Below are positions 1 to 64,000 of a stretch of DNA of 64,000 nt, one piece after another. The notes under the pieces are model-generated. The model ran no database searches. It was not told the DNA's origin and saw only the letters and a list, made by a program, of their open reading frames with translations. The translations under genes and the position numbers were made by a program. Each line of letters opens with the position of its first letter. The stretch's first letter is position 1. Source of the DNA: Oscillospiraceae bacterium (GTDB lineage: Bacteria; Bacillota; Clostridia; Oscillospirales; Acutalibacteraceae); assembly GCA_015066565.1 (NCBI GenBank), contig SVOB01000002.1:1-64000 (forward strand), written 5' to 3'.

Positions 1-31
1 TAAATTATCGTTTATATGAGGTGTGATAAAA

Positions 32-691
32 ATGAATCTATGTATAAATTGGATGAATACAAATAGCGGATTTCTAATGTGTTTGATAACTGCTGTATAT
101 GTTGTTGCTACGCTGTTTATTATGCATTTTAATAAGAAATCAGCAAATGCTGCTAAAGACCAAACCAAAACTGCAACAGATCAAATTGAAGAGATGAAAA
201 GACAGCAACAACAAAATGCCGGCATTAGTCTCTATGCAATTAGAAAAAGTGTATTGACCGGATTTGGCAAGAAAGAATATAACAGTATATATTGGGATGC
301 GGTAATTCTTTTTAGCGGTGAGGTGGCTGATGAAATACTAAACACTGGATATTTATATGAGTCATATAAGAAACAAAAATGGTTGATGGAAGAATATGAA
401 AGCAGAATGAGGACAGATTGTCCTAATCAGTACGATGAATATAAATACAAATTGAGCTTAACAGCTGAACACCCGGACGATGAAGAATTACTAAATACTC
501 TATATTCGTTATGTGACAGCTATTGTCCTGTATACAATGGCCCTCTTTCAGAACAAGAAATTGTTTTGGATTATAGAGAATTGAGTGAAAACTTAGATAA
601 GGCACGCCGTAATTATGAATTAAAACAAACAAAGACACTCTCGCTTATTAATGATGAGCTAAAAAGAAGCATTCAAGCTGAACAACAATGA
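32..691 (+). CDS. Small membrane-anchored protein of unknown function (defence island)
   Basis: I do not recognise the family. The protein of about 219 residues has one hydrophobic segment near residues 13-32, then a Lys/Gln/Glu-rich stretch (about 35-60) that looks like a coiled coil, then a soluble mostly helical C-terminal part. This suggests a single-pass protein with a cytoplasmic domain. The ATG at 32 is preferred over the GTG at 23 because a GAGGTG ribosome-binding site lies just before it and overlaps the GTG. The gene ends 33 bases before an OLD-like ATPase gene on the same strand, so the two are probably co-transcribed and may act as a pair. A TAA at bases 1-3 may be the end of an upstream gene, possibly hsdS or hsdM. 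Function unknown; an anti-phage role is inferred only from position. Confidence 0.7.
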   Translation: MNLCINWMNTNSGFLMCLITAVYVVATLFIMHFNKKSANAAKDQTKTATDQIEEMKRQQQQNAGISLYAIRKSVLTGFGKKEYNSIYWDAVILFSGEVADEILNTGYLYESYKKQKWLMEEYESRMRTDCPNQYDEYKYKLSLTAEHPDDEELLNTLYSLCDSYCPVYNGPLSEQEIVLDYRELSENLDKARRNYELKQTKTLSLINDELKRSIQAEQQ

Positions 692-724
692 ATAATCTCG
701 TTCGTTAAAAAGAGGAAAAAGAAA

Positions 725-2221
725 ATGAGTATAATTAAAACACTTGAAAGCCAATATTTGTCAAAGAATCGATACAACTGTTTTGGACCTGTTATTACGA
801 GATTAGATATTAAAGGAATAAAGGGAACCAATTGCAATATTACTTTTGATTTTCCTGTTACTGCTATTGCTGGGTATAACGGTGCAGGAAAAAGCACAAT
901 TGCTCAGATAGCTTTATGTATGTATAGAGCACCTGATGGGAATACTGTTAGTAAGAGAAAGTATTTAAAGGATTTCTTTGTAAAAACACTACTTGACAAG
1001 TCTCCATATGCTTCCGATGCGCATATTAGGGTTTATTATGCCACAGAAGAACATAAAACAGGAAATAAACAGCTTTCTCTATTTAAAGATGAGGAGACAT
1101 CAGAGAATGTTAGGTCAATTAATGTCCATTATTCTATTGATCGTTGGGCAGGTTATAAACATCAACCTCAAAAATCAGTTTTTTACTATGGCATGAGCTA
1201 CTTCATTCCATATCAAGAGCTTAATAGTAACCTGTTAAGAGATGGTAATGCCAGCATAACACAAGTTAAGGAATTCGATAATAAAATAGTAGGAACCGTT
1301 ACAGATATTTTATCGATTCGCTATACTAATCTGTCAAATAACAATGTTTCAAACGATAAAAGAACAGAGCATGTTCTATCCGCTAACAAATCATCTACAT
1401 CGTATTCTGAAAATCATATGGGCTGTGGTGAAGGGAGACTTCTTAAATTAGTTTACGCAATGGAATCGGCTCCAAATCAAAGTTTGTTCGTTATTGAAGA
1501 GCCCGAAACGGCTTTACATCAACTAGCACAGCATAAACTTGCACAGTACTTCTTAGATGTTTGTGATAGAAAAAAACATCAAATCATTTTCACAACGCAT
1601 TCTCCTGAAATACTAAGTGCACTTCCTCCAAAAGCTATAAAGTACATACAGCGCGAAGATGATGGAACGACCTCCGTCGTGGATAGTCCTTCGATCGCGC
1701 AAATTAGAAACTACCTTTCTGGAGGGCATTATAAAAAAATGATAATTGTTTCAGAGGATGAGATTGGATCACTGTATATCAAAGAAATTTTGCGTGTATA
1801 TTGTCCAGATGTTTTCAATAATTGCGAGTTCTTTTCAATGAATCTAAATTATCAAGAAATAAAAACCTATGTTAGACAATCTCAACAATGCGGAATAAAA
1901 GTATTTGGGGTAGTTGATGAGCATAGGCGTGCTGATATAGATAATTATGTTTTGGCTTTTCCAGAAGATACTGCACCAGAGGAAAGTTTTTTCTCTGATG
2001 ATGAGTTGAAAAATATGATAAAAAATGAATTTGATTATGATTGCATCAATCTGCCAGCTGATCACCATGCGTATTTCGATCATATTGCTAAAAGTAAATA
2101 CGAAGATGTTCAATATGTAAAAAACAGATGTATCAAGAAGTATGTTCAAATAAAAGGAGAAGACTATTATAAAGAAATCATTGATTCAATGACTGGCTGG
2201 CTTAGTGAATGCAATTCATAA
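725..2221 (+). CDS. OLD-like AAA/ABC-type ATPase with C-terminal TOPRIM-like region
   Basis: Protein of 498 residues with the layout of overcoming-lysogenization-defect (OLD) family proteins. It has a Walker A motif GYNGAGKST at residues 50-58, a Walker B 'LFVIEEPETALHQ' near residue 256 and an H-loop 'FTTHSPEIL' near 290, all typical of AAA15/AAA21 SMC-like ATPases. The last 160 residues contain 'MIIVSEDEIGSLYIKEIL' and 'VFGVVDEHRRAD', which read as the acidic strands of a TOPRIM nuclease. The active site looks divergent, so nuclease activity is inferred. OLD-family proteins (for example GajA of Gabija) act in phage defence, usually with a partner. No UvrD-like helicase partner is present; the only close neighbour is the small membrane protein upstream. 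Start ATG has a GAGGAAA ribosome-binding site. Confidence 0.8.
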   Translation: MSIIKTLESQYLSKNRYNCFGPVITRLDIKGIKGTNCNITFDFPVTAIAGYNGAGKSTIAQIALCMYRAPDGNTVSKRKYLKDFFVKTLLDKSPYASDAHIRVYYATEEHKTGNKQLSLFKDEETSENVRSINVHYSIDRWAGYKHQPQKSVFYYGMSYFIPYQELNSNLLRDGNASITQVKEFDNKIVGTVTDILSIRYTNLSNNNVSNDKRTEHVLSANKSSTSYSENHMGCGEGRLLKLVYAMESAPNQSLFVIEEPETALHQLAQHKLAQYFLDVCDRKKHQIIFTTHSPEILSALPPKAIKYIQREDDGTTSVVDSPSIAQIRNYLSGGHYKKMIIVSEDEIGSLYIKEILRVYCPDVFNNCEFFSMNLNYQEIKTYVRQSQQCGIKVFGVVDEHRRADIDNYVLAFPEDTAPEESFFSDDELKNMIKNEFDYDCINLPADHHAYFDHIAKSKYEDVQYVKNRCIKKYVQIKGEDYYKEIIDSMTGWLSECNS

Positions 2222-2445
2222 TGTAAGATGTCATATAATTATAATCTATGAGGATACATTTGAACAGGCGGGCATGCAATTTATATTAAATAATAACCGT
2301 ATTAAGTCGAACAGATAATTAGATAATTAGAGACAATAATAGACTATCTTTATTCATTGCCTGCAAAAACCAGTAAAATGAAAACAGATATAAACCATAA
2401 AAAACGGAAATAGACTGGGATTATTTATAAAACTAGGAGCAACTC

Positions 2446-3669
2446 TTGAAAAACGAAGATTATGTATTCTATTTTGATGAATGCTATCAAGATAGGAAAA
2501 TACTTATTAAAGATACTACTTTTAACTCAATGTCGGACAATTCTTTTGATAGTTATATTGGGTTGTTTTGGGGTTGTAAACAAAAGGAATTACATAGAAT
2601 TATTCCATTAATAAACGATTTTGAGCAAAAGCATAAATCAATATTTTGTCTATCCAACGAACAAGAATTAAAAAGTGATATTATTAAAAAGAAAAATTAT
2701 AAGTATGGTTTAAAATCATTTAATAAGAATGCCACTGATTTCTATTCGGATTTATTTATGATTCTTGAACATATTAATCCTATAATTCAAATAGATGCGA
2801 TAAGTAAAGTTGAATACTTCTTAAAAGTGCTTTTTCATGATATAGATTTAGAAGTAATTGCTTTGAATAGAAATGCGTTTATATACTCTTTAACAAAACT
2901 CATTTTAAATTATAAGGATCCTATATTGTTGAATTCAATAAAAAGCATTCACGATAGCTTTACTGCAGAAGAATTCCGACTCAAATTGCTAAGTTTTATC
3001 AGTATAAAACTTGAAGAAATCAGAGGAATTGAACGAAAGGAAAGTGAAGAAAACACACTAAAAGAATTCATAATTATTATCCAAAATGTTAGTTTTGGAA
3101 ATATGAAATATGAAGCATTACAGTATCCGTATTATTTTAATTTTGTTGGGCTTAACAACCTCTTATACGAATTGAGTATTTCTATTAACAGAGTTAAGAT
3201 TATAATTGATGAGGAAATAAACACATACAACTCTTCAAAAGTATTTAATTATAAAAAAGTTAAACAAGCAAATTCAGAGAATTCTATACAAATTAGACTT
3301 TGTGACTGGCTATGTGGCTTTGTGGGAAGATTTATTTATGCACTATCGAATGATATTAGTGCTAAAGAATCAAACGGAGAAAGCATTGATAAAAAACGAT
3401 TATTAAGCAAAGACTGGTTTGAAATAGACAAAAAGACATTTGATTTTTATCTAAGATTATATGATTTCTTCTTGGTAAAGCATGAATATCATTGGACAAT
3501 AATGACGTTGCATTTTGCAGATCCAATTGTTGAGTTTTGTACATTGTTAAGGTATTTTGCTTCTTATGAATCTTTTGAACAATACTTGTCAACAGATGTG
3601 CATTTGCATCAAGAACTGTATAATACAGCATGTATTAATGAACTTGAAAGCAGACACAAAGCACAATAA
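2446..3669 (+). CDS. Uncharacterised protein, possibly DUF3800-like (defence island)
   Basis: Not confidently recognised. The 407-residue product starts at TTG (2446), chosen because an AGGAG site precedes it at a normal distance and no ATG lies nearby in frame. The N-terminus 'YVFYFDECYQDRKI' resembles the 'YFDESG' opening of DUF3800 proteins, a predicted RNase H-like fold seen in defence islands. The rest is mostly helical and very AT-rich in codon use, with many Ile, Lys and Asn. A 224-bp AT-rich gap separates it from the ATPase gene, while only 17 bases separate it from hsdR, so it probably shares a transcript with hsdR. The DUF3800 link rests on a short motif and is weak; the protein could belong to an undescribed family. 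Confidence 0.6.
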   Translation: MKNEDYVFYFDECYQDRKILIKDTTFNSMSDNSFDSYIGLFWGCKQKELHRIIPLINDFEQKHKSIFCLSNEQELKSDIIKKKNYKYGLKSFNKNATDFYSDLFMILEHINPIIQIDAISKVEYFLKVLFHDIDLEVIALNRNAFIYSLTKLILNYKDPILLNSIKSIHDSFTAEEFRLKLLSFISIKLEEIRGIERKESEENTLKEFIIIIQNVSFGNMKYEALQYPYYFNFVGLNNLLYELSISINRVKIIIDEEINTYNSSKVFNYKKVKQANSENSIQIRLCDWLCGFVGRFIYALSNDISAKESNGESIDKKRLLSKDWFEIDKKTFDFYLRLYDFFLVKHEYHWTIMTLHFADPIVEFCTLLRYFASYESFEQYLSTDVHLHQELYNTACINELESRHKAQ

Positions 3670-3686
3670 AAAACGGGAGGACTATC

Positions 3687-6600
3687 GTGGCTACATTTAA
3701 CGAAGCAAGCTATGAAAACTCTATAATTGAATTAATGCAGTCAATGGGGTATCAATACCTCTATGGACCGGATATTGAAAGAGACTATTATTGCCCTTTA
3801 TATCTTGATGTCCTGAAAGACTCATTAAGCCGCATAAACAGACATCTGCCGCAATCTGCGCTTGATGCAGTTGTTGAAAAGCTGCTTAACTTTGAAAATG
3901 ATTCATTAGTTCAGAAAAATGAGCTGTTTATGGATTATCTCCAGAACGGCGTTCCTGTTAGTTTTGTTAAGGACGGAGAAGAGTTTTCCGATATTGCATA
4001 TCTTGCTGACTATGAGAATCCCGATAATAACGATTTTAAGGTAATCAATCAGTGGACATTTATAGAAAACAGCAATAAACGCCCTGATGTGATACTGTTC
4101 TTAAATGGACTTCCCGTTGTTCTTATTGAACTTAAATCACCCTCAAGAGAAGAGACAGATGCAAGCGAAGCATATCTTCAGCTTCGTAATTATATGCAGG
4201 AAATTCCGTCAATGTTTATTTACAACGCTATCTGTGTTATGAGTGATCAGCTTACAACAAAAGCCGGAACAATTACATCCGGCGAAGACAGATTCATGGA
4301 GTGGAAAACTAAAGACGGCAGTTATGAAAATACGCAGTACGCTCAGTTTGATACTTTCTTCGAGGGTATGTTCCAAAAAGAAAGACTGCTTGATATTATT
4401 AAAAACTTTATTTGTTTCTCCAGTGACGGTATTGACAAATACAAAATTTTAGCCGGTTATCACCAGTATTTTGCCGTTAAAAAAGCTATTGTATCAACTA
4501 TCAAAGGTACACAGACAGACGGAAAAGGCGGCGTTTTTTGGCATACTCAAGGCAGCGGTAAATCTCTGTCTATGGTGTTCTATGCCCATTTATTACAAAA
4601 GGCATTAAACAGCCCTACCATAGTTGTAATTACAGATAGAAACGATTTGGATAATCAGCTTTTCGGTCAGTTCTCAAGATGCTCTGTTTTCCTTCGCCAG
4701 AAGCCTATTCAAGCGCAAAGCCGTGAACACTTAAAAGAATTATTGACAAAGACTAAGGTGAATGGCATATTCTTTACAACTATGCAAAAGTTTGAAGAGT
4801 CACAGGAAGCTTTGTCTGAACGAAGAAATATAATCGTAATGGCTGATGAAGCTCACCGTGGACAGTACGGATTAACAGAAAAAATACGATTTGCTACTAA
4901 TGAAGAAGGCGAAACTATAGCAAAAAGAGTTATCGGTACGGCTCGTATAATCAGAGACAGCCTTCCTAATGCTACATATATCGGATTTACGGGAACACCT
5001 ATTTCAATGAAGGACAAGAATACAAGAGAAGTATTCGGAGATTACATTGATGTTTATGATATGACTCAAGCCGTTGAAGATGGCGCAACAAGACCGGTTT
5101 ATTATGAAAGCCGTGTAATAAAGCTCAAGCTTGATGAAACAACTTTGAAACTCATTGATACTGAGTATGAAATCATGGCAAATAATGCTGATCCGGATGT
5201 CATTGAAAAAAGTAAGCGTGAACTCAGCCAGATGGAAGCTGTTCTCGGAAACGAACATACTATTAATTCGCTTGTAAATGATATTCTTGATCATTATGAA
5301 AACTACAGAGAAAATCTTCTAACTGGCAAGGCAATGATTGTTGCTTATTCTCGCCCGATAGCAATGAAAATATACAAAAGAATACTTGAAGTCAGACCTT
5401 CTTGGACTGAGAAGGTTGGTGTTGTTATGACCGGCAGCAATAAGGATCCAGAAGAATGGCACGATATCATAGGTAATAAAGCACATAAACAAGAAATGGC
5501 AACAAAGTTTAAGGATAACGACAGCCCGCTAAAGATTGCTATTGTCGTTGATATGTGGCTGACAGGATTTGACGTTCCCTCTCTTGCAACGATGTATGTT
5601 TACAAGCCTATGTCCGGATATAATCTTATGCAAGCTATTGCGCGTGTTAACCGTGTCTTTAAGGATAAGGAAGGCGGATTAGTCGTTGACTATGTCGGAA
5701 TTGCATCTGCTCTTAAAGCGGCAATGAACGATTACACCAAGAGAGACCGGAAAAATTACGGTGATACAGATGTTGCTAAAGTGGCATACCCGAAGTTTAT
5801 TGAAAAACTCGAAGTGTGCCGTGATTTATTCCATAATTATGACTACAGCAAATTTACAACAGGTACGGACCTTGAAAGAGCAAGAACAATCAGCGGCGCA
5901 GTTAACTATATAATTGCTCCTGATATGTCAGAGGTTCAGATGGATTTCCTTAAAGAATCTTTACTTCTTCATCAGGCATTATCATTGTGTTCATCAATGG
6001 TTGACGAGGATAAGCGCTTTGAGGCAGCATTCTTTGAATCGGTCAGAGTTCTTGTAAATCGAATAAAGAATCAAGGAGACGGCCGTAGAATCTCCCTGCC
6101 GGAAATGAATGAGCGCATTAACGAATTGCTGAAGGCAAGTATAAAGAGCGATGGCGTAATTAATCTCTTCTCAGATGTAAAGACTGAATTCTCGTTGTTT
6201 GATCCTAAATTCTTAGAAGAAATCTCTAAGATGAAAGAAAAGAATTTAGCGGTCGAATTACTTAAAAAGCTCATTGCTGAACAGATAAAGATTTATCAGA
6301 GAACAAATATAGTCAGATCACAACAGTTCAGCGAATTGATTCAAGCATCAATGAACCGCTATCTTAACGGTATGCTTACAAATGAAGAAGTGATTCAGGA
6401 ATTGCTTAAGCTGGCAAAAGAGATTCAAAACGCAAAACAAGAAGGCGAGGAACTTAACCTTAACGAGGATGAACTTGCTTTTTATGATGCTTTAACTCAG
6501 CCGCAGGCAATTAAAGATTTTTATGAACACGAGGAATTAATTGCCATTACGAAAGAGCTGACAGAATTACTTCGTAAAAATCGAACAATAGATTGGCAGA

Positions 6601-6755
6601 AAAAAGAATCAGCCCGTGCAAAGATGCGTATGCTCGTTAAGAAACTTTTGAAAAAACATAAATATCCGCCGGATGAAATGGCAGATGCGGTTCAGACTGT
6701 TATTGCACAGTGTGAACTATGGACGGACAATCAGGAATATGAAAATGTAGGGTGA
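3687..6755 (+). CDS. hsdR: Type I restriction enzyme R subunit
   Basis: The 1022-residue protein is the motor and nuclease subunit of a type I restriction-modification complex, which translocates DNA and cleaves unmethylated targets. The N-terminal nuclease domain shows the PD-(D/E)XK pattern 'RPDVILFLNGLPVVLIELKS' (about residues 130-150). The helicase core follows: Walker A 'TQGSGKS' near 288, 'ADEAH' near 389, 'GFTGTPI' near 430 and 'DMWLTGFDVPSLATMYVYKP' near 630. The length is normal for the family. It starts at GTG with a GGGAGG site. The methylase (hsdM) and specificity (hsdS) genes are not in the window and would be expected upstream of base 1. The gene is intact and appears functional. 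Confidence 0.95.
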   Translation: MATFNEASYENSIIELMQSMGYQYLYGPDIERDYYCPLYLDVLKDSLSRINRHLPQSALDAVVEKLLNFENDSLVQKNELFMDYLQNGVPVSFVKDGEEFSDIAYLADYENPDNNDFKVINQWTFIENSNKRPDVILFLNGLPVVLIELKSPSREETDASEAYLQLRNYMQEIPSMFIYNAICVMSDQLTTKAGTITSGEDRFMEWKTKDGSYENTQYAQFDTFFEGMFQKERLLDIIKNFICFSSDGIDKYKILAGYHQYFAVKKAIVSTIKGTQTDGKGGVFWHTQGSGKSLSMVFYAHLLQKALNSPTIVVITDRNDLDNQLFGQFSRCSVFLRQKPIQAQSREHLKELLTKTKVNGIFFTTMQKFEESQEALSERRNIIVMADEAHRGQYGLTEKIRFATNEEGETIAKRVIGTARIIRDSLPNATYIGFTGTPISMKDKNTREVFGDYIDVYDMTQAVEDGATRPVYYESRVIKLKLDETTLKLIDTEYEIMANNADPDVIEKSKRELSQMEAVLGNEHTINSLVNDILDHYENYRENLLTGKAMIVAYSRPIAMKIYKRILEVRPSWTEKVGVVMTGSNKDPEEWHDIIGNKAHKQEMATKFKDNDSPLKIAIVVDMWLTGFDVPSLATMYVYKPMSGYNLMQAIARVNRVFKDKEGGLVVDYVGIASALKAAMNDYTKRDRKNYGDTDVAKVAYPKFIEKLEVCRDLFHNYDYSKFTTGTDLERARTISGAVNYIIAPDMSEVQMDFLKESLLLHQALSLCSSMVDEDKRFEAAFFESVRVLVNRIKNQGDGRRISLPEMNERINELLKASIKSDGVINLFSDVKTEFSLFDPKFLEEISKMKEKNLAVELLKKLIAEQIKIYQRTNIVRSQQFSELIQASMNRYLNGMLTNEEVIQELLKLAKEIQNAKQEGEELNLNEDELAFYDALTQPQAIKDFYEHEELIAITKELTELLRKNRTIDWQKKESARAKMRMLVKKLLKKHKYPPDEMADAVQTVIAQCELWTDNQEYENVG

Positions 6756-6759
6756 TAAA

Positions 6760-7686
6760 ATGAAACTTGGAAAATTAAAAGAAGTTGATATTAGAAAAGT
6801 ATGGTCTCACGAACAATATGACTTTTCTAAGTGGTTAGCTTCTGAAGAAAATATAAAGGAATTAGGTGACACCTTAAATCTTTCTTTAACAAATATCGAA
6901 ACAGAAAAATATGTAGGTAACTATCGATGCGATATTTTGTGTAAAGACGAGATAACGGGGAAAGTGGTTTTAATTGAGAATCAACTTGAGTCGACAAACC
7001 ACGATCATTTAGGAAAGATAATCACTTATGCATCCGGATTGGATGCTTCTGTTATTGTGTGGATTGTTTCATCTGCCAGAGAAGAGCATGCAAGTGCTAT
7101 TGAATGGTTGAACAAACATACAAATGATGATTTATCGTTTTTCCTCTTGGAAATTCATGCATATAGAATTGGTGATTCTGAGCCTGCGCCGCAGTTCAAG
7201 ATAATCGAACAGCCAAATGACTTTTCTAAAAGTGTAAAGGCAATGGCAAGAAGTTCAAATGTAAGCGAAGCAGAGAAGAATAGATTGGAATTCTGGACAC
7301 AGCTGAATGATATTCTTGATCAGCGCGGTAAACCTTTTAATAAACATAAAGCAACCACAGATCATTGGTACACGATTGCTATGGGTTCATCGGAATGTTA
7401 TATTTCAATTGATCTGGTTAACAAAGAACACAAGATAAGAGTTGGCGTTTGGGTAACCGATAATAAGGATCTTTATGACCATTTTTACAGCCATAAAGAT
7501 GAAATTGAATCATCATGTGACAGAAAACTTACTTGGGATCGTTTGGATAATAAAAAAGCATCTATTATATGTACATACCTGAAAGGCTTGGATTTTAACG
7601 ATCACAGTAATTATCCGGAACTGATAAATAAATCTATTGATATGGTGCTGTCTTTAAGATCGGCATTTGTACCATTTATTAAGTAA
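6760..7686 (+). CDS. DUF4268 domain protein with PD-(D/E)XK-like N-terminus
   Basis: The 308-residue protein matches the pattern of DUF4268 proteins. Its first half carries a nuclease-like core: 'YRCDILCKD' followed by 'VVLIENQLESTNHDHLGKI' (about residues 50-90), which fits the D...ExQ form of the PD-(D/E)XK fold. The C-terminal half, with 'HWYTIAMGSSECYISI' and 'IRVGVWV', fits the DUF4268 domain. The ATG follows the hsdR stop by two bases and its GGGTG ribosome-binding site lies in the end of hsdR, so the two are translationally coupled. Such proteins often accompany restriction systems, and it may be an accessory nuclease or regulator of the type I system. No direct role is shown by the sequence. 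Confidence 0.8.
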   Translation: MKLGKLKEVDIRKVWSHEQYDFSKWLASEENIKELGDTLNLSLTNIETEKYVGNYRCDILCKDEITGKVVLIENQLESTNHDHLGKIITYASGLDASVIVWIVSSAREEHASAIEWLNKHTNDDLSFFLLEIHAYRIGDSEPAPQFKIIEQPNDFSKSVKAMARSSNVSEAEKNRLEFWTQLNDILDQRGKPFNKHKATTDHWYTIAMGSSECYISIDLVNKEHKIRVGVWVTDNKDLYDHFYSHKDEIESSCDRKLTWDRLDNKKASIICTYLKGLDFNDHSNYPELINKSIDMVLSLRSAFVPFIK

Positions 7687-7716
7687 TTTTTTCTAAGGTG
7701 TTTGGTAGGAGATTAA

Positions 7717-8967
7717 ATGAAAGACTACTTGTTGCCCATAATCATTATTCTATCAATAATAGCTATTGCAATCATTGCAATGGTTATTTTGGCTTTTGTA
7801 AAAAGAAGAAAAAAGCCAATGTCAGAAAAGCCAATGACGGCACTGTCGGTTCCAACGACAACGGCTTTGGATGTTAAATTTGAAAAGCTTCCTTCTTTGA
7901 CCAAAGTTGAGGAGTCAAAGCTATCGGTAATCAGCGATAATAAACTGGCAAAACGAATAGTTGATACAATCCCGAACGCAGCTGAAGCAGTTGAAACCAC
8001 TAAAAACGCTGCCAAGGCAGCGAATGTAAGCAAAGATTTATACAGAGTAATAATTCCCAATGGTGCAACTCTTGATAAATCTCGCAAGACAAAGGATGCT
8101 GTCAGAGCAACATATCGTACAGGCGCAAAGATAAAAGGTCAAGCAGATCTTGTCCCCGCAGATGAAACTGTTAAGGAACTTTCAAAGGCTACAGCATTCA
8201 ACTCTGCATATAACATTGCATCGATGGTTGTCGGTCAGCATTATATGGCTGAAATTGATAAACGTCTTGATACCATTAGTGAAGACATTGAAAAGATCCT
8301 AAAATTTCAAGAAAGTGATTATAAAAGCCGTGTACAAGCTTTAATTGCTGAAATTCAGAATATAACAGATTTCCAAGTTGAGATTCTTAATAACATGAAC
8401 AGCAGGATGATCAAACTGAATCATTTGCAGAGTTTGAGAATCAAGTGTACCGAATTGCTTGGACATGCAAACGATATGGTTGAGGCAATATATGAGAAGC
8501 AGCCTTCTAAATATTCCGACTATGAAAAGATTTTGCAGAATGCTGATGCATGGCATTTTTATCAGAATCTCCTGCTTGAATTGCTTTATAAAATAAGTGA
8601 AATTGAATATATTTTGAATCTTGGACAGGTTTCAAAAGAACAGTGCGTTAGCGTTTGCGCTTTCTACTTTGATAGAGTTCAGAATATACAATTAAACTTA
8701 AGAGAATGGCATGAAAGATACGAAGAAAAATTCGCCATTGATACCGAAAACTCAAAACGAAAGAGACTAGGATTTGAAGGTGTGGTATTTAAAATTCCAT
8801 CGCTCATAAATAATGAGCTTGCCTTCAGACCTATTTCGGAAGTCACTGCTGAAATGATTGACGATCAAAGTAGCTTAGCAAGTATTCCAAGTGATGTTAA
8901 TAACCCGTTCAATCAAGATGTTCAACTCATAGTTAAAGACGGCGAAATATATTATTTACCTGAATAA
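7717..8967 (+). CDS. Membrane-anchored coiled-coil protein of unknown function (defence island)
   Basis: I do not recognise the family. Residues 4-27 are an uninterrupted Ile/Leu/Val/Ala-rich membrane segment followed by 'KRRKKP', so the bulk of the 416-residue protein is probably cytoplasmic. Residues 60-150 are Ala/Lys-rich. A central stretch (about 175-230) with 'HYMAEIDKRLDTISEDIEKIL' looks like a coiled coil, and the rest is helical. The gene has a TAGGAG ribosome-binding site and lies 30 bases after the DUF4268 gene and 16 bases before the DUF4238 gene, in one apparent transcription unit. Membrane-anchored partners are common in abortive-infection systems, so pairing with the DUF4238 protein is a reasonable guess. 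Confidence 0.7.
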   Translation: MKDYLLPIIIILSIIAIAIIAMVILAFVKRRKKPMSEKPMTALSVPTTTALDVKFEKLPSLTKVEESKLSVISDNKLAKRIVDTIPNAAEAVETTKNAAKAANVSKDLYRVIIPNGATLDKSRKTKDAVRATYRTGAKIKGQADLVPADETVKELSKATAFNSAYNIASMVVGQHYMAEIDKRLDTISEDIEKILKFQESDYKSRVQALIAEIQNITDFQVEILNNMNSRMIKLNHLQSLRIKCTELLGHANDMVEAIYEKQPSKYSDYEKILQNADAWHFYQNLLLELLYKISEIEYILNLGQVSKEQCVSVCAFYFDRVQNIQLNLREWHERYEEKFAIDTENSKRKRLGFEGVVFKIPSLINNELAFRPISEVTAEMIDDQSSLASIPSDVNNPFNQDVQLIVKDGEIYYLPE

Positions 8968-8983
8968 TTTACAGAAGGAAACC

Positions 8984-10135
8984 ATGATGAACGCATACGA
9001 AAACAACCACTATATTCCGCAGTTTATTCTAAGAAGATATAGCGACAGCATAAATCTATATGATATCCAAGATCTTACTTTGCAACAGAATATGTGGACA
9101 AGCAGAGTGTTTGCCAAAAAGAACATATATCCCGTTGATCTTGAAAAAGATATCGGAACCAAACTTGAAGCTCCGTTTTCAAAGCTTTTGAGCGAAAAGC
9201 TTATGACAGGAAAGATTGGTGAAACATTAACTCTTACACGCAAAGAACTGATGTTGATGAAGCGTTTTTATATACTTGAAACCGTAAGAACAACATCAAT
9301 GCAGAAAGTAATTGGTGCTTATGCAGAGTTAAAAGAGATCCTTCCCCGTGAGTTTAGTTTCATGGAAAAGAAAATTGAAAATGAAACTGTTGAAGATCGC
9401 TGGCGGAGGAACATTAGAGTTATTGTAGAAACTGAAGATATAAATAAGATTTGGGAGCATCCTCTTTGCACATACGATATTGCTATGTGGACCAGAATTA
9501 TTCAGTCTGGATATTTTGCCATATGGGATTGTTGTGAATCAAATGTTGACTTTATAATTTCTGATGCAGGCATTACTTCAGAAGTGGAACCTTCAAAAGT
9601 TTTGAACGGATTTGAAGTTGAAAAGAAAAATGAATTGGTAAGGCTAATTGACAGAGAACATATTTTATTTAACAGAGATCGCTTAATAACTCTTTTAAGT
9701 GCGCAGATGCTTTTTCATGAAAACTTTTATATGTTCCCTCTTTCTAAGAATAGGATGATTGTGACAATAAATCCGTTCTTCTCTTTGTACAGAAGCAAAG
9801 AAAAACTGCCGGAATCTATAATATGGCCCTCTCAGATAAAGAATAAAAGACTATTCACAAAAAATATATCGCCAAAGCTTCAGATGGTATTTGGTAAACC
9901 TGTTTTAAATGACGATGATGAGTTTATTTATACAATACAGGGATTGAGCCAAACCGATGCAGAATATGTCAATATGCTTATGCTTGATAGAGTTGAGCGT
10001 TATATGGGATTTGCTGATTGGGAAAAGATTAAATCCAGCGTTGAAAGATATATAGAATTTCATAAAGAAATTGGTATGGTACCTCCGATCAATTATAAGC
10101 CGTTGATTGATATCAATGGCAAACCTTCACAATAA
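8984..10135 (+). CDS. DUF4238 domain-containing protein
   Basis: The 383-residue protein opens with 'NNHYIPQFILRRYSD', the hallmark 'HYVPQFYLRNF' start of DUF4238 proteins. An internal 'DFIISDAG' and a C-terminal 'FPLSKNRMIVTINP' are also typical of that family. Its biochemical function is not known to me; the family is common in prokaryotic defence islands. Two adjacent ATGs (8984 and 8987) follow an AGAAGGAA site and either could be used. It is the last gene of the island's + strand run and is followed by a strong intrinsic terminator. The preceding membrane/coiled-coil gene is close enough to be co-translated. Confidence 0.8.
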   Translation: MMNAYENNHYIPQFILRRYSDSINLYDIQDLTLQQNMWTSRVFAKKNIYPVDLEKDIGTKLEAPFSKLLSEKLMTGKIGETLTLTRKELMLMKRFYILETVRTTSMQKVIGAYAELKEILPREFSFMEKKIENETVEDRWRRNIRVIVETEDINKIWEHPLCTYDIAMWTRIIQSGYFAIWDCCESNVDFIISDAGITSEVEPSKVLNGFEVEKKNELVRLIDREHILFNRDRLITLLSAQMLFHENFYMFPLSKNRMIVTINPFFSLYRSKEKLPESIIWPSQIKNKRLFTKNISPKLQMVFGKPVLNDDDEFIYTIQGLSQTDAEYVNMLMLDRVERYMGFADWEKIKSSVERYIEFHKEIGMVPPINYKPLIDINGKPSQ

Positions 10136-10137
10136 TC

Positions 10138-10176
10138 AAAAAACACGGGCGCTGAAAATCAGCGCCCGTGTTTTTA
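10138..10176 (+). terminator. Intrinsic terminator closing the defence island
   Basis: A 13-14 bp GC-rich stem (ACACGGGCGCTG paired with CAGCGCCCGTGT) with a short A-rich loop is followed by a T-run. It starts three bases after the DUF4238 stop codon and marks the end of the island's + strand transcription. Confidence 0.9.
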
Positions 10177-10530
10177 TGGGATTTTGATTAATTAATGTTT
10201 TACCTATTATTCCAAAGAGAGCAACCTAATAACTCAGTTGCTGGGGATGTATAATAACAAGATGAAGATTAACAAACATATCGTGTCCAGATAGTTGATT
10301 ATTTGGATTGACGATGATAGAATGCTGGATAGTTATGTGGTAAACAAAGAAAATATAAATGATTAATAAAGGTGAATTAACGATGAGAGAAAACGGGGTT
10401 GTTCTGATGCTTTTTTGATGCTGTACGGGACGGGAAGGTTAGAATTGTTGCGAGAAATTGGACAAAATCAGAGCATCAAAAGAGCAGCAAAGTCCAAAAT
10501 CGGATTAAAATTGAATTAAAAAAAGACAAG
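10177..10530. other. Gene-free junction between the island and the tRNA genes
   Basis: I see no intact gene in these 354 bases. The sequence is AT-rich until about 10380, after which it carries the ModE-like remnant listed separately. I found no integrase and no duplication of the tRNA-Trp 3' end. Confidence 0.6.
10383..10519 (+). pseudogene. Possible remnant of a ModE-type HTH regulator
   Basis: A short reading frame from 10418 encodes 'LYGTGRLELLREIGQNQSIKRAAKS', which closely resembles the start of the winged-helix domain of ModE-type molybdate regulators ('GxGRxELLxxIxxxGSIxxAAK'). The preceding ATG at 10383 opens 'MRENGVVLML' in another frame, which would fit the residues just before it, so a frameshift near the T-run at 10411-10416 is likely. 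The match stops after about 33 residues at TAA. It looks like a decayed fragment at the edge of the island. The stretch is short, so a chance match is possible. Confidence 0.35.
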
Positions 10531-10564
10531 AAAAAAAGCCTTGAAACCAAGTGTTTCAAGGCTT
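10531..10564 (-). terminator. Intrinsic terminator of the tRNA transcript
   Basis: On the minus strand a 12-bp stem (AAGCCTTGAAAC with GTTTCAAGGCTT) and a 5-nt loop are followed by a T-tract. It lies seven bases past the 3' end of tRNA-Trp and terminates the two-tRNA transcript. Confidence 0.85.
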
Positions 10565-10570
10565 TATCCA

Positions 10571-10646
10571 TGGCAGGGGCAGAAGGACTTGAACCCTCGG
10601 CACGCGGTTTTGGAGACCGCTGCTCTACCAACTGAGCTATACCCCT
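10571..10646 (-). tRNA. tRNA-Trp (CCA)
   Basis: Read on the minus strand, this 76-nt sequence folds as a tRNA with a 7-bp acceptor stem (AGGGGTA paired with TGCCCCT), a D-arm with AGCTCAGTTGGTAGAGC, an anticodon loop CTCCAAA giving anticodon CCA, a T-arm with GGTTCAAGTCC, discriminator G and an encoded CCA end. It is the 3' gene of a two-tRNA transcript and directly borders the AT-rich island, which lies on its 3' side, the usual side for tRNA-targeted integration. Confidence 0.95.
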
Positions 10647-10693
10647 GTATTTTGGCGTTAAAGCTGCAAAAACACTCAACTTTAACGCCGTTT

Positions 10694-10770
10694 TGGTGGA
10701 CCATCAGGGACTCGAACCCCGGACCGACCGGTTATGAGCCGGTTGCTCTAACCAACTGAGCTAATGGTCC
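10694..10770 (-). tRNA. tRNA with CAU anticodon (elongator Met or Ile2)
   Basis: On the minus strand this 77-nt sequence has acceptor stem GGACCAT with ATGGTCC, D-arm AGCTCAGTTGGTTAGAGC, anticodon loop CTCATAA (anticodon CAT), T-arm GGTTCGAGTCC and an encoded CCA. It is not an initiator, since the first acceptor pair G-C is matched. Whether it is elongator tRNA-Met or a lysidine-modified tRNA-Ile2 cannot be settled by eye. It lies 47 bases upstream of tRNA-Trp on the same transcript. Confidence 0.92.
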
Positions 10771-10834
10771 TTTTTCAATGCTTGAATATTATATAGGTTT
10801 GTCGCCTTTCTGTCAAGGGGTTTATTTTGTATTT

Positions 10835-11494
10835 TTATATTAAATCCATTATAAATCGGTTGTCCTTTAACCATTTGCGCCTTTGTTTATAATCGGGAAT
10901 ATGTTTTTCCACCTCATTCCAGAACAGCTTCGAGTGGTCCATATATTTTATGTGGCAAAGCTCGTGAACTATAACGTAATCAATCACTTCGGGCGGACAC
11001 ATAACAAGATTTAACGAAAAGTTAATGCTCTTTTTTGCGCTGCAAGAGCCCCAACGGGTTTTGGCGCCTGTCACCCTGACGGACGAAGGCGTAAGGCCCG
11101 TTACGGCGGCAAAGCGGTTTGTCCTTTCCGTAAAATAGTTTTTTGCGATTCGTCTGTAAAGGGCTTTGAGGTATTTTTCCGGGTCGCTTTCGGGCAGGGT
11201 AATTGTTCTTCCCTCGACTGTTTCGCTTTCTATATCTGCAAAGCGGATTTCAAAATCTTCTCCGAGCAGGAGCATTTTTCCGCCGTCGGCAATACGGTAA
11301 CTGTTAAGAATTTGTTTGTTCTTTTCGTATTTGGCTAACTGCTTTCTTATCCAGTTTTCCGAATCGGCAAGAGCGGCGTTTATCTGTTTATCGCTGTAGT
11401 ATTTCGGCGCGCGGACAATAACCCTGCCGTCTCTGTCAAGTGAAACGGTAAGGGTTTTGCGCTTTGATTTAATTATTTCGTCAGCCTTAATCAT
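10835..11494 (-). CDS. YgjP-like metal-dependent hydrolase (DUF45)
   Basis: The 219-residue protein belongs to the YgjP/DUF45 zincin family. The metal-binding motif 'HELCHIKYMDHSKLFW' (about residues 177-192) supplies two His and the catalytic Glu, with a further conserved His in 'DHSKLFW'. The preceding 'TRWGSCSAKKSINFSLNLVM' is the family's other signature. These are small cytoplasmic metalloproteases or hydrolases with poorly defined substrates. No clear ribosome-binding site is visible before the ATG. It is transcribed in the same direction as the tRNA pair but is separated from it by a short AT-rich gap. Confidence 0.88.
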   Translation of the reverse strand: MIKADEIIKSKRKTLTVSLDRDGRVIVRAPKYYSDKQINAALADSENWIRKQLAKYEKNKQILNSYRIADGGKMLLLGEDFEIRFADIESETVEGRTITLPESDPEKYLKALYRRIAKNYFTERTNRFAAVTGLTPSSVRVTGAKTRWGSCSAKKSINFSLNLVMCPPEVIDYVIVHELCHIKYMDHSKLFWNEVEKHIPDYKQRRKWLKDNRFIMDLI

Positions 11495-11666
11495 AACAGT
11501 CTTATTATATTAATAATGTATGGGTTTGTCAAAGCCAAACGCCTCACCGCAAATTAAACAAATAATCTTTTGACATTTTGTGAGATACGCCGAAGTTAGC
11601 CCCACGATAGTTACAAAACAGATTAATTGTGGTAAAATAGGCGTGTTATTTTAAGGAGGATATACT

Positions 11667-12869
11667 ATGGAATTTTTAACTAAAGAATATTCTTTCCCGT
11701 CAAAATCAGGACTTTGCGATATTTACGCTCAGTCCGTTGCGCCGATGGATTACGGCAAATTAAAGGGCGTTGTCCAGATTGCTCACGGTATGGCTGAGCA
11801 CGGCGGCCGCTACGGCGAATTTGCGGCAAGGCTTTGCAAAGCGGGCTACGCTGTATTCATCAATGACCATGTCGGCCACGGAAAATCCGTTGCCAATGAC
11901 GAAATGCTCGGCTATTTCGGTAAGAAGAACGGATATATGAATTTTGTTGACGACTGTAAACAGCTTACGGATATTGCCAAGAGCGAATACAAGGGACTTC
12001 CCTTTATCTTCTTCGGTCATTCAATGGGTTCGTTTATCGCAAGGGAATATACCGCCCATTACGGAAACGAAATCGACGGCGCAGTTTACTGCGGAACAAG
12101 CGGGCCTAACCCCGGCGCTTCCGTCGGCGGAACGCTTGCAAACATGATTGCCAAAAGAAAGGGTGAAATGTATCGCTCGGAGTTCATTAACAGCATCGCT
12201 TTCGGCTCATACAACAAAAAGACCGAAAAGAAAACTCCGTTTGACTGGCTGACCAAGGACGAAAACGTAGTTAAGAAATATATTGACGATAAGTATTGCG
12301 GCTTCCTGTTTACCGCTACCGGTTACAGAGATTTGTTCAATCTTCTTCAGTCTGTTTCGGCTAAAAAATGGTACACCTCCGTTCCGTCGGAGCTTCCCAT
12401 TCTTCTTATGGCGGGCGAGGACGATCCCGTAGGCGCTTACGGCAAAGGCGTTAAGCAGGTTTTCCGTACTTTGAAAGAAACAAAGCACAAGAACGTTACA
12501 ATTAATCTCTACCCCGGAGACCGCCACGAGATTCATAACGAGCTTGACAAGGACAAGGTTGTTGACGACCTTATCAGTTGGCTTGATTCGGTAGTTGGCG
12601 AGGGCAAAGAGGTTGAGGTTGAAAAGGCTGTCAACGACGCCGTTGAAGAATTCAACACAAAGCTCGACGAGGCTGTTCAGAAGTCGAAGGATTCAATTAC
12701 AGAGGCTATTGAAAACACGAACACGGTAGTTGAACAGATTGTTCAGGACGCAAACGAGCAGGCAAAGGCAGACGCCGAGAAGATTTCGGTTGAGGACAAG
12801 CTCATTGAAGAAACGGCAGAGCCTCAGACGGTTGAGGAAATCGTTGCGGAAAAAGCGGATGGTGAATAA
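11667..12869 (+). CDS. Alpha/beta hydrolase (monoacylglycerol lipase-like) with acidic C-terminal extension
   Basis: The first 310 or so residues form a Hydrolase_4/serine aminopeptidase S33-type alpha/beta hydrolase. 'IAHGMAEHGGRYGEFAARL' near residue 36 and 'GHVGHGKS' define the oxyanion region, the nucleophile elbow is 'GHSMGSF', the acid residue is in 'AGEDDPVG' and the catalytic His in 'YPGDRHEIHNE'. The likely substrates are lipid esters. Residues 310-400 form an unusual extension rich in Glu, Lys, Val and Ala ('DEAVQKSKDSITEAIENTN'), probably a long amphipathic helix or coiled coil. AAGGAGG precedes the ATG. A TSCPD-domain gene starts two bases after the stop, so the two are co-transcribed. 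Confidence 0.9.
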   Translation: MEFLTKEYSFPSKSGLCDIYAQSVAPMDYGKLKGVVQIAHGMAEHGGRYGEFAARLCKAGYAVFINDHVGHGKSVANDEMLGYFGKKNGYMNFVDDCKQLTDIAKSEYKGLPFIFFGHSMGSFIAREYTAHYGNEIDGAVYCGTSGPNPGASVGGTLANMIAKRKGEMYRSEFINSIAFGSYNKKTEKKTPFDWLTKDENVVKKYIDDKYCGFLFTATGYRDLFNLLQSVSAKKWYTSVPSELPILLMAGEDDPVGAYGKGVKQVFRTLKETKHKNVTINLYPGDRHEIHNELDKDKVVDDLISWLDSVVGEGKEVEVEKAVNDAVEEFNTKLDEAVQKSKDSITEAIENTNTVVEQIVQDANEQAKADAEKISVEDKLIEETAEPQTVEEIVAEKADGE

Positions 12870-12871
12870 TT

Positions 12872-13126
12872 ATGGCAAGTTATACTTATGTTCCGTCAGG
12901 CGTATGCTCGAGAAAGATTTTCTTCGACATTGAGGACGGAAAGCTTTACAATGTTTCCTTTGTAGGCGGTTGTGACGGCAACCTGAAGGCGATTTCAAAG
13001 CTGCTTGAGGGCAAAAGCGCTCAGCAGGCAGTTGAAATTTTAAAGGGCAACGATTGCGCAGGCAGGGGAACCTCGTGTGCAGACCAGCTCGCAAGGGCGG
13101 TTGAACAGGCGCTCGAAGAGGAATAA
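12872..13126 (+). CDS. TSCPD domain protein (TIGR03905 type)
   Basis: The 84-residue protein is one whole TSCPD domain: 'YTYVPSGVCSRKIFFDIEDGKLYNVSF' at the start, 'GGCDGNLKAISKLLEG' in the middle and 'CAGRGTSCADQLARAVEQAL' at the end. Three conserved Cys positions suggest metal or nucleic-acid-related binding. The domain also occurs at the C-terminus of some ribonucleotide reductases. Stand-alone members like this are common in Clostridia and have no assigned function that I know. It is coupled to the upstream hydrolase gene and followed by a terminator whose loop carries a MITE copy. Confidence 0.85.
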   Translation: MASYTYVPSGVCSRKIFFDIEDGKLYNVSFVGGCDGNLKAISKLLEGKSAQQAVEILKGNDCAGRGTSCADQLARAVEQALEEE

Positions 13127-13138
13127 ATTTTCAAACGT

Positions 13139-13451
13139 AAACAGACCTGGTTTAGGGCGACACCGATAAGGAGGTTTAAGCCCTAAAACGGACATTTTTC
13201 CGCTATAACGGCTTCAAAAACGGGGTTAAGGCACAAAGCATTAACCCCGTTTTATTCATTGTTCTAACGAAAAACTGTCTCATTTTAGGGTGCGAAGCAG
13301 TTTTGGCAAAGTAATTTTAGTTCATAAAGTGATTATAAAATCCCCTGCATACTTGCGTATTCAGGGGATTTTTAATTGCTTTAGGGACGAAAGGACAAAG
13401 CCAAAACCTAAACATCCTTATCGGTGTCGCCCTTTTCAGGTCTGTTTTTTT
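13139..13451 (+). terminator. Intrinsic terminator split by an inserted MITE (copy 1)
   Basis: AAACAGACCTG at 13139-13149 is perfectly complementary to CAGGTCTGTTT at 13437-13447, and the 3' arm runs into a T-tract ending at 13451. With the 280-bp element at 13154-13433 removed, this is an ordinary 11-bp terminator hairpin with a loop of about four or five bases, placed just after the TSCPD gene. The element sits in the loop between TTT on each side, which may be a target duplication. Confidence 0.7.
13154..13433 (+). mobile_element. 280-bp MITE-like element, copy 1
   Basis: The element begins AGGGCGACACCGATAAGGAG and ends with the reverse complement of this (25-bp inverted repeats with one mismatch). 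A second copy of identical length lies at 57426-57705 in the same orientation, with seven differences that I can count. The interior contains two strong hairpins followed by T-rich stretches (around 13211-13254 and 13335-13375), so it may itself stop transcription. It holds no convincing protein gene: a short frame shared by both copies accumulates amino-acid changes. Ends, size and lack of coding capacity fit a non-autonomous transposable element; no transposase is in the window. Confidence 0.8.
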
Positions 13452-13452
13452 A

Positions 13453-13632
13453 GCGGACGAGCAATGCTCGCCCCTACGGTATAATATAAATAACAATACA
13501 ATCGTAGGGGACGGCGTCCTCGACGTCCCGCAATAATCAATATATTTTTCGGGCGGGCGTGGAAACCCGCCCCTACATAATCTGGTACTCAATTTAGCAT
13601 ATTGTGTAGGGGAGGGTCTCCGTGCCCTCCCG
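13453..13632. repeat. Cluster of four GTAGGGG hairpin repeats
   Basis: Four units share GTAGGGG followed by a small imperfect hairpin ending in CCCG: minus strand at 13453-13476, plus strand at 13504-13530, minus strand at 13550-13575 and plus strand at 13606-13632. The hairpin arms differ between units (GAGCAATGCTC, GACGGCGTC, GGGCGTGGAAACCC, GAGGGTCTCCGTGCCCTC), but the frame is constant. The units form two head-to-head pairs with AT-rich spacers of about 25-30 bases. This resembles short palindromic repeats spread through genomes of gut Clostridia. The last unit is followed by TTTTT and could act as a terminator. Confidence 0.7.
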
Positions 13633-13637
13633 TTTTT

Positions 13638-14267
13638 CTATATATCGCAGAGCCAGATCTGAAGCGGGGACATTCTGTCGGCTAAAAGAAGCGAAAAATC
13701 TTCGTCACTCAGTACGGAATTGTTTTTCGCCTTGTTTAAAATAAGGCAAAGCCCCTTTTCGTTTTTTTCGTAAACGACTAACGAGGACGGGGAGGGAGAG
13801 AGGGGAAACTCGTTCCCGCGTATAATCATTAAAACCGTTTTCCTTGAATCCTTAATTTCAACGCTCACCTCGCTGTCGGTTTTCAGAATTGAGGAAATAA
13901 CCGAGTAAAACGCATTTTCAAACGCTCTCAGGTTAAGGCTGACGTTTCTTTCTTCGGGAAGCGTATAAAGTCTTATCCGCTTTTCTTTTTGCAAAAGGTA
14001 GAAATCCGCCGCAACGCAAAGCTCTTCAAGAAGCGAGTTGATTTCAACGGCGTCACAGCCTGAGTGATAATCGGTGGAAATAAGTTTTCTCACGGCTTTT
14101 CTCAGAGAGCTCGTCAGAGCTTCTTTTTCGTCCGTGTTTAACGATTTGCTGTCCTCAATCGCAAGCAAAACCGTTTGCGCCCTGTTTCTTGCGTCTTGTT
14201 CATTTAAGCCGAAGGGAAGGTCGTTATTCAGTTCGTATATTTTGTTCTTTATTTCATTTGCAGTCAT
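13638..14267 (-). CDS. Hypothetical protein, faint histidine-kinase ATPase resemblance
   Basis: I do not recognise this 209-residue soluble protein. Its N-terminal half is helical ('DARNRAQTVLLAIEDSKSL', 'EEALTSSLRKAVRKL'). The C-terminal half contains 'NLRAFENAFYSVISSILK' followed by strand-like segments and 'GLCLILNKAKNN', an arrangement faintly like a degenerate histidine-kinase ATPase domain with no usable nucleotide-binding motifs. It is transcribed divergently from gap. Its 3' end abuts the GTAGGGG repeat cluster. Codon use resembles its neighbours, so it appears to be a genuine resident gene. Confidence 0.6.
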   Translation of the reverse strand: MTANEIKNKIYELNNDLPFGLNEQDARNRAQTVLLAIEDSKSLNTDEKEALTSSLRKAVRKLISTDYHSGCDAVEINSLLEELCVAADFYLLQKEKRIRLYTLPEERNVSLNLRAFENAFYSVISSILKTDSEVSVEIKDSRKTVLMIIRGNEFPLSPSPSSLVVYEKNEKGLCLILNKAKNNSVLSDEDFSLLLADRMSPLQIWLCDI

Positions 14268-14322
14268 ATACTAATTATTATGCCCATAAATCATTTCAAA
14301 TCCTTTTCCTTTTTAAGCACAT

Positions 14323-14338
14323 TGACAAAAAGTTGTCA
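14323..14338. promoter_or_regulatory. Candidate operator upstream of gap
   Basis: TGACAA-AAAG-TTGTCA is a perfect 6-bp inverted repeat about 26 bases upstream of the gap -35 element, in the divergent intergenic region. It may bind a glycolytic or redox regulator, but no specific regulator can be named. Confidence 0.35.
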
Positions 14339-14364
14339 TTCCTTAAAAATTAAGCAAAAATCTC

Positions 14365-14393
14365 TTGCATAAATCGGGCAAAGGATATAAAAT
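14365..14393 (+). promoter_or_regulatory. Sigma-A-type promoter of gap
   Basis: TTGCAT at 14365-14370, a 17-base spacer, and TAAAAT at 14388-14393. It lies 44 bases upstream of the gap start codon. Confidence 0.6.
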
Positions 14394-14437
14394 ATATAGG
14401 CAAGAAAATAAAAATTCATTTTCGGAGGTAACAAATT

Positions 14438-15475
14438 ATGGCAGTTAAAGTTGCAATTAACGGCTTTGGCCGTATCGGACGTCTTGCTTTCAGACAGATG
14501 TTCGGCGCAGAAGGTTATGAGGTAGTTGCTATCAACGACCTTACAAAGCCCTCAATGCTCGCTCATCTTCTTAAGTATGATACCGCTCAGGGCGGTTATG
14601 CAGGCAGAATCGGCGAAGGCCTTCACACAGTAGAGGCTGACGACGAAGCAGGCACAATCACAGTTGACGGCAAGACTCTTAAAATCTATGCTGAAAAAGA
14701 CGCTAAGGATCTTCCCTGGGGCGAAATTGGCGTTGACGTTGTTCTTGAGTGCACAGGCTTCTATTGCTCAAAAGAGAAGAGCCAGGCTCACATTGACGCA
14801 GGCGCTAAGAAGGTAGTTATTTCCGCTCCCGCAGGCAACGACCTTCCCACAATCGTTTATAACGTTAACCACAAGACTCTTACAGCTGACGACAACATCA
14901 TCTCGGCTGCTTCCTGCACAACAAACTGCCTTGCTCCCATGGCTAAGGCTCTTAACGATTACGCTCCCATCCAGAGCGGCATTATGTGCACAATTCACGC
15001 TTACACAGGCGATCAGATGATTCTTGACGGTCCTCACAGAAAGGGCGACCTCAGAAGAGCAAGAGCCGGCGCTGCTAACATCGTTCCCAACTCAACAGGC
15101 GCAGCTAAGGCTATCGGTCTTGTTATTCCCGAGCTCAACGGCAAACTTATCGGCGCTGCTCAGAGAGTTCCCACACCCACAGGCTCAACAACAATCCTTA
15201 CAGCTGTTGTTAAGGGCGCTGACGTTACGGTTGACGGCATCAACGCTGCTATGAAGGCTGCTGCTTCCGAGTCCTTCGGTTACAACACCGATCCTATCGT
15301 TTCATCCGACATTATCGGCATGAGATACGGCTCACTCTTCGATGCTACTCAGACAATGGTTTCAAAGGTTGCCGACGACCTCTATGAAGTACAGGTAGTT
15401 TCATGGTATGATAATGAGAACTCCTACACTTCACAGATGGTTCGCACAATCAAGTATTTTGCTGAACTTGCGTAA
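14438..15475 (+). CDS. gap: Glyceraldehyde-3-phosphate dehydrogenase, type I
   Basis: Glycolytic enzyme that oxidises and phosphorylates glyceraldehyde-3-phosphate with NAD+. The 345-residue protein has the N-terminal Rossmann motif '[13 protein letters not shown]', the catalytic '[12 protein letters not shown]' with the active-site Cys, '[25 protein letters not shown]' (including the conserved catalytic-region His) and the C-terminal '[16 protein letters not shown]'. Length is a little above the usual 335. A GGAGGT site precedes the ATG. Codon use is strongly biased (GCT, AAC, CTT, AAG), as expected of a highly expressed gene. It appears monocistronic, with its own promoter and terminator, and not in an operon with pgk or tpi. 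Confidence 0.98.
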
Positions 15476-15498
15476 GAAAAAACAATAATTTCAAATTG

Positions 15499-15532
15499 AA
15501 AACAGCCGAGTTTTCGGCTGTTTTCTGTTTTT
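15499..15532 (+). terminator. Intrinsic terminator of gap
   Basis: AAAACAGCCGA paired with TCGGCTGTTTT (short loop) is followed by CTGTTTTT. It lies 23 bases after the gap stop codon. Confidence 0.85.
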
Positions 15533-15596
15533 CGATAAAGCTTAAATGACTAACGATAACGGTAAAAATTTATCTTAAAAAAGTTCTTTTTTTTGC

Positions 15597-15625
15597 TTTA
15601 CAAATGGGTTTTCGTGTGCTATCAT
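15597..15625 (+). promoter_or_regulatory. Promoter of the surface protein/sortase operon
   Basis: TTTACA at 15597-15602, a 17-base spacer and TATCAT at 15620-15625, about 55 bases upstream of the first gene's ATG. Confidence 0.6.
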
Positions 15626-15680
15626 TAGGTTACCGTATTTTGCGGATACTAGTATCTAAAAAAACAAGGAGAGATTTCTG

Positions 15681-16262
15681 ATGAAAAAGATTATTAGTAT
15701 AGCACTTGTTGCTGTCCTTCTTCTCGCTTTCGCAGTTCCCGCTTTCGCAGCAGGCATCAATGCAAACGAGCAGAAGCTTCTTGACTATGCTGCTACAGCT
15801 TATGTAGTAGACGGCCAGACAATCACAGTTACTGATGACATCATGGCTCAGGCTAAGAACGCTTTCAACAGTGATTCTATCGACGTTACTGACGCTCAGT
15901 ACAAAGAAATCACTGCTATCCTTGAAGAAGGTCTTGCTTATGCAAAGAAGAACAATCTTACAAAGATTGCTGACCTTCAGAAGAGCAGAACTCATACTGA
16001 GAATATGCTTGAGTACGGCCGCAGAGCTGCTGCAGTTCTCGGTTGCACAGTTGCTACTAAGGGCTACATCACAGACGCTGACCACGGTCTCGTAATCATC
16101 TATGATGCACAGGGCAACAAGATTGCTGAGTTCCATCCCAACCTTATCGCTAAGACAGGCGCTTCCACAACAACTATGGCTATCTGCACTCTTGCAGCTG
16201 TTAGCGTAATCGCTGTTGCAGGCGTTAGCGTTAAGAAGTTCCGCAAGGTAGATGAGGACTAA
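15681..16262 (+). CDS. Secreted protein with sortase-like C-terminal sorting signal
   Basis: The 193-residue protein has a signal peptide (residues 1-23, 'MKKIISIALVAVLLLAFAVP' then AFA cleavage) and a mostly helical mature region of about 130 residues that I do not recognise. At the end comes 'LIAKTG' (155-160), a hydrophobic helix ('MAICTLAAVSVIAVAGV') and a charged tail 'KKFRKVDED'. This three-part ending is that of sortase substrates, with IAKTG in place of LPxTG. The next gene encodes a sortase, so this is probably its dedicated substrate, anchored to the cell wall. The good promoter, the AAGGAGAG ribosome-binding site and the biased codon use suggest abundant expression. Confidence 0.8.
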   Translation: MKKIISIALVAVLLLAFAVPAFAAGINANEQKLLDYAATAYVVDGQTITVTDDIMAQAKNAFNSDSIDVTDAQYKEITAILEEGLAYAKKNNLTKIADLQKSRTHTENMLEYGRRAAAVLGCTVATKGYITDADHGLVIIYDAQGNKIAEFHPNLIAKTGASTTTMAICTLAAVSVIAVAGVSVKKFRKVDED

Positions 16263-16947
16263 TTCCGAACTTAATCGGAACAGAAAAAACTATCGGGTGA
16301 GCTTTTGGGTTCTCCCGATAGCTTTTTTCATAATAGGCTATTTGATTTTTTATTTCGCCTTGACTCCGATTATCGGACCTGTAAAATCAATTTACAGTCT
16401 GGCGTTTTCTAACGTCAACGCTGTAACCACTGACGGTTTTCAGGGAAAAGATTTATTCAGTGGAAAAACCGGCGTATATGACGGTGTTCTAAAAGCGAGC
16501 GAAATTCATTTTCCCTATGTCGGGGATAAGTGGGGAACGCTTACGATTGAAAGCATCGGCATTAAGGATATGCCGCTTATATACGGTGACAACACCGAAA
16601 ACCTGCTTCAGGGAGCCTGTATGTCAGAGCGTTCGCGCCTGCCCGGTTACGGCAGCGGAACTCTTGTGGCGGCTCACAACTACAACTATTTCCACGAGCT
16701 TCAGAATATTGAAGAGGGAGTGGACGTTGAGGTTGAAACCTATTACGGCTCTTATAAATATAAGGTTTACCGTACCGAGATTATTGACGTTTATCAGTCC
16801 AAGTCCTATTGGGACGAGGTCTACGGCGACAAGGAAACTCTGGTGCTTTACACCTGCTACCCGAATAACGCTTTAAGGTCAACGCCTTACCGCTTCTTCG
16901 TGTTCTGCGAATTCATTTCCGGACCGAAGATTGACGAGTATAATTAA
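16252..16947 (+). CDS. Sortase (class C/D-like transpeptidase)
   Basis: The 231-residue sortase has an N-terminal membrane anchor (residues 16-40) and a beta-barrel with the full catalytic set: His142 in 'VAAHNYN', Cys202 in 'LVLYTCYP' and Arg214 in 'STPYRFFVF'. Sortases cleave C-terminal sorting signals and join the protein to the cell wall. There is no C-terminal membrane segment like that of pilin-type class C enzymes, so a class D-like enzyme is more likely. The start codon overlaps the end of the putative substrate gene by 11 bases. A terminator-like hairpin lies within codons 13-26, which should lower sortase expression relative to its substrate. Confidence 0.92.
   Translation: MRTNSELNRNRKNYRVSFWVLPIAFFIIGYLIFYFALTPIIGPVKSIYSLAFSNVNAVTTDGFQGKDLFSGKTGVYDGVLKASEIHFPYVGDKWGTLTIESIGIKDMPLIYGDNTENLLQGACMSERSRLPGYGSGTLVAAHNYNYFHELQNIEEGVDVEVETYYGSYKYKVYRTEIIDVYQSKSYWDEVYGDKETLVLYTCYPNNALRSTPYRFFVFCEFISGPKIDEYN
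16290..16328 (+). terminator. Terminator-like hairpin inside the 5' end of the sortase gene
   Basis: CTATCGGG at 16290-16297 pairs with CCCGATAG at 16314-16321 and is followed by CTTTTTTC. The hairpin follows the substrate gene by 27 bases but lies inside the sortase coding sequence. It probably ends most transcripts after the substrate, with read-through supplying a little sortase. Confidence 0.6.
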
Positions 16948-16960
16948 GGAGGGGAGCAGT

Positions 16961-17809
16961 ATGAACAAAACCAGAAAAATCCGTTCGGCGTTTGCCGTTG
17001 TTCTCTCCTTTGTACTGAGCTTGTGTGTTGTTGCTCTTGCTCTTCTCGGCGTAGCAAGGTTTACCGCGTTAAGTCCGTCCTTTGCAAAGAGGTCAATTGA
17101 AAAAAGCGGTTTCGGCGAGAAAAAACTCGCGGAAATAAAGACCGAATTTATTTCCTACGGTAACGCCTGTAATATCGGCGACGACTTCTTCAACAGCTTT
17201 TTTGAAACCACGCTTACGGGCGAATATATTGAGAAAAACGCAACCGACTACTATGAAAAGGTTTATACTCAGAAGGATGCTTCTCCCGATTCGGCTGAAA
17301 TTGAACAGCTTTTAAAGCCTGCCCTTGTTAAGTACGCCGAGGAAAAGGGCTATGCTGACGTTGATAGTCTTGACGAAGACCTTGACGTAATTGTAAGCGA
17401 ACTCGGCCAGATTTACAGAAGCGTTCTCGCTTTGCCGAGTTCTTCGACAATAACTTCTATGATAGTCAGGTTTACACGCCTTTGTAATTACGCTCTTTTA
17501 GCTTCGGCGGTTCTTTCGCTTTTAGCTGCAATGATGCTTCTGCTTATATTCAAGCCGAAGGTTTATTCGTTCAGGTATCTTATCTATGCTTTTTCGGGCT
17601 CGTTCCTTATGCTTCTTGCGCTTCCGCTTTATGTTAGGATAGCGAACCTTATAGGCAAGGTAAATATTGTAAGTAAGGCGCTTTATTCGTTTGTCGTTTC
17701 GTTCGGCAACGGAGTGCTTGACAGCGTTATAATCAGCGCTTGCTGTTGCGCTGTAATAACGGCGGCGTGCGTTCTCGTTTACGTTAAGCTTTCAAAAAAA
17801 GAAAACTGA
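16961..17809 (+). CDS. Multi-pass membrane protein of unknown function (sortase operon)
   Basis: The protein of about 282 residues has an N-terminal membrane segment (about 8-32), then an extracytoplasmic region of about 130 residues rich in Glu, Asp and Lys, then three further membrane segments ('NYALLASAVLSLLAAMMLLLI', 'YLIYAFSGSFLMLLALPLYV', 'SVIISACCCAVITAACVLVY'). I do not recognise the family. ATG 16961 is chosen because AAGGAGG lies just before it; the frame is open from 16931. It follows the sortase by 13 bases and ends at a bidirectional terminator. It may assist secretion or anchoring of the upstream surface protein. Confidence 0.75.
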   Translation: MNKTRKIRSAFAVVLSFVLSLCVVALALLGVARFTALSPSFAKRSIEKSGFGEKKLAEIKTEFISYGNACNIGDDFFNSFFETTLTGEYIEKNATDYYEKVYTQKDASPDSAEIEQLLKPALVKYAEEKGYADVDSLDEDLDVIVSELGQIYRSVLALPSSSTITSMIVRFTRLCNYALLASAVLSLLAAMMLLLIFKPKVYSFRYLIYAFSGSFLMLLALPLYVRIANLIGKVNIVSKALYSFVVSFGNGVLDSVIISACCCAVITAACVLVYVKLSKKEN

Positions 17810-17823
17810 TAAATAATAAAAAT

Positions 17824-17862
17824 AAGCATCCGAAGTGAAAACTCCGGATGCTTTTTCTTTTG
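17824..17862. terminator. Bidirectional intrinsic terminator
   Basis: AAGCATCCG and CGGATGCTT arms with T-rich flanks on both strands separate the convergent sortase operon and the glycogen operon. Confidence 0.8.
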
Positions 17863-17869
17863 TCAATAA

Positions 17870-19294
17870 TCAGTCTTTAAGAGTTTCTCTGTAAAGACGG
17901 ATATATTCGTTAGCGCTCTTGCCCCAGCTGTTGTCACATTCCATAGCGCGCTTTACAAGGATTTTCCAACCCTTCTTATCCTCGTAACCCTTAAGGGCGC
18001 GGCGGATGGTGTAAAGCATTTCGTGAGCGTTATAGTTAGCGAACGTAAAGCCGTTGCCTTCGCCGCCCTCGCTGTCGGTGATGGAGTCACGCAGACCGCC
18101 TGTTTCACGGACAATCGGGATTGAGCCGTAACGCAGGGCTATCATCTGAGAAAGACCGCAGGGCTCGCTCTTTGAGGGCATAAGGAACATATCGCTTCCC
18201 GCATAAATCTTACGGGCAAGCGCAGGGTCAAAGCCTAAGCGAAGACCGACCTTGCCGGGATATCTTGCGGCAAGTCCCTTGAAGAATTCCTCGTATTCCC
18301 AATCGCCTGAGCCGAGAACTACGAGCTGGACGTTGTCGTTGGCGAGAAGCTCGTCAAGAACAGCCTTGCATAAATCAAGTCCCTTATGGGAAACAAGGCG
18401 GGTTACCATACCGATAATCGGGATATCCTTGTCAACTGTAAGACCGAGGTCTTCCTGCAAGCCTTTTTTGTTTTTAGCCTTGTTGTTGGGCTTTTCAGCC
18501 GAGAACTTGGCATAGATTTTTTCGTCAGTTTCGGGGTTGTAGCTGTCAACGTCAATTCCGTTAAGAATGCCCGAAAGCTTCCATTCACGCTGTTTTAAAA
18601 TGGTGTCAAGACCGTGTGAATACCACGGGTCAAGAATTTCCTTCGCATAGGACGGGCTTACGGTGCAAACTCTATTAGCGGTTTCGATAGCGCCCTTCAT
18701 AAAGTTTACGTCGCCGTCATACTCGATAAGAGAAGCATACTGTGGGTCAAGACCTACAACCTCGTTGATAAGGTCCATTCCGTAAATGCCCTGATACTGA
18801 ATATTGTGAATTGAGAAAACAGTCTTGATGTTTTCATAGCCCTCGCGGTTAGCGTACATTGTGCTGTAATAAAGGGGAGTCAGAGCCGACTGCCAGTCGT
18901 TACAGTGAATGATGTCGGGCTTGAAATCAATATAGGGTATCATTTCAAGAACGGCACGTGAGAAGAAAGCGAATCTTTCAGCGTCGTCATAATAGCCGTA
19001 AAGGCCGTCACGCTTGAAGTAATACTGGTTATCAATAAAGTAATAAATAACTCCGTTGTGCTTCGCTTCAAAAACTCCGCAATACTGTCTGCGCCATGCT
19101 ACGGGAACGGTGAACGAGGCGATAAAGGTCATACTGTCCTTTAATTCCTGGCTGATGCCGTCATACATAGGCATAACAACGCGGCAGCCTATAAGCCTTT
19201 TACGAAGCGCCGCAGGAAGCGAGCCTGCTACGTCGCCGAGTCCGCCCGAAGCCATATAGGGGAGGGCTTCACTCGAAACATAAAGTACCTTCAT
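17870..19294 (-). CDS. glgA: Glycogen synthase (ADP-glucose type)
   Basis: GT5 glycosyltransferase that extends alpha-1,4-glucan chains from ADP-glucose. The 474-residue protein has the N-terminal 'KVLYVSSEALPYMASGGLGDVAGSLP' with the KxGGL-like substrate loop in the form SGGLGD, 'IIHCNDWQSALTPLY', 'VFSIHNIQYQG' and 'LMPSKSEPCGLSQMIALRYG' with the catalytic E-x7-E region. Length is standard. It is the last gene of a four-gene operon, 12 bases after glgD, with an AAGGAGG site before the ATG. Confidence 0.97.
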   Translation of the reverse strand: MKVLYVSSEALPYMASGGLGDVAGSLPAALRKRLIGCRVVMPMYDGISQELKDSMTFIASFTVPVAWRRQYCGVFEAKHNGVIYYFIDNQYYFKRDGLYGYYDDAERFAFFSRAVLEMIPYIDFKPDIIHCNDWQSALTPLYYSTMYANREGYENIKTVFSIHNIQYQGIYGMDLINEVVGLDPQYASLIEYDGDVNFMKGAIETANRVCTVSPSYAKEILDPWYSHGLDTILKQREWKLSGILNGIDVDSYNPETDEKIYAKFSAEKPNNKAKNKKGLQEDLGLTVDKDIPIIGMVTRLVSHKGLDLCKAVLDELLANDNVQLVVLGSGDWEYEEFFKGLAARYPGKVGLRLGFDPALARKIYAGSDMFLMPSKSEPCGLSQMIALRYGSIPIVRETGGLRDSITDSEGGEGNGFTFANYNAHEMLYTIRRALKGYEDKKGWKILVKRAMECDNSWGKSANEYIRLYRETLKD

Positions 19295-19306
19295 TTAAGT
19301 TCCTCC

Positions 19307-20419
19307 TTAGATAATAATTCCCTTGCCAACATATACGGGATAGCTTGCGTCACCCGAAAGGTGCTTGTGAGGAGTAATGGCAACATTCTTATCAAGAACT
19401 ACGCAGTTAAGCGAAGAGCCGTTACCGATAAACGAATCCTGCATAACGATTGAATTCTTTATTACGGCGCCTTTTTCAACTCTTACGCCTCTGAAGAGGA
19501 TTGAGTTTTCAACCTCGCCGTCGATAATACAACCGCTTGAAATAAGCGAACCCTTAACTGACGAGCCGAGTCCGTAAATAGCGGGCATATCGTCCCTTAC
19601 CTTTGTATAAATCGGTCTTTCGCTGTCGAAAAGCTCATTTCTGTTTTTGACGTTGAGAAGCTCCATGCTTACAGAATAATAGCTGAGCATCGAGTCAATC
19701 ATTCTTACGAAGCCCTTCGCTTCAAAGCCGCAAATTTTAAGGCGTGAAACGTTGCCCTTGATTAAATCTCTTTCAAGCGACTCGTAGTTCTGGCTTACGG
19801 CGTCGTTAATAAGTCTTTCAAGGAGCTGTCTTGACATATAGATAATGTTTGCCGAATAGTTGACCTTTTCATCTTTCGGCGGGTTGAAAGTAACGTCTTT
19901 AACAGTATTGCCGTCCATATCGAAAACCATAAGGCTGTCGAGGTTGGGAGCGATACCGTTCTGGTAAACAATAGTAATATCGGCGTTGTTTGCCTTGTGG
20001 AACTCGGTTATTTCGTCAATATCCATATTCCATATTACGTTACAGTCAGAAAGAAGAACGTAATCCTCGTTCGACTGTGAGATGAATGAACTTATGCCCT
20101 TTATAGACTGGAGTTTGTTACCCGAGGTGCTTCTTCCGAAGAGTGAGAACGGGGGAAGAATATACATACCCTCTGTCTTTCTCGAAAGGTCCCAGGGCTT
20201 GCCTGTTCCGAGATGGTCCATAAGCGACTGATAATTGCTCTTTGTGATAACGCCGACCTTTGTGATGCCGGAATTTACCATTGTAGAAAGCGCAAAGTCA
20301 ATAAGGCGGTATCTTCCCGCAAAGGGAACGGAGCCCATTGTACGAAGCCCTGTCATCTCGCTTAAAACTTCGTCATACGCGTTGGAATAAATAATTCCGA
20401 GAGTGTTCTTTCCTGCCAT
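19307..20419 (-). CDS. glgD: GlgD, non-catalytic glucose-1-phosphate adenylyltransferase subunit
   Basis: The 370-residue paralogue of GlgC found in Firmicutes is known to pair with GlgC and modulate ADP-glucose synthesis. It has the nucleotidyltransferase fold ('FAGRYRLIDFALSTMVNSGI', 'LLSDCNVIWNMD') but lacks the usual 'GGxGxRL' pyrophosphorylase signature at its N-terminus, reading 'NTLGIIYSNAYDEVLSEMTG' instead. A left-handed beta-helix region follows ('SILFRGVRVEKGAVIKNSIV'). It starts one base after the end of glgC, so the two are translationally coupled, as expected for partner subunits. Confidence 0.95.
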   Translation of the reverse strand: MAGKNTLGIIYSNAYDEVLSEMTGLRTMGSVPFAGRYRLIDFALSTMVNSGITKVGVITKSNYQSLMDHLGTGKPWDLSRKTEGMYILPPFSLFGRSTSGNKLQSIKGISSFISQSNEDYVLLSDCNVIWNMDIDEITEFHKANNADITIVYQNGIAPNLDSLMVFDMDGNTVKDVTFNPPKDEKVNYSANIIYMSRQLLERLINDAVSQNYESLERDLIKGNVSRLKICGFEAKGFVRMIDSMLSYYSVSMELLNVKNRNELFDSERPIYTKVRDDMPAIYGLGSSVKGSLISSGCIIDGEVENSILFRGVRVEKGAVIKNSIVMQDSFIGNGSSLNCVVLDKNVAITPHKHLSGDASYPVYVGKGIII

Positions 20420-20420
20420 A

Positions 20421-21635
20421 TCACTTCGCCTCCTCTACGTCTTCGCTTATCATGGCTTTCGGCTCAACCGAAGCGCCCCTGCCGATTTTAACGCTTTCGC
20501 CGACAACCGCTACGCCCCATTTTTCAAGGTCGTTCATATCCTCGGGACGTTTGCCGACTACTGCGTTTTCTTCAATTACGGCGTTTTCGCCGATAATAGC
20601 GTACTGAACGGTAGCGCCCGATTTGATAACGGTTCCGGGCATTACTATTGAATCACGCACTATCGCGCCCTCTTCAACGGTTACGTTAGCGAAGATAACC
20701 GAGAAATCAATTTCACCGTCGATTGTCGAGCCGTCGGCTATCATTGAATTCTGAACCTTAGCCTTTGAAGAAACATAGTGAGGGGGAGCAACGGGGTTGC
20801 GTGAATAGATTTTCCAGCTTGAGTCGCTTAAGTCAAGGTCAACCTTCGGATTGAGAAGGTCAAGGTTGGCTTCCCAAAGGCTGTCGATTGTTCCTACGTC
20901 CTTCCAGTAGCCGTCAAACTGATAAGCGAAAAGTCTTTCGCCGTTGTTGTGCATAGCGGGAATAACGTCGTGACCGAAGTCGTTTGACGAATTCTCGTTA
21001 GCCTCGTCGTCAAGAAGATACTGACGAAGCTTTGACCAGGTGAAGATATAAACGCCCATTGAAGCCTTGTTTGACTTCGGGTTCTTCGGCTTTTCCTCAA
21101 AGGCGGTGATTTTTCCGTCATCGTCGACGAACATAAGACCGAAGCGTGAAGCCTCTTCCCACGGTACCTCGAGCATGGCGATTGTGCACGCCGCGTCCTT
21201 TTCCTTATGGAACTCAAGCATCTTGGAATAATCCATCTTATAGATATGGTCGCCTGAAAGAACGGCTACATATTCGGGATTATACCTGTCGATAAAGTTG
21301 ATGTTCTGGTAAATAGCGTTTGCCGTGCCCTTGTACCATTCGCTGCCCTGAATCTGCTGATAGGGTGAAAGCACATGAACGCCGCCGTTCTGACGGTCCA
21401 AATCCCAGGGCTGACCGTTGCCGATATAGTCGTTCAACTCCAACGGCTGATACTGGGTAAGTACGCCGACTGTGTAAATGCCAGAATTTACACAGTTAGA
21501 CAGCGGGAAGTCGATAATTCTGTACTTGCCGCCGTAGGGAACAGCAGGCTTGGCTATTTTCTTGGTAAGAATTCCAAGACGGCTTCCCTGACCGCCGGCA
21601 AGAAGCATGGCAATACATTCTGTTTTTCGTGCCAT
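20421..21635 (-). CDS. glgC: Glucose-1-phosphate adenylyltransferase
   Basis: It makes ADP-glucose from glucose-1-phosphate and ATP, the committed step of glycogen synthesis. The 404-residue protein has '[20 protein letters not shown]' at the N-terminus, '[16 protein letters not shown]', the catalytic '[12 protein letters not shown]', 'FEEKPKNP' and a C-terminal beta-helix with hexapeptide-like repeats. All key motifs are intact, unlike in GlgD. AGGAGG precedes the ATG. Confidence 0.98.
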
Positions 21636-21680
21636 AAAAATCCTCCTGATTTATATTAGTTTAATTTTTTATATATTTTT

Positions 21681-23570
21681 CTATCTTGTCTTTTTAAGAT
21701 AGATTGTTGACATTGGCGGTAAATCGAGCGAAATGCTGTTTTCAAGCCCGTGCATGGGAACCTTTGAGGTTTTTATCTTATCCTTATTTCCCTTGCCCTC
21801 GCCTCCGAACTGTTCGTCGTCGGAGTTGAAAACAACCTTGTAGTTGCCCTTTGAGGGAACGCCTATGCAATAGTTGTTTCTCTCAACGTTTGTGAAGTTA
21901 CAGACGGCAATTACTTCCTTGCCCTTTTCGTCGATTCGTCTGAAAGCGATTACGGAGTTGTCCGTGTCGTCGCTTGAAATCCAGGAAAAGCCTTCCCACG
22001 AATAGTCTATTTCCCAGAAGGACGGATTATGTTTATAAAAATCGTTAAGCTGTTTAACGTATTCCTTTAACTGACGGTGCTTGTCATAGTCAAGAAGAAG
22101 CCAGTCAAGTCCCTTTTCGTAATTCCACTCAATAAACTGACCGAATTCGCTTCCCATAAACAGAAGCTTTTTACCGGGATGAGCGTACATATAACCGAGG
22201 AACGCCCTTACGCCCGCGAACTTTTCTTCGTAGCTTCCGGGCATTTTGTCTATAAGCGATTTCTTGCCGTGAACAACCTCGTCGTGAGAAATCGGAAGCA
22301 CAAAATTCTCGGAAAAAGCGTAGAAGAACGAGAACGTAATGCAGTCGTGGTTGTATTTTCTGAAATAACCGTCAAGCGAGAAATAGCGGAGAATATCGTT
22401 CATCCAGCCCATATTCCACTTGAAGTTGAAGCCGAGACCGCCCATAAATACGGGCTTTGAAACCATCGGCCACGCCGTGCTTTCCTCGGCAACCATCATT
22501 ACGTCGGGGTAGTCTCTGAAAATGTTTTCGTTGAGCTTTCTTAAAAACGCAACCGCTTCAAGATTTTCGTTCGAGCCGTTCTGGTTCGGAACCCACTCGC
22601 CGTCTTTTCTGTCATAGTCAAGATAGAGCATTGAAGCTACGGCGTCAACGCGAAGCCCGTCTACGTGGAACTTGTCAAGCCAGTAAACTGCGCTCGACAT
22701 AAGGAACGACTGGACCTCGTTTCTTCCGAAGTCGAAAACTCTTGTTCCCCACTGCTTATGCTCGCCCTTGCGAACGTCGGCATATTCGTAACAGGGTCTT
22801 CCGTCAAACTCGTAAAGTCCGTTGGCGTCCTTAGGAAAATGCGCAGGAACCCAGTCGAGAATTACGCCTATGCCGTTCTGGTGGAACTTGTCGATAAGGT
22901 ACATTAAATCCTTCGGCTCGCCGTAGCGTGAGGTCGGCGCAAAATAGCCCGTTACCTGATAACCCCAGCTTCCGTCAAACGGATATTCGGAAAGCGGCAT
23001 AAACTCAACGTGAGTATAGCCCATATCCTTGACGTAGGGGACTAACTCGTCGGCGAGCGCCCTGTACGAAAGGAAATTGCCGTCGTCATACTGCTTCCAG
23101 CTTCCCGCGTGAAGCTCGTAAATGCTGACGGGCGAGGAATAAATCTTCTTTGAGGCTCTGTCCTTAAGCCATTTGTCATCGTGCCAGACATAACCGTCAA
23201 GCTCATAGTATTTACTCGCCGTGCCCGGCCTTGTTTCCGTATGGAAGCCGTAGGGGTCGCTTTTCATATTGATAACGCCCTCGGGAGTTTTAATGGCGTA
23301 TTTATATGTGTCAAAGACCTTAATTCCGTTTATTTCGGCTTCCCAGATACCGGAGTCAGTGACCTTGTGCATCGGGTTATCGGTAACGCTCCAGGAATTG
23401 AAGTCGCCTACAACGCTGACCTCAAGCGCATTCGGAGCCCATACTCTGAAAACAACCGAATTATCGCTTTGTCTGTGAGCGCCTAAAAACTCGTATGATT
23501 TAATGTTGTTGCCCTGATGAAAAAGATATGCAGGGACTTCAAGCGGATTATGGTTCTGTTTTACCGCCAT
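21681..23570 (-). CDS. glgB: 1,4-alpha-glucan branching enzyme
   Basis: GH13 enzyme that introduces alpha-1,6 branches into glycogen. The start is placed at ATG 23570 ('[17 protein letters not shown]'), preceded by CGAGGTG, although the frame is open to 23618; this gives 629 residues. There is a CBM48-type N-terminal domain ('[20 protein letters not shown]'). The GH13 core has '[14 protein letters not shown]', '[17 protein letters not shown]' (catalytic Asp), '[12 protein letters not shown]' (catalytic Glu) and '[17 protein letters not shown]'. It is the first gene of the glgB-glgC-glgD-glgA operon. Confidence 0.97.
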
Positions 23571-23608
23571 ATCAACACCTCGCAGATACTTAAACTTATA
23601 CATTATTA

Positions 23609-23637
23609 ATTGTATCAAAATAAGCCCTTATTTTCAA
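23609..23637 (-). promoter_or_regulatory. Promoter of the glycogen operon
   Basis: On the minus strand TTGAAA (23637-23632), a 17-base spacer and TACAAT (23614-23609) lie about 40 bases upstream of the glgB start codon. Confidence 0.7.
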
Positions 23638-23723
23638 GGACTTTTTGGTTATTTAGTTAGAAAACATTCACAAATTTATTACAACGCTTTGTGCAATTTG
23701 TTAGAAACATTTGGCTTTTTGCA

Positions 23724-23760
23724 CAAGAAAAAGCCCTTCACTTTGAAGTGAAGGGCTTTT
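23724..23760 (-). terminator. Intrinsic terminator of the HTH/DUF2975 operon
   Basis: AAAAGCCCTTCACTT pairs with AAGTGAAGGGCTTTT; on the minus strand it ends in TTTTTCTT. It is nearly symmetrical and could work in both directions. Confidence 0.75.
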
Positions 23761-23811
23761 GGAGAGATTAAATATAAAAAAGATTTTAAATAAAATGTAT
23801 TTTCTGTTTTC

Positions 23812-23922
23812 CTTGTGTCGGCGGCGTAAGGTGGCTTTCTTTTTCCTTTTGCGCTTTCATGCTGCTTTGGGGAAACCGCAAACTTAAAAAGGCTTTAAGA
23901 AAAGCCGCGCCGCCGACACAAG
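23812..23922. repeat. Long inverted repeat downstream of the HTH gene
   Basis: CTTGTGTCGGCGGCG at 23812-23826 is perfectly complementary to CGCCGCCGACACAAG at 23908-23922. Inside, GGCTTTCTTTT (near 23833) also nearly pairs with AAGAAAAGCC (23897-23906). The result is a long imperfect hairpin of about 110 nt in the 3' region of the HTH transcript, before its terminator. It could be a structured RNA or a small palindromic element. Confidence 0.5.
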
Positions 23923-23938
23923 AGCATTTGGGGCGTAG

Positions 23939-24154
23939 TTATTCGCTCTCGTCCTCGTCAACATACTCAAGTATGTCCGCAACCTCGCAGTCAAGCGCTT
24001 TGCAGATTGCTTCAAGCGTTGAAAAGCGGATTGCCTTTGCTTTTCCCGTTTTAAGGATTGAAAGGTTCGGGAGCGTTATTCCGATTGTTTCACTCAACTG
24101 GGTTGAGGTCATTTTTCTCTTTGCGAGCATTACGTCTATGTTAACTCTAATCAT
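23939..24154 (-). CDS. Small Cro/CI-type HTH regulator (YozG-like)
   Basis: The 71-residue protein is a single helix-turn-helix domain ('VNIDVMLAKRKMTSTQLSET', 'LSILKTGKAKAIRFSTLEAI') ending in an acidic tail. This type is habitually encoded with a DUF2975 membrane protein, as it is here: the DUF2975 gene lies 19 bases upstream on the same strand. The pair probably forms a membrane-linked transcriptional switch, and autoregulation is likely. The binding target is unknown. Confidence 0.88.
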   Translation of the reverse strand: MIRVNIDVMLAKRKMTSTQLSETIGITLPNLSILKTGKAKAIRFSTLEAICKALDCEVADILEYVDEDESE

Positions 24155-24173
24155 CTTTTATCACGTTCTTCTT

Positions 24174-24662
24174 TCAGATTGTCATGGCGTTTTCTTCCTG
24201 AAGCTCATGCGCCCTTTTTAGCATTTCAATAAGTACCGAACAGGCGAGAGTCAGTATAAGAGCCGTGAACGAAACAAGAGCCGACGCAACCACCGCCGTA
24301 ATGGCGGGAGTGCCGTGATTGGCGGTGAAAACATAAATGAAAACCGAAGCGACAAGGTAGAGAACAACCACCGGCGCGGCGCAGTTTCGGGCTATCCTGA
24401 AATTATAAATGTTGGATTTTGAAAACGGCTTGTTTTCAATTATCTTGTTACAAATCCGAAGTCCCTGGAAAACGGCTATGTAGAAAAGAACCGAGGTAGC
24501 GTAAACGAAAACGATAAACGCCGTTCTCAGAGGGCTGAAACTCTGAACCCTGTAAGCATATTTAATTGAAAGCGGATAAAGAATCAATGCTTCAAAAATA
24601 AATACCGCCGCAAGCACAATTATAAGAAGTACTTTAAGAGTTTTTACGCTTTTGTTATTCAT
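24174..24662 (-). CDS. DUF2975 family membrane protein
   Basis: The 162-residue protein has four membrane segments (about residues 9-28, 47-67, 93-115 and 124-146) and the 'GLRICNKIIENKPFSKSNI' loop typical of DUF2975. These proteins are usually paired with a small Cro/CI regulator, here the next gene, and are thought to control its activity from the membrane. A GAGGG site precedes the ATG, with a good promoter upstream. Confidence 0.87.
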   Translation of the reverse strand: MNNKSVKTLKVLLIIVLAAVFIFEALILYPLSIKYAYRVQSFSPLRTAFIVFVYATSVLFYIAVFQGLRICNKIIENKPFSKSNIYNFRIARNCAAPVVVLYLVASVFIYVFTANHGTPAITAVVASALVSFTALILTLACSVLIEMLKRAHELQEENAMTI

Positions 24663-24700
24663 AGTTTCCCTCTTGAATATCTAAAATGTTTTTCGCTTAA

Positions 24701-24729
24701 AATATATCACGGTTATTATCGTTTGTCAA
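24701..24729 (-). promoter_or_regulatory. Promoter of the DUF2975/HTH operon
   Basis: On the minus strand TTGACA (24729-24724), a 17-base spacer and TATATT (24706-24701) give a near-consensus sigma-A promoter. Confidence 0.75.
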
Positions 24730-25115
24730 TAAACTTTAATTCTAAAAAATATGTTACAGCCTGATTCAGAGGATGAAAAAACAGTGAATAAAAGCGTATT
24801 TCGATGTATATTTTAGCTTTTAAAGAGGCGATATGCAAAAATCCCAGAAAATGTCAGGTAAAGGCAAATGCCTTTACAGTGGCTAAAACCCTGTTCAAAA
24901 AGTAAAAAACTTTTAGCAAAATCCCGTTTTTTGACATTTTTCGATACTTGAACACGAAAAGTTAGAAACATTTTGAACAGAGTTTTGAACAAAACAGAAT
25001 GTATATACATTTTTCCTGATTTTATACAATTTTATGCTTTTTTGATAAAAAAGCTGCTTGAAATTTTGTCAAAAAAAATTTCTACTTTAATTCGACCGTA
25101 AAAAATATATTCTCA
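24730..25115. other. Gene-free AT-rich region with inverted repeats
   Basis: I see no gene here. The region lies between two divergent promoters. It contains the perfect palindrome GTAAAGGCA-AA-TGCCTTTAC at 24858-24877 and a 10-bp inverted repeat, CTGTTCAAAA at 24891-24900 with TTTTGAACAG at 24971-24980, plus a further TTTTGAAC at 24983. These are possible operators for one of the flanking HTH regulators. Confidence 0.45.
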
Positions 25116-25144
25116 TTGAACTTGTTTTCCCATATTGGTATAAT
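25116..25144 (+). promoter_or_regulatory. Consensus promoter of the HTH/membrane protein gene
   Basis: TTGAAC, a 17-base spacer and TATAAT (25139-25144). The predicted start of transcription (about 25151) falls at the GGAGG ribosome-binding site, giving a leader of only about a dozen bases. Confidence 0.8.
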
Positions 25145-25163
25145 CAAATCGGAGGCGAAACCA

Positions 25164-26822
25164 ATGGATAAATATAAATTCGGTAACAAATTAACCGAGT
25201 ATCGCACCGAAAGGGGACTTACCCAGAGCGAGCTGGGCGAAATACTCGGCGTTTCAAATAAAGCCGTTTCCAAATGGGAAAACGGTTCGGCAATGCCGCG
25301 GCTTGATATGATGAGTAAGATTACGGACTACTTCGGTGTGAGTATGGACGAATTCCTTGACATCCCGTCTGACAAAAAATCAACAAATGAGGAAATCGAA
25401 CAGAAATACCTAAAACTCTACAACGAAAAAATGAAAAGGCGGAAGATAATTAAAACTTTGCTTTTCGTCGTTTTGCCTGTTTTGATTATTCTCAGTACTT
25501 TATTCTATGTTTTCGGTCCTGTGTTTATTGTAAAAATGAAATATAATTCACTTCCGGATTATGCAAAACGCAAGCCCGAAAAATTCAATAATTACGATAC
25601 GGTTTTTTATGAGGATCCGTTTTCTGTTACCACAAGTTTTGCAGAGGTAAATAAAATAATAATGGCACTTCCACTTGAATATCAAATGGAAGAAAAAACG
25701 TCGAATTATGAAAAGAAGTATTTTTCGGATGATGAAAATGCACCGTGCTTCAGGTTATTTTATTCCGAAAAAGACGATATTCAGTTACCGTTTGACAATA
25801 GGAAAAACTGGTTTGCGGACAATTACGGAACAAAGATTGACAGTATATATGATTTGAAAAACGTGTTGTACAGTTCAGATTTTAGCGATATAAAAATTAA
25901 AGATTGGAAAAAAGCCGTAACATCATATAAGTTGCTGACATTAAAAGATATCTATACGCCTATGAACGATAAAATAATAATGTATAACGGTGAGAATGCA
26001 AAAGGCTTTATTACTGTTAAGTCAAACGAAGAATCCGACACGATAATCTATGTTGCAGACCTTTATAATGATAACGGCGAGTGTCTTACAATTACTTATA
26101 CGGGCAAAAGTCTGACGGCGTCAGAAGATTATGAAACTATTTGTAAAGTAATAAATTCCGTTCAATTCCCATTATCCGATGAGGAAAGAGAGCAAAGACG
26201 TCTGAAGGATTTGGAAGAAAGTCAGGAATACTGGAACGAACAGGTGGCCCGCAGGAAAAACGACCTGCCTTATGTTACGCCTGATCCCGACCTTGAAATA
26301 CTTAAAGCTGAGGAAGTTAAAACATATTCTCTTAAAGCGGATATGGAGGAATCCGATATAATCAAACTTCTCGGCGAGCCGAATGAAATTGAGTATGTAA
26401 GCGAGGACGGATTCAACAAAAAGATTTATGTTTATGATGGTGTAAGAATTACATTTTTGAAGGAATACCTCGGCGAACCGTATGATGATGATATATATTC
26501 AGCAGAATTCACCGACCGCAATGCCGTTTTCCCGAGAGATATTAAAATAGGTGATTCATTAGAGAGTATTCTCAAAAAGCTTCCGCAGGAAAGGGATAAG
26601 GATTACCGTGTAACAGGGCAACTTTACGGTGACGGAAACTATAAATTTACAGACGGATTTGCTCAAATAAAAGAAAAATATGACGAATTGGGTGTACTTA
26701 TGCCCGGTGATTATGAGCTTGAAATAAGCTGTGGCTATTGGCCTACAATATCATTTATTCTGGATAAGGAGTTGAATGTTGAAACAGTAATAATCTATTA
26801 TAAAAGCTCAGGAATCGGGTAA
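25164..26822 (+). CDS. Membrane-anchored XRE-type HTH protein with large C-terminal domain
   Basis: The 552-residue protein has an N-terminal HTH ('LTEYRTERGLTQSELGEI', 'VSNKAVSKWENGSAMPRLDM', about residues 8-60), one membrane helix near residues 87-108 ('IIKTLLFVVLPVLIILSTLF') and a long C-terminal part predicted to be outside the cell. I do not recognise the C-terminal domain. It contains 'LKADMEESDIIKLLGEPNE', reminiscent of SmpA/OmlA-like or PepSY-type modules. Start ATG 25164 is chosen because it has a GGAGG site and because the upstream in-frame TTG at 25116 lies in the promoter -35 box. The layout suggests a one-component membrane sensor that binds DNA directly. It stands alone, with its own terminator. 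Confidence 0.8.
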   Translation: MDKYKFGNKLTEYRTERGLTQSELGEILGVSNKAVSKWENGSAMPRLDMMSKITDYFGVSMDEFLDIPSDKKSTNEEIEQKYLKLYNEKMKRRKIIKTLLFVVLPVLIILSTLFYVFGPVFIVKMKYNSLPDYAKRKPEKFNNYDTVFYEDPFSVTTSFAEVNKIIMALPLEYQMEEKTSNYEKKYFSDDENAPCFRLFYSEKDDIQLPFDNRKNWFADNYGTKIDSIYDLKNVLYSSDFSDIKIKDWKKAVTSYKLLTLKDIYTPMNDKIIMYNGENAKGFITVKSNEESDTIIYVADLYNDNGECLTITYTGKSLTASEDYETICKVINSVQFPLSDEEREQRRLKDLEESQEYWNEQVARRKNDLPYVTPDPDLEILKAEEVKTYSLKADMEESDIIKLLGEPNEIEYVSEDGFNKKIYVYDGVRITFLKEYLGEPYDDDIYSAEFTDRNAVFPRDIKIGDSLESILKKLPQERDKDYRVTGQLYGDGNYKFTDGFAQIKEKYDELGVLMPGDYELEISCGYWPTISFILDKELNVETVIIYYKSSGIG

Positions 26823-26846
26823 AAATAAAAAAATTTAATATTTTTT

Positions 26847-26889
26847 CGGACTTTGTTGCAGAAAATGCGCAACAAGGTCCGTTTTTTTA
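26847..26889 (+). terminator. Intrinsic terminator
   Basis: CGGACTTTGTTGC pairs with GCAACAAGGTCCG (one bulge or wobble), followed by a T7 tract. It ends the HTH/membrane protein transcript, 46 bases before the phage cassette. Confidence 0.85.
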
Positions 26890-26934
26890 TCTATTGGTGA
26901 AAAGCCAGAACGAAAAATGAAATCAGGAGGAAAA

Positions 26935-27453
26935 ATGAACAAACAGTTTTCGGTTAATAACAATGAGCCGACGGCGCAGACCGAAAGGCTCACTTCAAGG
27001 GAAAAGGAATTTTGCCGTATTTTTGCGGAAACAAGGGATAAACGGCGAGCCGCTTTTGAAGCGGGATACAGAATTCTTCCGCTTCAGTCGGCGTTGAAGC
27101 TTCTTGAAAAGCAAAAGATTAAAAGCTATATTGACTTTCTTTCGGACAGTCAGGACGTCTTACTAAAGGAGGCGCAGGCAGGTTTTCGCCGACTTGCGTT
27201 CGGCTCGGCGGCGGACGCTGTCAAGCTGATTTTTGCTGAAAACCTTACTGACGAGCAAATCGAGTCGCTTGACCTTTTTAATGTTTCGGATATCAAAAGA
27301 CCTAAGGGCGGGGGAATAGAAATAAAGTTCTTTGACAGACAAAAGGCTCTTGAGGCACTCGGCGAACTGTCGGGTAACAACTCGGACAGCGCTCTGCCGT
27401 TTTACAGGGCTCTTGAAAAAAGCGTTCCCCAAAAGCAAGAGGATGATGACTGA
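26935..27453 (+). CDS. Phage terminase small subunit
   Basis: The 172-residue protein has the Terminase_2-type layout: 'LTSREKEFCRIFAETRDKRRAAFEAGY' is the DNA-binding HTH segment (about residues 20-46), followed by 'LLKEAQAGFRRLAFGSAADAV' and an acidic tail. The small subunit recognises phage DNA and recruits the large terminase. ATG 26935 is chosen over 26917 because CAGGAGG immediately precedes it. It is the first gene of an eight-gene head module and overlaps terL by one base. No phage-type promoter is obvious in the 45 bases after the upstream terminator. Confidence 0.85.
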   Translation: MNKQFSVNNNEPTAQTERLTSREKEFCRIFAETRDKRRAAFEAGYRILPLQSALKLLEKQKIKSYIDFLSDSQDVLLKEAQAGFRRLAFGSAADAVKLIFAENLTDEQIESLDLFNVSDIKRPKGGGIEIKFFDRQKALEALGELSGNNSDSALPFYRALEKSVPQKQEDDD

Positions 27454-28709
27454 TGCCCAAAACAAGATTTGAATCCTTTTCTTCAAAACAGCTTACGGCT
27501 CTGACCTTCTGGTGCTCGGGCAGTAAATACGCCGACCGTGACGCAATTATCTGCGACGGCGCAGTTAGAAGCGGAAAAACGGTTTGTCTGGCGCTGTCCT
27601 TCTTTTCGTGGGCTTTTTATCGCTTCGAGGACACTTCGTTTGCGCTCTGCGGCAAGACGGTCACTTCGCTCAAAAGAAACGTGGTCGTTCCGCTTTTGCC
27701 TGTGCTTGAGGAGCTGGGCTTTCACTGTAAGGAGTACAAATCGAAGAATCTTCTTGAAATAAAAATGGGAGCGGTTAAGAACAGGTTTTATCTCTTCGGC
27801 GGTAAGGACGAGGGCTCGGCTTCGCTTATTCAGGGTATGACCTTAGGCGGAGTCCTTTTCGACGAGGTGGCGCTGATGCCTCGCTCGTTTGTCGAACAGG
27901 CTCTTGCCCGCTGTTCGCTGGAGGACGCAAAATTCTTTTTTAACTGTAATCCCGAAAATCCGCAGCACTGGTTCTACAGGGAATGGATAAAAAAGGCGAA
28001 GGAGAAAAACGCGCTTTACCTTCATTTTGTTATGGAGGATAATCCGTCGCTCTCGCCACAGGTTATTTCGCGTTACAAGTCGCTTTACAGCGGAACGTTT
28101 TTTGAACGCTTCGTTGAGGGGAAATGGGTCGCCGCAGAGGGACTCGTTTACCCGTTCTTCAGCGAAAAATATAACGTCGGAGAGCCTGAGGGAAGATGCA
28201 ACCGATTTTTTGTTTCCTGCGACTACGGTACTGTAAACCCCGCTTCGTTCGGGCTGTGGGGAGAATACGGCGGAAAGTGGTATAGGTTAAGGGAATATTA
28301 TCACGATTCAAGAAAAACGGGCTTTCAGAAAACGGATGAGGAATACTATTCGGATTTAAAAAAGCTCGTTGACAGCGAAATAATTGAGGCTGTTATAGTT
28401 GACCCGTCCGCCGCTTCGTTCATCGAGTGTATAAGACGCCACGGCGAATACAGGGTAATGCCCGCTAAAAACGACGTCGACGACGGTATTCGCAAGGTGT
28501 CGTCTCTTTTAAAGGAGAGAAAGCTGGTGTTTTCACCCTCTTGCAAGGACTCTTTAAGGGAGTTTTCGCTCTACAGATGGGACAGCACATATATCAAGGA
28601 CAAACCCGTAAAAGAGAACGACCACGCGATGGACGATATCCGCTATTTTGTCTCTACGGCGCTGGGCGACAGCGAGGGAGGATTCTTTGCGTTGTCGGTG
28701 GAAAGATAA
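27453..28709 (+). CDS. Phage terminase large subunit (PBSX-like)
   Basis: The 418-residue packaging motor and nuclease has the ATPase Walker A 'GAVRSGKT' (36-43) and Walker B 'GVLFDEVALM' near 133. The C-terminal RNase H-like nuclease has acidic residues in 'SCDYGTVNPASFGLWG', 'AVIVDPSAASFIE' and 'NDHAMDDIRYFV'. All motifs are intact and the length is normal for PBSX-type enzymes. Its ATG overlaps the terS stop. Confidence 0.93.
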   Translation: MPKTRFESFSSKQLTALTFWCSGSKYADRDAIICDGAVRSGKTVCLALSFFSWAFYRFEDTSFALCGKTVTSLKRNVVVPLLPVLEELGFHCKEYKSKNLLEIKMGAVKNRFYLFGGKDEGSASLIQGMTLGGVLFDEVALMPRSFVEQALARCSLEDAKFFFNCNPENPQHWFYREWIKKAKEKNALYLHFVMEDNPSLSPQVISRYKSLYSGTFFERFVEGKWVAAEGLVYPFFSEKYNVGEPEGRCNRFFVSCDYGTVNPASFGLWGEYGGKWYRLREYYHDSRKTGFQKTDEEYYSDLKKLVDSEIIEAVIVDPSAASFIECIRRHGEYRVMPAKNDVDDGIRKVSSLLKERKLVFSPSCKDSLREFSLYRWDSTYIKDKPVKENDHAMDDIRYFVSTALGDSEGGFFALSVER

Positions 28710-28765
28710 CCTGCCGACAAAATAGGTTCGCTTGAACTTATTTAAAAATTCTGAAAGGAGTGTTT

Positions 28766-29920
28766 ATGAGAAATAACCTTTTTTCACGGGCAAAAAGGAG
28801 TAAAAGCTTTGTCGCCGCGCAGACGGGACCTGCTAAAAACGACCTTTTTGCGAACTTTGAAAGCTTTTTGCCCTCTGCAGCAGAGGAAATCGAGCTTTAC
28901 GGCGCACTTAAAAACAGCGTGCCGGTTATTTCCGCCGCTATAAGTAAGCTTGTTCATCTTACGGGCGGCTTTAAAATGATATGTTCAAAGGAGAAATACC
29001 AGTCTTTTTTAGACGAGTTTGTCGAGTGTGTTGACGTTAACTCAACGGGCAACGGTCTTGACAGATTTATTGAGGTATACTTCGAGTGCCTTTTGACCTA
29101 CGGAACGGCGGTGGGCGAACTGGTGCTGGACAAAAACGGTAAAGTAGTTCAACTTTACAATACGCCGATTAAAAATATAAGATTGCGCAGAAATCCCGCA
29201 AATCCAATAAAAATTGAGCTTTGCAGGTTTAACGGTATAGATGCCGAACCTGTAAAGTATCCTGACTTTACGTTTGTTTCAACGCTCAACCCCGAATCGG
29301 GCGCAATTTACGGCAAATCCTTACTTAAGGGACTGCCATTTGTGACGGGTGTTTTAATGAAAATCTACAATTCAATAGGTCAGAATTGGGCGAGAGCGGG
29401 CGCGCTGCGCTATGCGGTTACATATAAGCCGCAAAACGATACGCTGGAAAGAAGTCTTGCGAAGGACAGGGCAATGCAGATAGCTTCCGAATGGAGTAAC
29501 GCTATGAATTCGTCGGGCACGAAGGACTTTATTGCAGTCGGCGACGTTGATATTAAGGTTATCGGCGCTGACAGTCAGATTCTTGACAGTGAGGTCCCCG
29601 TCAGGCAGATGCTCGAACAGATTGTGTCGAAAACGGGGTTGCCTCCGTTTATGCTCGGACTTTCGTGGTCATCCACGGAAAGAATGTCGGCACAGCAGGC
29701 TGACGCTCTTACGAGCGAGCTTTGGGCTTACAGAAGAATTCTTACTCCCGTAGCCGAGAAAATCTGCAACCTTTATCTCGCTCTGTCGGGCGTTGACGCG
29801 GTTTCAAAAATCGAATGGGAGGATATAACCCTCCAGGATGAAACCGAGCAGGCTCACGCAAGGCTCTGGAACGCTCAGGCGGACCAGCTTGAAAATCAGT
29901 CGGGAGGTGTAAGCGATTAA
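28766..29920 (+). CDS. Phage portal protein
   Basis: The 384-residue portal protein of HK97/PBSX style has 'GALKNSVPVISAAISKLVHL' near the N-terminus, 'CLLTYGTAVGELVLDKNGKV' and the C-terminal 'GLPPFMLGLSWSSTERMSAQ', the usual signature. It forms the dodecameric DNA gate at the capsid vertex. ATG 28766 is favoured by GAAAGGAG; the frame is open from a GTG at 28760. The reading frame is undamaged. Confidence 0.9.
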   Translation: MRNNLFSRAKRSKSFVAAQTGPAKNDLFANFESFLPSAAEEIELYGALKNSVPVISAAISKLVHLTGGFKMICSKEKYQSFLDEFVECVDVNSTGNGLDRFIEVYFECLLTYGTAVGELVLDKNGKVVQLYNTPIKNIRLRRNPANPIKIELCRFNGIDAEPVKYPDFTFVSTLNPESGAIYGKSLLKGLPFVTGVLMKIYNSIGQNWARAGALRYAVTYKPQNDTLERSLAKDRAMQIASEWSNAMNSSGTKDFIAVGDVDIKVIGADSQILDSEVPVRQMLEQIVSKTGLPPFMLGLSWSSTERMSAQQADALTSELWAYRRILTPVAEKICNLYLALSGVDAVSKIEWEDITLQDETEQAHARLWNAQADQLENQSGGVSD

Positions 29921-30887
29921 CAAGTCATTTATTGCCAAAACAAAAAACGTTAAAAGGGTGACCGACTCCGATATGGAGAAAATCAATTCCTACGCTTTGT
30001 CCGAGCTTAAAAGCGAAGATGTATTCGTATTCAGCGTTGTGCTTTGCGATAACGAGATTGACCGTGACGGCGAGCGTTTTACGGTTGAATCGCTGAAGAC
30101 GCTTGAAAAGCTTTTTGTGGGAAAAACCGCAATAATGAATCACAGCATGAAGGCCGAGGACCAGAGCGCAAGAACCTTTAAAACCGAGCTTATTTCAGAC
30201 GGAAGAAAGAACTCGCTCGGCGAGGATTACTACTATCTCAAGGCGTGGGCTTATATGGTCAGAACAGAAAAGAACGCCGACCTGATTAAAGAAATCGAGG
30301 CGGGCATCAAAAAGGAAACGAGCGTAAGCTGCTCGGTCAGCGAGGTAAGATGCTCTGTCTGCGGCGCAAACAGAAGAAAAAGGCGTTGCGCTCATGTCAA
30401 GGGCGAGGAATATGACTCAAAAATCTGTTTTGACGAGCTTATTAATCCTACCGACGCTTATGAGTGGTCTTTTGTTGCGGTTCCCGCGCAGAAAAACGCA
30501 GGCGTGACAAAGGGCTTTTCAAAAAAGGAGGAGAGAAATACGCAGGATATTTTAAAAAGCATTGAAAAAAGCGAAGAGGTAACTCTTTCTAAGGAAGAGT
30601 GCGCCGAGCTTTATAACGCTGTTAAACAGTTGAGGGAAAAGGCGAAGGACGGCGAGGAATACCGCAATTCGCTTGTAAAGAGCGCAATTGCTCTTTCGGC
30701 AGTTGTCTTTCCCGAAATCGGCGCCGAGAGCTTCGGTGAGATTTGTAAAAGTCTTTCCGTAGAGAACCTCAAAATGTTAAACTCTGCGCTTGAAAAGAAA
30801 AAAACAGCTTCTTTACCGTGCGGCTGTCAGACTCTTGAGCCGACGGAAAAATATTCGGATGAAGCGAATTCATCCTTTGTAATATAA
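29916..30887 (+). CDS. Phage prohead protease/scaffold-like protein, probable ATT start
   Basis: The protein of about 323 residues resembles the maturation protease found between portal and capsid genes: 'VFVFSVVLCDNEIDRDGERFT', 'VGKTAIMNHSMK', 'ISCSVSEVRCSVCG' region and 'YEWSFVAVPAQKNAG' with a protease-like His and Ser. The tail from about residue 200 is helical and could serve as scaffold. A GTG exists at 29958 but has no spaced ribosome-binding site. In the same frame the ATT at 29916 sits 8 bases after GGAGG and overlaps the portal stop (ATTAA). Starting there adds 'NKSFIAKTKNVKRV', which looks like genuine protein, so ATT is taken as the start. The zinc-like cysteines (CSVCG...RRCAH) are notable. 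Confidence 0.75.
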   Translation: MNKSFIAKTKNVKRVTDSDMEKINSYALSELKSEDVFVFSVVLCDNEIDRDGERFTVESLKTLEKLFVGKTAIMNHSMKAEDQSARTFKTELISDGRKNSLGEDYYYLKAWAYMVRTEKNADLIKEIEAGIKKETSVSCSVSEVRCSVCGANRRKRRCAHVKGEEYDSKICFDELINPTDAYEWSFVAVPAQKNAGVTKGFSKKEERNTQDILKSIEKSEEVTLSKEECAELYNAVKQLREKAKDGEEYRNSLVKSAIALSAVVFPEIGAESFGEICKSLSVENLKMLNSALEKKKTASLPCGCQTLEPTEKYSDEANSSFVI

Positions 30888-30899
30888 CAGGAGGTAAAT

Positions 30900-31904
30900 A
30901 TGTCAGATTATAAAAACGTAAAACTCGATAAGGGTATGTATGCAGGCAAAGGCTTTTCATATAACCTTGAACAGCTTGACCCGAGCGAAAACTACAAGGG
31001 CACATCTCTTGAGAACCTTGACGCTTTTTCACGTCAGCTTAAGAGATTCGATATTAAAATCAGCGGTAAGAACAGCGACACAATCGATAAGTTCTTCTCT
31101 TCTTCAGAGACGGCGGCTCTGTTCCCCGAATTTGTTATAAGGGCAGTTTCAAGCGGTATTTCCAACTCGGAATTACTTAACGAAATTTGCGCCGTAACAA
31201 CAAGAATTGAGGGCCTTGATTACAGAAGTCTTGTTGCCACGTTAGTTGATCCTTCTGCAACAAGCATTCATGTTCCCGAGGGCACTCAGATTCCCGAAAT
31301 TAATATCAATCTTTCAAATTCGCTTGTTGAGCTTCACAAGTTCGGAAGAATGATTTCCGCTTCATACGAGGCGCTTCGCTTCCAGAAAATCGGAGTTTTC
31401 GCAATTGCTCTCAAGCAGATTGGCGAATATATTGCCCGCCAGCAGGTTGTTGACGCTGTCAATGTTTTATATAACGGCAACGACGGAAGCACTGTTTGCG
31501 AAATTATGGAAATAAGCGGCGCTCTTAAGTACAGCGACCTTATCAATTTCTGGGTTAAGTTCGGTCAGTACAGAATGACAACTCTTCTTATCAATCCTAT
31601 GGATTTGCCCGTTTTACTTAATATGACCGAGTTTAAGGATGCGGCGGCGGGCCTTAATTTCCACGCTACAGGCAATCTTATAACACCGTTCGGCGCTAAG
31701 ATTATTACAACCGATAATGTTCCCTCGAACGCTCTTCTCGGAATTGACAAAAACTTCGCGCTTGAGAGAGTTCAGTCGGGCGACGTAACGGTTGAAAGCG
31801 ACAAGCTTATTGACCGCCAGCTTGAAAGAGTTGCGGTTACAAGCACCTGCGGCTTTAACAGAATTACTGCGGACGCGGTCAAGGCGCTCACCTTCAACAA
31901 TTAA
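30900..31904 (+). CDS. Phage major capsid protein
   Basis: The 334-residue protein is placed directly after the protease and carries HK97-fold-like features: 'SSSETAALFPEFVIRAVSSG', 'VPEGTQIPEININLSNSLVE', 'RMISASYEALRFQKIGVFAI' and 'TLLINPMDLPVLLNMTEF'. The C-terminal 'GDVTVESDKLIDRQLERVAVTS' is typical of capsid proteins in Clostridia prophages. A consensus AGGAGG site precedes the ATG, consistent with high expression. It has no long N-terminal scaffold domain, in line with a separate protease/scaffold gene. Confidence 0.88.
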   Translation: MSDYKNVKLDKGMYAGKGFSYNLEQLDPSENYKGTSLENLDAFSRQLKRFDIKISGKNSDTIDKFFSSSETAALFPEFVIRAVSSGISNSELLNEICAVTTRIEGLDYRSLVATLVDPSATSIHVPEGTQIPEININLSNSLVELHKFGRMISASYEALRFQKIGVFAIALKQIGEYIARQQVVDAVNVLYNGNDGSTVCEIMEISGALKYSDLINFWVKFGQYRMTTLLINPMDLPVLLNMTEFKDAAAGLNFHATGNLITPFGAKIITTDNVPSNALLGIDKNFALERVQSGDVTVESDKLIDRQLERVAVTSTCGFNRITADAVKALTFNN

Positions 31905-31916
31905 CGGGGTGAAAAA

Positions 31917-32306
31917 ATGATTGACATTTCTCTGGTAGTCGAGCGATTTCTTCTTTATGCCGGGCTGGAACAGGCTGACGGAAAAATCACGTCGCTTTGT
32001 CAGTCATCCAAAAACAGAATGGAGTCTCTTATAAAATCGACAGCCGAGGATAATGACGACAGACTCATTGTCGCCGCCGCAAGCGACGCCTTTTATCAGT
32101 GGTCGCTTTTAAAAAAGGCGGTTGATGAGGAAAGCTTCAGCTCTTTAAGGGCGGGGGATATAACCGTTAAAAATGACTCGGATTCGGTTATAAAGGCTGC
32201 CGAAAAAATAAGGGATGAGGCGTTTAAGGCTCTTGAGGGCTTAATTGATGACAGGGGCTTTTACTTCGGCGAGGTGTCTATTGATGACTTGGAAGAAAAT
32301 CTTTGA
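31917..32306 (+). CDS. Phage head-tail connector-like protein
   Basis: The 129-residue helical protein ('VVERFLLYAGLEQADG', 'ASDAFYQWSLLKKA') is in the position of the gp6-type head-tail adaptor, just after the capsid gene. The assignment rests mainly on position, size and helical character. Its stop overlaps the next gene by 23 bases. Confidence 0.65.
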   Translation: MIDISLVVERFLLYAGLEQADGKITSLCQSSKNRMESLIKSTAEDNDDRLIVAAASDAFYQWSLLKKAVDEESFSSLRAGDITVKNDSDSVIKAAEKIRDEAFKALEGLIDDRGFYFGEVSIDDLEENL

Positions 32307-32628
32307 GCTTTTCGGCAGACGCATAAGAATAAAAAAGAATGACGAAAGCTGGCAGAGCGAAAACTTTTACGCCTTTGTTTCGCCTCTTCGGTATAAGAAT
32401 AAAATGTATCTTGAGGATAAGCGGGTGCCTATAGGCATAGGCGATATGAGCTACTACCTCTATCTCGGACCTGCCGAGCATGATTTAACCGTTCTTAACG
32501 AGGATGAATATATGCTCTTTACCGACAGCGAAAGCTTTTTTATTACAAGGGCTGAAAGGATTTATGTGTCCGATTCGGTTTCTTATATCTGGGCGGTGCT
32601 CAAAAGAGTTAAGGAGGAAGAGCAGTAA
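32284..32628 (+). CDS. Small phage protein, possible head-closure protein
   Basis: A 114-residue protein from ATG 32284 ('MTWKKIFELFGRRIRIKKND'), preceded by GAGGTG; the frame is open from 32245. It is beta-rich ('YFYLYLGPAEHD'-like strands, 'DEYMLFTDSESFFI') and lies where head-closure or stopper proteins are encoded. I do not recognise the sequence family, so the role is inferred from gene order. It overlaps both neighbours. Confidence 0.6.
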   Translation: MTWKKIFELFGRRIRIKKNDESWQSENFYAFVSPLRYKNKMYLEDKRVPIGIGDMSYYLYLGPAEHDLTVLNEDEYMLFTDSESFFITRAERIYVSDSVSYIWAVLKRVKEEEQ

Positions 32629-33074
32629 TGGTAATTGTCGGAAATACTGTTGAAACTCTTGTCAGCACAGCCAATCATCATGCTCAGGAAATAGGCGGAA
32701 AAACGGTTGAAGCATTTCCCGATAAGTATTTTTCAACTCCTCTTAAACAGACAATGTTTTCTCTCGGCATCAAAAAGATTGAGGTCGGACCGAGGATTGA
32801 AATAACTAACAATGACGGTACGACAACCGTTACAAAAAACAGGAATGCAATAATCACCTTTGTGCTTAACGTTTACGCTCCTCATTCAATGGGCGGAGCG
32901 GCGTGCACGGCGGGCTTTGACAAATGGATGGATTGTCTTGTAAGAATTTTACAGATAAATGTTATCCAGGCAGGGTGTCAGGAGGTTGAATATGACCAGT
33001 CGATAGGCACAAACGTGCTCGAGGGATATTTTGTAATGAAAAGAGTAATCTCGGAATTGACCCCGGCTTCGTAA
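32628..33074 (+). CDS. Small phage protein, possible tail-terminator/neck protein
   Basis: A 148-residue protein with alternating strand and helix ('VGNTVETLVSTANHH', 'KTVEAFPDKYFSTPL', 'RNAIITFVLNVYAPHSMGG'). It is the last gene of the cassette, in the position usually held by a neck or tail-terminator protein. It overlaps the preceding stop by one base. No tail-tube, tape-measure or baseplate gene follows; a terminator does. Confidence 0.6.
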   Translation: MVIVGNTVETLVSTANHHAQEIGGKTVEAFPDKYFSTPLKQTMFSLGIKKIEVGPRIEITNNDGTTTVTKNRNAIITFVLNVYAPHSMGGAACTAGFDKWMDCLVRILQINVIQAGCQEVEYDQSIGTNVLEGYFVMKRVISELTPAS

Positions 33075-33077
33075 AAA

Positions 33078-33119
33078 AAGGACGGCGCAGCGTTTAACGC
33101 TGTGCCGTCTGTTTTTTAT
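33078..33119. terminator. Bidirectional terminator at the end of the phage cassette
   Basis: GACGGCGCAGCG (33081-33092) pairs with CGCTGTGCCGTC (33098-33109) and is flanked by an A-run and a T-run. It serves both the phage cassette and the convergent GGDEF/EAL gene. Confidence 0.88.
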
Positions 33120-33122
33120 TGT

Positions 33123-36100
33123 TTATTTAACATATTTTTCTTCGTATTCGTTCACGCTTATAGCTTTGCTGAACAAATAACCCTGAGCGTTTTCTGCGCC
33201 GCACTGTAAGAGATAGCGCGCCTGTGTTTCGGTTTCAACGCCCTCGAAAATCATTTCCTTTCCGCTTGTTCTTATGAGCTTTATAAGAGTCTGAAGATAG
33301 GTTAAATACCTGTCTGAAAAATCGACATCCGTAATAAAGCTCTTGTCTATTTTTACAACGTCAAACGGAGCGTCAAGAAGCATATGAAGCGAGGAATAAC
33401 CCGTTCCGAAATCGTCGATGTCGATTCTGAAGCCCATCCGGTGGAACTGCTCCATAACCGTGAGAAAATGCTCGTTGTCGTTAATTGATTCGCTCTCGGT
33501 TATTTCCAGCTCGATATATTCGGGCGGAACATTGTATTTCTGGGTTAAATAATAAACCTGTTTTACAAAGTCGGGCGCATTCAGGTGGCGGCGTGAGAAG
33601 TTGACCGAAATCGGAAAAACGGCTTTGTCTTTGTCAAGCCAGCTTCGTATTGCCATAAGCGTCTTTTCATAGATAAAGAAGTCAAGCTCAACAATATAGC
33701 CCATTCTTTCGAGTATCGGAAGGAACTCGTCCGGATAACGCATAGTTCCGTCGGGAAGAATCCAGCGGACAAGCGCCTCGGCGCCGACAACCTCTCTTGT
33801 TTCAAGAGAGAATTTCGGCTGAAGGAAAAGCCTTAATTCGCCTGTGTTTATAGCCTGGTGCAAATCGTTTGCCGCCGTCTGTTCGCTCATTCGCTTTTTA
33901 GAAAGCGTGTCGTCATAAATGTAATACGAAGAAACGGTTGTTTTCGATTCCTTTCGGGCGAGGTTTGCGTTTTCAATAAGCATACTTACCGAATGGTCGG
34001 GAACCTCGGTGACAAAATAGATTCCTGTAGAAAGGCTGAGGTTACTTGCGGGGTAAATAGCCCTTTGCTGACCTATAAAATAGGTGTTTATGCCATCAAC
34101 GGAGTCAATTATTTCCTGCTTTGAATCAACGGCGGAAATCGTAAGGAAAAAGTCGGAATAAACGCGGCCGTTGATTTTCGGGTGACCGGTGTCGATTGAA
34201 ATTGCGTCCGCGAAATCACAGAGCATCTTGTCGCCGGCTTCATAGCCGAAGTTTTCGTTTACATAGGAAAAACCGTTGATATCGGTGTAGATTAGCGCAA
34301 CTACTTTGCTGTCAACATATTCCTTTATAAAGTCCTTTGACATTTTTATAAAGGCGTCCTGATTGTAAAGACCCGTAAGTCCGTCCTTCGTTGAAAGCAA
34401 TTCAATCTGTTCGCTCGAACGGATACGCTCACGCCTTAACGAAATGAAAACCGATATGATACGGGCTAATTCCGAAAAGGTTCCGAGCTCGAATTCCGTC
34501 CACTCATGAACCTTAACGCAGTCCGAGAAGAAAATACAGCCGTCAACCTGGTTCCCCTCGGGAAAGCGTATGCCTGCAAAGGAGTGACAGTTGTATGAAG
34601 AAAAAAGCAATTCGCCGACATCCCTGTCCTTTTTCATATTCGCCGTGTTTCTAACCTTATATATGCTCGGGCCGTTAGCTTTCGGCGGAATAAACCTTGT
34701 GTTCTGGGCGTGAAGAGGGGGCATGGAGTCGAGATACTGAATTCCGTCCTCAAAATGCCAGATGTTTGTAAAATGCATATATCCGTCGTTCTGAATATCC
34801 TCGAGAACGGCGACAAAAGACAGGTCAAACTGCTTTCCGATTCTTTCAAGAAGCAGGTTGAGCGAGCTGTCGATATCTCTTGAGTGAGAAAGCAGGGAGA
34901 ACGTATAGGTTGTAAACTCGGAGTCGTAAACCGTTGACCTTGAAGTTTTAACGGTTTCAGGCTCTTGCTTTTTAATGCTCATTATATCGTTTTTATAGGT
35001 GAGCATTTCCTCCTTGAAAACGCTGAAACGGTTTTTGCCCTTTGACTTTGAATAGTACATGGCAAGGTCGGCCTTGTCAAAAACGGTTGAAAAATCATTT
35101 CCGTGTTCGGGAACGAAGGCGATACCGATACTGCAGCCTACGCTTTCGGGAAGCTGCATCTGTTCGCCGATATAGGTTTCTTTCATAAGGGTGCAAATCT
35201 GTTCTGCCGTGGCGGTAGCGTTGTCCTCTGAAGCATCGGGAATGTAGATTAGAAATTCGTCTCCGCCGATTCTTCCTACTGTTACGCCGTCCCAGGCTGC
35301 AGCCTTTATTCCGTGGGCGAAATTTTCAATAACCGTGTCGCCGAAGGTGTGACCGAAGGTGTCGTTTATGAGCTTGAAATTGTCTATGTCAAGAACGAGC
35401 AAGGCGCCCGTATGGTTTTCCTCGCTGATTTGCTCGCTTATTATTTTTTCACAGGCGGTTTTGTTGTAAAGTCCTGTCATTTCGTCGTTCATAAGACGGC
35501 GTTCAATTTCTTCCTGAGCCTTCTTTTCTTCGTCGAAGACATTTACACGTCCGACAATCCTTTCGGGGACGCCGTTGCCGTCAAGAACGTTTGTGAAATG
35601 CATTTTATACCAGTGGTACAGCCCGTCGTCACGGAATTTGCCCTGAAATTCAAATGAGCCTATGTATTTCTGCCTTTTGGCTCTTTCGATATTTTTCTTC
35701 AGTTCTTCTTTAAAGTCGGGATGAATATAATCGGTTGAATCGAGCTGCTTGAAAAAGTCGTAAATCCGACTTCCGAGGCCGGGTCTTGTCCACATAATCT
35801 TTGAAACGATAAGCGTGTCGGTCGCTATAACGTAGTCGAAGGGAAGCTCGTCCATATTTTCTTCAATCGCCTTATATCTTTCGGACTGAAGATAGAGCTG
35901 ATTTTCCATCTGTTTACGTTCTGTTGTATCCCAGATGACCGAGTAAAAAACGGGGTTATCGCCGTGATATTTAAAGACCTTCGCCTTCATTGAAACAAAG
36001 ACGTTTATCCCGTCGTTACGGTTTACCTGATATTCAAACTCAAAGGAAGAAGAGCTTTTGAGCGATTTTTCAAGAGCCTTGCAGAAAGCGGGATATTCGT

Positions 36101-36746
36101 CCTCTTTAATAAAGCGTGAAATATCCATGTCGCCAATCATATAGAAGTATTCGCTCGTAAAACCGTTTAACACAAAGTATTCCTCGTTGGCGTAAGAAAT
36201 TTTCATTCTTCCGTTTTCATATTCAAAAACGCAGATACCGCCGGGAATGTTTGTCATAAGCGTTTCAAGCTCGTAAGAAGCGTCCTTGAGCCTTTCGTTA
36301 GCTTCAACCATTTCGGTAATATCGGTGACTGTGCCGAAGAGCCGTTCCTCGCCGTCGGGACCGATAATCCTCCGACCTACGTCGTGAAGCCATTTTATAT
36401 TACCAAATTCGTCAAGAATACGGTAGGTGACCTCGCTTCTGTCGCCTACGCGAAGCTGGTCGGCAACCGTGTCGACTGCCCAGCGGCTGTCGGGTGAATA
36501 AATCATATTTATAGGCTTGTTTGAGGTCATTTCAAGAAACTCTTTTTCAGTTTTTCCGAAAAGACGGCATAAACCCTCGGTTACCGAAATAAACTCGCTG
36601 TCAAGACTTACGGTGGAGATGTATCCGCCGCCGTTTACGTTGTCAAAAAGCGCGCGATAGGTAAGCTCGCCCTTTGCGAGGGCGCGCTCTTTTTCGGTGG
36701 CGTTCTCATCTTTCAGTATTTCGTTTAAAAGCTGATAATCCGACAT
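33123..36746 (-). CDS. Multidomain PAS/GGDEF/GAF-like/GGDEF/EAL cyclic-di-GMP protein
   Basis: This 1207-residue signalling protein has about three PAS domains (residues 30-150, 160-280, 290-415), a GGDEF domain (about 425-580) with 'LDIDNFKLINDTFGH' and an intact 'GRIGGDEFLIY', a GAF-like region (about 610-780), a second GGDEF-like domain (about 785-935) in which the signature is replaced by 'GRVYSDFFLTI', and an EAL domain (about 945-1200). The EAL keeps the phosphodiesterase residues: EALVRW, 'VNFSRRHL', 'ELEITESES', 'IDIDDFGTGYSS', 'VVKIDKSF' and 'FEGVETETQ'. So it probably makes c-di-GMP with the first GGDEF and degrades it with the EAL, while the second GGDEF may be regulatory. No membrane segment is seen; it should be cytoplasmic. 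It is monocistronic, divergent from rubrerythrin. Confidence 0.93.
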   Translation of the reverse strand: MSDYQLLNEILKDENATEKERALAKGELTYRALFDNVNGGGYISTVSLDSEFISVTEGLCRLFGKTEKEFLEMTSNKPINMIYSPDSRWAVDTVADQLRVGDRSEVTYRILDEFGNIKWLHDVGRRIIGPDGEERLFGTVTDITEMVEANERLKDASYELETLMTNIPGGICVFEYENGRMKISYANEEYFVLNGFTSEYFYMIGDMDISRFIKEDEYPAFCKALEKSLKSSSSFEFEYQVNRNDGINVFVSMKAKVFKYHGDNPVFYSVIWDTTERKQMENQLYLQSERYKAIEENMDELPFDYVIATDTLIVSKIMWTRPGLGSRIYDFFKQLDSTDYIHPDFKEELKKNIERAKRQKYIGSFEFQGKFRDDGLYHWYKMHFTNVLDGNGVPERIVGRVNVFDEEKKAQEEIERRLMNDEMTGLYNKTACEKIISEQISEENHTGALLVLDIDNFKLINDTFGHTFGDTVIENFAHGIKAAAWDGVTVGRIGGDEFLIYIPDASEDNATATAEQICTLMKETYIGEQMQLPESVGCSIGIAFVPEHGNDFSTVFDKADLAMYYSKSKGKNRFSVFKEEMLTYKNDIMSIKKQEPETVKTSRSTVYDSEFTTYTFSLLSHSRDIDSSLNLLLERIGKQFDLSFVAVLEDIQNDGYMHFTNIWHFEDGIQYLDSMPPLHAQNTRFIPPKANGPSIYKVRNTANMKKDRDVGELLFSSYNCHSFAGIRFPEGNQVDGCIFFSDCVKVHEWTEFELGTFSELARIISVFISLRRERIRSSEQIELLSTKDGLTGLYNQDAFIKMSKDFIKEYVDSKVVALIYTDINGFSYVNENFGYEAGDKMLCDFADAISIDTGHPKINGRVYSDFFLTISAVDSKQEIIDSVDGINTYFIGQQRAIYPASNLSLSTGIYFVTEVPDHSVSMLIENANLARKESKTTVSSYYIYDDTLSKKRMSEQTAANDLHQAINTGELRLFLQPKFSLETREVVGAEALVRWILPDGTMRYPDEFLPILERMGYIVELDFFIYEKTLMAIRSWLDKDKAVFPISVNFSRRHLNAPDFVKQVYYLTQKYNVPPEYIELEITESESINDNEHFLTVMEQFHRMGFRIDIDDFGTGYSSLHMLLDAPFDVVKIDKSFITDVDFSDRYLTYLQTLIKLIRTSGKEMIFEGVETETQARYLLQCGAENAQGYLFSKAISVNEYEEKYVK

Positions 36747-36776
36747 CTTAGCAACTCCCGAAAATAATTCATTTTG

Positions 36777-36805
36777 ATTTTATACTTTTTGTCATTCAAT
36801 GTCAA
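36777..36805 (-). promoter_or_regulatory. Promoter of the GGDEF/EAL gene
   Basis: On the minus strand TTGACA (36805-36800), a 17-base spacer and TAAAAT (36782-36777), about 30 bases before the start codon. Confidence 0.7.
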
Positions 36806-36835
36806 TCTTTTTGACGGTTAGCACAGGCTAAAGGC

Positions 36836-36864
36836 TTGACAAAAATAGCGCTCGCAAATATAAT
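36836..36864 (+). promoter_or_regulatory. Consensus promoter of the rubrerythrin operon
   Basis: TTGACA, a 17-base spacer and TATAAT, a perfect sigma-A consensus, 60 bases before the rubrerythrin ATG. No recognisable PerR box was seen. Confidence 0.85.
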
Positions 36865-36924
36865 TTTAGGTGAGTATAATATGTGAAAGTTTTATACACA
36901 AATCTAATTAAAGGAGTGTTTTTT

Positions 36925-37458
36925 ATGGATCTTAAAGGCACAAAAACCGAGGCTAACCTTCTTACCGCTTTTGCCGGTGAGTCACAGGCGCGCAACAAGT
37001 ACACATATTTCGCTTCAAAGGCGAAAAAGGAAGGCTATGAGCAGATAGCGGCTATTTTTGAAGAGACCGCCAATAACGAAAAGGAACACGCTAAAATGTG
37101 GTTCAAGCTTCTCGGCGGTATCGGCTCTACAACCGATAACCTCAAGGCTGCCGCTGACGGCGAAAACTTTGAGTGGACAGATATGTACGACAAGTTCGCC
37201 AAGGAGGCAAGAGAAGAGGGCTTTGACAAGATTGCCGCTATGTTTGAAGGCGTAGCGAAGATTGAAAAGGACCACGAGGAAAGATACAGAAAGCTTCTCG
37301 CCAATATCGAGGGCGGCCTTGTGTTCTCACGCGACGGCGATATGGTATGGATTTGCCGTAACTGCGGTCACGTTCATGTCGGCAAACAGGCTCCCGACGT
37401 TTGCCCCGTATGCGCTCATCCCCAGAAGTACTTTGAGCTTAAGAGCGAAAACTATTGA
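36925..37458 (+). CDS. rbr: Rubrerythrin
   Basis: NADH-linked peroxide reductase of anaerobes. The 177-residue protein has a ferritin-like diiron domain ('[20 protein letters not shown]', '[15 protein letters not shown]', '[16 protein letters not shown]') with the Glu/His ligands, and a C-terminal rubredoxin-like FeS4 domain ('[10 protein letters not shown]', 'CPVCAH'). The start at ATG 36925 has AAAGGAG; the frame is open to 36883. It heads a three-gene oxidative-stress operon with rubredoxin and superoxide reductase. Confidence 0.97.
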
Positions 37459-37476
37459 TTGACGGAGGAAGAATAA

Positions 37477-37632
37477 ATGAAATACACTTGTGATATCTGC
37501 GGTTATGAATATGACCCCGCAGTAGGCGATCCCGATAACGGCATAGCTCCCGGCACAGCATTTGAAGACCTTCCCGACGATTGGGAATGTCCGATTTGCG
37601 GCGCAGGCAAAGACAGCTTCAGCGAGGAATAA
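37477..37632 (+). CDS. rd: Rubredoxin
   Basis: A 51-residue electron carrier beginning '[18 protein letters not shown]' and ending '[16 protein letters not shown]'. The two CxxC(x)G knuckles ('CDICG', 'CPICG') bind a single iron. CGGAGGA precedes the ATG. It lies between rubrerythrin and superoxide reductase and is likely the electron donor to both. Confidence 0.96.
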
Positions 37633-37634
37633 TT

Positions 37635-38012
37635 ATGATGAAATTTTACAAATGCAATCACTGCGGCAATATTATCGCTTTTGTTGAAAACAAGGGCGTT
37701 CCGGTAAAGTGCTGCGGCGAAAAGATGGAAGAAATTGTTGCTAATACTGTTGACGCAGCTAAGGAAAAGCACGTTCCCGTTATCAAGGTTGAGGGCAATC
37801 TTGTAACGGTTTGCGTCGGCGACGTGGCTCATCCGATGCTCAGTGAACACAGTATTCTCTGGGTTGCTCTCGAAACTAAGCAGGGCGCGCAGAGAAAGGA
37901 ACTCGCTGTCGGAAGCGAGCCGAAGGTTCAGTTCGCTCTTGTTGACGGTGACGAAGTTGTAGCGGCTTACGCTTATTGCAATCTTCACGGTCTGTGGAAG
38001 GCTGAAGCATAA
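37635..38012 (+). CDS. dfx: Desulfoferrodoxin / superoxide reductase (class I)
   Basis: The 125-residue enzyme reduces superoxide to peroxide. The N-terminal desulforedoxin domain has the FeS4 ligands in 'YKCNHCGN' and 'VKCCGEKM'. The catalytic iron site uses His in 'EKHVPVI', 'VAHPMLSEHSI' and Cys/His in 'AYCNLHGLW'. The start is ATG 37635 (an adjacent ATG at 37638 is also possible), with the ribosome-binding site in the end of rubredoxin. Peroxide produced here is the substrate for rubrerythrin, which explains the operon. Confidence 0.96.
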   Translation: MMKFYKCNHCGNIIAFVENKGVPVKCCGEKMEEIVANTVDAAKEKHVPVIKVEGNLVTVCVGDVAHPMLSEHSILWVALETKQGAQRKELAVGSEPKVQFALVDGDEVVAAYAYCNLHGLWKAEA

Positions 38013-38031
38013 GAAATTTTAATTAAAGAGA

Positions 38032-38057
38032 AAGCGGAGTGAAAACTCCGCTTTTTT
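38032..38057 (+). terminator. Intrinsic terminator of the rbr-rd-dfx operon
   Basis: AGCGGAGT-GAAA-ACTCCGCT followed by T7. Confidence 0.88.
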
Positions 38058-38147
38058 TGTGCTCTAAAGGTTGAAAAATGATATTATTTATAGTATTATA
38101 TTATTTTGTAGAAATATGTTCAGTTAATGTATTAAGCAGGTGAAAGA

Positions 38148-38879
38148 ATGAAAACGGCGGTTGTTACAGGCGCTTCAAGAGGAATAGGCGAAGCTATAGC
38201 AAAAAGACTTTGCGAAAAAAGCTTTGCCGTTGCGCTCATATATAAAAACAGTGACGAAAAGGCAAATGAGTTAAAGCGTGAAATGCTTTCTCTCGGTTTT
38301 GTCGCCGAGTGCTATCAGGCTGACGTCTCTTCGTCATCTCAGGTGAACGCGGTTTTTGAAAAAATCTCCGCTGAGCTTGGGTCGGTTGAGGTGCTTATAA
38401 ACAACGCAGGTATTTCACAGCAGTCGCTGTTCACGGAAATTACCGACGAAATGTGGAATGAAATGATAGGAACAAACCTTACGGGAGTTTTCAACTGTTG
38501 CCGTGCGGCGACGCCGGAAATGATAAAAAACCATTCCGGAGTTATAGTGAATATCGCTTCAATGTGGGGCGAAACGGGCGCTTCGTGCGAGGTCCATTAT
38601 TCAGCGGCTAAGGCCGGCGTAATCGGGCTTACAAAGGCGCTTGCAAAGGAGGTCGGAGTTTCCGGAATCCGCGTAAACGCCGTTTCACCCGGCGTTATAA
38701 AAACCGATATGCTCAACCCGTTTTCCGAAAGCGACCTTGACGAACTGAAAAAAGAAACTCCGTTAAACAGGCTCGGAACGCCCGAGGATGTTGCAAACGC
38801 AGTTGAGTTTCTTATCAGCGACAAGGCTTCGTTCATTACAGGACAGGTACTCTCGGTCAACGGAGGATTTGTTATATGA
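38148..38879 (+). CDS. Short-chain dehydrogenase/reductase, FabG-like
   Basis: The 243-residue NAD(P)-dependent oxidoreductase has the cofactor motif 'TGASRGIGEAIA' (7-18), 'NNAGISQQ', and the catalytic Ser/Tyr/Lys in 'NIASMWGETGA...HYSAAKAG'. The C-terminal 'SFITGQVLSVNGGFVI' is the FabG-like ending. It may be a 3-oxoacyl-ACP reductase paralogue or act in another pathway; it is not in a fatty-acid operon. The next gene, rlmD-like, starts inside its stop codon (ATGA overlap). Confidence 0.9.
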   Translation: MKTAVVTGASRGIGEAIAKRLCEKSFAVALIYKNSDEKANELKREMLSLGFVAECYQADVSSSSQVNAVFEKISAELGSVEVLINNAGISQQSLFTEITDEMWNEMIGTNLTGVFNCCRAATPEMIKNHSGVIVNIASMWGETGASCEVHYSAAKAGVIGLTKALAKEVGVSGIRVNAVSPGVIKTDMLNPFSESDLDELKKETPLNRLGTPEDVANAVEFLISDKASFITGQVLSVNGGFVI

Positions 38880-40012
38880 ATTGCCCCGTAATGAAAAAAT
38901 GCGGCGGCTGTCAACTGCTTAATATGACCTATGAAGAACAGCTCAGCTTTAAGCAGGCTTCGGTAATAAAGCTGCTCGGTAAGTTTCATCACGTTGACGA
39001 AATAATCGGGATGGATAACCCGTATCATTACCGCAACAAGGTTCAGGCGGCGTTCAGCCTTGACAGGAATAAGAATATTATTTCGGGCGTTTATCAGTCC
39101 TCGACTCACAGGGTTGTAAATGTGGATAATTGTCTGTTGGAAAATGAAGACGCAGACAGAATAAATGTAACTGTCAGAAAACTGCTTAAAAGCTTTAAAC
39201 TGACGCCGTTCAACGAAGATACGGGCAAGGGATTTTTAAGGCACAGTCTTATTAAAAAGGGCTTTAAAAGCGGCGAAATAATGGTTGTTCTCGTCTCGGG
39301 AACGGTGGTGTTTCCGAAAAAAAGGCAGTTCGTGAACGCTCTTGTTGAAAAGCACCCCGAAATTACAACGGTTGTCTGGAATATCAACGATAAAAGAACC
39401 TCGCTTGTTCTCGGAAAAAGGAATGAAACTCTTTACGGAAGCGGTAAGATTGAGGAGGAGCTGTGCGGCTTCAGATTTCGCATTTCCCCCTCGGCGTTTT
39501 ACCAGATAAATCCCGTTCAGACCGAGGTCTTATATAACAAGGCGCTTGAATTCGCTTCGCTTACGGGAAAAGAAACCGTTATAGACGCCTATTGCGGAAC
39601 GGGTACGATAGGAATTATCGCTTCAGAAAATGCAGGTCGGGTCATAGGCGTTGAGCTGAACTCCGACGCAGTCCGTGACGCAAGGGAGAACGCAAAAAAC
39701 AATAATGTAAATAATATAAAATTCATAAAGGCTGACGCGGGCAGGTTTATGCTCGAAATGGCGAAAAACAACGAAAGGGCGGACGTTGTAATTATGGACC
39801 CGCCAAGAGCGGGGAGCGACAGGGCGTTTCTCTCGTCGGTCGTTTCGCTTTCGCCCGAAAAAATAGTCTATATTTCCTGTAATCCCGAAACTCAGCAGAG
39901 AGATTTGTTCTTCCTTGTGAAGAACGGCTACAAAGTCCGCAAAATCCAACCCGTCGATATGTTCCCGCATACAAAACATGTGGAAACAGTAGTATTGATG
40001 ACAAAGAAATAA
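38876..40012 (+). CDS. 23S rRNA (uracil-5-)-methyltransferase, RlmD/RumA family
   Basis: The 378-residue SAM-dependent RNA methyltransferase has FeS-type cysteines at the N-terminus ('CPVMKKCGGCQLL'), with a further Cys in 'VDNCLLENED'. The SAM fold has 'VIDAYCGTGTIGIIAS', 'VIMDPPRAG' and the catalytic Cys in 'IVYISCNPETQQRDL'. The last line 'VDMFPHTKHVETVVLM' is the family's C-terminal signature. There is no clear TRAM domain at the N-terminus. The exact uridine (1939, 747 or another) cannot be told by eye. It is translationally coupled to the SDR gene. Confidence 0.93.
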   Translation: MNCPVMKKCGGCQLLNMTYEEQLSFKQASVIKLLGKFHHVDEIIGMDNPYHYRNKVQAAFSLDRNKNIISGVYQSSTHRVVNVDNCLLENEDADRINVTVRKLLKSFKLTPFNEDTGKGFLRHSLIKKGFKSGEIMVVLVSGTVVFPKKRQFVNALVEKHPEITTVVWNINDKRTSLVLGKRNETLYGSGKIEEELCGFRFRISPSAFYQINPVQTEVLYNKALEFASLTGKETVIDAYCGTGTIGIIASENAGRVIGVELNSDAVRDARENAKNNNVNNIKFIKADAGRFMLEMAKNNERADVVIMDPPRAGSDRAFLSSVVSLSPEKIVYISCNPETQQRDLFFLVKNGYKVRKIQPVDMFPHTKHVETVVLMTKK

Positions 40013-40036
40013 ACAAATCGGGATTTGTCGGGTAAT

Positions 40037-40167
40037 TAAGCCTTCTCCTTGAGGAGAAGGTGGCGGCGAAGCCGACGGATGAGGTGTAGCCACAAAGTTG
40101 CGTTATTGGTTACTTTCCACCTCATCAGTCACCTGCGGTGACAGCTTCCCCTCAAGGGGAAGCCTTA
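40037..40167. repeat. 131-bp imperfect palindromic interspersed repeat
   Basis: TAAGCCTTCTCCTTGAGGAG at the left end matches the reverse complement of the right end (CTCAAGGGGAAGCCTTA) over about 50 bp with scattered mismatches; GATGAGGTG also appears on both arms. It is a non-coding palindromic element of a type familiar in gut Clostridia, placed 24 bases after the rRNA methyltransferase gene. Its hairpin may function as a terminator. Confidence 0.75.
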
Positions 40168-40291
40168 TTTGATAATCTCACCAAATTCCGGTTTGCCGAG
40201 AGCGTTTAATAACGATACAGGCTTTTTGAGGACAGTATGGACAACGTTTGAGAAAGAATTAAGATTAGAGATATGGGAGGGCAATAACTCA

Positions 40292-41407
40292 ATGAGTAAG
40301 AGAAATGGAAAAATCGAACTTTTAAGGTTTGTATTTGCCATAACGGTATTGCTTTTCCATGTGCAAATTGATTGTGACGTCCTGAAGGAACCCTTGTTCG
40401 GTGTTTTTTATGTTTTTCCTTTTGGAAAACTCGGCGTCGAATTCTTTTTCCTTCTTTCCGGAATGTTGATGGCGAATTCCATTGACAGGGATTACAGAAA
40501 AGCGGACAATCACCCGGATTTAAAACACTTGGGGACAGATACCGTTTCATTCATTTGGAGAAAAATAAAAACGGTCCTTCCTTACCATATCATCTTTTGT
40601 GTTCTTGCAATTGGTATTGGCATATATAAGCACGGCAAATCAAATGAATCCGTAATTGAGTATTTAATCATACAGCTTCCGTCAGTATTCTTTATGAATT
40701 CTACCGGATGGATTGACCCGTCATCAACAGGTTTAATAGCGCCGGAATGGTATTTGTCGGCGATGTTTCTGGTGATGTTGGTTATTTATCCGTTGGTAAA
40801 GCGTTACTGGAACGTTGTACCTTACACATTCTGCCCCTTTGCGGGAATTTTATGTATCGGTTATCTGCTTCAAACGTTTAATGGCCTGCCGGGAAACATC
40901 GGAAGTTTTACCGGAGTTGTTTTGTCAGTTAACATCAGGGCTTTCGGCGTTTTGTGTCTGGGCGTAACCTGTTTTAAAGCAAGTGAAAGAATAAAAGAAA
41001 CGGAACTGAAGGCGTTAACCGGCGCGTTTCTTAAACTGTTAGAACTCGTATGCTACATGGCTGTTCCGGTTCTTATGTGCATAAAGAAACAATATGTTAA
41101 CACGTGCGTTATTATGCTTCTGATGGTGGCTTTGACCATTACATTCAGCGGTAAAGGTATAGGTAATCAAAGTCCGTTGTTTCAAAATGCGTTTTGCCGT
41201 TATTTAGGCAGATTGTCACTGCCTATATATTTGGGATAGAATTGCGTGCGGTCCATAATAAAAGTGTTTAAGCTGCAAATAAAAGCTCCCAAGCTTCACT
41301 TCATTCTTGCCGTGTTCGGTTCAATTGCCCTTGCCGCAATTGTGATGTGTTTATGGGAGGCTTTTCAAAAAGCGAAAAAGTCAAAAAGAGAAAAAACAGT
41401 CGTCTGA
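40292..41407 (+). pseudogene. Acyltransferase 3 family membrane protein, interrupted by an in-frame TAG
   Basis: From ATG 40292 (after GGGAGGG) the frame encodes a multi-pass O-acyltransferase: 'KIELLRFVFAITVLLFHVQI' with the catalytic His, 'LGVEFFFLLSGMLMANS', 'WYLSAMFLVMLVIYPL', and 'FCRYLGRLSLPIYLG'. A TAG stop lies at 41237-41239 directly after 'PIYLG', where these proteins normally continue. The same frame then stays open for another 55 codons and encodes a further membrane helix ('FILAVFGSIALAAIVMCLWE') up to TGA at 41405. One C-to-T change (CAG to TAG) would explain this. The product up to the stop is 315 residues and lacks the last helix, so it is probably non-functional or altered. 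Confidence 0.7.
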
Positions 41408-41534
41408 ACTGTCTTTACATACGGCGCGGATAACCCGACTGTCAATTATAAGTAAATTGAACCAAAGCGTTTACAAGATAGTATCGAAATTAAGATATAA
41501 TTAAATAACCAATACAAACAGGGAGAAAAATTCT

Positions 41535-42041
41535 ATGAAACACGCCGTTATTATCACCGAATCGGAAAAAAACAACTATGAGAAGTGTATTGAGGTTGAA
41601 GCCTCCGACGGACAGAAGCTTTTTCTTGCCGAGCAGGAATATACTCAGGCGCAAACGGATGAATTCAATAAAGAAAAGTCAAAATGGATTATAAGCCGCG
41701 CGAGGACCCGGTATTTTCTGGCGGACTCAGACAGCGGAGAAGATGCCAGAGGTTATTATTGCGGTTATTTTGACCTGTTACCCGAAAATGCGGTCTTTAA
41801 GGACGAAAAATTGGCCGGCTGTTATCTTTGCGCAGGTAGTTTCAACTATTCCGGCAGGGGCAGAGCAAGCTTTGAAGTAGAAAAATGGGGCTATCCCGGC
41901 GACAATCCCTTCGTTTTTGTTTCTTGCGGAAATAAAACCCATGTGTTTATCTTTTCGGACGAAGCAACTCACTCCTTTGAGGATTGGGAGCTTCTTGTAA
42001 GAAATCCTCAGAAGGAATACCGTTCATATATTGATTTTTAA
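41535..42041 (+). CDS. Hypothetical protein
   Basis: I do not recognise this 168-residue soluble protein. It is rich in aromatic residues and strand-like segments ('RGYYCGYFDLLPENAVFKDE', 'GCYLCAGSFNYSGRGRASF', 'NPFVFVSCGNKTHVFIF'), suggesting a beta-rich fold. It has CAGGGAG before the ATG and precedes the VanX-type gene by 32 bases on the same strand, with which it may be co-transcribed. No signal peptide is seen. Confidence 0.7.
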   Translation: MKHAVIITESEKNNYEKCIEVEASDGQKLFLAEQEYTQAQTDEFNKEKSKWIISRARTRYFLADSDSGEDARGYYCGYFDLLPENAVFKDEKLAGCYLCAGSFNYSGRGRASFEVEKWGYPGDNPFVFVSCGNKTHVFIFSDEATHSFEDWELLVRNPQKEYRSYIDF

Positions 42042-42073
42042 AAATATCCGTTAATACGAATTGAGGAAAAACT

Positions 42074-42727
42074 ATGGATTACAAGGCTAAGGTTGTAAAC
42101 GATACGTCGGATTTTATTGTGCTTGCGGAGTATATTCCGAGCGTTATTCAGGAAATCCGCTACTATTCGACATACAATTTCATAGGCGACCGGATTGACG
42201 GCTATGAGCAACCAGTAGCGCTTATTACAAAAGAGGCGGCGAGGGCTCTTAAAGCGGTCAGCAATCAGGCTGCGGCTATGGGTTACAGACTGAAGATTTT
42301 TGACGCCTACCGACCCGCCTGCGCCGTAAGGCATTTCGGTATGTGGAGTATTGAGGACCTTGACCTGAGGATGAAGCCGTTTTTCTATCCCGACCTCAAT
42401 AAGCACGAGCTTTTTGAAAAGGGCTATATTGCGGGCAAGTCAAGTCACAGCAGGGGAAGTACGGTAGACCTTACGCTTTTTGATATGAGCACGGGGCGCG
42501 AGGTCGATATGGGAAGTCCCTTTGACTTTTTCAGCGAGGTTTCCCATCCCGATTATGAAGGCGTTACCCGTGAGCAGTATGAAAACAGGATGTTGCTTCG
42601 CGATTTAATGGTAAGAAACGGCTTTGAGCCTATTGACTGCGAGTGGTGGCATTTCACCTTAAAGGACGAGCCGTTCCCCGATACTTATTTTGAATTTCCC
42701 GTTTCGGCGGAAATACTTAAAAAATAA
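42074..42727 (+). CDS. D-alanyl-D-alanine dipeptidase (VanX family, M15D)
   Basis: The 217-residue zinc dipeptidase has the VanX ligands 'SSHSRGSTVDLTL' (His and Asp) and 'DCEWWHF' (Glu and His), plus 'FDAYRPACAVRHF' with the conserved Arg. It hydrolyses D-Ala-D-Ala. No vanH, vanA-type ligase or vanRS genes lie nearby, so this is probably a housekeeping peptidase for cell-wall turnover, not a vancomycin-resistance gene. No signal peptide is present. GAGGAA precedes the ATG. Confidence 0.92.
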   Translation: MDYKAKVVNDTSDFIVLAEYIPSVIQEIRYYSTYNFIGDRIDGYEQPVALITKEAARALKAVSNQAAAMGYRLKIFDAYRPACAVRHFGMWSIEDLDLRMKPFFYPDLNKHELFEKGYIAGKSSHSRGSTVDLTLFDMSTGREVDMGSPFDFFSEVSHPDYEGVTREQYENRMLLRDLMVRNGFEPIDCEWWHFTLKDEPFPDTYFEFPVSAEILKK

Positions 42728-42750
42728 TTTCAGAAACCGAGGTAATACGG

Positions 42751-43392
42751 ATGAAAAAGACAGACGATAAAGAGAGAAAGCTCTCAAAGGCGGAACAGAA
42801 ACGCCTTGAAAATTTTGAAATAACAAAGAACGGGCTGATTGAGCAGGGCTACGAAATGAAGGAGCATACGTTAGGCTTGCTTTACGCCAATATTATGGCT
42901 GTTGTCGTCTCGCTTCCGTTCTTTTTGCCTGTAATAGTTATCTATGCGCTCGTTCAAGACAGCGGATGGTGGTTTCATCTGGGCTTAAAAGACCTTATCC
43001 TTTTCGTTGTCTTTGATGTTCTTCTCATTGTTGCCCACGAAGCCGTTCACGGTATCGCCTGGTCGATATTCTGTAAAAACGGGTTTAAAAGCATTGAGTT
43101 CGGAATTATGGCTGAAATGTGCACCCCTTATTGCAACTGCTCTGAGCCTTTAAAGAAAAACCAGTATATTTTCGGCTCTCTTGCTCCGCTTGTCGTTGTC
43201 GGTATTGTTCCGTCGGTAATTGCGATTATTACGGGCTGGTACTGGCTTCTTCTCGTCGGCGTTGTTATGATTATGGGCGCAGGCGGAGATATCATTATCA
43301 CCTTCAGAATGTTAAAATACAAAACCGAAAAGCAGGACGTTATATTTTATGACCATCCTACAAAATGCGGTTTCGTTACCTTTGAAAGATAA
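42751..43392 (+). CDS. DUF3267 membrane protein (putative zinc metalloprotease)
   Basis: The 213-residue protein has a charged N-terminus and about four membrane segments (near 44-66, 77-95, 143-163 and 165-185). 'LLIVAHEAVHGIAW' supplies an HExxH zinc motif inside a membrane region, typical of DUF3267 proteins and reminiscent of site-2-type proteases. The conserved 'CTPYCNCSEPLKK' Cys cluster is notable. Substrate unknown. A CGAGGT site precedes the ATG; it lies 23 bases after the VanX gene. Confidence 0.8.
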   Translation: MKKTDDKERKLSKAEQKRLENFEITKNGLIEQGYEMKEHTLGLLYANIMAVVVSLPFFLPVIVIYALVQDSGWWFHLGLKDLILFVVFDVLLIVAHEAVHGIAWSIFCKNGFKSIEFGIMAEMCTPYCNCSEPLKKNQYIFGSLAPLVVVGIVPSVIAIITGWYWLLLVGVVMIMGAGGDIIITFRMLKYKTEKQDVIFYDHPTKCGFVTFER

Positions 43393-43427
43393 ATTATTCA
43401 CGGCACAGCTAAAAAGGAGGAATGAAA

Positions 43428-44348
43428 ATGTATTACCTGATTAAGAGCACCCTTACGGAATGTACTCTTGAGGATTGCAGGACAAAGGGCGGTCAGTATG
43501 TTGCGATTCTAACCCCTGAGGAGTGGGTAAGTCAGCGCGACATATTTGAAATGGGTATCGACCTTGAAATTGACGCTTTGGAGGTTCATAACACCAAAGC
43601 CGAGGTCAACTATGACTCGCTGACAGGTACTTTTTCAATCCCCGACAGGCGTGACGTAACGGGCGAGGACTATAAATTCGCCTTTGCGCTTGACGAAAAG
43701 GGAATTGTTTTTATTGATTCAAGCGGAAGGGCGCAGAAGATTGTTAACAGGGTCAAGAATACTAAAAAATGGCGTATGCCGTCTCTCGAAAGATTTATGT
43801 ACGATTTTCTTGAACAGATTATTCACGGCGACCAGCCGTTGCTTGAAAAATATGAAAAGGAGCTTGTCGCCCTTGAGGACAGAATTGTCGACGGCGACGA
43901 CGAGGAGGAAATTCTCAACCGCGTCAACGAAATCCGAGGCGACGTAAGAGAGCTTCGCACCCATTATGAACAGCTTATTGACTTCGGTCAGGAGCTTGAG
44001 GAAAACGAAAATAATTTCTTCAAGGAACAGAACGAGCGTTATTTCAGGCTTTTTATCAATAAGGCGACAAGACTTCAGGATATGGCTTCCTCGCTTCGTG
44101 ATTATACCGTTCAGATAAGGGACTTGCAGAAAACTCAGCTCGACGTTAAGCAAAACCGTATTATGACGATTCTTACAGTCGTCACAACGATTTTTATGCC
44201 GCTTACCCTTATAGTAGGCTGGTACGGAATGAATTTCAGATATATGCCCGAGCTTAACTGGAAGCTCGGTTACCCGGTCGTAATTGCCGTCAGCCTTTTA
44301 ATCGGCGTCGGCGGACTGATTTACTTTAAAAAGAAAAGGTGGCTTTGA
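43428..44348 (+). CDS. corA: CorA-like divalent cation transporter
   Basis: The protein of about 306 residues has a long cytoplasmic N-terminal domain, a coiled stretch ('EKELVALEDRIVDGDDEEEI', 'RELRTHYEQLIDFGQELEEN') and two C-terminal membrane helices flanking the GMN signature ('WYGMNFRYMPEL'). It carries Mg2+ or related ions. ATG 43428 is preferred over 43422 because it is better spaced from AAAGGAGG. It ends one base before metF, so it leads the methionine operon transcript. Confidence 0.92.
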   Translation: MYYLIKSTLTECTLEDCRTKGGQYVAILTPEEWVSQRDIFEMGIDLEIDALEVHNTKAEVNYDSLTGTFSIPDRRDVTGEDYKFAFALDEKGIVFIDSSGRAQKIVNRVKNTKKWRMPSLERFMYDFLEQIIHGDQPLLEKYEKELVALEDRIVDGDDEEEILNRVNEIRGDVRELRTHYEQLIDFGQELEENENNFFKEQNERYFRLFINKATRLQDMASSLRDYTVQIRDLQKTQLDVKQNRIMTILTVVTTIFMPLTLIVGWYGMNFRYMPELNWKLGYPVVIAVSLLIGVGGLIYFKKKRWL

Positions 44349-44349
44349 T

Positions 44350-45192
44350 ATGAGAATATCCGATATCTTCAGCGCTAAGACCCCTGTTTCATTCGAGATT
44401 TTTCCCCCTAAAGGCGATTTGAGCGTAGACTCGCTTCGCGACACTCTTTCCGCGTTAAAACAGCTTAATCCCGATTATATTTCCGTAACCTATTCGGCGG
44501 GCGGAACGGGCAACAGCGAAAAGACGGTTGAGCTCGCTTCGGTTGTAAAAAACGAATTCGGAATTGAGGCTATGGCTCACCTTACCTGTATTAATTCCGA
44601 TAAAGAGCGCGTGCGTCAGGCTGTTTCAAAAATCAGGGACAACGGCATTGAAAATGTTCTTGCCTTAAGAGGCGATATAATTGAGGGAAACACCCCGACC
44701 GATTTTAAAACAGCGGCTGACCTTATTGAAGAAATTAAAAATGAGCCGCTTTGTATCGGCGCCGCCTGTTATCCCGAGGGACACGTTACCTGCGAAAGCG
44801 TAGAGAAGGATATTGAATATCTTAAAGCCAAGCAGGACAAGGGCGCTTCGTTCTTTGTAAGTCAGCTGTTCTTTGAAAACAGAGCCTTTTACGAGTTTAT
44901 TGAAAAGGCGAAAAAGGCGGGTATTTCCGTTCCCGTAACGGCGGGTATTATGCCTATGCTCTCTAAAGCTCAGGTCAGCCGTATGATTTTTATGTGCGGC
45001 GCTTCTCTCCCGAGCGAGATTATAAGAATACTTAATAAATATGAATCTGACGCCGAAAGTCTTAAAATGGCGGGTATTGAATACGCCGCAAAGCAGGCGA
45101 ACGACCTTATTGAAAACGGCGTTGACGGAATTCACCTTTATACTATGAATAAGCCCGAAATCGCTATGGGCATTATGGAAAGAATTAAATGA
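44350..45192 (+). CDS. metF: Methylenetetrahydrofolate reductase
   Basis: The 280-residue flavoenzyme reduces 5,10-methylene-THF to 5-methyl-THF, the methyl donor for MetH. It has 'PVSFEIFPPKGD' at the N-terminus, 'LRGDIIEGNTPTDF', 'GAACYPEGHV' and 'GASFFVSQLFFENRAFYEFI' with the family's substrate-binding pattern. It starts almost on the CorA stop and overlaps the next gene by four bases (ATGA), in an operon with the MetH reactivation domain and MetH itself. Confidence 0.96.
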   Translation: MRISDIFSAKTPVSFEIFPPKGDLSVDSLRDTLSALKQLNPDYISVTYSAGGTGNSEKTVELASVVKNEFGIEAMAHLTCINSDKERVRQAVSKIRDNGIENVLALRGDIIEGNTPTDFKTAADLIEEIKNEPLCIGAACYPEGHVTCESVEKDIEYLKAKQDKGASFFVSQLFFENRAFYEFIEKAKKAGISVPVTAGIMPMLSKAQVSRMIFMCGASLPSEIIRILNKYESDAESLKMAGIEYAAKQANDLIENGVDGIHLYTMNKPEIAMGIMERIK

Positions 45193-45794
45193 TAAAGCTT
45201 GACGGCAATAAAAAAGAGGCGCTTCGCTATCTCGGTTATTTCGGAAAGGGAAATGCGGACGAAATTGACGAAAGGCTCGACCTCGCCATGAGGGAGGGCT
45301 TAAGGCTTGCTGCGCCGAGAAGCGTTTACCTCATTTTTGACACCGAAAAAACCGAAAAAGGGCTTTTGCTTAAAAATACCGACCTTTTTCTTGAGGGAAA
45401 AAATATCAATTCCCATCTGGACGGGGCTTGTAAATGCGCCGTGATGGCTGTAACTGTCGGCGCGGGGATTGAAAGTGTAATTAACCGCTATGAAAAAAGT
45501 GGAGAAATGTCAAAAGCGCTTTTGCTCGATTGCGTTGCGACGGCTCTTGTTGAAGAAACGGCGGATAAGGTCAACGGTGAAATTGAAAAAATTGCCGAAA
45601 ACGAGGGCTTTTACTGTAAAACCCGCTTCAGCCCCGGCTACGGTGATTTTCCGCTTGAAACCCAGAAAAAGATTTTTCGGCTTTTAAACTGCGAAACGCG
45701 TATAGGCGTAACGCTAAGCGACACCTGCCTTATGTCGCCGAGAAAAAGCGTTACCGCCGTAATCGGATTTTTTAAAAAGGAGGGGAAGGAATGA
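45189..45794 (+). CDS. Stand-alone MetH activation-domain-like protein
   Basis: The 201-residue protein resembles the SAM-binding reactivation domain normally found at the C-terminus of MetH: 'CAVMAVTVGAGIESVINRYE', 'FYCKTRFSPGYGDFPLETQ' (RxSPGYGD motif) and 'LSDTCLMSPRKSVTAVIGF'. It presumably helps reductive methylation of oxidised cobalamin on the separately encoded MetH. The gene is fused by overlaps to metF and metH, which supports the shared function. Confidence 0.9.
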   Translation: MIKLDGNKKEALRYLGYFGKGNADEIDERLDLAMREGLRLAAPRSVYLIFDTEKTEKGLLLKNTDLFLEGKNINSHLDGACKCAVMAVTVGAGIESVINRYEKSGEMSKALLLDCVATALVEETADKVNGEIEKIAENEGFYCKTRFSPGYGDFPLETQKKIFRLLNCETRIGVTLSDTCLMSPRKSVTAVIGFFKKEGKE

Positions 45795-48142
45795 ACTTTG
45801 AAAATGAATTTCTGCTCTTTGACGGCGGCTTCGGAACGATGCTCCAGAAAAGAGGGCTTAAAACGGGCGAACAACCCGATATGCTTAATCTTACCAATCC
45901 CTCGCTCGTAAAGGAAATCCATAGGGAATATCTTGAAGCGGGCGCCGACGTTATAACGGCGAACACCTTTTCTTCAAACAGACGAAAGCTGCCCGAAAAC
46001 GTCACTCCCGACGAGGTTATTTCGGCGGCTGTAAGAAACGCAAGGGAAGCGGGCGCAAAAACGGTTGCGCTTGATATAAGTCAGACGGGCGTTCTTTTAG
46101 AGCCTGTCGGAACGCTTTCCTTTGACGAGGCTTACGATATTTTCAAAGAGCAGGTCGTTGCCGGCGTTAAGCACGGCGCAGACCTGATACTGATTGAAAC
46201 AATTTCGGATTTGCTCGAGGCGAAGGCGGCTCTTCTTGCCGCTAAGGAAAATTCGTCGCTTCCCGTGCTTGTTTCAATGACTCTCGGCGAGGACGGCAGA
46301 ACGTTTTTGGGCGCTGACCCGAAAACAATTGCGCTGACTCTTTCTTCTCTCGGCGCAGACGCCGTCGGGCTTAACTGCTCGTTAGGGCCTGAGGAAATGC
46401 TCCCGTTTGTTAAAGAGATTACCGAGTATTCAAGAGTTCCCGTTATAGTCCAGCCTAACGCGGGAATGCCGAAATACGAAAACGGCGAAACCGTTTATAC
46501 GGTCACGGTTGAAAAATTCGTTTCGGCTATGGAAAAAATGCTCGATATGGGCGTTACGGTTATAGGCGGGTGCTGCGGAACAACTCCCGAATTCACAAGG
46601 GCGTTGAGAAAGCTTATTTCTTCAAGAAAGCCTGTCAAGAGGAATTTCAAGCCCGTTACCGCCGTAACAAGCGCTCAGCAGTCGGTTATTCTTGAAAACA
46701 GTATTGCCGTTATAGGCGAGAGGATTAACCCGACGGGCAAGAAGAAACTAAAGGAAGCGCTTATTAACAGCGATTTTGAATATATAATCAGCGAAGCGAT
46801 TAACCAGACCGACAGCGGCGCTGACCTGCTTGACGTCAACGCAGGTCTTCCCGAAATAGACGAGGAAAAAACGCTTAAGGAGCTTATTACGCTTATCCAG
46901 TCGGTTACCTCGCTTCCGCTTCAGATTGACTCTTCAAGTCCCGAAGCGCTTGAAAAAGCCTGCAGGGTTTATTGCGGAAAACCGATTATAAATTCAGTAA
47001 ACGCGAAAAAAGAAAGTCTTGAAGCGATTTTGTCGATAGCTAAAAAATACGGCGCTTCGGTTGTCGGGCTGACCCTTGACGAAAACGGAATTCCCGATAC
47101 GGCTGAAGAAAGGTTCGCCCTTGCCGAAAAAATCCTTTCTTCCGCAAAGGAATACGGCATACCGAAGCAGGACGTTTTAATCGACTCGCTTGTGCTGACC
47201 GCTTCGACAAATCAGAAGGCGGTAATGCAGACGCTTGAAACGATTAAGCTTGTTAAATCAAGGCTTGGCTTGAAAACCGTTCTCGGCGTTTCAAACGTTT
47301 CGTTCGGGCTTCCCGACAGGGAATTGGTCAATTCGACTTTCCTTGCCTGCGCTTTCGGCGCGGGACTTGATATGCCGATTTTAAATCCTCTGTCACAGCG
47401 CTATATGGACGTTGTAAATACGTTCAGGGTGTTAAATGCCGAGGATGAGGGCGCAAAGAAGTTTATTGAAAAATACGCAAACATTACGCCCGTTCGGGAA
47501 AACAGGGTAACCGTTCCGCTGAATGACTTTGAGTCGATTGTTATGTCGGGAAAGAAAAACGAAGCGGCTCTTTTCACGAAAGAAAAGCTTAAAACTCTTT
47601 CACCCGTTGAAATAATCAATAAGTATTTCGTCCCTGCGCTTGACAAGGTCGGCGAAAAATACGAAAAGGGCGAGTTTTTCCTGCCCCAGTTAATGTCGGG
47701 AGCCGAAACGGTAAAAGCGGGCTTCGACGTTATAAAGAACAGTTGCCCTGCGGAGCAGTCGGGCAATAAGGGCGAAATTCTTCTCGCTACGGTTAAGGGC
47801 GATATTCACGACATAGGAAAAAATATTGTCAAAATGCTTCTTGAAAACTACGGCTTCAAGGTTCTTGACCTCGGAAAAGACGTTGAAATTGAAGATGTTG
47901 TTTCCGCCGTTAAGGAGCATAACATAAAGCTGGTCGGTCTTTCGGCGCTGATGACGACCACCGTTAAAAATATGGAAAAAACAATTCAGGCGCTGAAAAA
48001 AGAGACCCCCGACTGTAAGGTTATGGTCGGCGGCGCAGTTCTCAATAGCGACTATGCAAATCAGGTCGGCGCCGATTTCTATTCAAAGGACGCGGCAGGC
48101 TCTGTAAAGGTCGCTGAGGAATTTTTTAAAAACAGTTATTAA
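45791..48142 (+). CDS. metH: Cobalamin-dependent methionine synthase (without activation domain)
   Basis: The 783-residue enzyme transfers methyl from 5-methyl-THF to homocysteine. It has a homocysteine domain (about 1-290) with the zinc Cys in 'GLNCSLGP' and 'GGCCGTTP', a pterin-binding domain (about 305-560; 'VIGERINPTGKKKLKEAL', 'DLLDVNAGLPE'), a helical cap (about 575-650) and a B12-binding domain with 'DIHDIGKN' at 671-678, whose His673 is the cobalt ligand. The usual C-terminal activation domain is missing and is supplied by the preceding gene. No cobalamin riboswitch was seen upstream. Confidence 0.97.
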   Translation: MNFENEFLLFDGGFGTMLQKRGLKTGEQPDMLNLTNPSLVKEIHREYLEAGADVITANTFSSNRRKLPENVTPDEVISAAVRNAREAGAKTVALDISQTGVLLEPVGTLSFDEAYDIFKEQVVAGVKHGADLILIETISDLLEAKAALLAAKENSSLPVLVSMTLGEDGRTFLGADPKTIALTLSSLGADAVGLNCSLGPEEMLPFVKEITEYSRVPVIVQPNAGMPKYENGETVYTVTVEKFVSAMEKMLDMGVTVIGGCCGTTPEFTRALRKLISSRKPVKRNFKPVTAVTSAQQSVILENSIAVIGERINPTGKKKLKEALINSDFEYIISEAINQTDSGADLLDVNAGLPEIDEEKTLKELITLIQSVTSLPLQIDSSSPEALEKACRVYCGKPIINSVNAKKESLEAILSIAKKYGASVVGLTLDENGIPDTAEERFALAEKILSSAKEYGIPKQDVLIDSLVLTASTNQKAVMQTLETIKLVKSRLGLKTVLGVSNVSFGLPDRELVNSTFLACAFGAGLDMPILNPLSQRYMDVVNTFRVLNAEDEGAKKFIEKYANITPVRENRVTVPLNDFESIVMSGKKNEAALFTKEKLKTLSPVEIINKYFVPALDKVGEKYEKGEFFLPQLMSGAETVKAGFDVIKNSCPAEQSGNKGEILLATVKGDIHDIGKNIVKMLLENYGFKVLDLGKDVEIEDVVSAVKEHNIKLVGLSALMTTTVKNMEKTIQALKKETPDCKVMVGGAVLNSDYANQVGADFYSKDAAGSVKVAEEFFKNSY

Positions 48143-48160
48143 TTTTCGGAGGAATTATAT

Positions 48161-49558
48161 ATGAGAGACGTAGTTATTATCGGCGCAGGCCCGTCGGGCA
48201 TTTTCACTGCGGTTGAGATGATAAGAAAGGGTGTTAAAAAGGATATCCTTATTGTTGAAAAGGGTCAGCCTGTTGAAAAAAGAGCCTGCCCGAAGAGTAA
48301 GACAAAGAAATGTATGAATTGTCAGCCCTATTGTCATATTACAACGGGCTTTTCGGGCGCAGGCGCATTTTCGGACGGTAAGCTTTCGTTAAGCTATGAG
48401 GTCGGCGGCGATTTGCCGTCGCTTATCGGCGAGGATTTCGCTCAGGAGCTTATTGATTATACCGATAAAATCTATCTTGAATTCGGCGCTGACACCCACG
48501 TTGAGGGCGTAGGTAACGACGAAGAGGTTAAACAAATCAGAAAACGCGCTATTCAGGCGGGACTTAAGCTCGTTGACTGTCCGATAAGACATCTCGGAAC
48601 GGAAAAAGCCCAGAAGCTTTATTACGATATTGAACAGTATCTTCTCAATAACGGCGTTGAAATAGTTTTCGGTTATGAGTGCGTCGATATTATTCTTGAA
48701 AACGGCGTCTGCAAGGGCGTAAGAATTAAAAAGGGCGACGACGAGCAGGAAATTCTTTCAAAACGCACGATTTTTGCCACGGGCAGAAGGGGTGCAGACT
48801 GGCTTGAAAAAATCTGCGCTGAATACAATATTGCCCATCAGCCCGGCACGGTTGATATCGGCGTTCGCGTCGAGGTAAGAAACGAGATTATGGAAAAGGT
48901 CAATAAGGTGCTTTACGAGTCAAAGCTCGTCGGCTACCCGAAGCCCTTTAAAAACAAGGTTCGTACCTTCTGTCAGAATCCAGGCGGCTTCGTCAGTCAG
49001 GAAAATTATGACGATAACCTTGCCGTAGTCAACGGTCATTCTTATAAGGACCTTAAATCGAATAATACTAACCTTGCTATTCTCTGCTCGCATAATTTCA
49101 ACCAGCCGTTCAATCAGCCGATTTCATACGCTCAGAAGGTCGGCGAGCTTACGAATATGCTCGGCGCGGGTCACATTCTTGTTCAGCGCTACGGCGATAT
49201 TCTTGACGGAAAGCGCACCTGGCAGAAAGAGCTTGCCCAGTCGAACTTAAAGCCGACTCTCCCCGACGCGGTTGCGGGCGATATAACAGCGGCTATGCCT
49301 TACAGAGCTATGGTGAATATCATCAACTTTATAGCGGCTGTTGACCACGTTGTTCCCGGCTTCGCCTCGACCGAAACCCTGCTTTATTCGCCCGAGCTCA
49401 AGTTCTATTCAAACAGGGTTAAGATGGACGAAAACTTCAATACCTCGGTTAAGGGACTTTACTGCTTAGGCGACTCAAGCGGTTGGACAAGAGGACTTAT
49501 GATGGCGTCAATTATGGGCGTACTTATGGGCAGGAGGATTGCCGAAGCCGATGAATAA
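48161..49558 (+). CDS. NAD(P)/FAD-dependent oxidoreductase
   Basis: The 465-residue flavoprotein has an N-terminal dinucleotide-binding motif 'VVIIGAGPSGIFTAVEM', a Cys-rich segment 'CPKSKTKKCMNCQPYC' (about residues 46-62), then 'ITTGFSGAGAFSDGKLSLS'. The C-terminal FAD motif is 'TSVKGLYCLGDSSGWTRGLM'. This is a widespread, uncharacterised FAD-dependent dehydrogenase family; the four cysteines may bind metal or an FeS cluster. It follows metH by 18 bases with a CGGAGG site and overlaps the EamA gene. Confidence 0.9.
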   Translation: MRDVVIIGAGPSGIFTAVEMIRKGVKKDILIVEKGQPVEKRACPKSKTKKCMNCQPYCHITTGFSGAGAFSDGKLSLSYEVGGDLPSLIGEDFAQELIDYTDKIYLEFGADTHVEGVGNDEEVKQIRKRAIQAGLKLVDCPIRHLGTEKAQKLYYDIEQYLLNNGVEIVFGYECVDIILENGVCKGVRIKKGDDEQEILSKRTIFATGRRGADWLEKICAEYNIAHQPGTVDIGVRVEVRNEIMEKVNKVLYESKLVGYPKPFKNKVRTFCQNPGGFVSQENYDDNLAVVNGHSYKDLKSNNTNLAILCSHNFNQPFNQPISYAQKVGELTNMLGAGHILVQRYGDILDGKRTWQKELAQSNLKPTLPDAVAGDITAAMPYRAMVNIINFIAAVDHVVPGFASTETLLYSPELKFYSNRVKMDENFNTSVKGLYCLGDSSGWTRGLMMASIMGVLMGRRIAEADE

Positions 49559-50486
49559 TGAAGTAATGCCGTCAACAAGGCGGCAACAGGCGGTCAGCTA
49601 TATTCTTCTTGTAATCGGCGCTTTTATATGGGGCTCGGCGTTCATCTTTCAGAAGAAAGGTATGGATTATATCGGACCCCTTGCCTTTAACGGAATAAGA
49701 AATCTTATGGGCTCGTTTGTTTTAATCCCGTTTATTCTTATTTCGGATAAGCGAAAGCCGAAGGAAGAGCTTGAAAAAGAAAAAAGCTCAAGAAAGCTTC
49801 TTATAAAAGCGGGCGTAATCTGCGGTGTGTTTCTTGCGGCGGCTTCGACCGTTCAGCAGTATGCGCTCAAATACACCTCAACGGGCAAGGTTGGTTTTAT
49901 TACAACGCTTTACATAATCTTTGTCCCGATTGTCGGCGTGTTCATAGGAAAGCGTTTCCGTCCTGTCCTCTGGATAAGCGCCGTTCTGGCAATAGTCGGT
50001 CTTTATGTTCTCTGCATAAAAAAAGGCGAGGGCTTCTCCCTCGTCCTCGGCGACTGGTTAGCTCTTGCCTGCGCGTTCCTTTTTGCATTCCAGATTCTCT
50101 CGCTTGATAAATTCACCCCGCTTGTCAATCCCGTAAAGCTTGCGAGTATTGAGTTTTTCGTATGCGGCGTAATCTGCTGTGTTCTTATGTTCATATTTGA
50201 AAAGCCGACTCTTTCGGCTGTACTTTCAGCTTACATTCCGCTTCTCTATGCGGGACTTCTTTCAACGGGCGTCGCCTATACGTTTCAGGCTGTTGCCCAG
50301 AAGCACGCAAATCCCGTTATGGCTTCGCTGATAATGAGCCTTGAATCGGTTTTCTGCGTTCTGACCGGCTGGGCGCTTCTCCACGAAACGCTGACGCCCA
50401 GGGAGACGGTAGGCTGTATAATAATTTTTATAGGCGTTATTATCACTCAATTGCCCGATTTAAAAAAGAAAAAGGCAACAGAATAA
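49551..50486 (+). CDS. EamA/DMT family transporter
   Basis: The protein of about 311 residues has ten membrane segments in two EamA repeats ('VIGAFIWGSAFIFQKKGMDY' and 'LLYAGLLSTGVAYTFQAVAQ', 'VMASLIMSLESVFCVLTGWA'). It is a drug/metabolite-type exporter of unknown substrate. ATG 49551 is preferred, but its ribosome-binding site GGAGG is rather far away; TTG 49539 in the same frame is an alternative. It overlaps the end of the FAD gene and closes the run that begins with corA. Confidence 0.9.
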   Translation: MNNEVMPSTRRQQAVSYILLVIGAFIWGSAFIFQKKGMDYIGPLAFNGIRNLMGSFVLIPFILISDKRKPKEELEKEKSSRKLLIKAGVICGVFLAAASTVQQYALKYTSTGKVGFITTLYIIFVPIVGVFIGKRFRPVLWISAVLAIVGLYVLCIKKGEGFSLVLGDWLALACAFLFAFQILSLDKFTPLVNPVKLASIEFFVCGVICCVLMFIFEKPTLSAVLSAYIPLLYAGLLSTGVAYTFQAVAQKHANPVMASLIMSLESVFCVLTGWALLHETLTPRETVGCIIIFIGVIITQLPDLKKKKATE

Positions 50487-50489
50487 AAA

Positions 50490-50530
50490 ATAACCCGACA
50501 GCACTTCTTGCGCTGTCGGGTTTAATTTTT
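50490..50530. terminator. Bidirectional intrinsic terminator
   Basis: AACCCGACAGC pairs with GCTGTCGGGTT around a short loop, with A and T runs on either side. It separates the EamA gene from the convergent 50537 gene. Confidence 0.85.
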
Positions 50531-50536
50531 TAATTA

Positions 50537-51112
50537 TTATGCGGTGAAATTGAACTTGTCGATTATTGCGACAACCTCTTCAACCGTTTTGTTGTAAATG
50601 CGTTTGCCGAGTTCAACGTAATCCTCGTCGTTGCTCTCGTCGTTATCGCGGTCACAGAGCTTCTTAAAGGTTTCGCCGATTGCCTGAGCCGAGGTTTCGG
50701 CCTGACGTACTGCGAGCGAATAGAAGCTGAATTCGGGACCGTCCGAGAGGTCGTCGTAAACGTCTTTCGTCTGGGAAATCTTGTCGTAGAACGAATTTAC
50801 CGCCGTGTTTGAAAGAAGGGCGGCGGGGAGTCGGTGGCTTAAGCACCACTGGGCAGAAAAAACAATAAGAATTCTAACCTGCTCCATAACGTATTCCGTA
50901 CTCGGAATCTTACCGACAGCCGAGGCAATATGACTGTTTATCTCTTCGTCATTCAAAAAGATTTCGGCAAGGTGAACGCCTAATTTTCTCGCTTTTTCGG
51001 TATTGCCGTTGGCGCGCTGACGGTTGACCTGCTCTAAAAGAAGAGCGGCCTCGTTTTTATCGTCAACAAGTGACTTGCCGAATATTTTAATGTCGCTGTC
51101 GTCGTTGAACAT
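50537..51112 (-). CDS. Hypothetical protein
   Basis: Not recognised. The 191-residue soluble protein is almost entirely helical and acidic ('KNEAALLLEQVNRQRANGNT', 'SHRLPAALLSNTAVNSFYDK', 'KRIYNKTVEEVVAIIDKF'). It starts three bases after the PHP-domain gene's stop on the same strand, so the two are co-transcribed and may work together. No signal peptide or membrane segment. Confidence 0.75.
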   Translation of the reverse strand: MFNDDSDIKIFGKSLVDDKNEAALLLEQVNRQRANGNTEKARKLGVHLAEIFLNDEEINSHIASAVGKIPSTEYVMEQVRILIVFSAQWCLSHRLPAALLSNTAVNSFYDKISQTKDVYDDLSDGPEFSFYSLAVRQAETSAQAIGETFKKLCDRDNDESNDEDYVELGKRIYNKTVEEVVAIIDKFNFTA

Positions 51113-51115
51113 CGG

Positions 51116-52030
51116 TTAACCCTCCGAAGCGGTTTGTTCAGTAGTTTCGGCTTCCCCGGCAGCCTTAGCCGCCGCTTCGGCCTTTTTCTTAAGGCGCTTC
51201 TGTCTTGCCTTGTAGTTTAAAAGCTTTGTGAGGTTTTCCTCGGGCATTTCGCAGTCGCCCACGGAAACGGGATATTTATTATAAAGCCCGTGGAACTCGC
51301 TTCCGCCTGTAGCGAGAATTTTATTCTTTGAAGCGAATTTTTTAAGAATTTCCCTGTCTTCCTCGGTGTTATAAGGCGACCAGACCTCAACGCCGTCAAG
51401 CCCCTGGGAAAGAAGCTTGTCCAGAAGGTCCATATTGCCGTGCTTTGACGGGTGCGCAAGAACCGCAACGCCGCCTGCGTCGTGAATAGCCTTGATAACC
51501 TCAGCCGTGTCGGGGTAAGCGGGCTTCGGTACAATATTGTTTTCGCTTTCGGGGTCGAAAAGCTCGTCATAAACGTCGCCGTAAATTGTCGTGGCAAAGC
51601 CGCACTCAACAAGAGCGCGCATAATATGCTGTTTATAAAGGCTTGTTGAACCCGAAGCGCACGCGGTCATAAAGTCAAGCGAAATCGGATAACGCTTGGC
51701 AACGTGAAGCATCATATAATGAGCCTCTTTACGCCTTATGAGAGTGTTTTTATGACAAAGACCTTCAAGACGGTCGGGAGCGTCGGCAAGATAACACAAA
51801 AGATGACAAAGCTTACCGCTTTCTTTTTCGGTTGCGGAAAGCTCAACTCCGTGGATAACCTGAACGCCGTGTCTCGCGCCGATTATCTTACCTCTGCCCG
51901 CGCCTGCCATGCAGTCATGGTCGGTTATGGCGATGGTGCTTATTCCTCTTTTTTTAGCCAAAACAATAATTTCTTCAATTCCGAGAGAACCATTAGATAA
52001 TTTTGTATGGCAATGTAAGTCTACGCTCAT
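51116..52030 (-). CDS. PHP-domain metal-dependent phosphoesterase
   Basis: The 304-residue protein has PHP motif I 'VDLHCHTKLSNG', motif II 'AITDHDCMAGAGRG', 'IHGVELSATE' and 'GGVAVLAHPSKHG', giving the His/Asp/Glu residues for a trinuclear metal site. The family includes 3',5'-nucleoside bisphosphate phosphatases (RNase AM/YciV-like); the exact substrate is not settled. The last 30 residues are Lys/Ala/Glu-rich. GGGGAT precedes the ATG. Confidence 0.9.
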   Translation of the reverse strand: MSVDLHCHTKLSNGSLGIEEIIVLAKKRGISTIAITDHDCMAGAGRGKIIGARHGVQVIHGVELSATEKESGKLCHLLCYLADAPDRLEGLCHKNTLIRRKEAHYMMLHVAKRYPISLDFMTACASGSTSLYKQHIMRALVECGFATTIYGDVYDELFDPESENNIVPKPAYPDTAEVIKAIHDAGGVAVLAHPSKHGNMDLLDKLLSQGLDGVEVWSPYNTEEDREILKKFASKNKILATGGSEFHGLYNKYPVSVGDCEMPEENLTKLLNYKARQKRLKKKAEAAAKAAGEAETTEQTASEG

Positions 52031-52396
52031 TTAAATCCCCTTTCTAAACCCAAAACAACTGCGCATAGTACAAGCATTGCTTAATACAGGCGATATTTAC
52101 CTAATTTACAATAATATTAAGATAATTATATAACAAAAAAATTAATTTTGCAAGTAAAAATTATTTATATTAGCAAATCAAATGTTAAAAGTCAATAAAA
52201 AAATGAAGATAGAAATATTTTTGTTAAGGTTGTAAGAATTTAGCATTTAAAAAATGTGTATAGTGGAGAATTTTAAATTTCGATTTTTTTACCCTGTTTG
52301 ACCCGCTTTTCTATTGACAATCACTCTCAATTATTATAAACTTTACTGGTGATTTAAGTTATAAATAATATGTAATATAAAGGAATGGACGAAAAA
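52031..52396. other. AT-rich intergenic region with glyS promoter
   Basis: This region between the divergent PHP and glyS genes is very AT-rich. I see no gene, no T-box (no specifier or AGGGTGG antiterminator sequence) and no strong terminator. The only assigned signal is TTGACA at 52314-52319 with TAAACT at 52337-52342, 17 bases apart. Confidence 0.55.
52314..52342 (+). promoter_or_regulatory. Promoter of glyS
   Basis: TTGACA, a 17-base spacer and TAAACT, about 45-55 bases before the glyS start. Confidence 0.55.
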
Positions 52397-53779
52397 ATGA
52401 ACAACACCGAAAAGACAATGGATAAAATTACCGCCCTGTGTAAAACAAGGGGCTTTATCTTCCCCGGAAGCGATATTTACGGCGGACTTGCGAACACCTG
52501 GGACTACGGCCCGCTCGGCGCAAGGCTTAAGAACAACGTAAAGGATACCTGGAGAAAGCGCTTTATTCAGGAAATAAGAAACAGCTTTGAGGTTGACGCC
52601 GATATTCTTATGCACCCGAGAGTATGGGAAGCAAGCGGCCACGTCGCTTCGTTCTCCGACCCGCTTCTTGACTGTAAGGAGTGTAAAATGCGTTTTCGAG
52701 CCGATAACCTTATCGACGACTTCAATCCCGACGCTCATGCCGACGGTATGACGAAGGAAGAGATGTTCGATTATATCAAGGCTCATTCAATTCCCTGCCC
52801 GAACTGCGGCAAGCATAATTTCACCGACATCCGTGAATTCAACCTTATGTTCCAGACCTTCAGGGGAGTTACAAATAATGCAAAAAGCGTTATATATCTG
52901 CGTCCCGAAAACGCTCAGGGCGAATATGTAAACTTCCTCAACGTTCAGCGTACAATGAGAGCTAAGCTTCCCTTCTCAATCGGTCAGATAGGAAAGGCTT
53001 TCAGAAACGAGATTACGCCCGGTAACTTCACCTTCAGAACAATCGAGTTTGAGCAGATGGAATTCCAGACCTTCTGTAAAGAGGGAACGGATACCGAGCT
53101 TTACGATTATTTCAAGGAGTACGGCAAGAAGTATTATATGGACCTCGGTATTCCCGAAGAGCACCTTCGCTTCCACGACCACGAAAAGCTCGCACACTAC
53201 GCCAAGGCGGCTTGCGATATAGAATTTCTGTTCCCGTTTGGCTGGGGCGAAATCAACGGCACTCATAACAGAACCGATTTCGACCTTACTCGCCATCAGG
53301 AGTATTCGGGTCAGAAGATGGAATATCTTGACCCCGAAACGAACGAAAAATTCATTCCCTATATTGTTGAAAGCACCTACGGACTTGACAGAACGGTTCT
53401 CGCTCTTCTCTGCGAGGCTTATGACGAGGAAATAATCGACGAAGAAAAGAACGATACGAGAGTTGTTCTTCATCTCAATCCCGCAATCGCGCCGTTTAAG
53501 GCGGCTGTCCTTCCGCTTTCAAAGAAGCTTTCGGACAACGCTCTCAGTGAGGTTTACGACAAAATCAAGGGCGCCTTTATGGTTGACTTTGACGAAACCG
53601 GCTCAATCGGCAAGCGCTATCGCAGACAGGACGAAATCGGAACTCCGTTCTGCATTACCTACGACTTTGATTCAATGGAAGACGGTTGCGTAACGGTCCG
53701 TGAAAGAGATTCAATGACACAGGTAAGACTTCCCATAAGCGAAATCGAAGCCTATATTTCCGAAAAAATCAAATTCTGA
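52397..53779 (+). CDS. glyS: Glycine-tRNA ligase, homodimeric type
   Basis: The class II aminoacyl-tRNA synthetase (about 460 residues) charges tRNA-Gly. Typical segments are 'RGFIFPGSDIYGGLANTWDY', 'RPENAQGEYVNFLNV', 'QIGKAFRNEITPGNFTFRT' (motif 2) and 'YIVESTYGLDRTVLALL' (motif 3), with a zinc-type 'CKECKMRF...CPNCGKHNF' insertion. The anticodon-binding domain is at the C-terminus. ATG 52397 is preferred because the AAAGGA site directly abuts the in-frame ATG at 52385; that upstream start cannot be excluded. Confidence 0.96.
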   Translation: MNNTEKTMDKITALCKTRGFIFPGSDIYGGLANTWDYGPLGARLKNNVKDTWRKRFIQEIRNSFEVDADILMHPRVWEASGHVASFSDPLLDCKECKMRFRADNLIDDFNPDAHADGMTKEEMFDYIKAHSIPCPNCGKHNFTDIREFNLMFQTFRGVTNNAKSVIYLRPENAQGEYVNFLNVQRTMRAKLPFSIGQIGKAFRNEITPGNFTFRTIEFEQMEFQTFCKEGTDTELYDYFKEYGKKYYMDLGIPEEHLRFHDHEKLAHYAKAACDIEFLFPFGWGEINGTHNRTDFDLTRHQEYSGQKMEYLDPETNEKFIPYIVESTYGLDRTVLALLCEAYDEEIIDEEKNDTRVVLHLNPAIAPFKAAVLPLSKKLSDNALSEVYDKIKGAFMVDFDETGSIGKRYRRQDEIGTPFCITYDFDSMEDGCVTVRERDSMTQVRLPISEIEAYISEKIKF

Positions 53780-53794
53780 TTTAATTAAAAATAA

Positions 53795-53832
53795 CCGCTG
53801 ATATTCTTTAAGAGTATCAGCGGCTTTTTTTT
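53795..53832 (+). terminator. Intrinsic terminator of glyS
   Basis: CCGCTGATA and TATCAGCGG arms followed by a T8 run that touches the stop of the convergent LytM-domain gene. Confidence 0.87.
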
Positions 53833-54487
53833 ATTGAAGAATATCAACGGGGTTTATAAGAACGCCGCCCGACCGGATTTCGATATGCAGGTGAGGGGAG
53901 GAGGGCTCAAGCGGAATTTTACCGACAGTGCCGATTTTTTCGCCTGCCTTAACCTTTTCTCCTGACTCGACCGATACCTTTTCACTCAGTCCGCAGTATT
54001 TTGCCGTAACCCTGTTTCCGTGGTCGATTTCAACAACTGTTCCCCAAAGCGAATCCGAATAAACGGCGGTGACTATCCCGTTATTTATTGCCTTTACGTC
54101 CGCGCCCTCGTTAGAGGCAAAGTCGGTTCCGTTATGTGTTCGCCAGTCGTTTGTCTGTTCGTTCTTTACAAGCTCGCCGTTTGAGTAATGCGAAAGCACC
54201 TTGCCGTCAACGGGAAGAACAAAGTAGTTAAGCGGTTTAATTTCGGTTGACTCCTCCGTAGTTGACTGTCTTGTGTCGGGAACATCGGAAACGGGATTTT
54301 CAACCGCTTTTACCGTCGGCGCCTCGGTTGAGGTAACTGATTTTTCGGTTGTTTTTGAAGCTGTGTTGTCAATAAGTCGCCTCGCGTTCTGTGAATTGCG
54401 CCAGGCTGTCAGAGAAAACGCAAGAACAAGAAACAAAACGCAAAGATAGGCTATTCGGCCCTTTTCGGAAATTTTGATTTTTTTCAC
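53831..54487 (-). CDS. M23/LytM-domain protein, SpoIIQ-like
   Basis: The 218-residue protein has one N-terminal membrane anchor (about residues 10-28), a Ser/Thr-rich linker and a LytM domain ('WRTHNGTDFASNEGADVKAI', 'PSSPHLHIEIRSGG') with the HxxxD and HxH zinc ligands. The start is GTG 54487, preceded by GGGAGG; the frame is open to 54565. The architecture matches the sporulation protein SpoIIQ, which links forespore and mother cell during engulfment. A sigma-F-like promoter lies directly upstream, supporting this. A vegetative cell-wall peptidase is the alternative. Confidence 0.8.
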   Translation of the reverse strand: MKKIKISEKGRIAYLCVLFLVLAFSLTAWRNSQNARRLIDNTASKTTEKSVTSTEAPTVKAVENPVSDVPDTRQSTTEESTEIKPLNYFVLPVDGKVLSHYSNGELVKNEQTNDWRTHNGTDFASNEGADVKAINNGIVTAVYSDSLWGTVVEIDHGNRVTAKYCGLSEKVSVESGEKVKAGEKIGTVGKIPLEPSSPHLHIEIRSGGVLINPVDILQ

Positions 54488-54508
54488 GGTAAAACCTCCC
54501 TTTGAGGA

Positions 54509-54537
54509 TAGTCTGCCCGAAATGGAAATTTTTATGC
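54509..54537 (-). promoter_or_regulatory. Candidate sigma-F-type promoter
   Basis: On the minus strand GCATA (54537-54533), 14 bases, then GGGCAGACTA (54518-54509). This resembles the forespore sigma-F pattern GYATA-N15-GGnnAnAnTA, although the spacer is one short. It lies about 20 bases before the SpoIIQ-like start codon. Confidence 0.45.
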
Positions 54538-54557
54538 AAAAAATATTTTCGATTTTG

Positions 54558-54573
54558 GCAAACAAATGTTTGC
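54558..54573. promoter_or_regulatory. Candidate LexA operator
   Basis: GCAAACA-AA-TGTTTGC is a palindrome with 7-bp arms. It overlaps the lexA -35 element and is similar to the Gram-positive SOS box GAACnnnnGTTC, with AAAC in place of GAAC. It probably mediates LexA autoregulation. Confidence 0.5.
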
Positions 54574-54598
54574 TTTTTTGATAATTATATGTTATAAT
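54570..54598 (+). promoter_or_regulatory. Promoter of lexA
   Basis: TTGCTT at 54570-54575, a 17-base spacer and TATAAT at 54593-54598. The -35 shares bases with the candidate operator. Confidence 0.7.
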
Positions 54599-54642
54599 GG
54601 CGTAAAGAAGAGTGTAAAATTACTTTTTTCAGAGGTGATAAT

Positions 54643-55236
54643 ATGAATCCCATCAGCGATACTCAAAGGAAGATATATGATTTTTTACTCGAAAGAAGCC
54701 AGACTAACGGCGTTCCGCCCTCAGTCAGAGAAATCGGCGCGGCGGTGGGCCTTAGCTCAACCTCGTCTGTTCAGGCAAACCTCGACGCGCTTGAAAAGGC
54801 GGGCTATATCGAGCGTGACCCGATGCTCAAAAGGTCAATAAGAATTTTAGGTCAGGCTGAAAATGTGACGAGCGTTCCTCTTCTCGGAACTGTTGCGGCG
54901 GGTCAGCCTATCCTCGCCGTTGAACAGGCGGAGGGTTACCTTCCCTACAGCGGTCACGTTTCAAAGGATAAGCCTCTTTTCGCTCTTAAGGTTAAGGGCG
55001 AGAGTATGCTCTGGGCGGGTATTCTTGACGGCGATATAGTCTTTGCCGAAAGAACTCCCGTTGCTTCAAACGGTGAAATAGTTGTCGCTCTTGTCGGCGA
55101 CGAGGCTACGGTAAAGACCTTTTATAAAGAAAAGGGCCATTTCCGTCTTCAGCCCGAAAACGACGCCTTTGAGCCGATAATAGTCAAAGAGGTTACTATT
55201 CTCGGTAAGGTTGTTGCGGTGCTTCGCTATTATTAA
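54643..55236 (+). CDS. lexA: LexA repressor
   Basis: SOS-response repressor and self-cleaving protease, 197 residues. The winged HTH is at residues 1-67 ('VREIGAAVGLSSTSSVQANL'), the cleavage site is Ala86-Gly87 in 'GTVAAGQP', and the catalytic dyad is Ser121 ('GESM') and Lys158 ('ATVKTF'). All functional residues are present. The gene is preceded by AGAGGTG and followed almost directly by a CDF transporter gene. Confidence 0.97.
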   Translation: MNPISDTQRKIYDFLLERSQTNGVPPSVREIGAAVGLSSTSSVQANLDALEKAGYIERDPMLKRSIRILGQAENVTSVPLLGTVAAGQPILAVEQAEGYLPYSGHVSKDKPLFALKVKGESMLWAGILDGDIVFAERTPVASNGEIVVALVGDEATVKTFYKEKGHFRLQPENDAFEPIIVKEVTILGKVVAVLRYY

Positions 55237-55237
55237 T

Positions 55238-56074
55238 ATGAAAAAGAATTTCGGCGCGGCTGTCGTCTTTATCGGCGCGGCCGTAAATCTGGCGCTTTTT
55301 CTCGTAAAGCTCTATATTGCGCTTTCGTGTAACAGCATCAGTATTTATCTTGATTCAATAAACAACGCTCTGGACTCGCTGGTCTGCGTTGCCGCAGGTA
55401 TCGGGTTTATTATTGCCGAAAAAGAAACAACTCAAAAATACCCCTTCGGGTTCGGAAGAACGGAAGGGGTTGTAAGTTTTTTAATATCGGTTATAATAAT
55501 AGTTACGGGCGCTTCGTTTTTATATACCTCGCTCGGGCGGATTATGTTTCCGCTTCCGGTGTGGTATTCAACAAGACGGGCGTTAACGCTTTTACTTACA
55601 ATACCCGCTAAATTCGGCTTGCTTATGTTCTATAAACGGGCGTCAAAAAAGCAACCGTCGGCGGTGTTCGGTTCACTGGGGCTTGACAGCATACTCGACT
55701 TTTTAATCACTCTCTGTTCTCTTTCCGCCTTGGTGCTGTCCGAAAAAATCGGGCTTACCTTTGACGGAATTGCGGGGCTGGTAATCAGCCTTATACTTAT
55801 CGTTCAGGGCATAAAAAGCGTTAAGGAGTCGCTTTCAACGCTTCTTGGAAAGCGTGACGGTGAGCTTTGCGAAAGAATTGAAAAAGCGGTTTCTCTCGTT
55901 GACGGGGTGAAGTCCGTTAAAAGCGTTCAGTGCCACAGCTACGGCAAGAGAACAGTTGCCGATATAACTATTGAAACGGAAGATTCAACCGTTTCAAAGG
56001 ACCTGATTGAAAAAATCAAGGGTGAAATAAAAGAAGAAAATATAACGGAGATATTTGTCGGCATAGGGGGTTAA
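55238..56074 (+). CDS. Cation diffusion facilitator, Mn-type (MntE-like)
   Basis: The 278-residue exporter has six membrane segments and a C-terminal cytoplasmic domain ('KAVSLVDGVKSVKSVQCHSY'). The transport-site residues are Asn42 and Asp46 in the second membrane segment ('SINNALDS') and Asp150/Asp154 in the fifth ('GLDSILDF'), giving NxxxD and DxxxD in place of the His/Asp site of zinc exporters. That pattern is known from manganese exporters such as MntE. ATG 55238 is chosen; it lacks a good ribosome-binding site and is probably coupled to lexA, while an in-frame TTG at 55211 is the alternative. Confidence 0.85.
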   Translation: MKKNFGAAVVFIGAAVNLALFLVKLYIALSCNSISIYLDSINNALDSLVCVAAGIGFIIAEKETTQKYPFGFGRTEGVVSFLISVIIIVTGASFLYTSLGRIMFPLPVWYSTRRALTLLLTIPAKFGLLMFYKRASKKQPSAVFGSLGLDSILDFLITLCSLSALVLSEKIGLTFDGIAGLVISLILIVQGIKSVKESLSTLLGKRDGELCERIEKAVSLVDGVKSVKSVQCHSYGKRTVADITIETEDSTVSKDLIEKIKGEIKEENITEIFVGIGG

Positions 56075-56076
56075 TT

Positions 56077-57408
56077 ATGGAAACAACAGAAGAAAAGAAA
56101 GTTGACAACGCTGAAGAAACAACAAAAACTCAGTTTAAAGCCGAAAAGAAAATAAAAAGACGTAAAAGGGCGAAGAAGGCGTTGATTGTAATAGCTGCGG
56201 TTATTCTTGCCGTTACCGTTTTAACGGTGGCTGTCAATACCGTTATCTATAAATCGCTTCTTAATAAGGCTCATTCATTTGAGGCTGTCGGAAGCGAACC
56301 GCTGAATTTTGAGTATTACGAAAACGGCTGCGCAAATATTTATACCGACAAGGGACTTAAAATTGTTCAGCTTACCGACGTTCATATCGGCGCTGGCTGG
56401 ATGTGTCCTAATAAGGATACAATGGCTATGAACGCCGTTGCGGCGATGGTTACGGCTGAGAAGCCCGACCTCGTTATTGTTACGGGCGACGTAGGTTATC
56501 CCGTTCCTTTCCAGGCGGGAACCTTCAATAATAAAACCTCAATTACGGTCTTTGCTGAGCTTATGGAAACGCTTGACGTTTACTGGGCTTACTGCTTCGG
56601 CAATCACGATACGGAAAGCTATTGCCTCTATTCAAGAGAGGACATTGTAAAGCTTCTCGATACCGATAAATATCCTCACTGCCTTTTGCAGGCGGGTCCC
56701 GACGACGTTGACGGAAGCGGAAACCAGATGTTCAATATTGTCAATTCGGACGGCGTAATCACGAGAACTCTTTTTACGGTTGACTCCCACGCTTACGCAA
56801 AGGGTCATATTCCCGCCATCCGCCTTCGTTACGATAACCTTCACGAAAACCAGATTGAATGGTACGAAAAAAAGGTTAAGGAAAACGAAGAGAAGAATAT
56901 GGCGACGATTACCGCTCTTGACCCGAGCAAGCAGAAAAAGTATGAAAGCGAAAAGGTTCCGTCAAGTCTTTTCTTACATATCCCGCTTACTGAGTATAGG
57001 GACGCCTGGGACGAATATCTTGAAAACGGAATGAAGGACACCGAAAACGTAAAATATAATTACGGCGTAATCGGTGAGCCCGAGGACCTTATATGCTGCG
57101 GCGCGAATGAGGACGAAATGTTTGAAACAATGCTCAGACTCGGCAGCACCGATACCGTTTTCTGCGGTCACGACCACCTCAACAATATTTCGTTTAATTA
57201 TAAGGGAATTAACCTCACCTACGGAAAGAGCGTTGATTACCTTGCATATTACGGAATTTACAAGCTTGGTTCACAGCGTGGCTGTACGGTAATCAATGTC
57301 GGTTCGGACGGCTCAATTGATTTCCATCCCGAAAGTTACTATCAGGATAAATACGTTTCCCATTTTGAAAAGGAAACAGTTGAAATGCAAAAACTCGGCA
57401 ATCATTAA
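56077..57408 (+). CDS. Membrane-anchored calcineurin-like metallophosphoesterase
   Basis: The 443-residue protein has a Lys/Arg-rich N-terminus, one membrane helix (about residues 34-57) and an extracellular phosphoesterase domain with the full motif set: 'IVQLTDVHIG', 'VTGDVGYP', 'FGNHDTES', 'LHIPLTEY' and 'FCGHDHLNN'. The two-metal site looks intact. The substrate is unknown. It starts two bases after the CDF gene and is followed by a terminator carrying the second MITE copy. Confidence 0.9.
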   Translation: METTEEKKVDNAEETTKTQFKAEKKIKRRKRAKKALIVIAAVILAVTVLTVAVNTVIYKSLLNKAHSFEAVGSEPLNFEYYENGCANIYTDKGLKIVQLTDVHIGAGWMCPNKDTMAMNAVAAMVTAEKPDLVIVTGDVGYPVPFQAGTFNNKTSITVFAELMETLDVYWAYCFGNHDTESYCLYSREDIVKLLDTDKYPHCLLQAGPDDVDGSGNQMFNIVNSDGVITRTLFTVDSHAYAKGHIPAIRLRYDNLHENQIEWYEKKVKENEEKNMATITALDPSKQKKYESEKVPSSLFLHIPLTEYRDAWDEYLENGMKDTENVKYNYGVIGEPEDLICCGANEDEMFETMLRLGSTDTVFCGHDHLNNISFNYKGINLTYGKSVDYLAYYGIYKLGSQRGCTVINVGSDGSIDFHPESYYQDKYVSHFEKETVEMQKLGNH

Positions 57409-57412
57409 TCAA

Positions 57413-57725
57413 AAGAGGAACGGTTAGGGCGATACCGATAAGGAGGTTTAAGCCCTAAAACGGACACTTTTCCGCTATAACGGCTTCAAAAACGGGGTTA
57501 AGGCACAAAGCATTAACCCCGTTTTATTCATTGTTCTAACGAAAAATTGTCTCATTTTAGGGTGCGAAGCAGTTTTGGCAAAGTAATTTTAGTTCATAAA
57601 GTGATTATAAAATCCCCTGCATACTTTCGTATTCAGGGGATTTTTAATTGCTTTAGGGACAAAAGGACAAAGCCAAAACCTAAACATCATTATCGGTATC
57701 GCCCTTTAGTCCGTTTCTCTTTTTT
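57413..57725 (+). terminator. Intrinsic terminator split by an inserted MITE (copy 2)
   Basis: AAGAGGAACGG at 57413-57423 pairs with CCGTTTCTCTT at 57711-57721 (one G-T pair) and the 3' arm runs into a T-tract. Removing the 280-bp element leaves an 11-bp hairpin with a loop of about five bases, just after the phosphoesterase gene. TT borders the element on both sides. Confidence 0.7.
57426..57705 (+). mobile_element. 280-bp MITE-like element, copy 2
   Basis: The second copy of the element at 13154-13433, same length and orientation, with seven differences that I can count. One of them is matched in both terminal repeats: GACACC...GGTGTC in copy 1 is GATACC...GGTATC here, so base pairing of the ends is kept. 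The flanking stems of the two copies are unrelated in sequence, which fixes the element's boundaries. Confidence 0.8.
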
Positions 57726-57726
57726 C

Positions 57727-57754
57727 TTGACAATATATATGTAAATAATATAAA
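57727..57754 (+). promoter_or_regulatory. Promoter and direct repeats upstream of the LRR-dockerin gene
   Basis: TTGACA at 57727-57732, a 16-base spacer and TATAAA at 57749-57754. Just downstream AATCAATATATAAAT occurs twice (57754-57768 and 57776-57790), 22 bases apart, roughly two helical turns, and could be a regulator site in the leader. Confidence 0.5.
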
Positions 57755-57836
57755 ATCAATATATAAATAATAAAAAATCAATATATAAATGAGAATTTCA
57801 GCACCTTCCCCACTTTTTTCTCAGGGAGGAATACTT

Positions 57837-60800
57837 ATGAAAAAAAGATTATCCATTATTTTGTCATTGACTCTGGTGCTTGCTGCATTGGTTCTGACTG
57901 TTGTTCAGACTTCTGCTGCCGGAACGGTTCAGACAAGCCCTGACGGTCTGTGGAAGTATTCTGTCAATGATGACGGTATAACGGCAACAATCGGTACCGG
58001 AAGTTATGCGCAAAAGGCATATCTCGGCACTGCCGAGAATGTTACTGTTCCTTCAAGTATTAACGGCTATACCGTAACAGGCATCGGCAGACATACATTT
58101 TTTAAACTCACTTCGCTGAAAAGCGTAACATTTCCTTCAAGCGTTACAGATATGGAAGGCAACGTGTTCTACGGCTGTACTGCACTTGAAAGCGTAACAC
58201 TCTCCGACAATACTGCAAGCATAGCCGATTATTTATTTGACGGCTGCTCTTCGCTTGAAAGCGTAACAATTCCCTCAAGCGTTGCAAGTATAGGCTATAA
58301 ATCGTTTTATAACTGTTCTTCGCTTGAAAGCATAACAATTCCCTCGAGCGTTACAAGTATAGGCAATTTTGCATTTCAGAACTGTACCGCTCTTTCAAAC
58401 GTAACAATTTCCTCGGGCGTTTCAAGTATAGGCAGTTATGCATTTCAAAATTGTACCGCTCTTTTAAGCGTAACAATTCCCTCAAGTGTTACAAGTATGG
58501 GGAATACCGTGTTTGATGGATGCATCAATCTTTCAAGCGTAACAATACAAAACGGTATTACGAGCATAGGCGATTCGGTCTTTAAAGGATGCTCCTCACT
58601 TGAAAGCATAGTAATTCCGTCGAGCGTTACGAGTATAGACAGATATGCGTTTCAGAATTGTACCGCTCTTTCAAGCGTAACAATTCCGTCGAGCGTTACA
58701 AGTTTCGGAGTCAGCATTTTTGACGGTTGTTCGGCGATTACAGAGTGCATTGTTAATTATAATCCTTCCTGCGATTACAGTAATATCAAAACAATTATTA
58801 CCGATGTTATTATACCTGACGGCGTTACAAGCATTGGTGACAGTGCGTTCAGGAATTGTACCACTCTTACCGGCATAACAATTCCTTCGAGTGTTACGAG
58901 TATAGGCGGTTATGCATTTTACAATTGCAACAGACTTACAAGCGTAACAATCCCGTCGGGCGTTACAAGTATAGGCGGTTATGCTTTTTCAGGATGTAGC
59001 GGCATCTCAAGCGTAACAATTCCCTCGAGCGTTTCAAGCATAGGAACCTCTGCTTTTTATAATTGTTCAGCACTTACCGAGTGCATTGTAAATTATAACC
59101 CTGCCTGCGATTACAGTAATATCAAAACAATTATTACCGATGTTATTATCCCTGTCGGTGTTACAAGTTTAAGCGACAATGCATTTAACGGTTGCAGCGG
59201 TCTTACAAGCATAACGATTCCGGACAGCGTAACAGCTATAGGTAATAATGCATTCAAAAATTGCACCGGTCTTACAGGTATAACGATACCCAACAGTGTC
59301 ACATCGTTAGGCGCGTCTGCGTTTGACGGTTGCTCCAATCTTTCAAATGTGACTCTTTCGGAAAATATTACGGGTATCGGCAACTACACATTCAGAGGTT
59401 GCACTTCGCTTCAAAGCTTAACAATTCCGGCAGGCGTTACAAGTATAGGCAGCGGAGCATTTTACAATTGTACAGGACTTGCAAGTGTTGTAATTCCCGA
59501 AGGGGTAACAGCTTTGAACAATTCAACGTTCTATAACTGTACATCGCTTCAGAGTTTAACAATTCCCGGAAATGTTGCAAGCATAGGCACCGATGTGTTT
59601 TACGGTTGCTCAGCGCTGAACAGCTGCATTGTTTACTATAACCCTTCCTGCAGTTACAGTAACATCAAAACATTTATTACCGATGTTATTGTTCCTGACG
59701 GTGTTACAACTATAAGCGATAATGCATTTAGCAGCTACTACTCGATTAAGAATGTAACAATTGCCGGCAGCGTTACAAGCATTGGCAGTCAAGCTTTTTC
59801 CAATTGTACCGGACTTACAGATTTAACAATTTCGGACGGTGCCACAAGCATAGGCAGTCAGTCCTTTGCCTATTGCAGCGCTCTTACAAGCTTAACAATA
59901 CCGGCAAGCATTTCAAGTATAAACCTCGATTCATTTTCCGGTTGCTCAGCGTTGAACAGCTGCATTGTTTACTATAACCCTTCCTGCAGTTATTCAGCAC
60001 TCAGCCCTTATATAACAGACGTTATTATTCCGGACGGAGTTACAAGTATAAATCAGCAGGCATTCAGTTACTGTTACAAACTTACAGGCATAACAATTCC
60101 CTCAAGCGTTACAAGTATAGGTGCCAGTGCTTTCGTACAATGCACAGCGCTTCAGAGCATAGTTATTCCTAACGGCATAGCGGAAATAAAAAGCGGTATT
60201 TTTTCCGGTTGCACTTCACTCCGGAGCGTAACTATACCTGACAGCGTTACAAGCATCGGCAGTTCTGCATTCAACAACTGCTCCAGCCTTTCAAATGTAA
60301 CAATTCCGGACGGTGTTACAAGTATAGGCGATTATGCATTCAGTAATTGCAGTTTGATTGAAAGCGTAACACTTTCCGACAGCATTACAAGCGTAGGTTA
60401 TCGGTCGTTTAACGGATGCACTTCGCTTACCGAGTGTATTGTGGATTATAACCCGCAATGTACCAATTATTCAAACATCAGTTCGGTAGTTACAGAGATA
60501 AATCTGCCCAATGGTATTACAAGTATAGCAAACGATCAGTTTTACTATTTCAGCGCGCTTAAAAGCATAACGATTCCCGACTCTGTTACGGGCATAGGCA
60601 ATAATGCTTTTGCCGGTTGTTCCTCACTTGAAAGTATAGTAATTCCCGAAGGAGTTACAAGTATAGGATATAACGCATTTACCAATTGTTCTTCACTTGA
60701 AAGTATAACAATACCCGGTAGTGTGGTAAGTATTGGCACTCAGCCGTTTTATAACTGTCCGTCAATCAATGAGTGTATCCTTACCTATAATCCGCTTTGC

Positions 60801-62402
60801 AATTATTCGGGAATAAACACTTATATTACCGAAGTTACTGTCCCTGACGGTGTTACAAGCATAAGTGACGAAGCATTTTACGGCTGCAGTAATCTTGAAA
60901 GCGTAACAATTCCTGACTCGGTAACAAGTATAGGCGACTGGGCATTTTTCAATTGTCAAAGCCTTGAAAACTTTACAATTCCCGATGGTGTTACAAGTAT
61001 CGGGGCCGCAGCATTCAGATACTGCACAGGTTTTACAAGCATCGTAATTCCTGATGGCGTTACGAGCATAGAAGATGAAACTTTTTACAATTGTTACGGT
61101 CTTACAAGCATAGTTATTCCGGACGGCATTACGAGTATAGGTGAATATGCATTCTATGATTGCTCCTCGCTTGAGGGCATAACAATTCCCGATGGCGTTA
61201 CGAGCATAGGCGCTTCTGCATTTTCCGGCTGTTCCTCACTTCAGAGCATAACAATTCCGGACGGTGTAACGGCTATTAACAGCGCCGCTTTTAACGGTTG
61301 CTGCAATCTTTTGAGTATAAATGTTCCCGACAACGTTACAAGCATAGGTAATAATGCATTTTACGGCTGTTCCGGTCTTTCGAGTCTGACAATCCCAAAC
61401 GGTGTTACGGAAATAGGCAATTATGCATTTTACGGCTGTTCATCACTTCAGAGCATAGTAATTCCCGACAGTGTTACAAGCATAGGCAATAATACATTTG
61501 ATTACTGTAACTCGCTTACGGAATGTTATTGTCACAAAGGAAGTGCTATGGACCGCTATATAAGAACACACGGTCTTACAGTTTCAAGGCAGTATTTCGG
61601 CGATATAAATTCCGACGGTGAAGTTGATATAGACGATATCGGTTTCATTATGAGTACATCTGTCGGTTTGATTGACAGTATGACCGAGTTACAGGGAATT
61701 GTTGCCGATTATAACCTTGACGGTGTAATTGACGCATTTGACGCGGCGGCGATTGACAGATATTTTGGTACCGAAAGCTTCAAAAACTATCTTCATACGG
61801 ACGGTTTTGAAGACTATTCCGCAGGTACAACCATTTCTTCAGGCTCAACACCGTATTATGTTAAGTATGATGGTACCGGAAACGGCAATCAGGTAATTGT
61901 TGCGGATGGCACTTACGGAAATGTTCTTCAGGCACAGGGCGCTTCGGGCTGGGCGTCGGATATCAGATATAATTTCACGGCTGATGACAAACAGTACCTG
62001 GTGCTCGAACTTGATGTTAAACCCGTATCGGGTTCAGACCCCGGCGGAATTAACTTCGGTTCCTCGGGCGCAAGCGGAGCCTGGACAAATTCCGTATGCA
62101 GATTCGGACTTTGCGCTAACGGTGAATTCTATTGTGGTAAAAATGACTCGGCAACGGTCATCAATACAAGCATGACGCATTCAAACGGAAACTGGTATCA
62201 CTTGAAGATGGCATTAGACAGAACCAACAATGTTTACTATACATTTGTTGACGGTGTTCTGCTTGATTCCAACGGCTTTACTGCTGACCCCGCAACGCCA
62301 GAGTGGTTCAGTCTGGGCGCAGGCAATAACGGAACGAATACCGTTTACTACGATAATATCCAGCTGTATTCTTCGGACAACAGCACTTGCATTACACGGT
62401 AA
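57837..62402 (+). CDS. BspA-type leucine-rich-repeat surface protein with dockerin
   Basis: Secreted protein of 1521 residues. A signal peptide (about 1-27) is followed by a very long array of BspA/LRR_5 repeats of about 23 residues ('SVTIPSSVTSIGNFAFQNCT') to about residue 1230. A type I dockerin follows, with two calcium loops 'DINSDGEVDIDD' and 'DYNLDGVIDAFD'. The C-terminal domain of about 200 residues ('DGFEDYSAGTTISSG', 'WYHLKMALDRTNNVYYTFVD') looks like a concanavalin-like carbohydrate-binding domain. The dockerin implies attachment to a cohesin-bearing scaffold, and the repeats suggest adhesion. Start ATG 57837 has GGGAGG. A periodic spacer 'TECIVNYNPSCDYSNIKTI' recurs several times in the array. 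Confidence 0.93.
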   Translation: MKKRLSIILSLTLVLAALVLTVVQTSAAGTVQTSPDGLWKYSVNDDGITATIGTGSYAQKAYLGTAENVTVPSSINGYTVTGIGRHTFFKLTSLKSVTFPSSVTDMEGNVFYGCTALESVTLSDNTASIADYLFDGCSSLESVTIPSSVASIGYKSFYNCSSLESITIPSSVTSIGNFAFQNCTALSNVTISSGVSSIGSYAFQNCTALLSVTIPSSVTSMGNTVFDGCINLSSVTIQNGITSIGDSVFKGCSSLESIVIPSSVTSIDRYAFQNCTALSSVTIPSSVTSFGVSIFDGCSAITECIVNYNPSCDYSNIKTIITDVIIPDGVTSIGDSAFRNCTTLTGITIPSSVTSIGGYAFYNCNRLTSVTIPSGVTSIGGYAFSGCSGISSVTIPSSVSSIGTSAFYNCSALTECIVNYNPACDYSNIKTIITDVIIPVGVTSLSDNAFNGCSGLTSITIPDSVTAIGNNAFKNCTGLTGITIPNSVTSLGASAFDGCSNLSNVTLSENITGIGNYTFRGCTSLQSLTIPAGVTSIGSGAFYNCTGLASVVIPEGVTALNNSTFYNCTSLQSLTIPGNVASIGTDVFYGCSALNSCIVYYNPSCSYSNIKTFITDVIVPDGVTTISDNAFSSYYSIKNVTIAGSVTSIGSQAFSNCTGLTDLTISDGATSIGSQSFAYCSALTSLTIPASISSINLDSFSGCSALNSCIVYYNPSCSYSALSPYITDVIIPDGVTSINQQAFSYCYKLTGITIPSSVTSIGASAFVQCTALQSIVIPNGIAEIKSGIFSGCTSLRSVTIPDSVTSIGSSAFNNCSSLSNVTIPDGVTSIGDYAFSNCSLIESVTLSDSITSVGYRSFNGCTSLTECIVDYNPQCTNYSNISSVVTEINLPNGITSIANDQFYYFSALKSITIPDSVTGIGNNAFAGCSSLESIVIPEGVTSIGYNAFTNCSSLESITIPGSVVSIGTQPFYNCPSINECILTYNPLCNYSGINTYITEVTVPDGVTSISDEAFYGCSNLESVTIPDSVTSIGDWAFFNCQSLENFTIPDGVTSIGAAAFRYCTGFTSIVIPDGVTSIEDETFYNCYGLTSIVIPDGITSIGEYAFYDCSSLEGITIPDGVTSIGASAFSGCSSLQSITIPDGVTAINSAAFNGCCNLLSINVPDNVTSIGNNAFYGCSGLSSLTIPNGVTEIGNYAFYGCSSLQSIVIPDSVTSIGNNTFDYCNSLTECYCHKGSAMDRYIRTHGLTVSRQYFGDINSDGEVDIDDIGFIMSTSVGLIDSMTELQGIVADYNLDGVIDAFDAAAIDRYFGTESFKNYLHTDGFEDYSAGTTISSGSTPYYVKYDGTGNGNQVIVADGTYGNVLQAQGASGWASDIRYNFTADDKQYLVLELDVKPVSGSDPGGINFGSSGASGAWTNSVCRFGLCANGEFYCGKNDSATVINTSMTHSNGNWYHLKMALDRTNNVYYTFVDGVLLDSNGFTADPATPEWFSLGAGNNGTNTVYYDNIQLYSSDNSTCITR

Positions 62403-62419
62403 TACAAAAAGCATAACAA

Positions 62420-62455
62420 AAAGGGGAGAGGTTTAAGCCTCTCCCCTTAATTTAT
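62420..62455. terminator. Bidirectional intrinsic terminator
   Basis: AAGGGGAGAGG-TTTAA-GCCTCTCCCCTT, with a T-tract on the minus strand and AATTTA on the plus strand. It serves the LRR gene and the convergent hpf gene. Confidence 0.85.
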
Positions 62456-62465
62456 TCAGTTAATA

Positions 62466-62990
62466 TCAATCCTTTTCGGGTGAAAGCAGGCCGTAGCCGC
62501 CGTCCTTTCTGCGATAAACTACCGAAACGGTGTCATCCTCTGAGTTGTTGAAAAGGTAGAACTGGTGTCCGAGCATATTCATCTGAAGAATTGCTTCTTC
62601 AACGCTTTCGGGCTTTAAGAGAACTGCCTTTTTTCTGACGATTTCAAAATCGTCCTCTGCCTCGTCCGCTTCCGAAATAAAGTCATCGATGTTAGCGTCT
62701 CTCAGACGTCTTTCAAGCTTTGTCTTATTTTTTCTTATCTGGCGGATAAGGGAGTCAACACAAGCATCCAAAGCGTCTTCAAGGTCTGCGCTTCTTTCCT
62801 GAGCACGGAAAATCATACCGCCCTTATTGAGCGTGATTTCAACAATTTTGGCGCTTTTTTCAACCGTTGCGGTGATTTTAGCTTCTGCGTTTTCACCGAA
62901 AAAGCGCTCAACCTTTTTGAGCTTTTGTTCTGCCCTGTCCTTAAAGGACTGACGGGGTGTGCATTTGCGTCCTACGATTGTAATATTCAT
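62466..62990 (-). CDS. hpf: Ribosome hibernation-promoting factor (long form)
   Basis: The 174-residue protein dimerises 70S ribosomes in stationary phase. The N-terminal domain is 'MNITIVGRKCTPRQSFKDRA...KKVERFF', 'ITLNKGGMIFRAQERSADLEDALDACVDSL'. The C-terminal domain of long-form HPF is 'VVRKKAVLLKPESVEEAILQMNMLGHQFYLFNNSEDD' with 'VVYRRKDGGYGLL'. A GGGG-type site precedes the ATG, and it has its own promoter. Confidence 0.96.
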   Translation of the reverse strand: MNITIVGRKCTPRQSFKDRAEQKLKKVERFFGENAEAKITATVEKSAKIVEITLNKGGMIFRAQERSADLEDALDACVDSLIRQIRKNKTKLERRLRDANIDDFISEADEAEDDFEIVRKKAVLLKPESVEEAILQMNMLGHQFYLFNNSEDDTVSVVYRRKDGGYGLLSPEKD

Positions 62991-63043
62991 TATTACATCC
63001 CCTTTTTCCTAATCTATAGTAAGAAGCTTTTAGCTTCATCTGT

Positions 63044-63072
63044 ATTATATCATTTATAAACAAAAAAATAAA
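63044..63072 (-). promoter_or_regulatory. Promoter of hpf
   Basis: On the minus strand TTTATT (63072-63067), a 17-base spacer and TATAAT (63049-63044). Confidence 0.6.
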
Positions 63073-63110
63073 GGGGATTACATAAGTTTTATGAAATATT
63101 TACAAATAAT

Positions 63111-63983
63111 TCATAATAAATTATTCATTTCGTCGGGCAACGGACATTTAAGGACAGTAAGCGTACCTGTTACGGGATGAATAAAAGTGATTTTTCCGCA
63201 GTGAAGCGCCTGATGCGTAATTTCATCGCACTCTTTGCCATACATTCTGTCACCCGTCAACGGGGTGCCGAGCGAAGCGAAGTGAACTCTTATCTGGTGA
63301 GTCCGCCCGGTTTCAAGCTTTATTTCAAGAAGAGTTCTCTTTCCGTCGGTTTTAATCGCCTTCCAGTGAGTAACGGCTCTGTCGCCGCCTTCACCGACTG
63401 CCCTTAGGGTTTTCATCGGGTCGGGGCGGTAAATCGGTCTGTCAATAGTTCCGCTTCCCTCGTATTTTCCCTCGACGACGGCGAAGTACGTTTTGTCGAT
63501 TTTCGCCTGAAGTCTTGCCGCGCAATAGGAATTGAGGGCGCAAACAACCAAACCCGACGTGCCCTTGTCGAGCCTGCCGACAGCCCTGAACGAAACGCCT
63601 TTTCCCTGCTCTTTAAGATGATAGATAACGGCGTTTGCGAGCGTGTCGCCCTGGTGATTATGGGTCGGGTGCATGGGCAGCGAAGCTGGCTTATTGATTA
63701 TAAGCAAATCCTCGTCCTCAAAAACTATGTCCAGCTTATATTCAAGAGGCTCAATTTCGCTTTCGTTTTCGGGAAGGGTTACGCTTAAAATATCGCCCGC
63801 CTTTAACAAATCGACAGTCCTTGCGTGAATATTGTTGAGAAGAATTCCGTCTTCATAGTGTTTAAGGGTGCGAATAAGACGAGAGGAGAGTTTTGCCTCT
63901 CCTCTCAAATAAGCTATAACTTTTTTTTCGTCAAATTCCGCGGGAATTATGTAATTAATCCTGCGGCGTGAAAAATCAGTCAA
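63111..63983 (-). CDS. RluA-family pseudouridine synthase
   Basis: The 290-residue enzyme has an S4-like N-terminal region (residues 12-72, 'AYLRGEAKLSSRLIRTLK') and the catalytic domain with 'VGRLDKGTSGLVVCALN' (catalytic Asp) and 'LETGRTHQIRVHFASLGTPLTGD'. It converts uridine to pseudouridine in rRNA or tRNA; the target (RluD-type or other) cannot be assigned. The start at 63983 is 17 bases from the window edge, and an upstream partner gene may lie outside. Confidence 0.94.
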   Translation of the reverse strand: MTDFSRRRINYIIPAEFDEKKVIAYLRGEAKLSSRLIRTLKHYEDGILLNNIHARTVDLLKAGDILSVTLPENESEIEPLEYKLDIVFEDEDLLIINKPASLPMHPTHNHQGDTLANAVIYHLKEQGKGVSFRAVGRLDKGTSGLVVCALNSYCAARLQAKIDKTYFAVVEGKYEGSGTIDRPIYRPDPMKTLRAVGEGGDRAVTHWKAIKTDGKRTLLEIKLETGRTHQIRVHFASLGTPLTGDRMYGKECDEITHQALHCGKITFIHPVTGTLTVLKCPLPDEMNNLL

Positions 63984-64000
63984 TGAATTTACCTCTCTGC

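Follow-up and report, generated by a model that had tools for sequence, protein, structure and literature searches.

Does the 280-bp element that interrupts the terminator of a TSCPD-domain protein gene choose terminator hairpins as places to insert, and what kind of enzyme might move it? The window, that is, the whole stretch of 64,000 nucleotides that was analysed, contains two copies of this element (13154-13433 and 57426-57705), which are 98% identical. The features of the copy-1 locus and the second copy are as follows.

12872..13126, + strand: gene for a TSCPD-domain protein upstream of copy 1, whose terminator is interrupted (84-aa ORF; Pfam PF12637, E 1.7e-25)
13139..13149, + strand: left arm of the target hairpin, AAACAGACCTG
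13152..13153, + strand: left TT core, or copy of a 2-bp duplication
13154..13433, + strand: family A element, copy 1, 280 bp
13154..13178, + strand: left terminal inverted repeat of copy 1, 25 nt
13409..13433, - strand: right terminal inverted repeat of copy 1, 25 nt
13434..13435, + strand: right TT core, or copy of a 2-bp duplication
13437..13451, + strand: right arm of the target hairpin, CAGGTCTGTTT, with T-tract (arm 13437-13447, T-tract to 13451)
57426..57705, + strand: family A element, copy 2, 280 bp, TT on each side, in the hairpin AAAGAGgAACGG / CCGTTtCTCTTT

The first-pass annotation had described the element as lying within self-complementary flanks followed by a T-tract, directly after a gene, and this arrangement was confirmed at 13139-13451. 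As found, the junctions read AAACAGACCTG GTTT, then the element, then TTT CAGGTCTGTTTTTTT, where GTTT occupies 13150-13153 and TTT occupies 13434-13436. When copy 1 was excised together with one TT, the site became AAACAGACCTG-GTTTT-CAGGTCTGTTTTTTT, which has the form of an intrinsic terminator. The earlier claim that removal of the element leaves a clean terminator holds for the hairpin, with the correction that dropping the 2-bp duplication makes the loop GTTTT. Copy 2, as had also been noted, lies in a hairpin with a different stem; a 443-aa ORF (56077-57408) precedes it and a large leucine-rich-repeat-like ORF follows. At 57789-62402 the window carries a repetitive 1537-aa ORF, which begins 83 bases past copy 2 and consists of 69-nt (23-aa) units that look leucine-rich-repeat-like by eye. 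Just downstream of copy 1, REP-like GTAGGGG/CCCCTAC palindromic units are clustered at 13471-13632, and such units are also present at 23034 and 23250.

Copy 1 begins and ends as AGGGCGACACCG...CGGTGTCGCCCT, its 25-nt arms being 96% complementary, and four occurrences of the repeat's first 19 bases, with up to 3 mismatches, were counted in the window, where 0.01 would be expected by chance. The genome-wide search proposed at first pass was run on the genome of the window (G000; 1.96 Mb in three contigs) and gave 10 full copies with discrete ends, which belong to family A, are 96-100% identical to copy 1, and had their flanks tested for hairpins. Five further copies, of 277-278 bp, have ends that differ from those of family A (AGGGCGTGCRGATT..) and were assigned to family B, giving 15 full copies in total. 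The same genome also holds mini-elements, namely L016 and L025, which are 31 bp long, identical, and located in two different hairpins, and L053 (29 bp). Being short (280 bp, below the 600 bp of MITEs), multicopy (10 copies), non-coding, and bounded by 25-nt terminal inverted repeats, the family A element has the characteristics of a MITE; the sole listed ORF of at least 80 aa that overlaps copy 1 is a 91-aa one running out of the element. The 22 end matches in G000 with at most one mismatch all lie inside full or mini copies, and no autonomous partner sharing these ends was seen among them. In relatives, many end matches lie at contig ends, and part of them were examined for a partner.

Hairpin targeting was evaluated with 30 insertions, collected in eight genomes, that retain both flanks: 10 family A and five family B copies in G000, five mini-elements (three in G000 and one each in G030 and G034), and 10 copies in relatives, with relatives' copies at contig ends that had a single flank excluded. 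Apart from the ten full family A copies, the insertions (20 of the 30) have boundaries that follow end strings picked by the analyst, and 29 of the insertions are regarded as independent, because by eye L012 and L115 seem to share a single insertion event. The number of enclosing pairs did not discriminate between true and mispaired flanks (at least 5 pairs in 26 of 30 and 687 of 870, respectively); A-rich and T-rich flanks inflate weak pairings, and this count was judged uninformative because A/T tracts pair with anything. An energy-plus-loop test was used instead, with thresholds chosen after the results of the pair count were seen. In its loose version, the joined flanks pass when the loop that holds the junction is no longer than 13 nt, the fold reaches -9 kcal/mol or lower, and the junction is enclosed by 7 or more pairs; the strict version requires -12 kcal/mol.

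Twenty-one of the 30 insertions (70%) passed the loose test and 17 (57%) the strict one, against 11.5-21.2% and 5.7-9.9%, respectively, over all controls. The controls were mispaired flanks (153 of 870 loose, 50 of 870 strict), window positions outside ORFs of at least 100 aa (493 of 4286, or 11.5%, and 341 of 4286, or 8.0%), and random window positions (1061 and 493 of 5000). A perfect stem was found in 14 of the 30, compared with 36 of 870 mispaired flanks and 194 of 4414 positions outside long ORFs. Furthermore, the mean duplex energy between left and right flanks over the 30 was -14.2 kcal/mol, compared with -8.3 kcal/mol (sd 0.6) for re-paired flanks, and none of 20000 permutations was as good.

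Among the full family A copies in G000, 7 of 10 passed the loose and 6 of 10 the strict test, which supports the proposal of the first-pass annotation that the element targets the loops of terminator hairpins. A majority of copies outside hairpins, which had been named at first pass as refuting this proposal, was not observed. The corresponding numbers were 5 and 4 of 5 for family B, 4 and 3 of 5 for the mini-elements, and 5 and 4 of 10 for the copies in relatives, and in the passing copies both hairpin arms remain around the element. Nine insertions failed the loose test. L002, L003, and L120 have no convincing hairpin; L004, which with L002 and L003 makes up the three failing full copies of G000, sits in the T-tract just past an intact hairpin; the stems of L053, L064, L070, and L065 are weaker or wider by eye; and L115, by eye the counterpart of L012 in G027, has a decayed stem.

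The stems of different insertion sites differ in sequence, and the hairpin targeting is independent of target sequence. Empty sites were searched for 13 of the 15 joined sites (L003 and L013 were left out), and nine sites were aligned with 19 of the 20 retrieved stretches. Only three alignments spanned both the junction and the gene flank (L001, which is copy 1, L002, and L007), all of them in the sister species G027. At the copy-1 site of G027, ACGGACC-cGATAGCTTTATCa-GGTCCGTTTTTT follows the same gene, so that the hairpin is uninterrupted and the element absent, with an A-T pair of the stem changed to G-C in a compensating manner. The L007 site of G027 likewise shows an uninterrupted CTCTGCAC..GTGCAGAG hairpin and no element, and its L002 site has neither. 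Of the other alignments, that of L199 is a short spanning one and the rest are one-sided or cover the hairpin alone; L199, from G023, is the probable counterpart of copy 1 and reads AAACAGACCTG-ATTT-CAGGTCTGTTTTTT. A 32-base match to the joined copy-1 site (TAAACAGACCTGGTTTTCAGGTCTGTTTTTTT) is also uninterrupted in the relative G029 (L196). Because empty hairpins were found at orthologous sites, we assign the stem, for the sites compared, to the site and not to the element. Movement of the stem with the element, which had been named at first pass as evidence against targeting, was not seen, as stems vary by site and two of the three junction-spanning comparisons with G027 gave an empty hairpin.

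The TT core with its orientation, the second family, the mini-elements, and the covariation described below are additions to the first-pass annotation. Identical TT (or AA) is present on both sides of 23 of the 30 insertions (permutation mean 12.4, maximum 20, none of 20000 as high) and missing from 7; these 23 show a short target duplication of the MITE type, in which a duplication and a part of the element are indistinguishable. Since the match extends to three bases in only 8 of the 30, the usual core length is 2 bp. Among the core-bearing copies, the orientation relative to the TT strand is one way in 13 of 13 family A copies and opposite in 6 of 6 family B copies, the latter including the two that by eye represent one shared insertion (L012 and L115). 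A 2-bp core with fixed orientation, which is a trait of the serine-recombinase type, is accordingly found in 19 of the 25 long copies. Such an orientation suggests either that recombination takes place at a 2-bp core that matches, or that a single strand is transferred after TT. Symmetric cut-and-paste with a 2-bp duplication is disfavoured, because both orientations would be expected from it.

Copy 1 together with its target stem (13136-13455) had a predicted fold of -148.9 kcal/mol (z -16.7), in which the terminator stem, the inverted repeats, and two long arms are all paired, and the element is self-complementary over nearly its whole length. The earlier suggestion that termination may be kept is consistent with this folding prediction, since the terminator stem is paired in the predicted RNA. 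Covariation was examined in an alignment of 15 of the 25 long copies from both families, the structure being predicted from the same alignment. Two-sided compensatory changes were observed in 30 of 66 predicted pairs, and the covariation score was 0.378, compared with 0.141 for shuffled alignments (none of 500 as high) and at most 0.129 for slid ones; one of the five measures, further pair types, was unexceptional (29 of 500 shuffles as high). The element ends differ in sequence between species with their pairing maintained. For 40 pairs predicted on both strands, GU was found in 14 cells and AC in 11, and because these frequencies are similar, it is a palindrome in the DNA that seems to be selected, and not a single RNA strand; the conserved fold thus looks like DNA. 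A strand-specific non-coding RNA is disfavoured by the same balance and by the Rfam search, where the element's hits were far below the gathering scores and none reached them.

DNA similarity to copy 1 was detected in 7 of 59 genomes searched including G000, all of the same genus, with a short match in G004. Diverged copies are present in same-genus relatives, together with two mini-elements of 32 bp. The end pattern matched 16 of 39 genus genomes, some matches lying by eye in unrelated sequence, and 4 of 394 genomes across the order including G000; the other three had one match each, two of which (L111 and L112) appear by eye to be coding sequence, the third being L113. The pattern was absent from the viral contigs searched. 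In a further contig search for the end sequence, 18 stretches were obtained, three of them from G027, and of the other 15, seven were inspected and five were apparently coding by eye. The remaining two (L261 52-70 and L255 3929-3947) come from uncultured Clostridiales MAGs, each with one exact occurrence of the 19-base end, located near similar hairpins; no partner end was found within either retrieved stretch. Separately, elements with very different end repeats in other genomes of the genus share the internal hairpin core (L119 1441-1731; L124, L127, L132, and L134), and the ends of the last four resemble a tRNA T-arm plus acceptor by eye. In L129 (G007:C30), the core appears three times, about every 348 bp (near 7821, 8169, and 8518), and two tRNA genes are predicted at the same locus.

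We consider it quite probable that the element is a non-autonomous, MITE-like one of a single uncultured (rumen-type) Clostridia genus, which inserts at TT/AA and mostly in terminator-type hairpin loops regardless of stem sequence. A mobilising enzyme was not found in searches for IS1182-, IS110-, rve-, and Y1-type proteins, from which IS4/IS5, IS256, ISL3, IS66, and IS630 were left out. The IS1182-type DDE domain (PF13751) had no match in G000 and one among the 39 genus genomes; the IS110/IS1111 DEDD transposase (PF02371) was found in 5 of the 39 and had none in G000 or G027; rve transposases (PF00665) were absent from G000, G027, G034, and G023; and Y1 (PF01797) had no match in the carriers G027, G023, and G004, whose assemblies are 90, 95, and 75% complete. 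Mobilisers of the Y1/IS200, IS1182, IS110, and rve types are weakened or rejected by their absence from carrier genomes within the 39 of the genus. Serine recombinases (PF00239) occur in 33 of the 39, with one large match in G000, and a nearly identical gene (94-95% DNA identity) is present in G027 and G030.

L240 5444-7072: large serine recombinase gene, G000
L241 3430-5058: large serine recombinase gene, G027
L242 4633-6261: large serine recombinase gene, G030

Because these genes lie in three different settings, the G000 recombinase probably belongs to another mobile element; it resembles the integrase of such an element, and nothing ties the gene to the ends studied here. With neither an enzyme nor an autonomous partner found, we infer the "recombinase-like" character of the mobility rather than observe it.

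Integron integrases read attC by shape rather than by sequence. Our analysis allows a tentative and rather speculative reading, that of structure-to-structure mobility, in which some recombinase would join the folded end-TT-end junction to any chromosomal TT-loop hairpin, likewise reading the shape of both. In the MITE-like explanation favoured above, mobility would be catalysed in trans by an enzyme that recognises the structure of the target hairpin and probably also that of the element, and strand exchange would take place at the 2-bp core in a recombinase- or single-strand-transposase-like manner rather than through orientation-blind target duplication. The arms of the inserted element would stack on the target stem, and the hairpin with its T-tract, and probably termination, would survive. 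Insertion into a terminator loop would probably be cheap for the host, and loop targeting may in this way spare genes.

An ordinary DDE-derived MITE is a possible, though still doubtful, alternative. It would make a 2-3-bp AT-rich duplication through an IS1182-like or IS30-like transposase with a preference for palindromes or cruciforms, with the orientation arising from slightly different ends. The 25-nt terminal inverted repeats and the short direct duplication fit this explanation, and so does the precedent of the IS1182 family, where the IS1272/TnSha1 transposase is described, in the excerpts of PMC4923244 and PMC5678879, as choosing hairpins, often terminators, whatever their sequence. 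However, PF13751 and PF00665 are missing from the genomes named above, and an orientation fixed to TT is unexpected of a symmetric complex. An unlikely explanation is a single-strand transposase (HUH/Y1, IS200/IS605- or RAYT-like) that cuts after TT in a single-stranded loop, which would account for the fixed orientation, the structured ends, and the lack of a true duplication. G000 does carry one divergent Y1/RAYT-like gene (L162 1456-2031), but this gene has by eye its own GTAGGGG REP-like units inside, a different kind of repeat, and the carriers G027, G023, and G004 lack a Y1 match. Untargeted insertion, with selection having purged other sites to leave mostly harmless terminator positions, is very improbable: the copies with inspected flanks do lie outside recognisable genes, where terminators would be common, but positions outside long ORFs pass the loop test far less often than the insertions (8.0 against 57% strict, 11.5 against 70% loose), and a base-exact position at TT with fixed orientation is not explained.

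Group IIC introns, which are ribozymes, use terminator hairpins as landmarks for insertion and enter next to the stem. The terminator-hairpin landmark is common to them and to the 280-bp element, whereas the latter inserts into the loop and has no Rfam match at gathering level. The closest precedent is IS1272/TnSha1 of staphylococci, which shares sequence-independent hairpin targets, many of them terminators. According to the excerpts of PMC4923244 and PMC5678879, new IS1272 insertions hit inverted repeats, TnSha1 targets hairpins without primary-sequence preference, most of the sequenced ones being confirmed terminators, and in both the hairpin is partly or wholly deleted with no duplication. 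In contrast to what these excerpts describe, the 280-bp element keeps the stem, uses the loop, and is flanked by TT, and G000 lacks an IS1182 DDE match. Insertion into extragenic palindromes is also common to IS1397, ISKpn1, ISPpu10, and others, which in the excerpt of PMC1525189 target REP palindromes, a defined repeat family, whereas the stems in this study share no sequence. As with the MITEs outlined in the excerpt of PMC10969869, the element is short, non-coding, multicopy, and intergenic with terminal inverted repeats; it differs in that no parent IS was found, the whole element is structured and covarying, and a terminator-loop target is not among the traits described in that excerpt. 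Within the titles and abstract openings of a limited literature collection, no element was described that sits in a terminator loop and leaves the stem in place.

To settle with the hairpin left intact is gentle on the genome, and unusual for a mobile element. The insertion rule is blind to stem sequence, yet exact to the base. If structure-to-structure mobility is true, the ends would be free to diverge as long as left and right pair, and a bare 31-bp hairpin could move. The finding would show that the terminator loop, a very common structured site in bacteria, is usable as a landing place with the hairpin kept, and it makes testable how an enzyme picks its target by shape.
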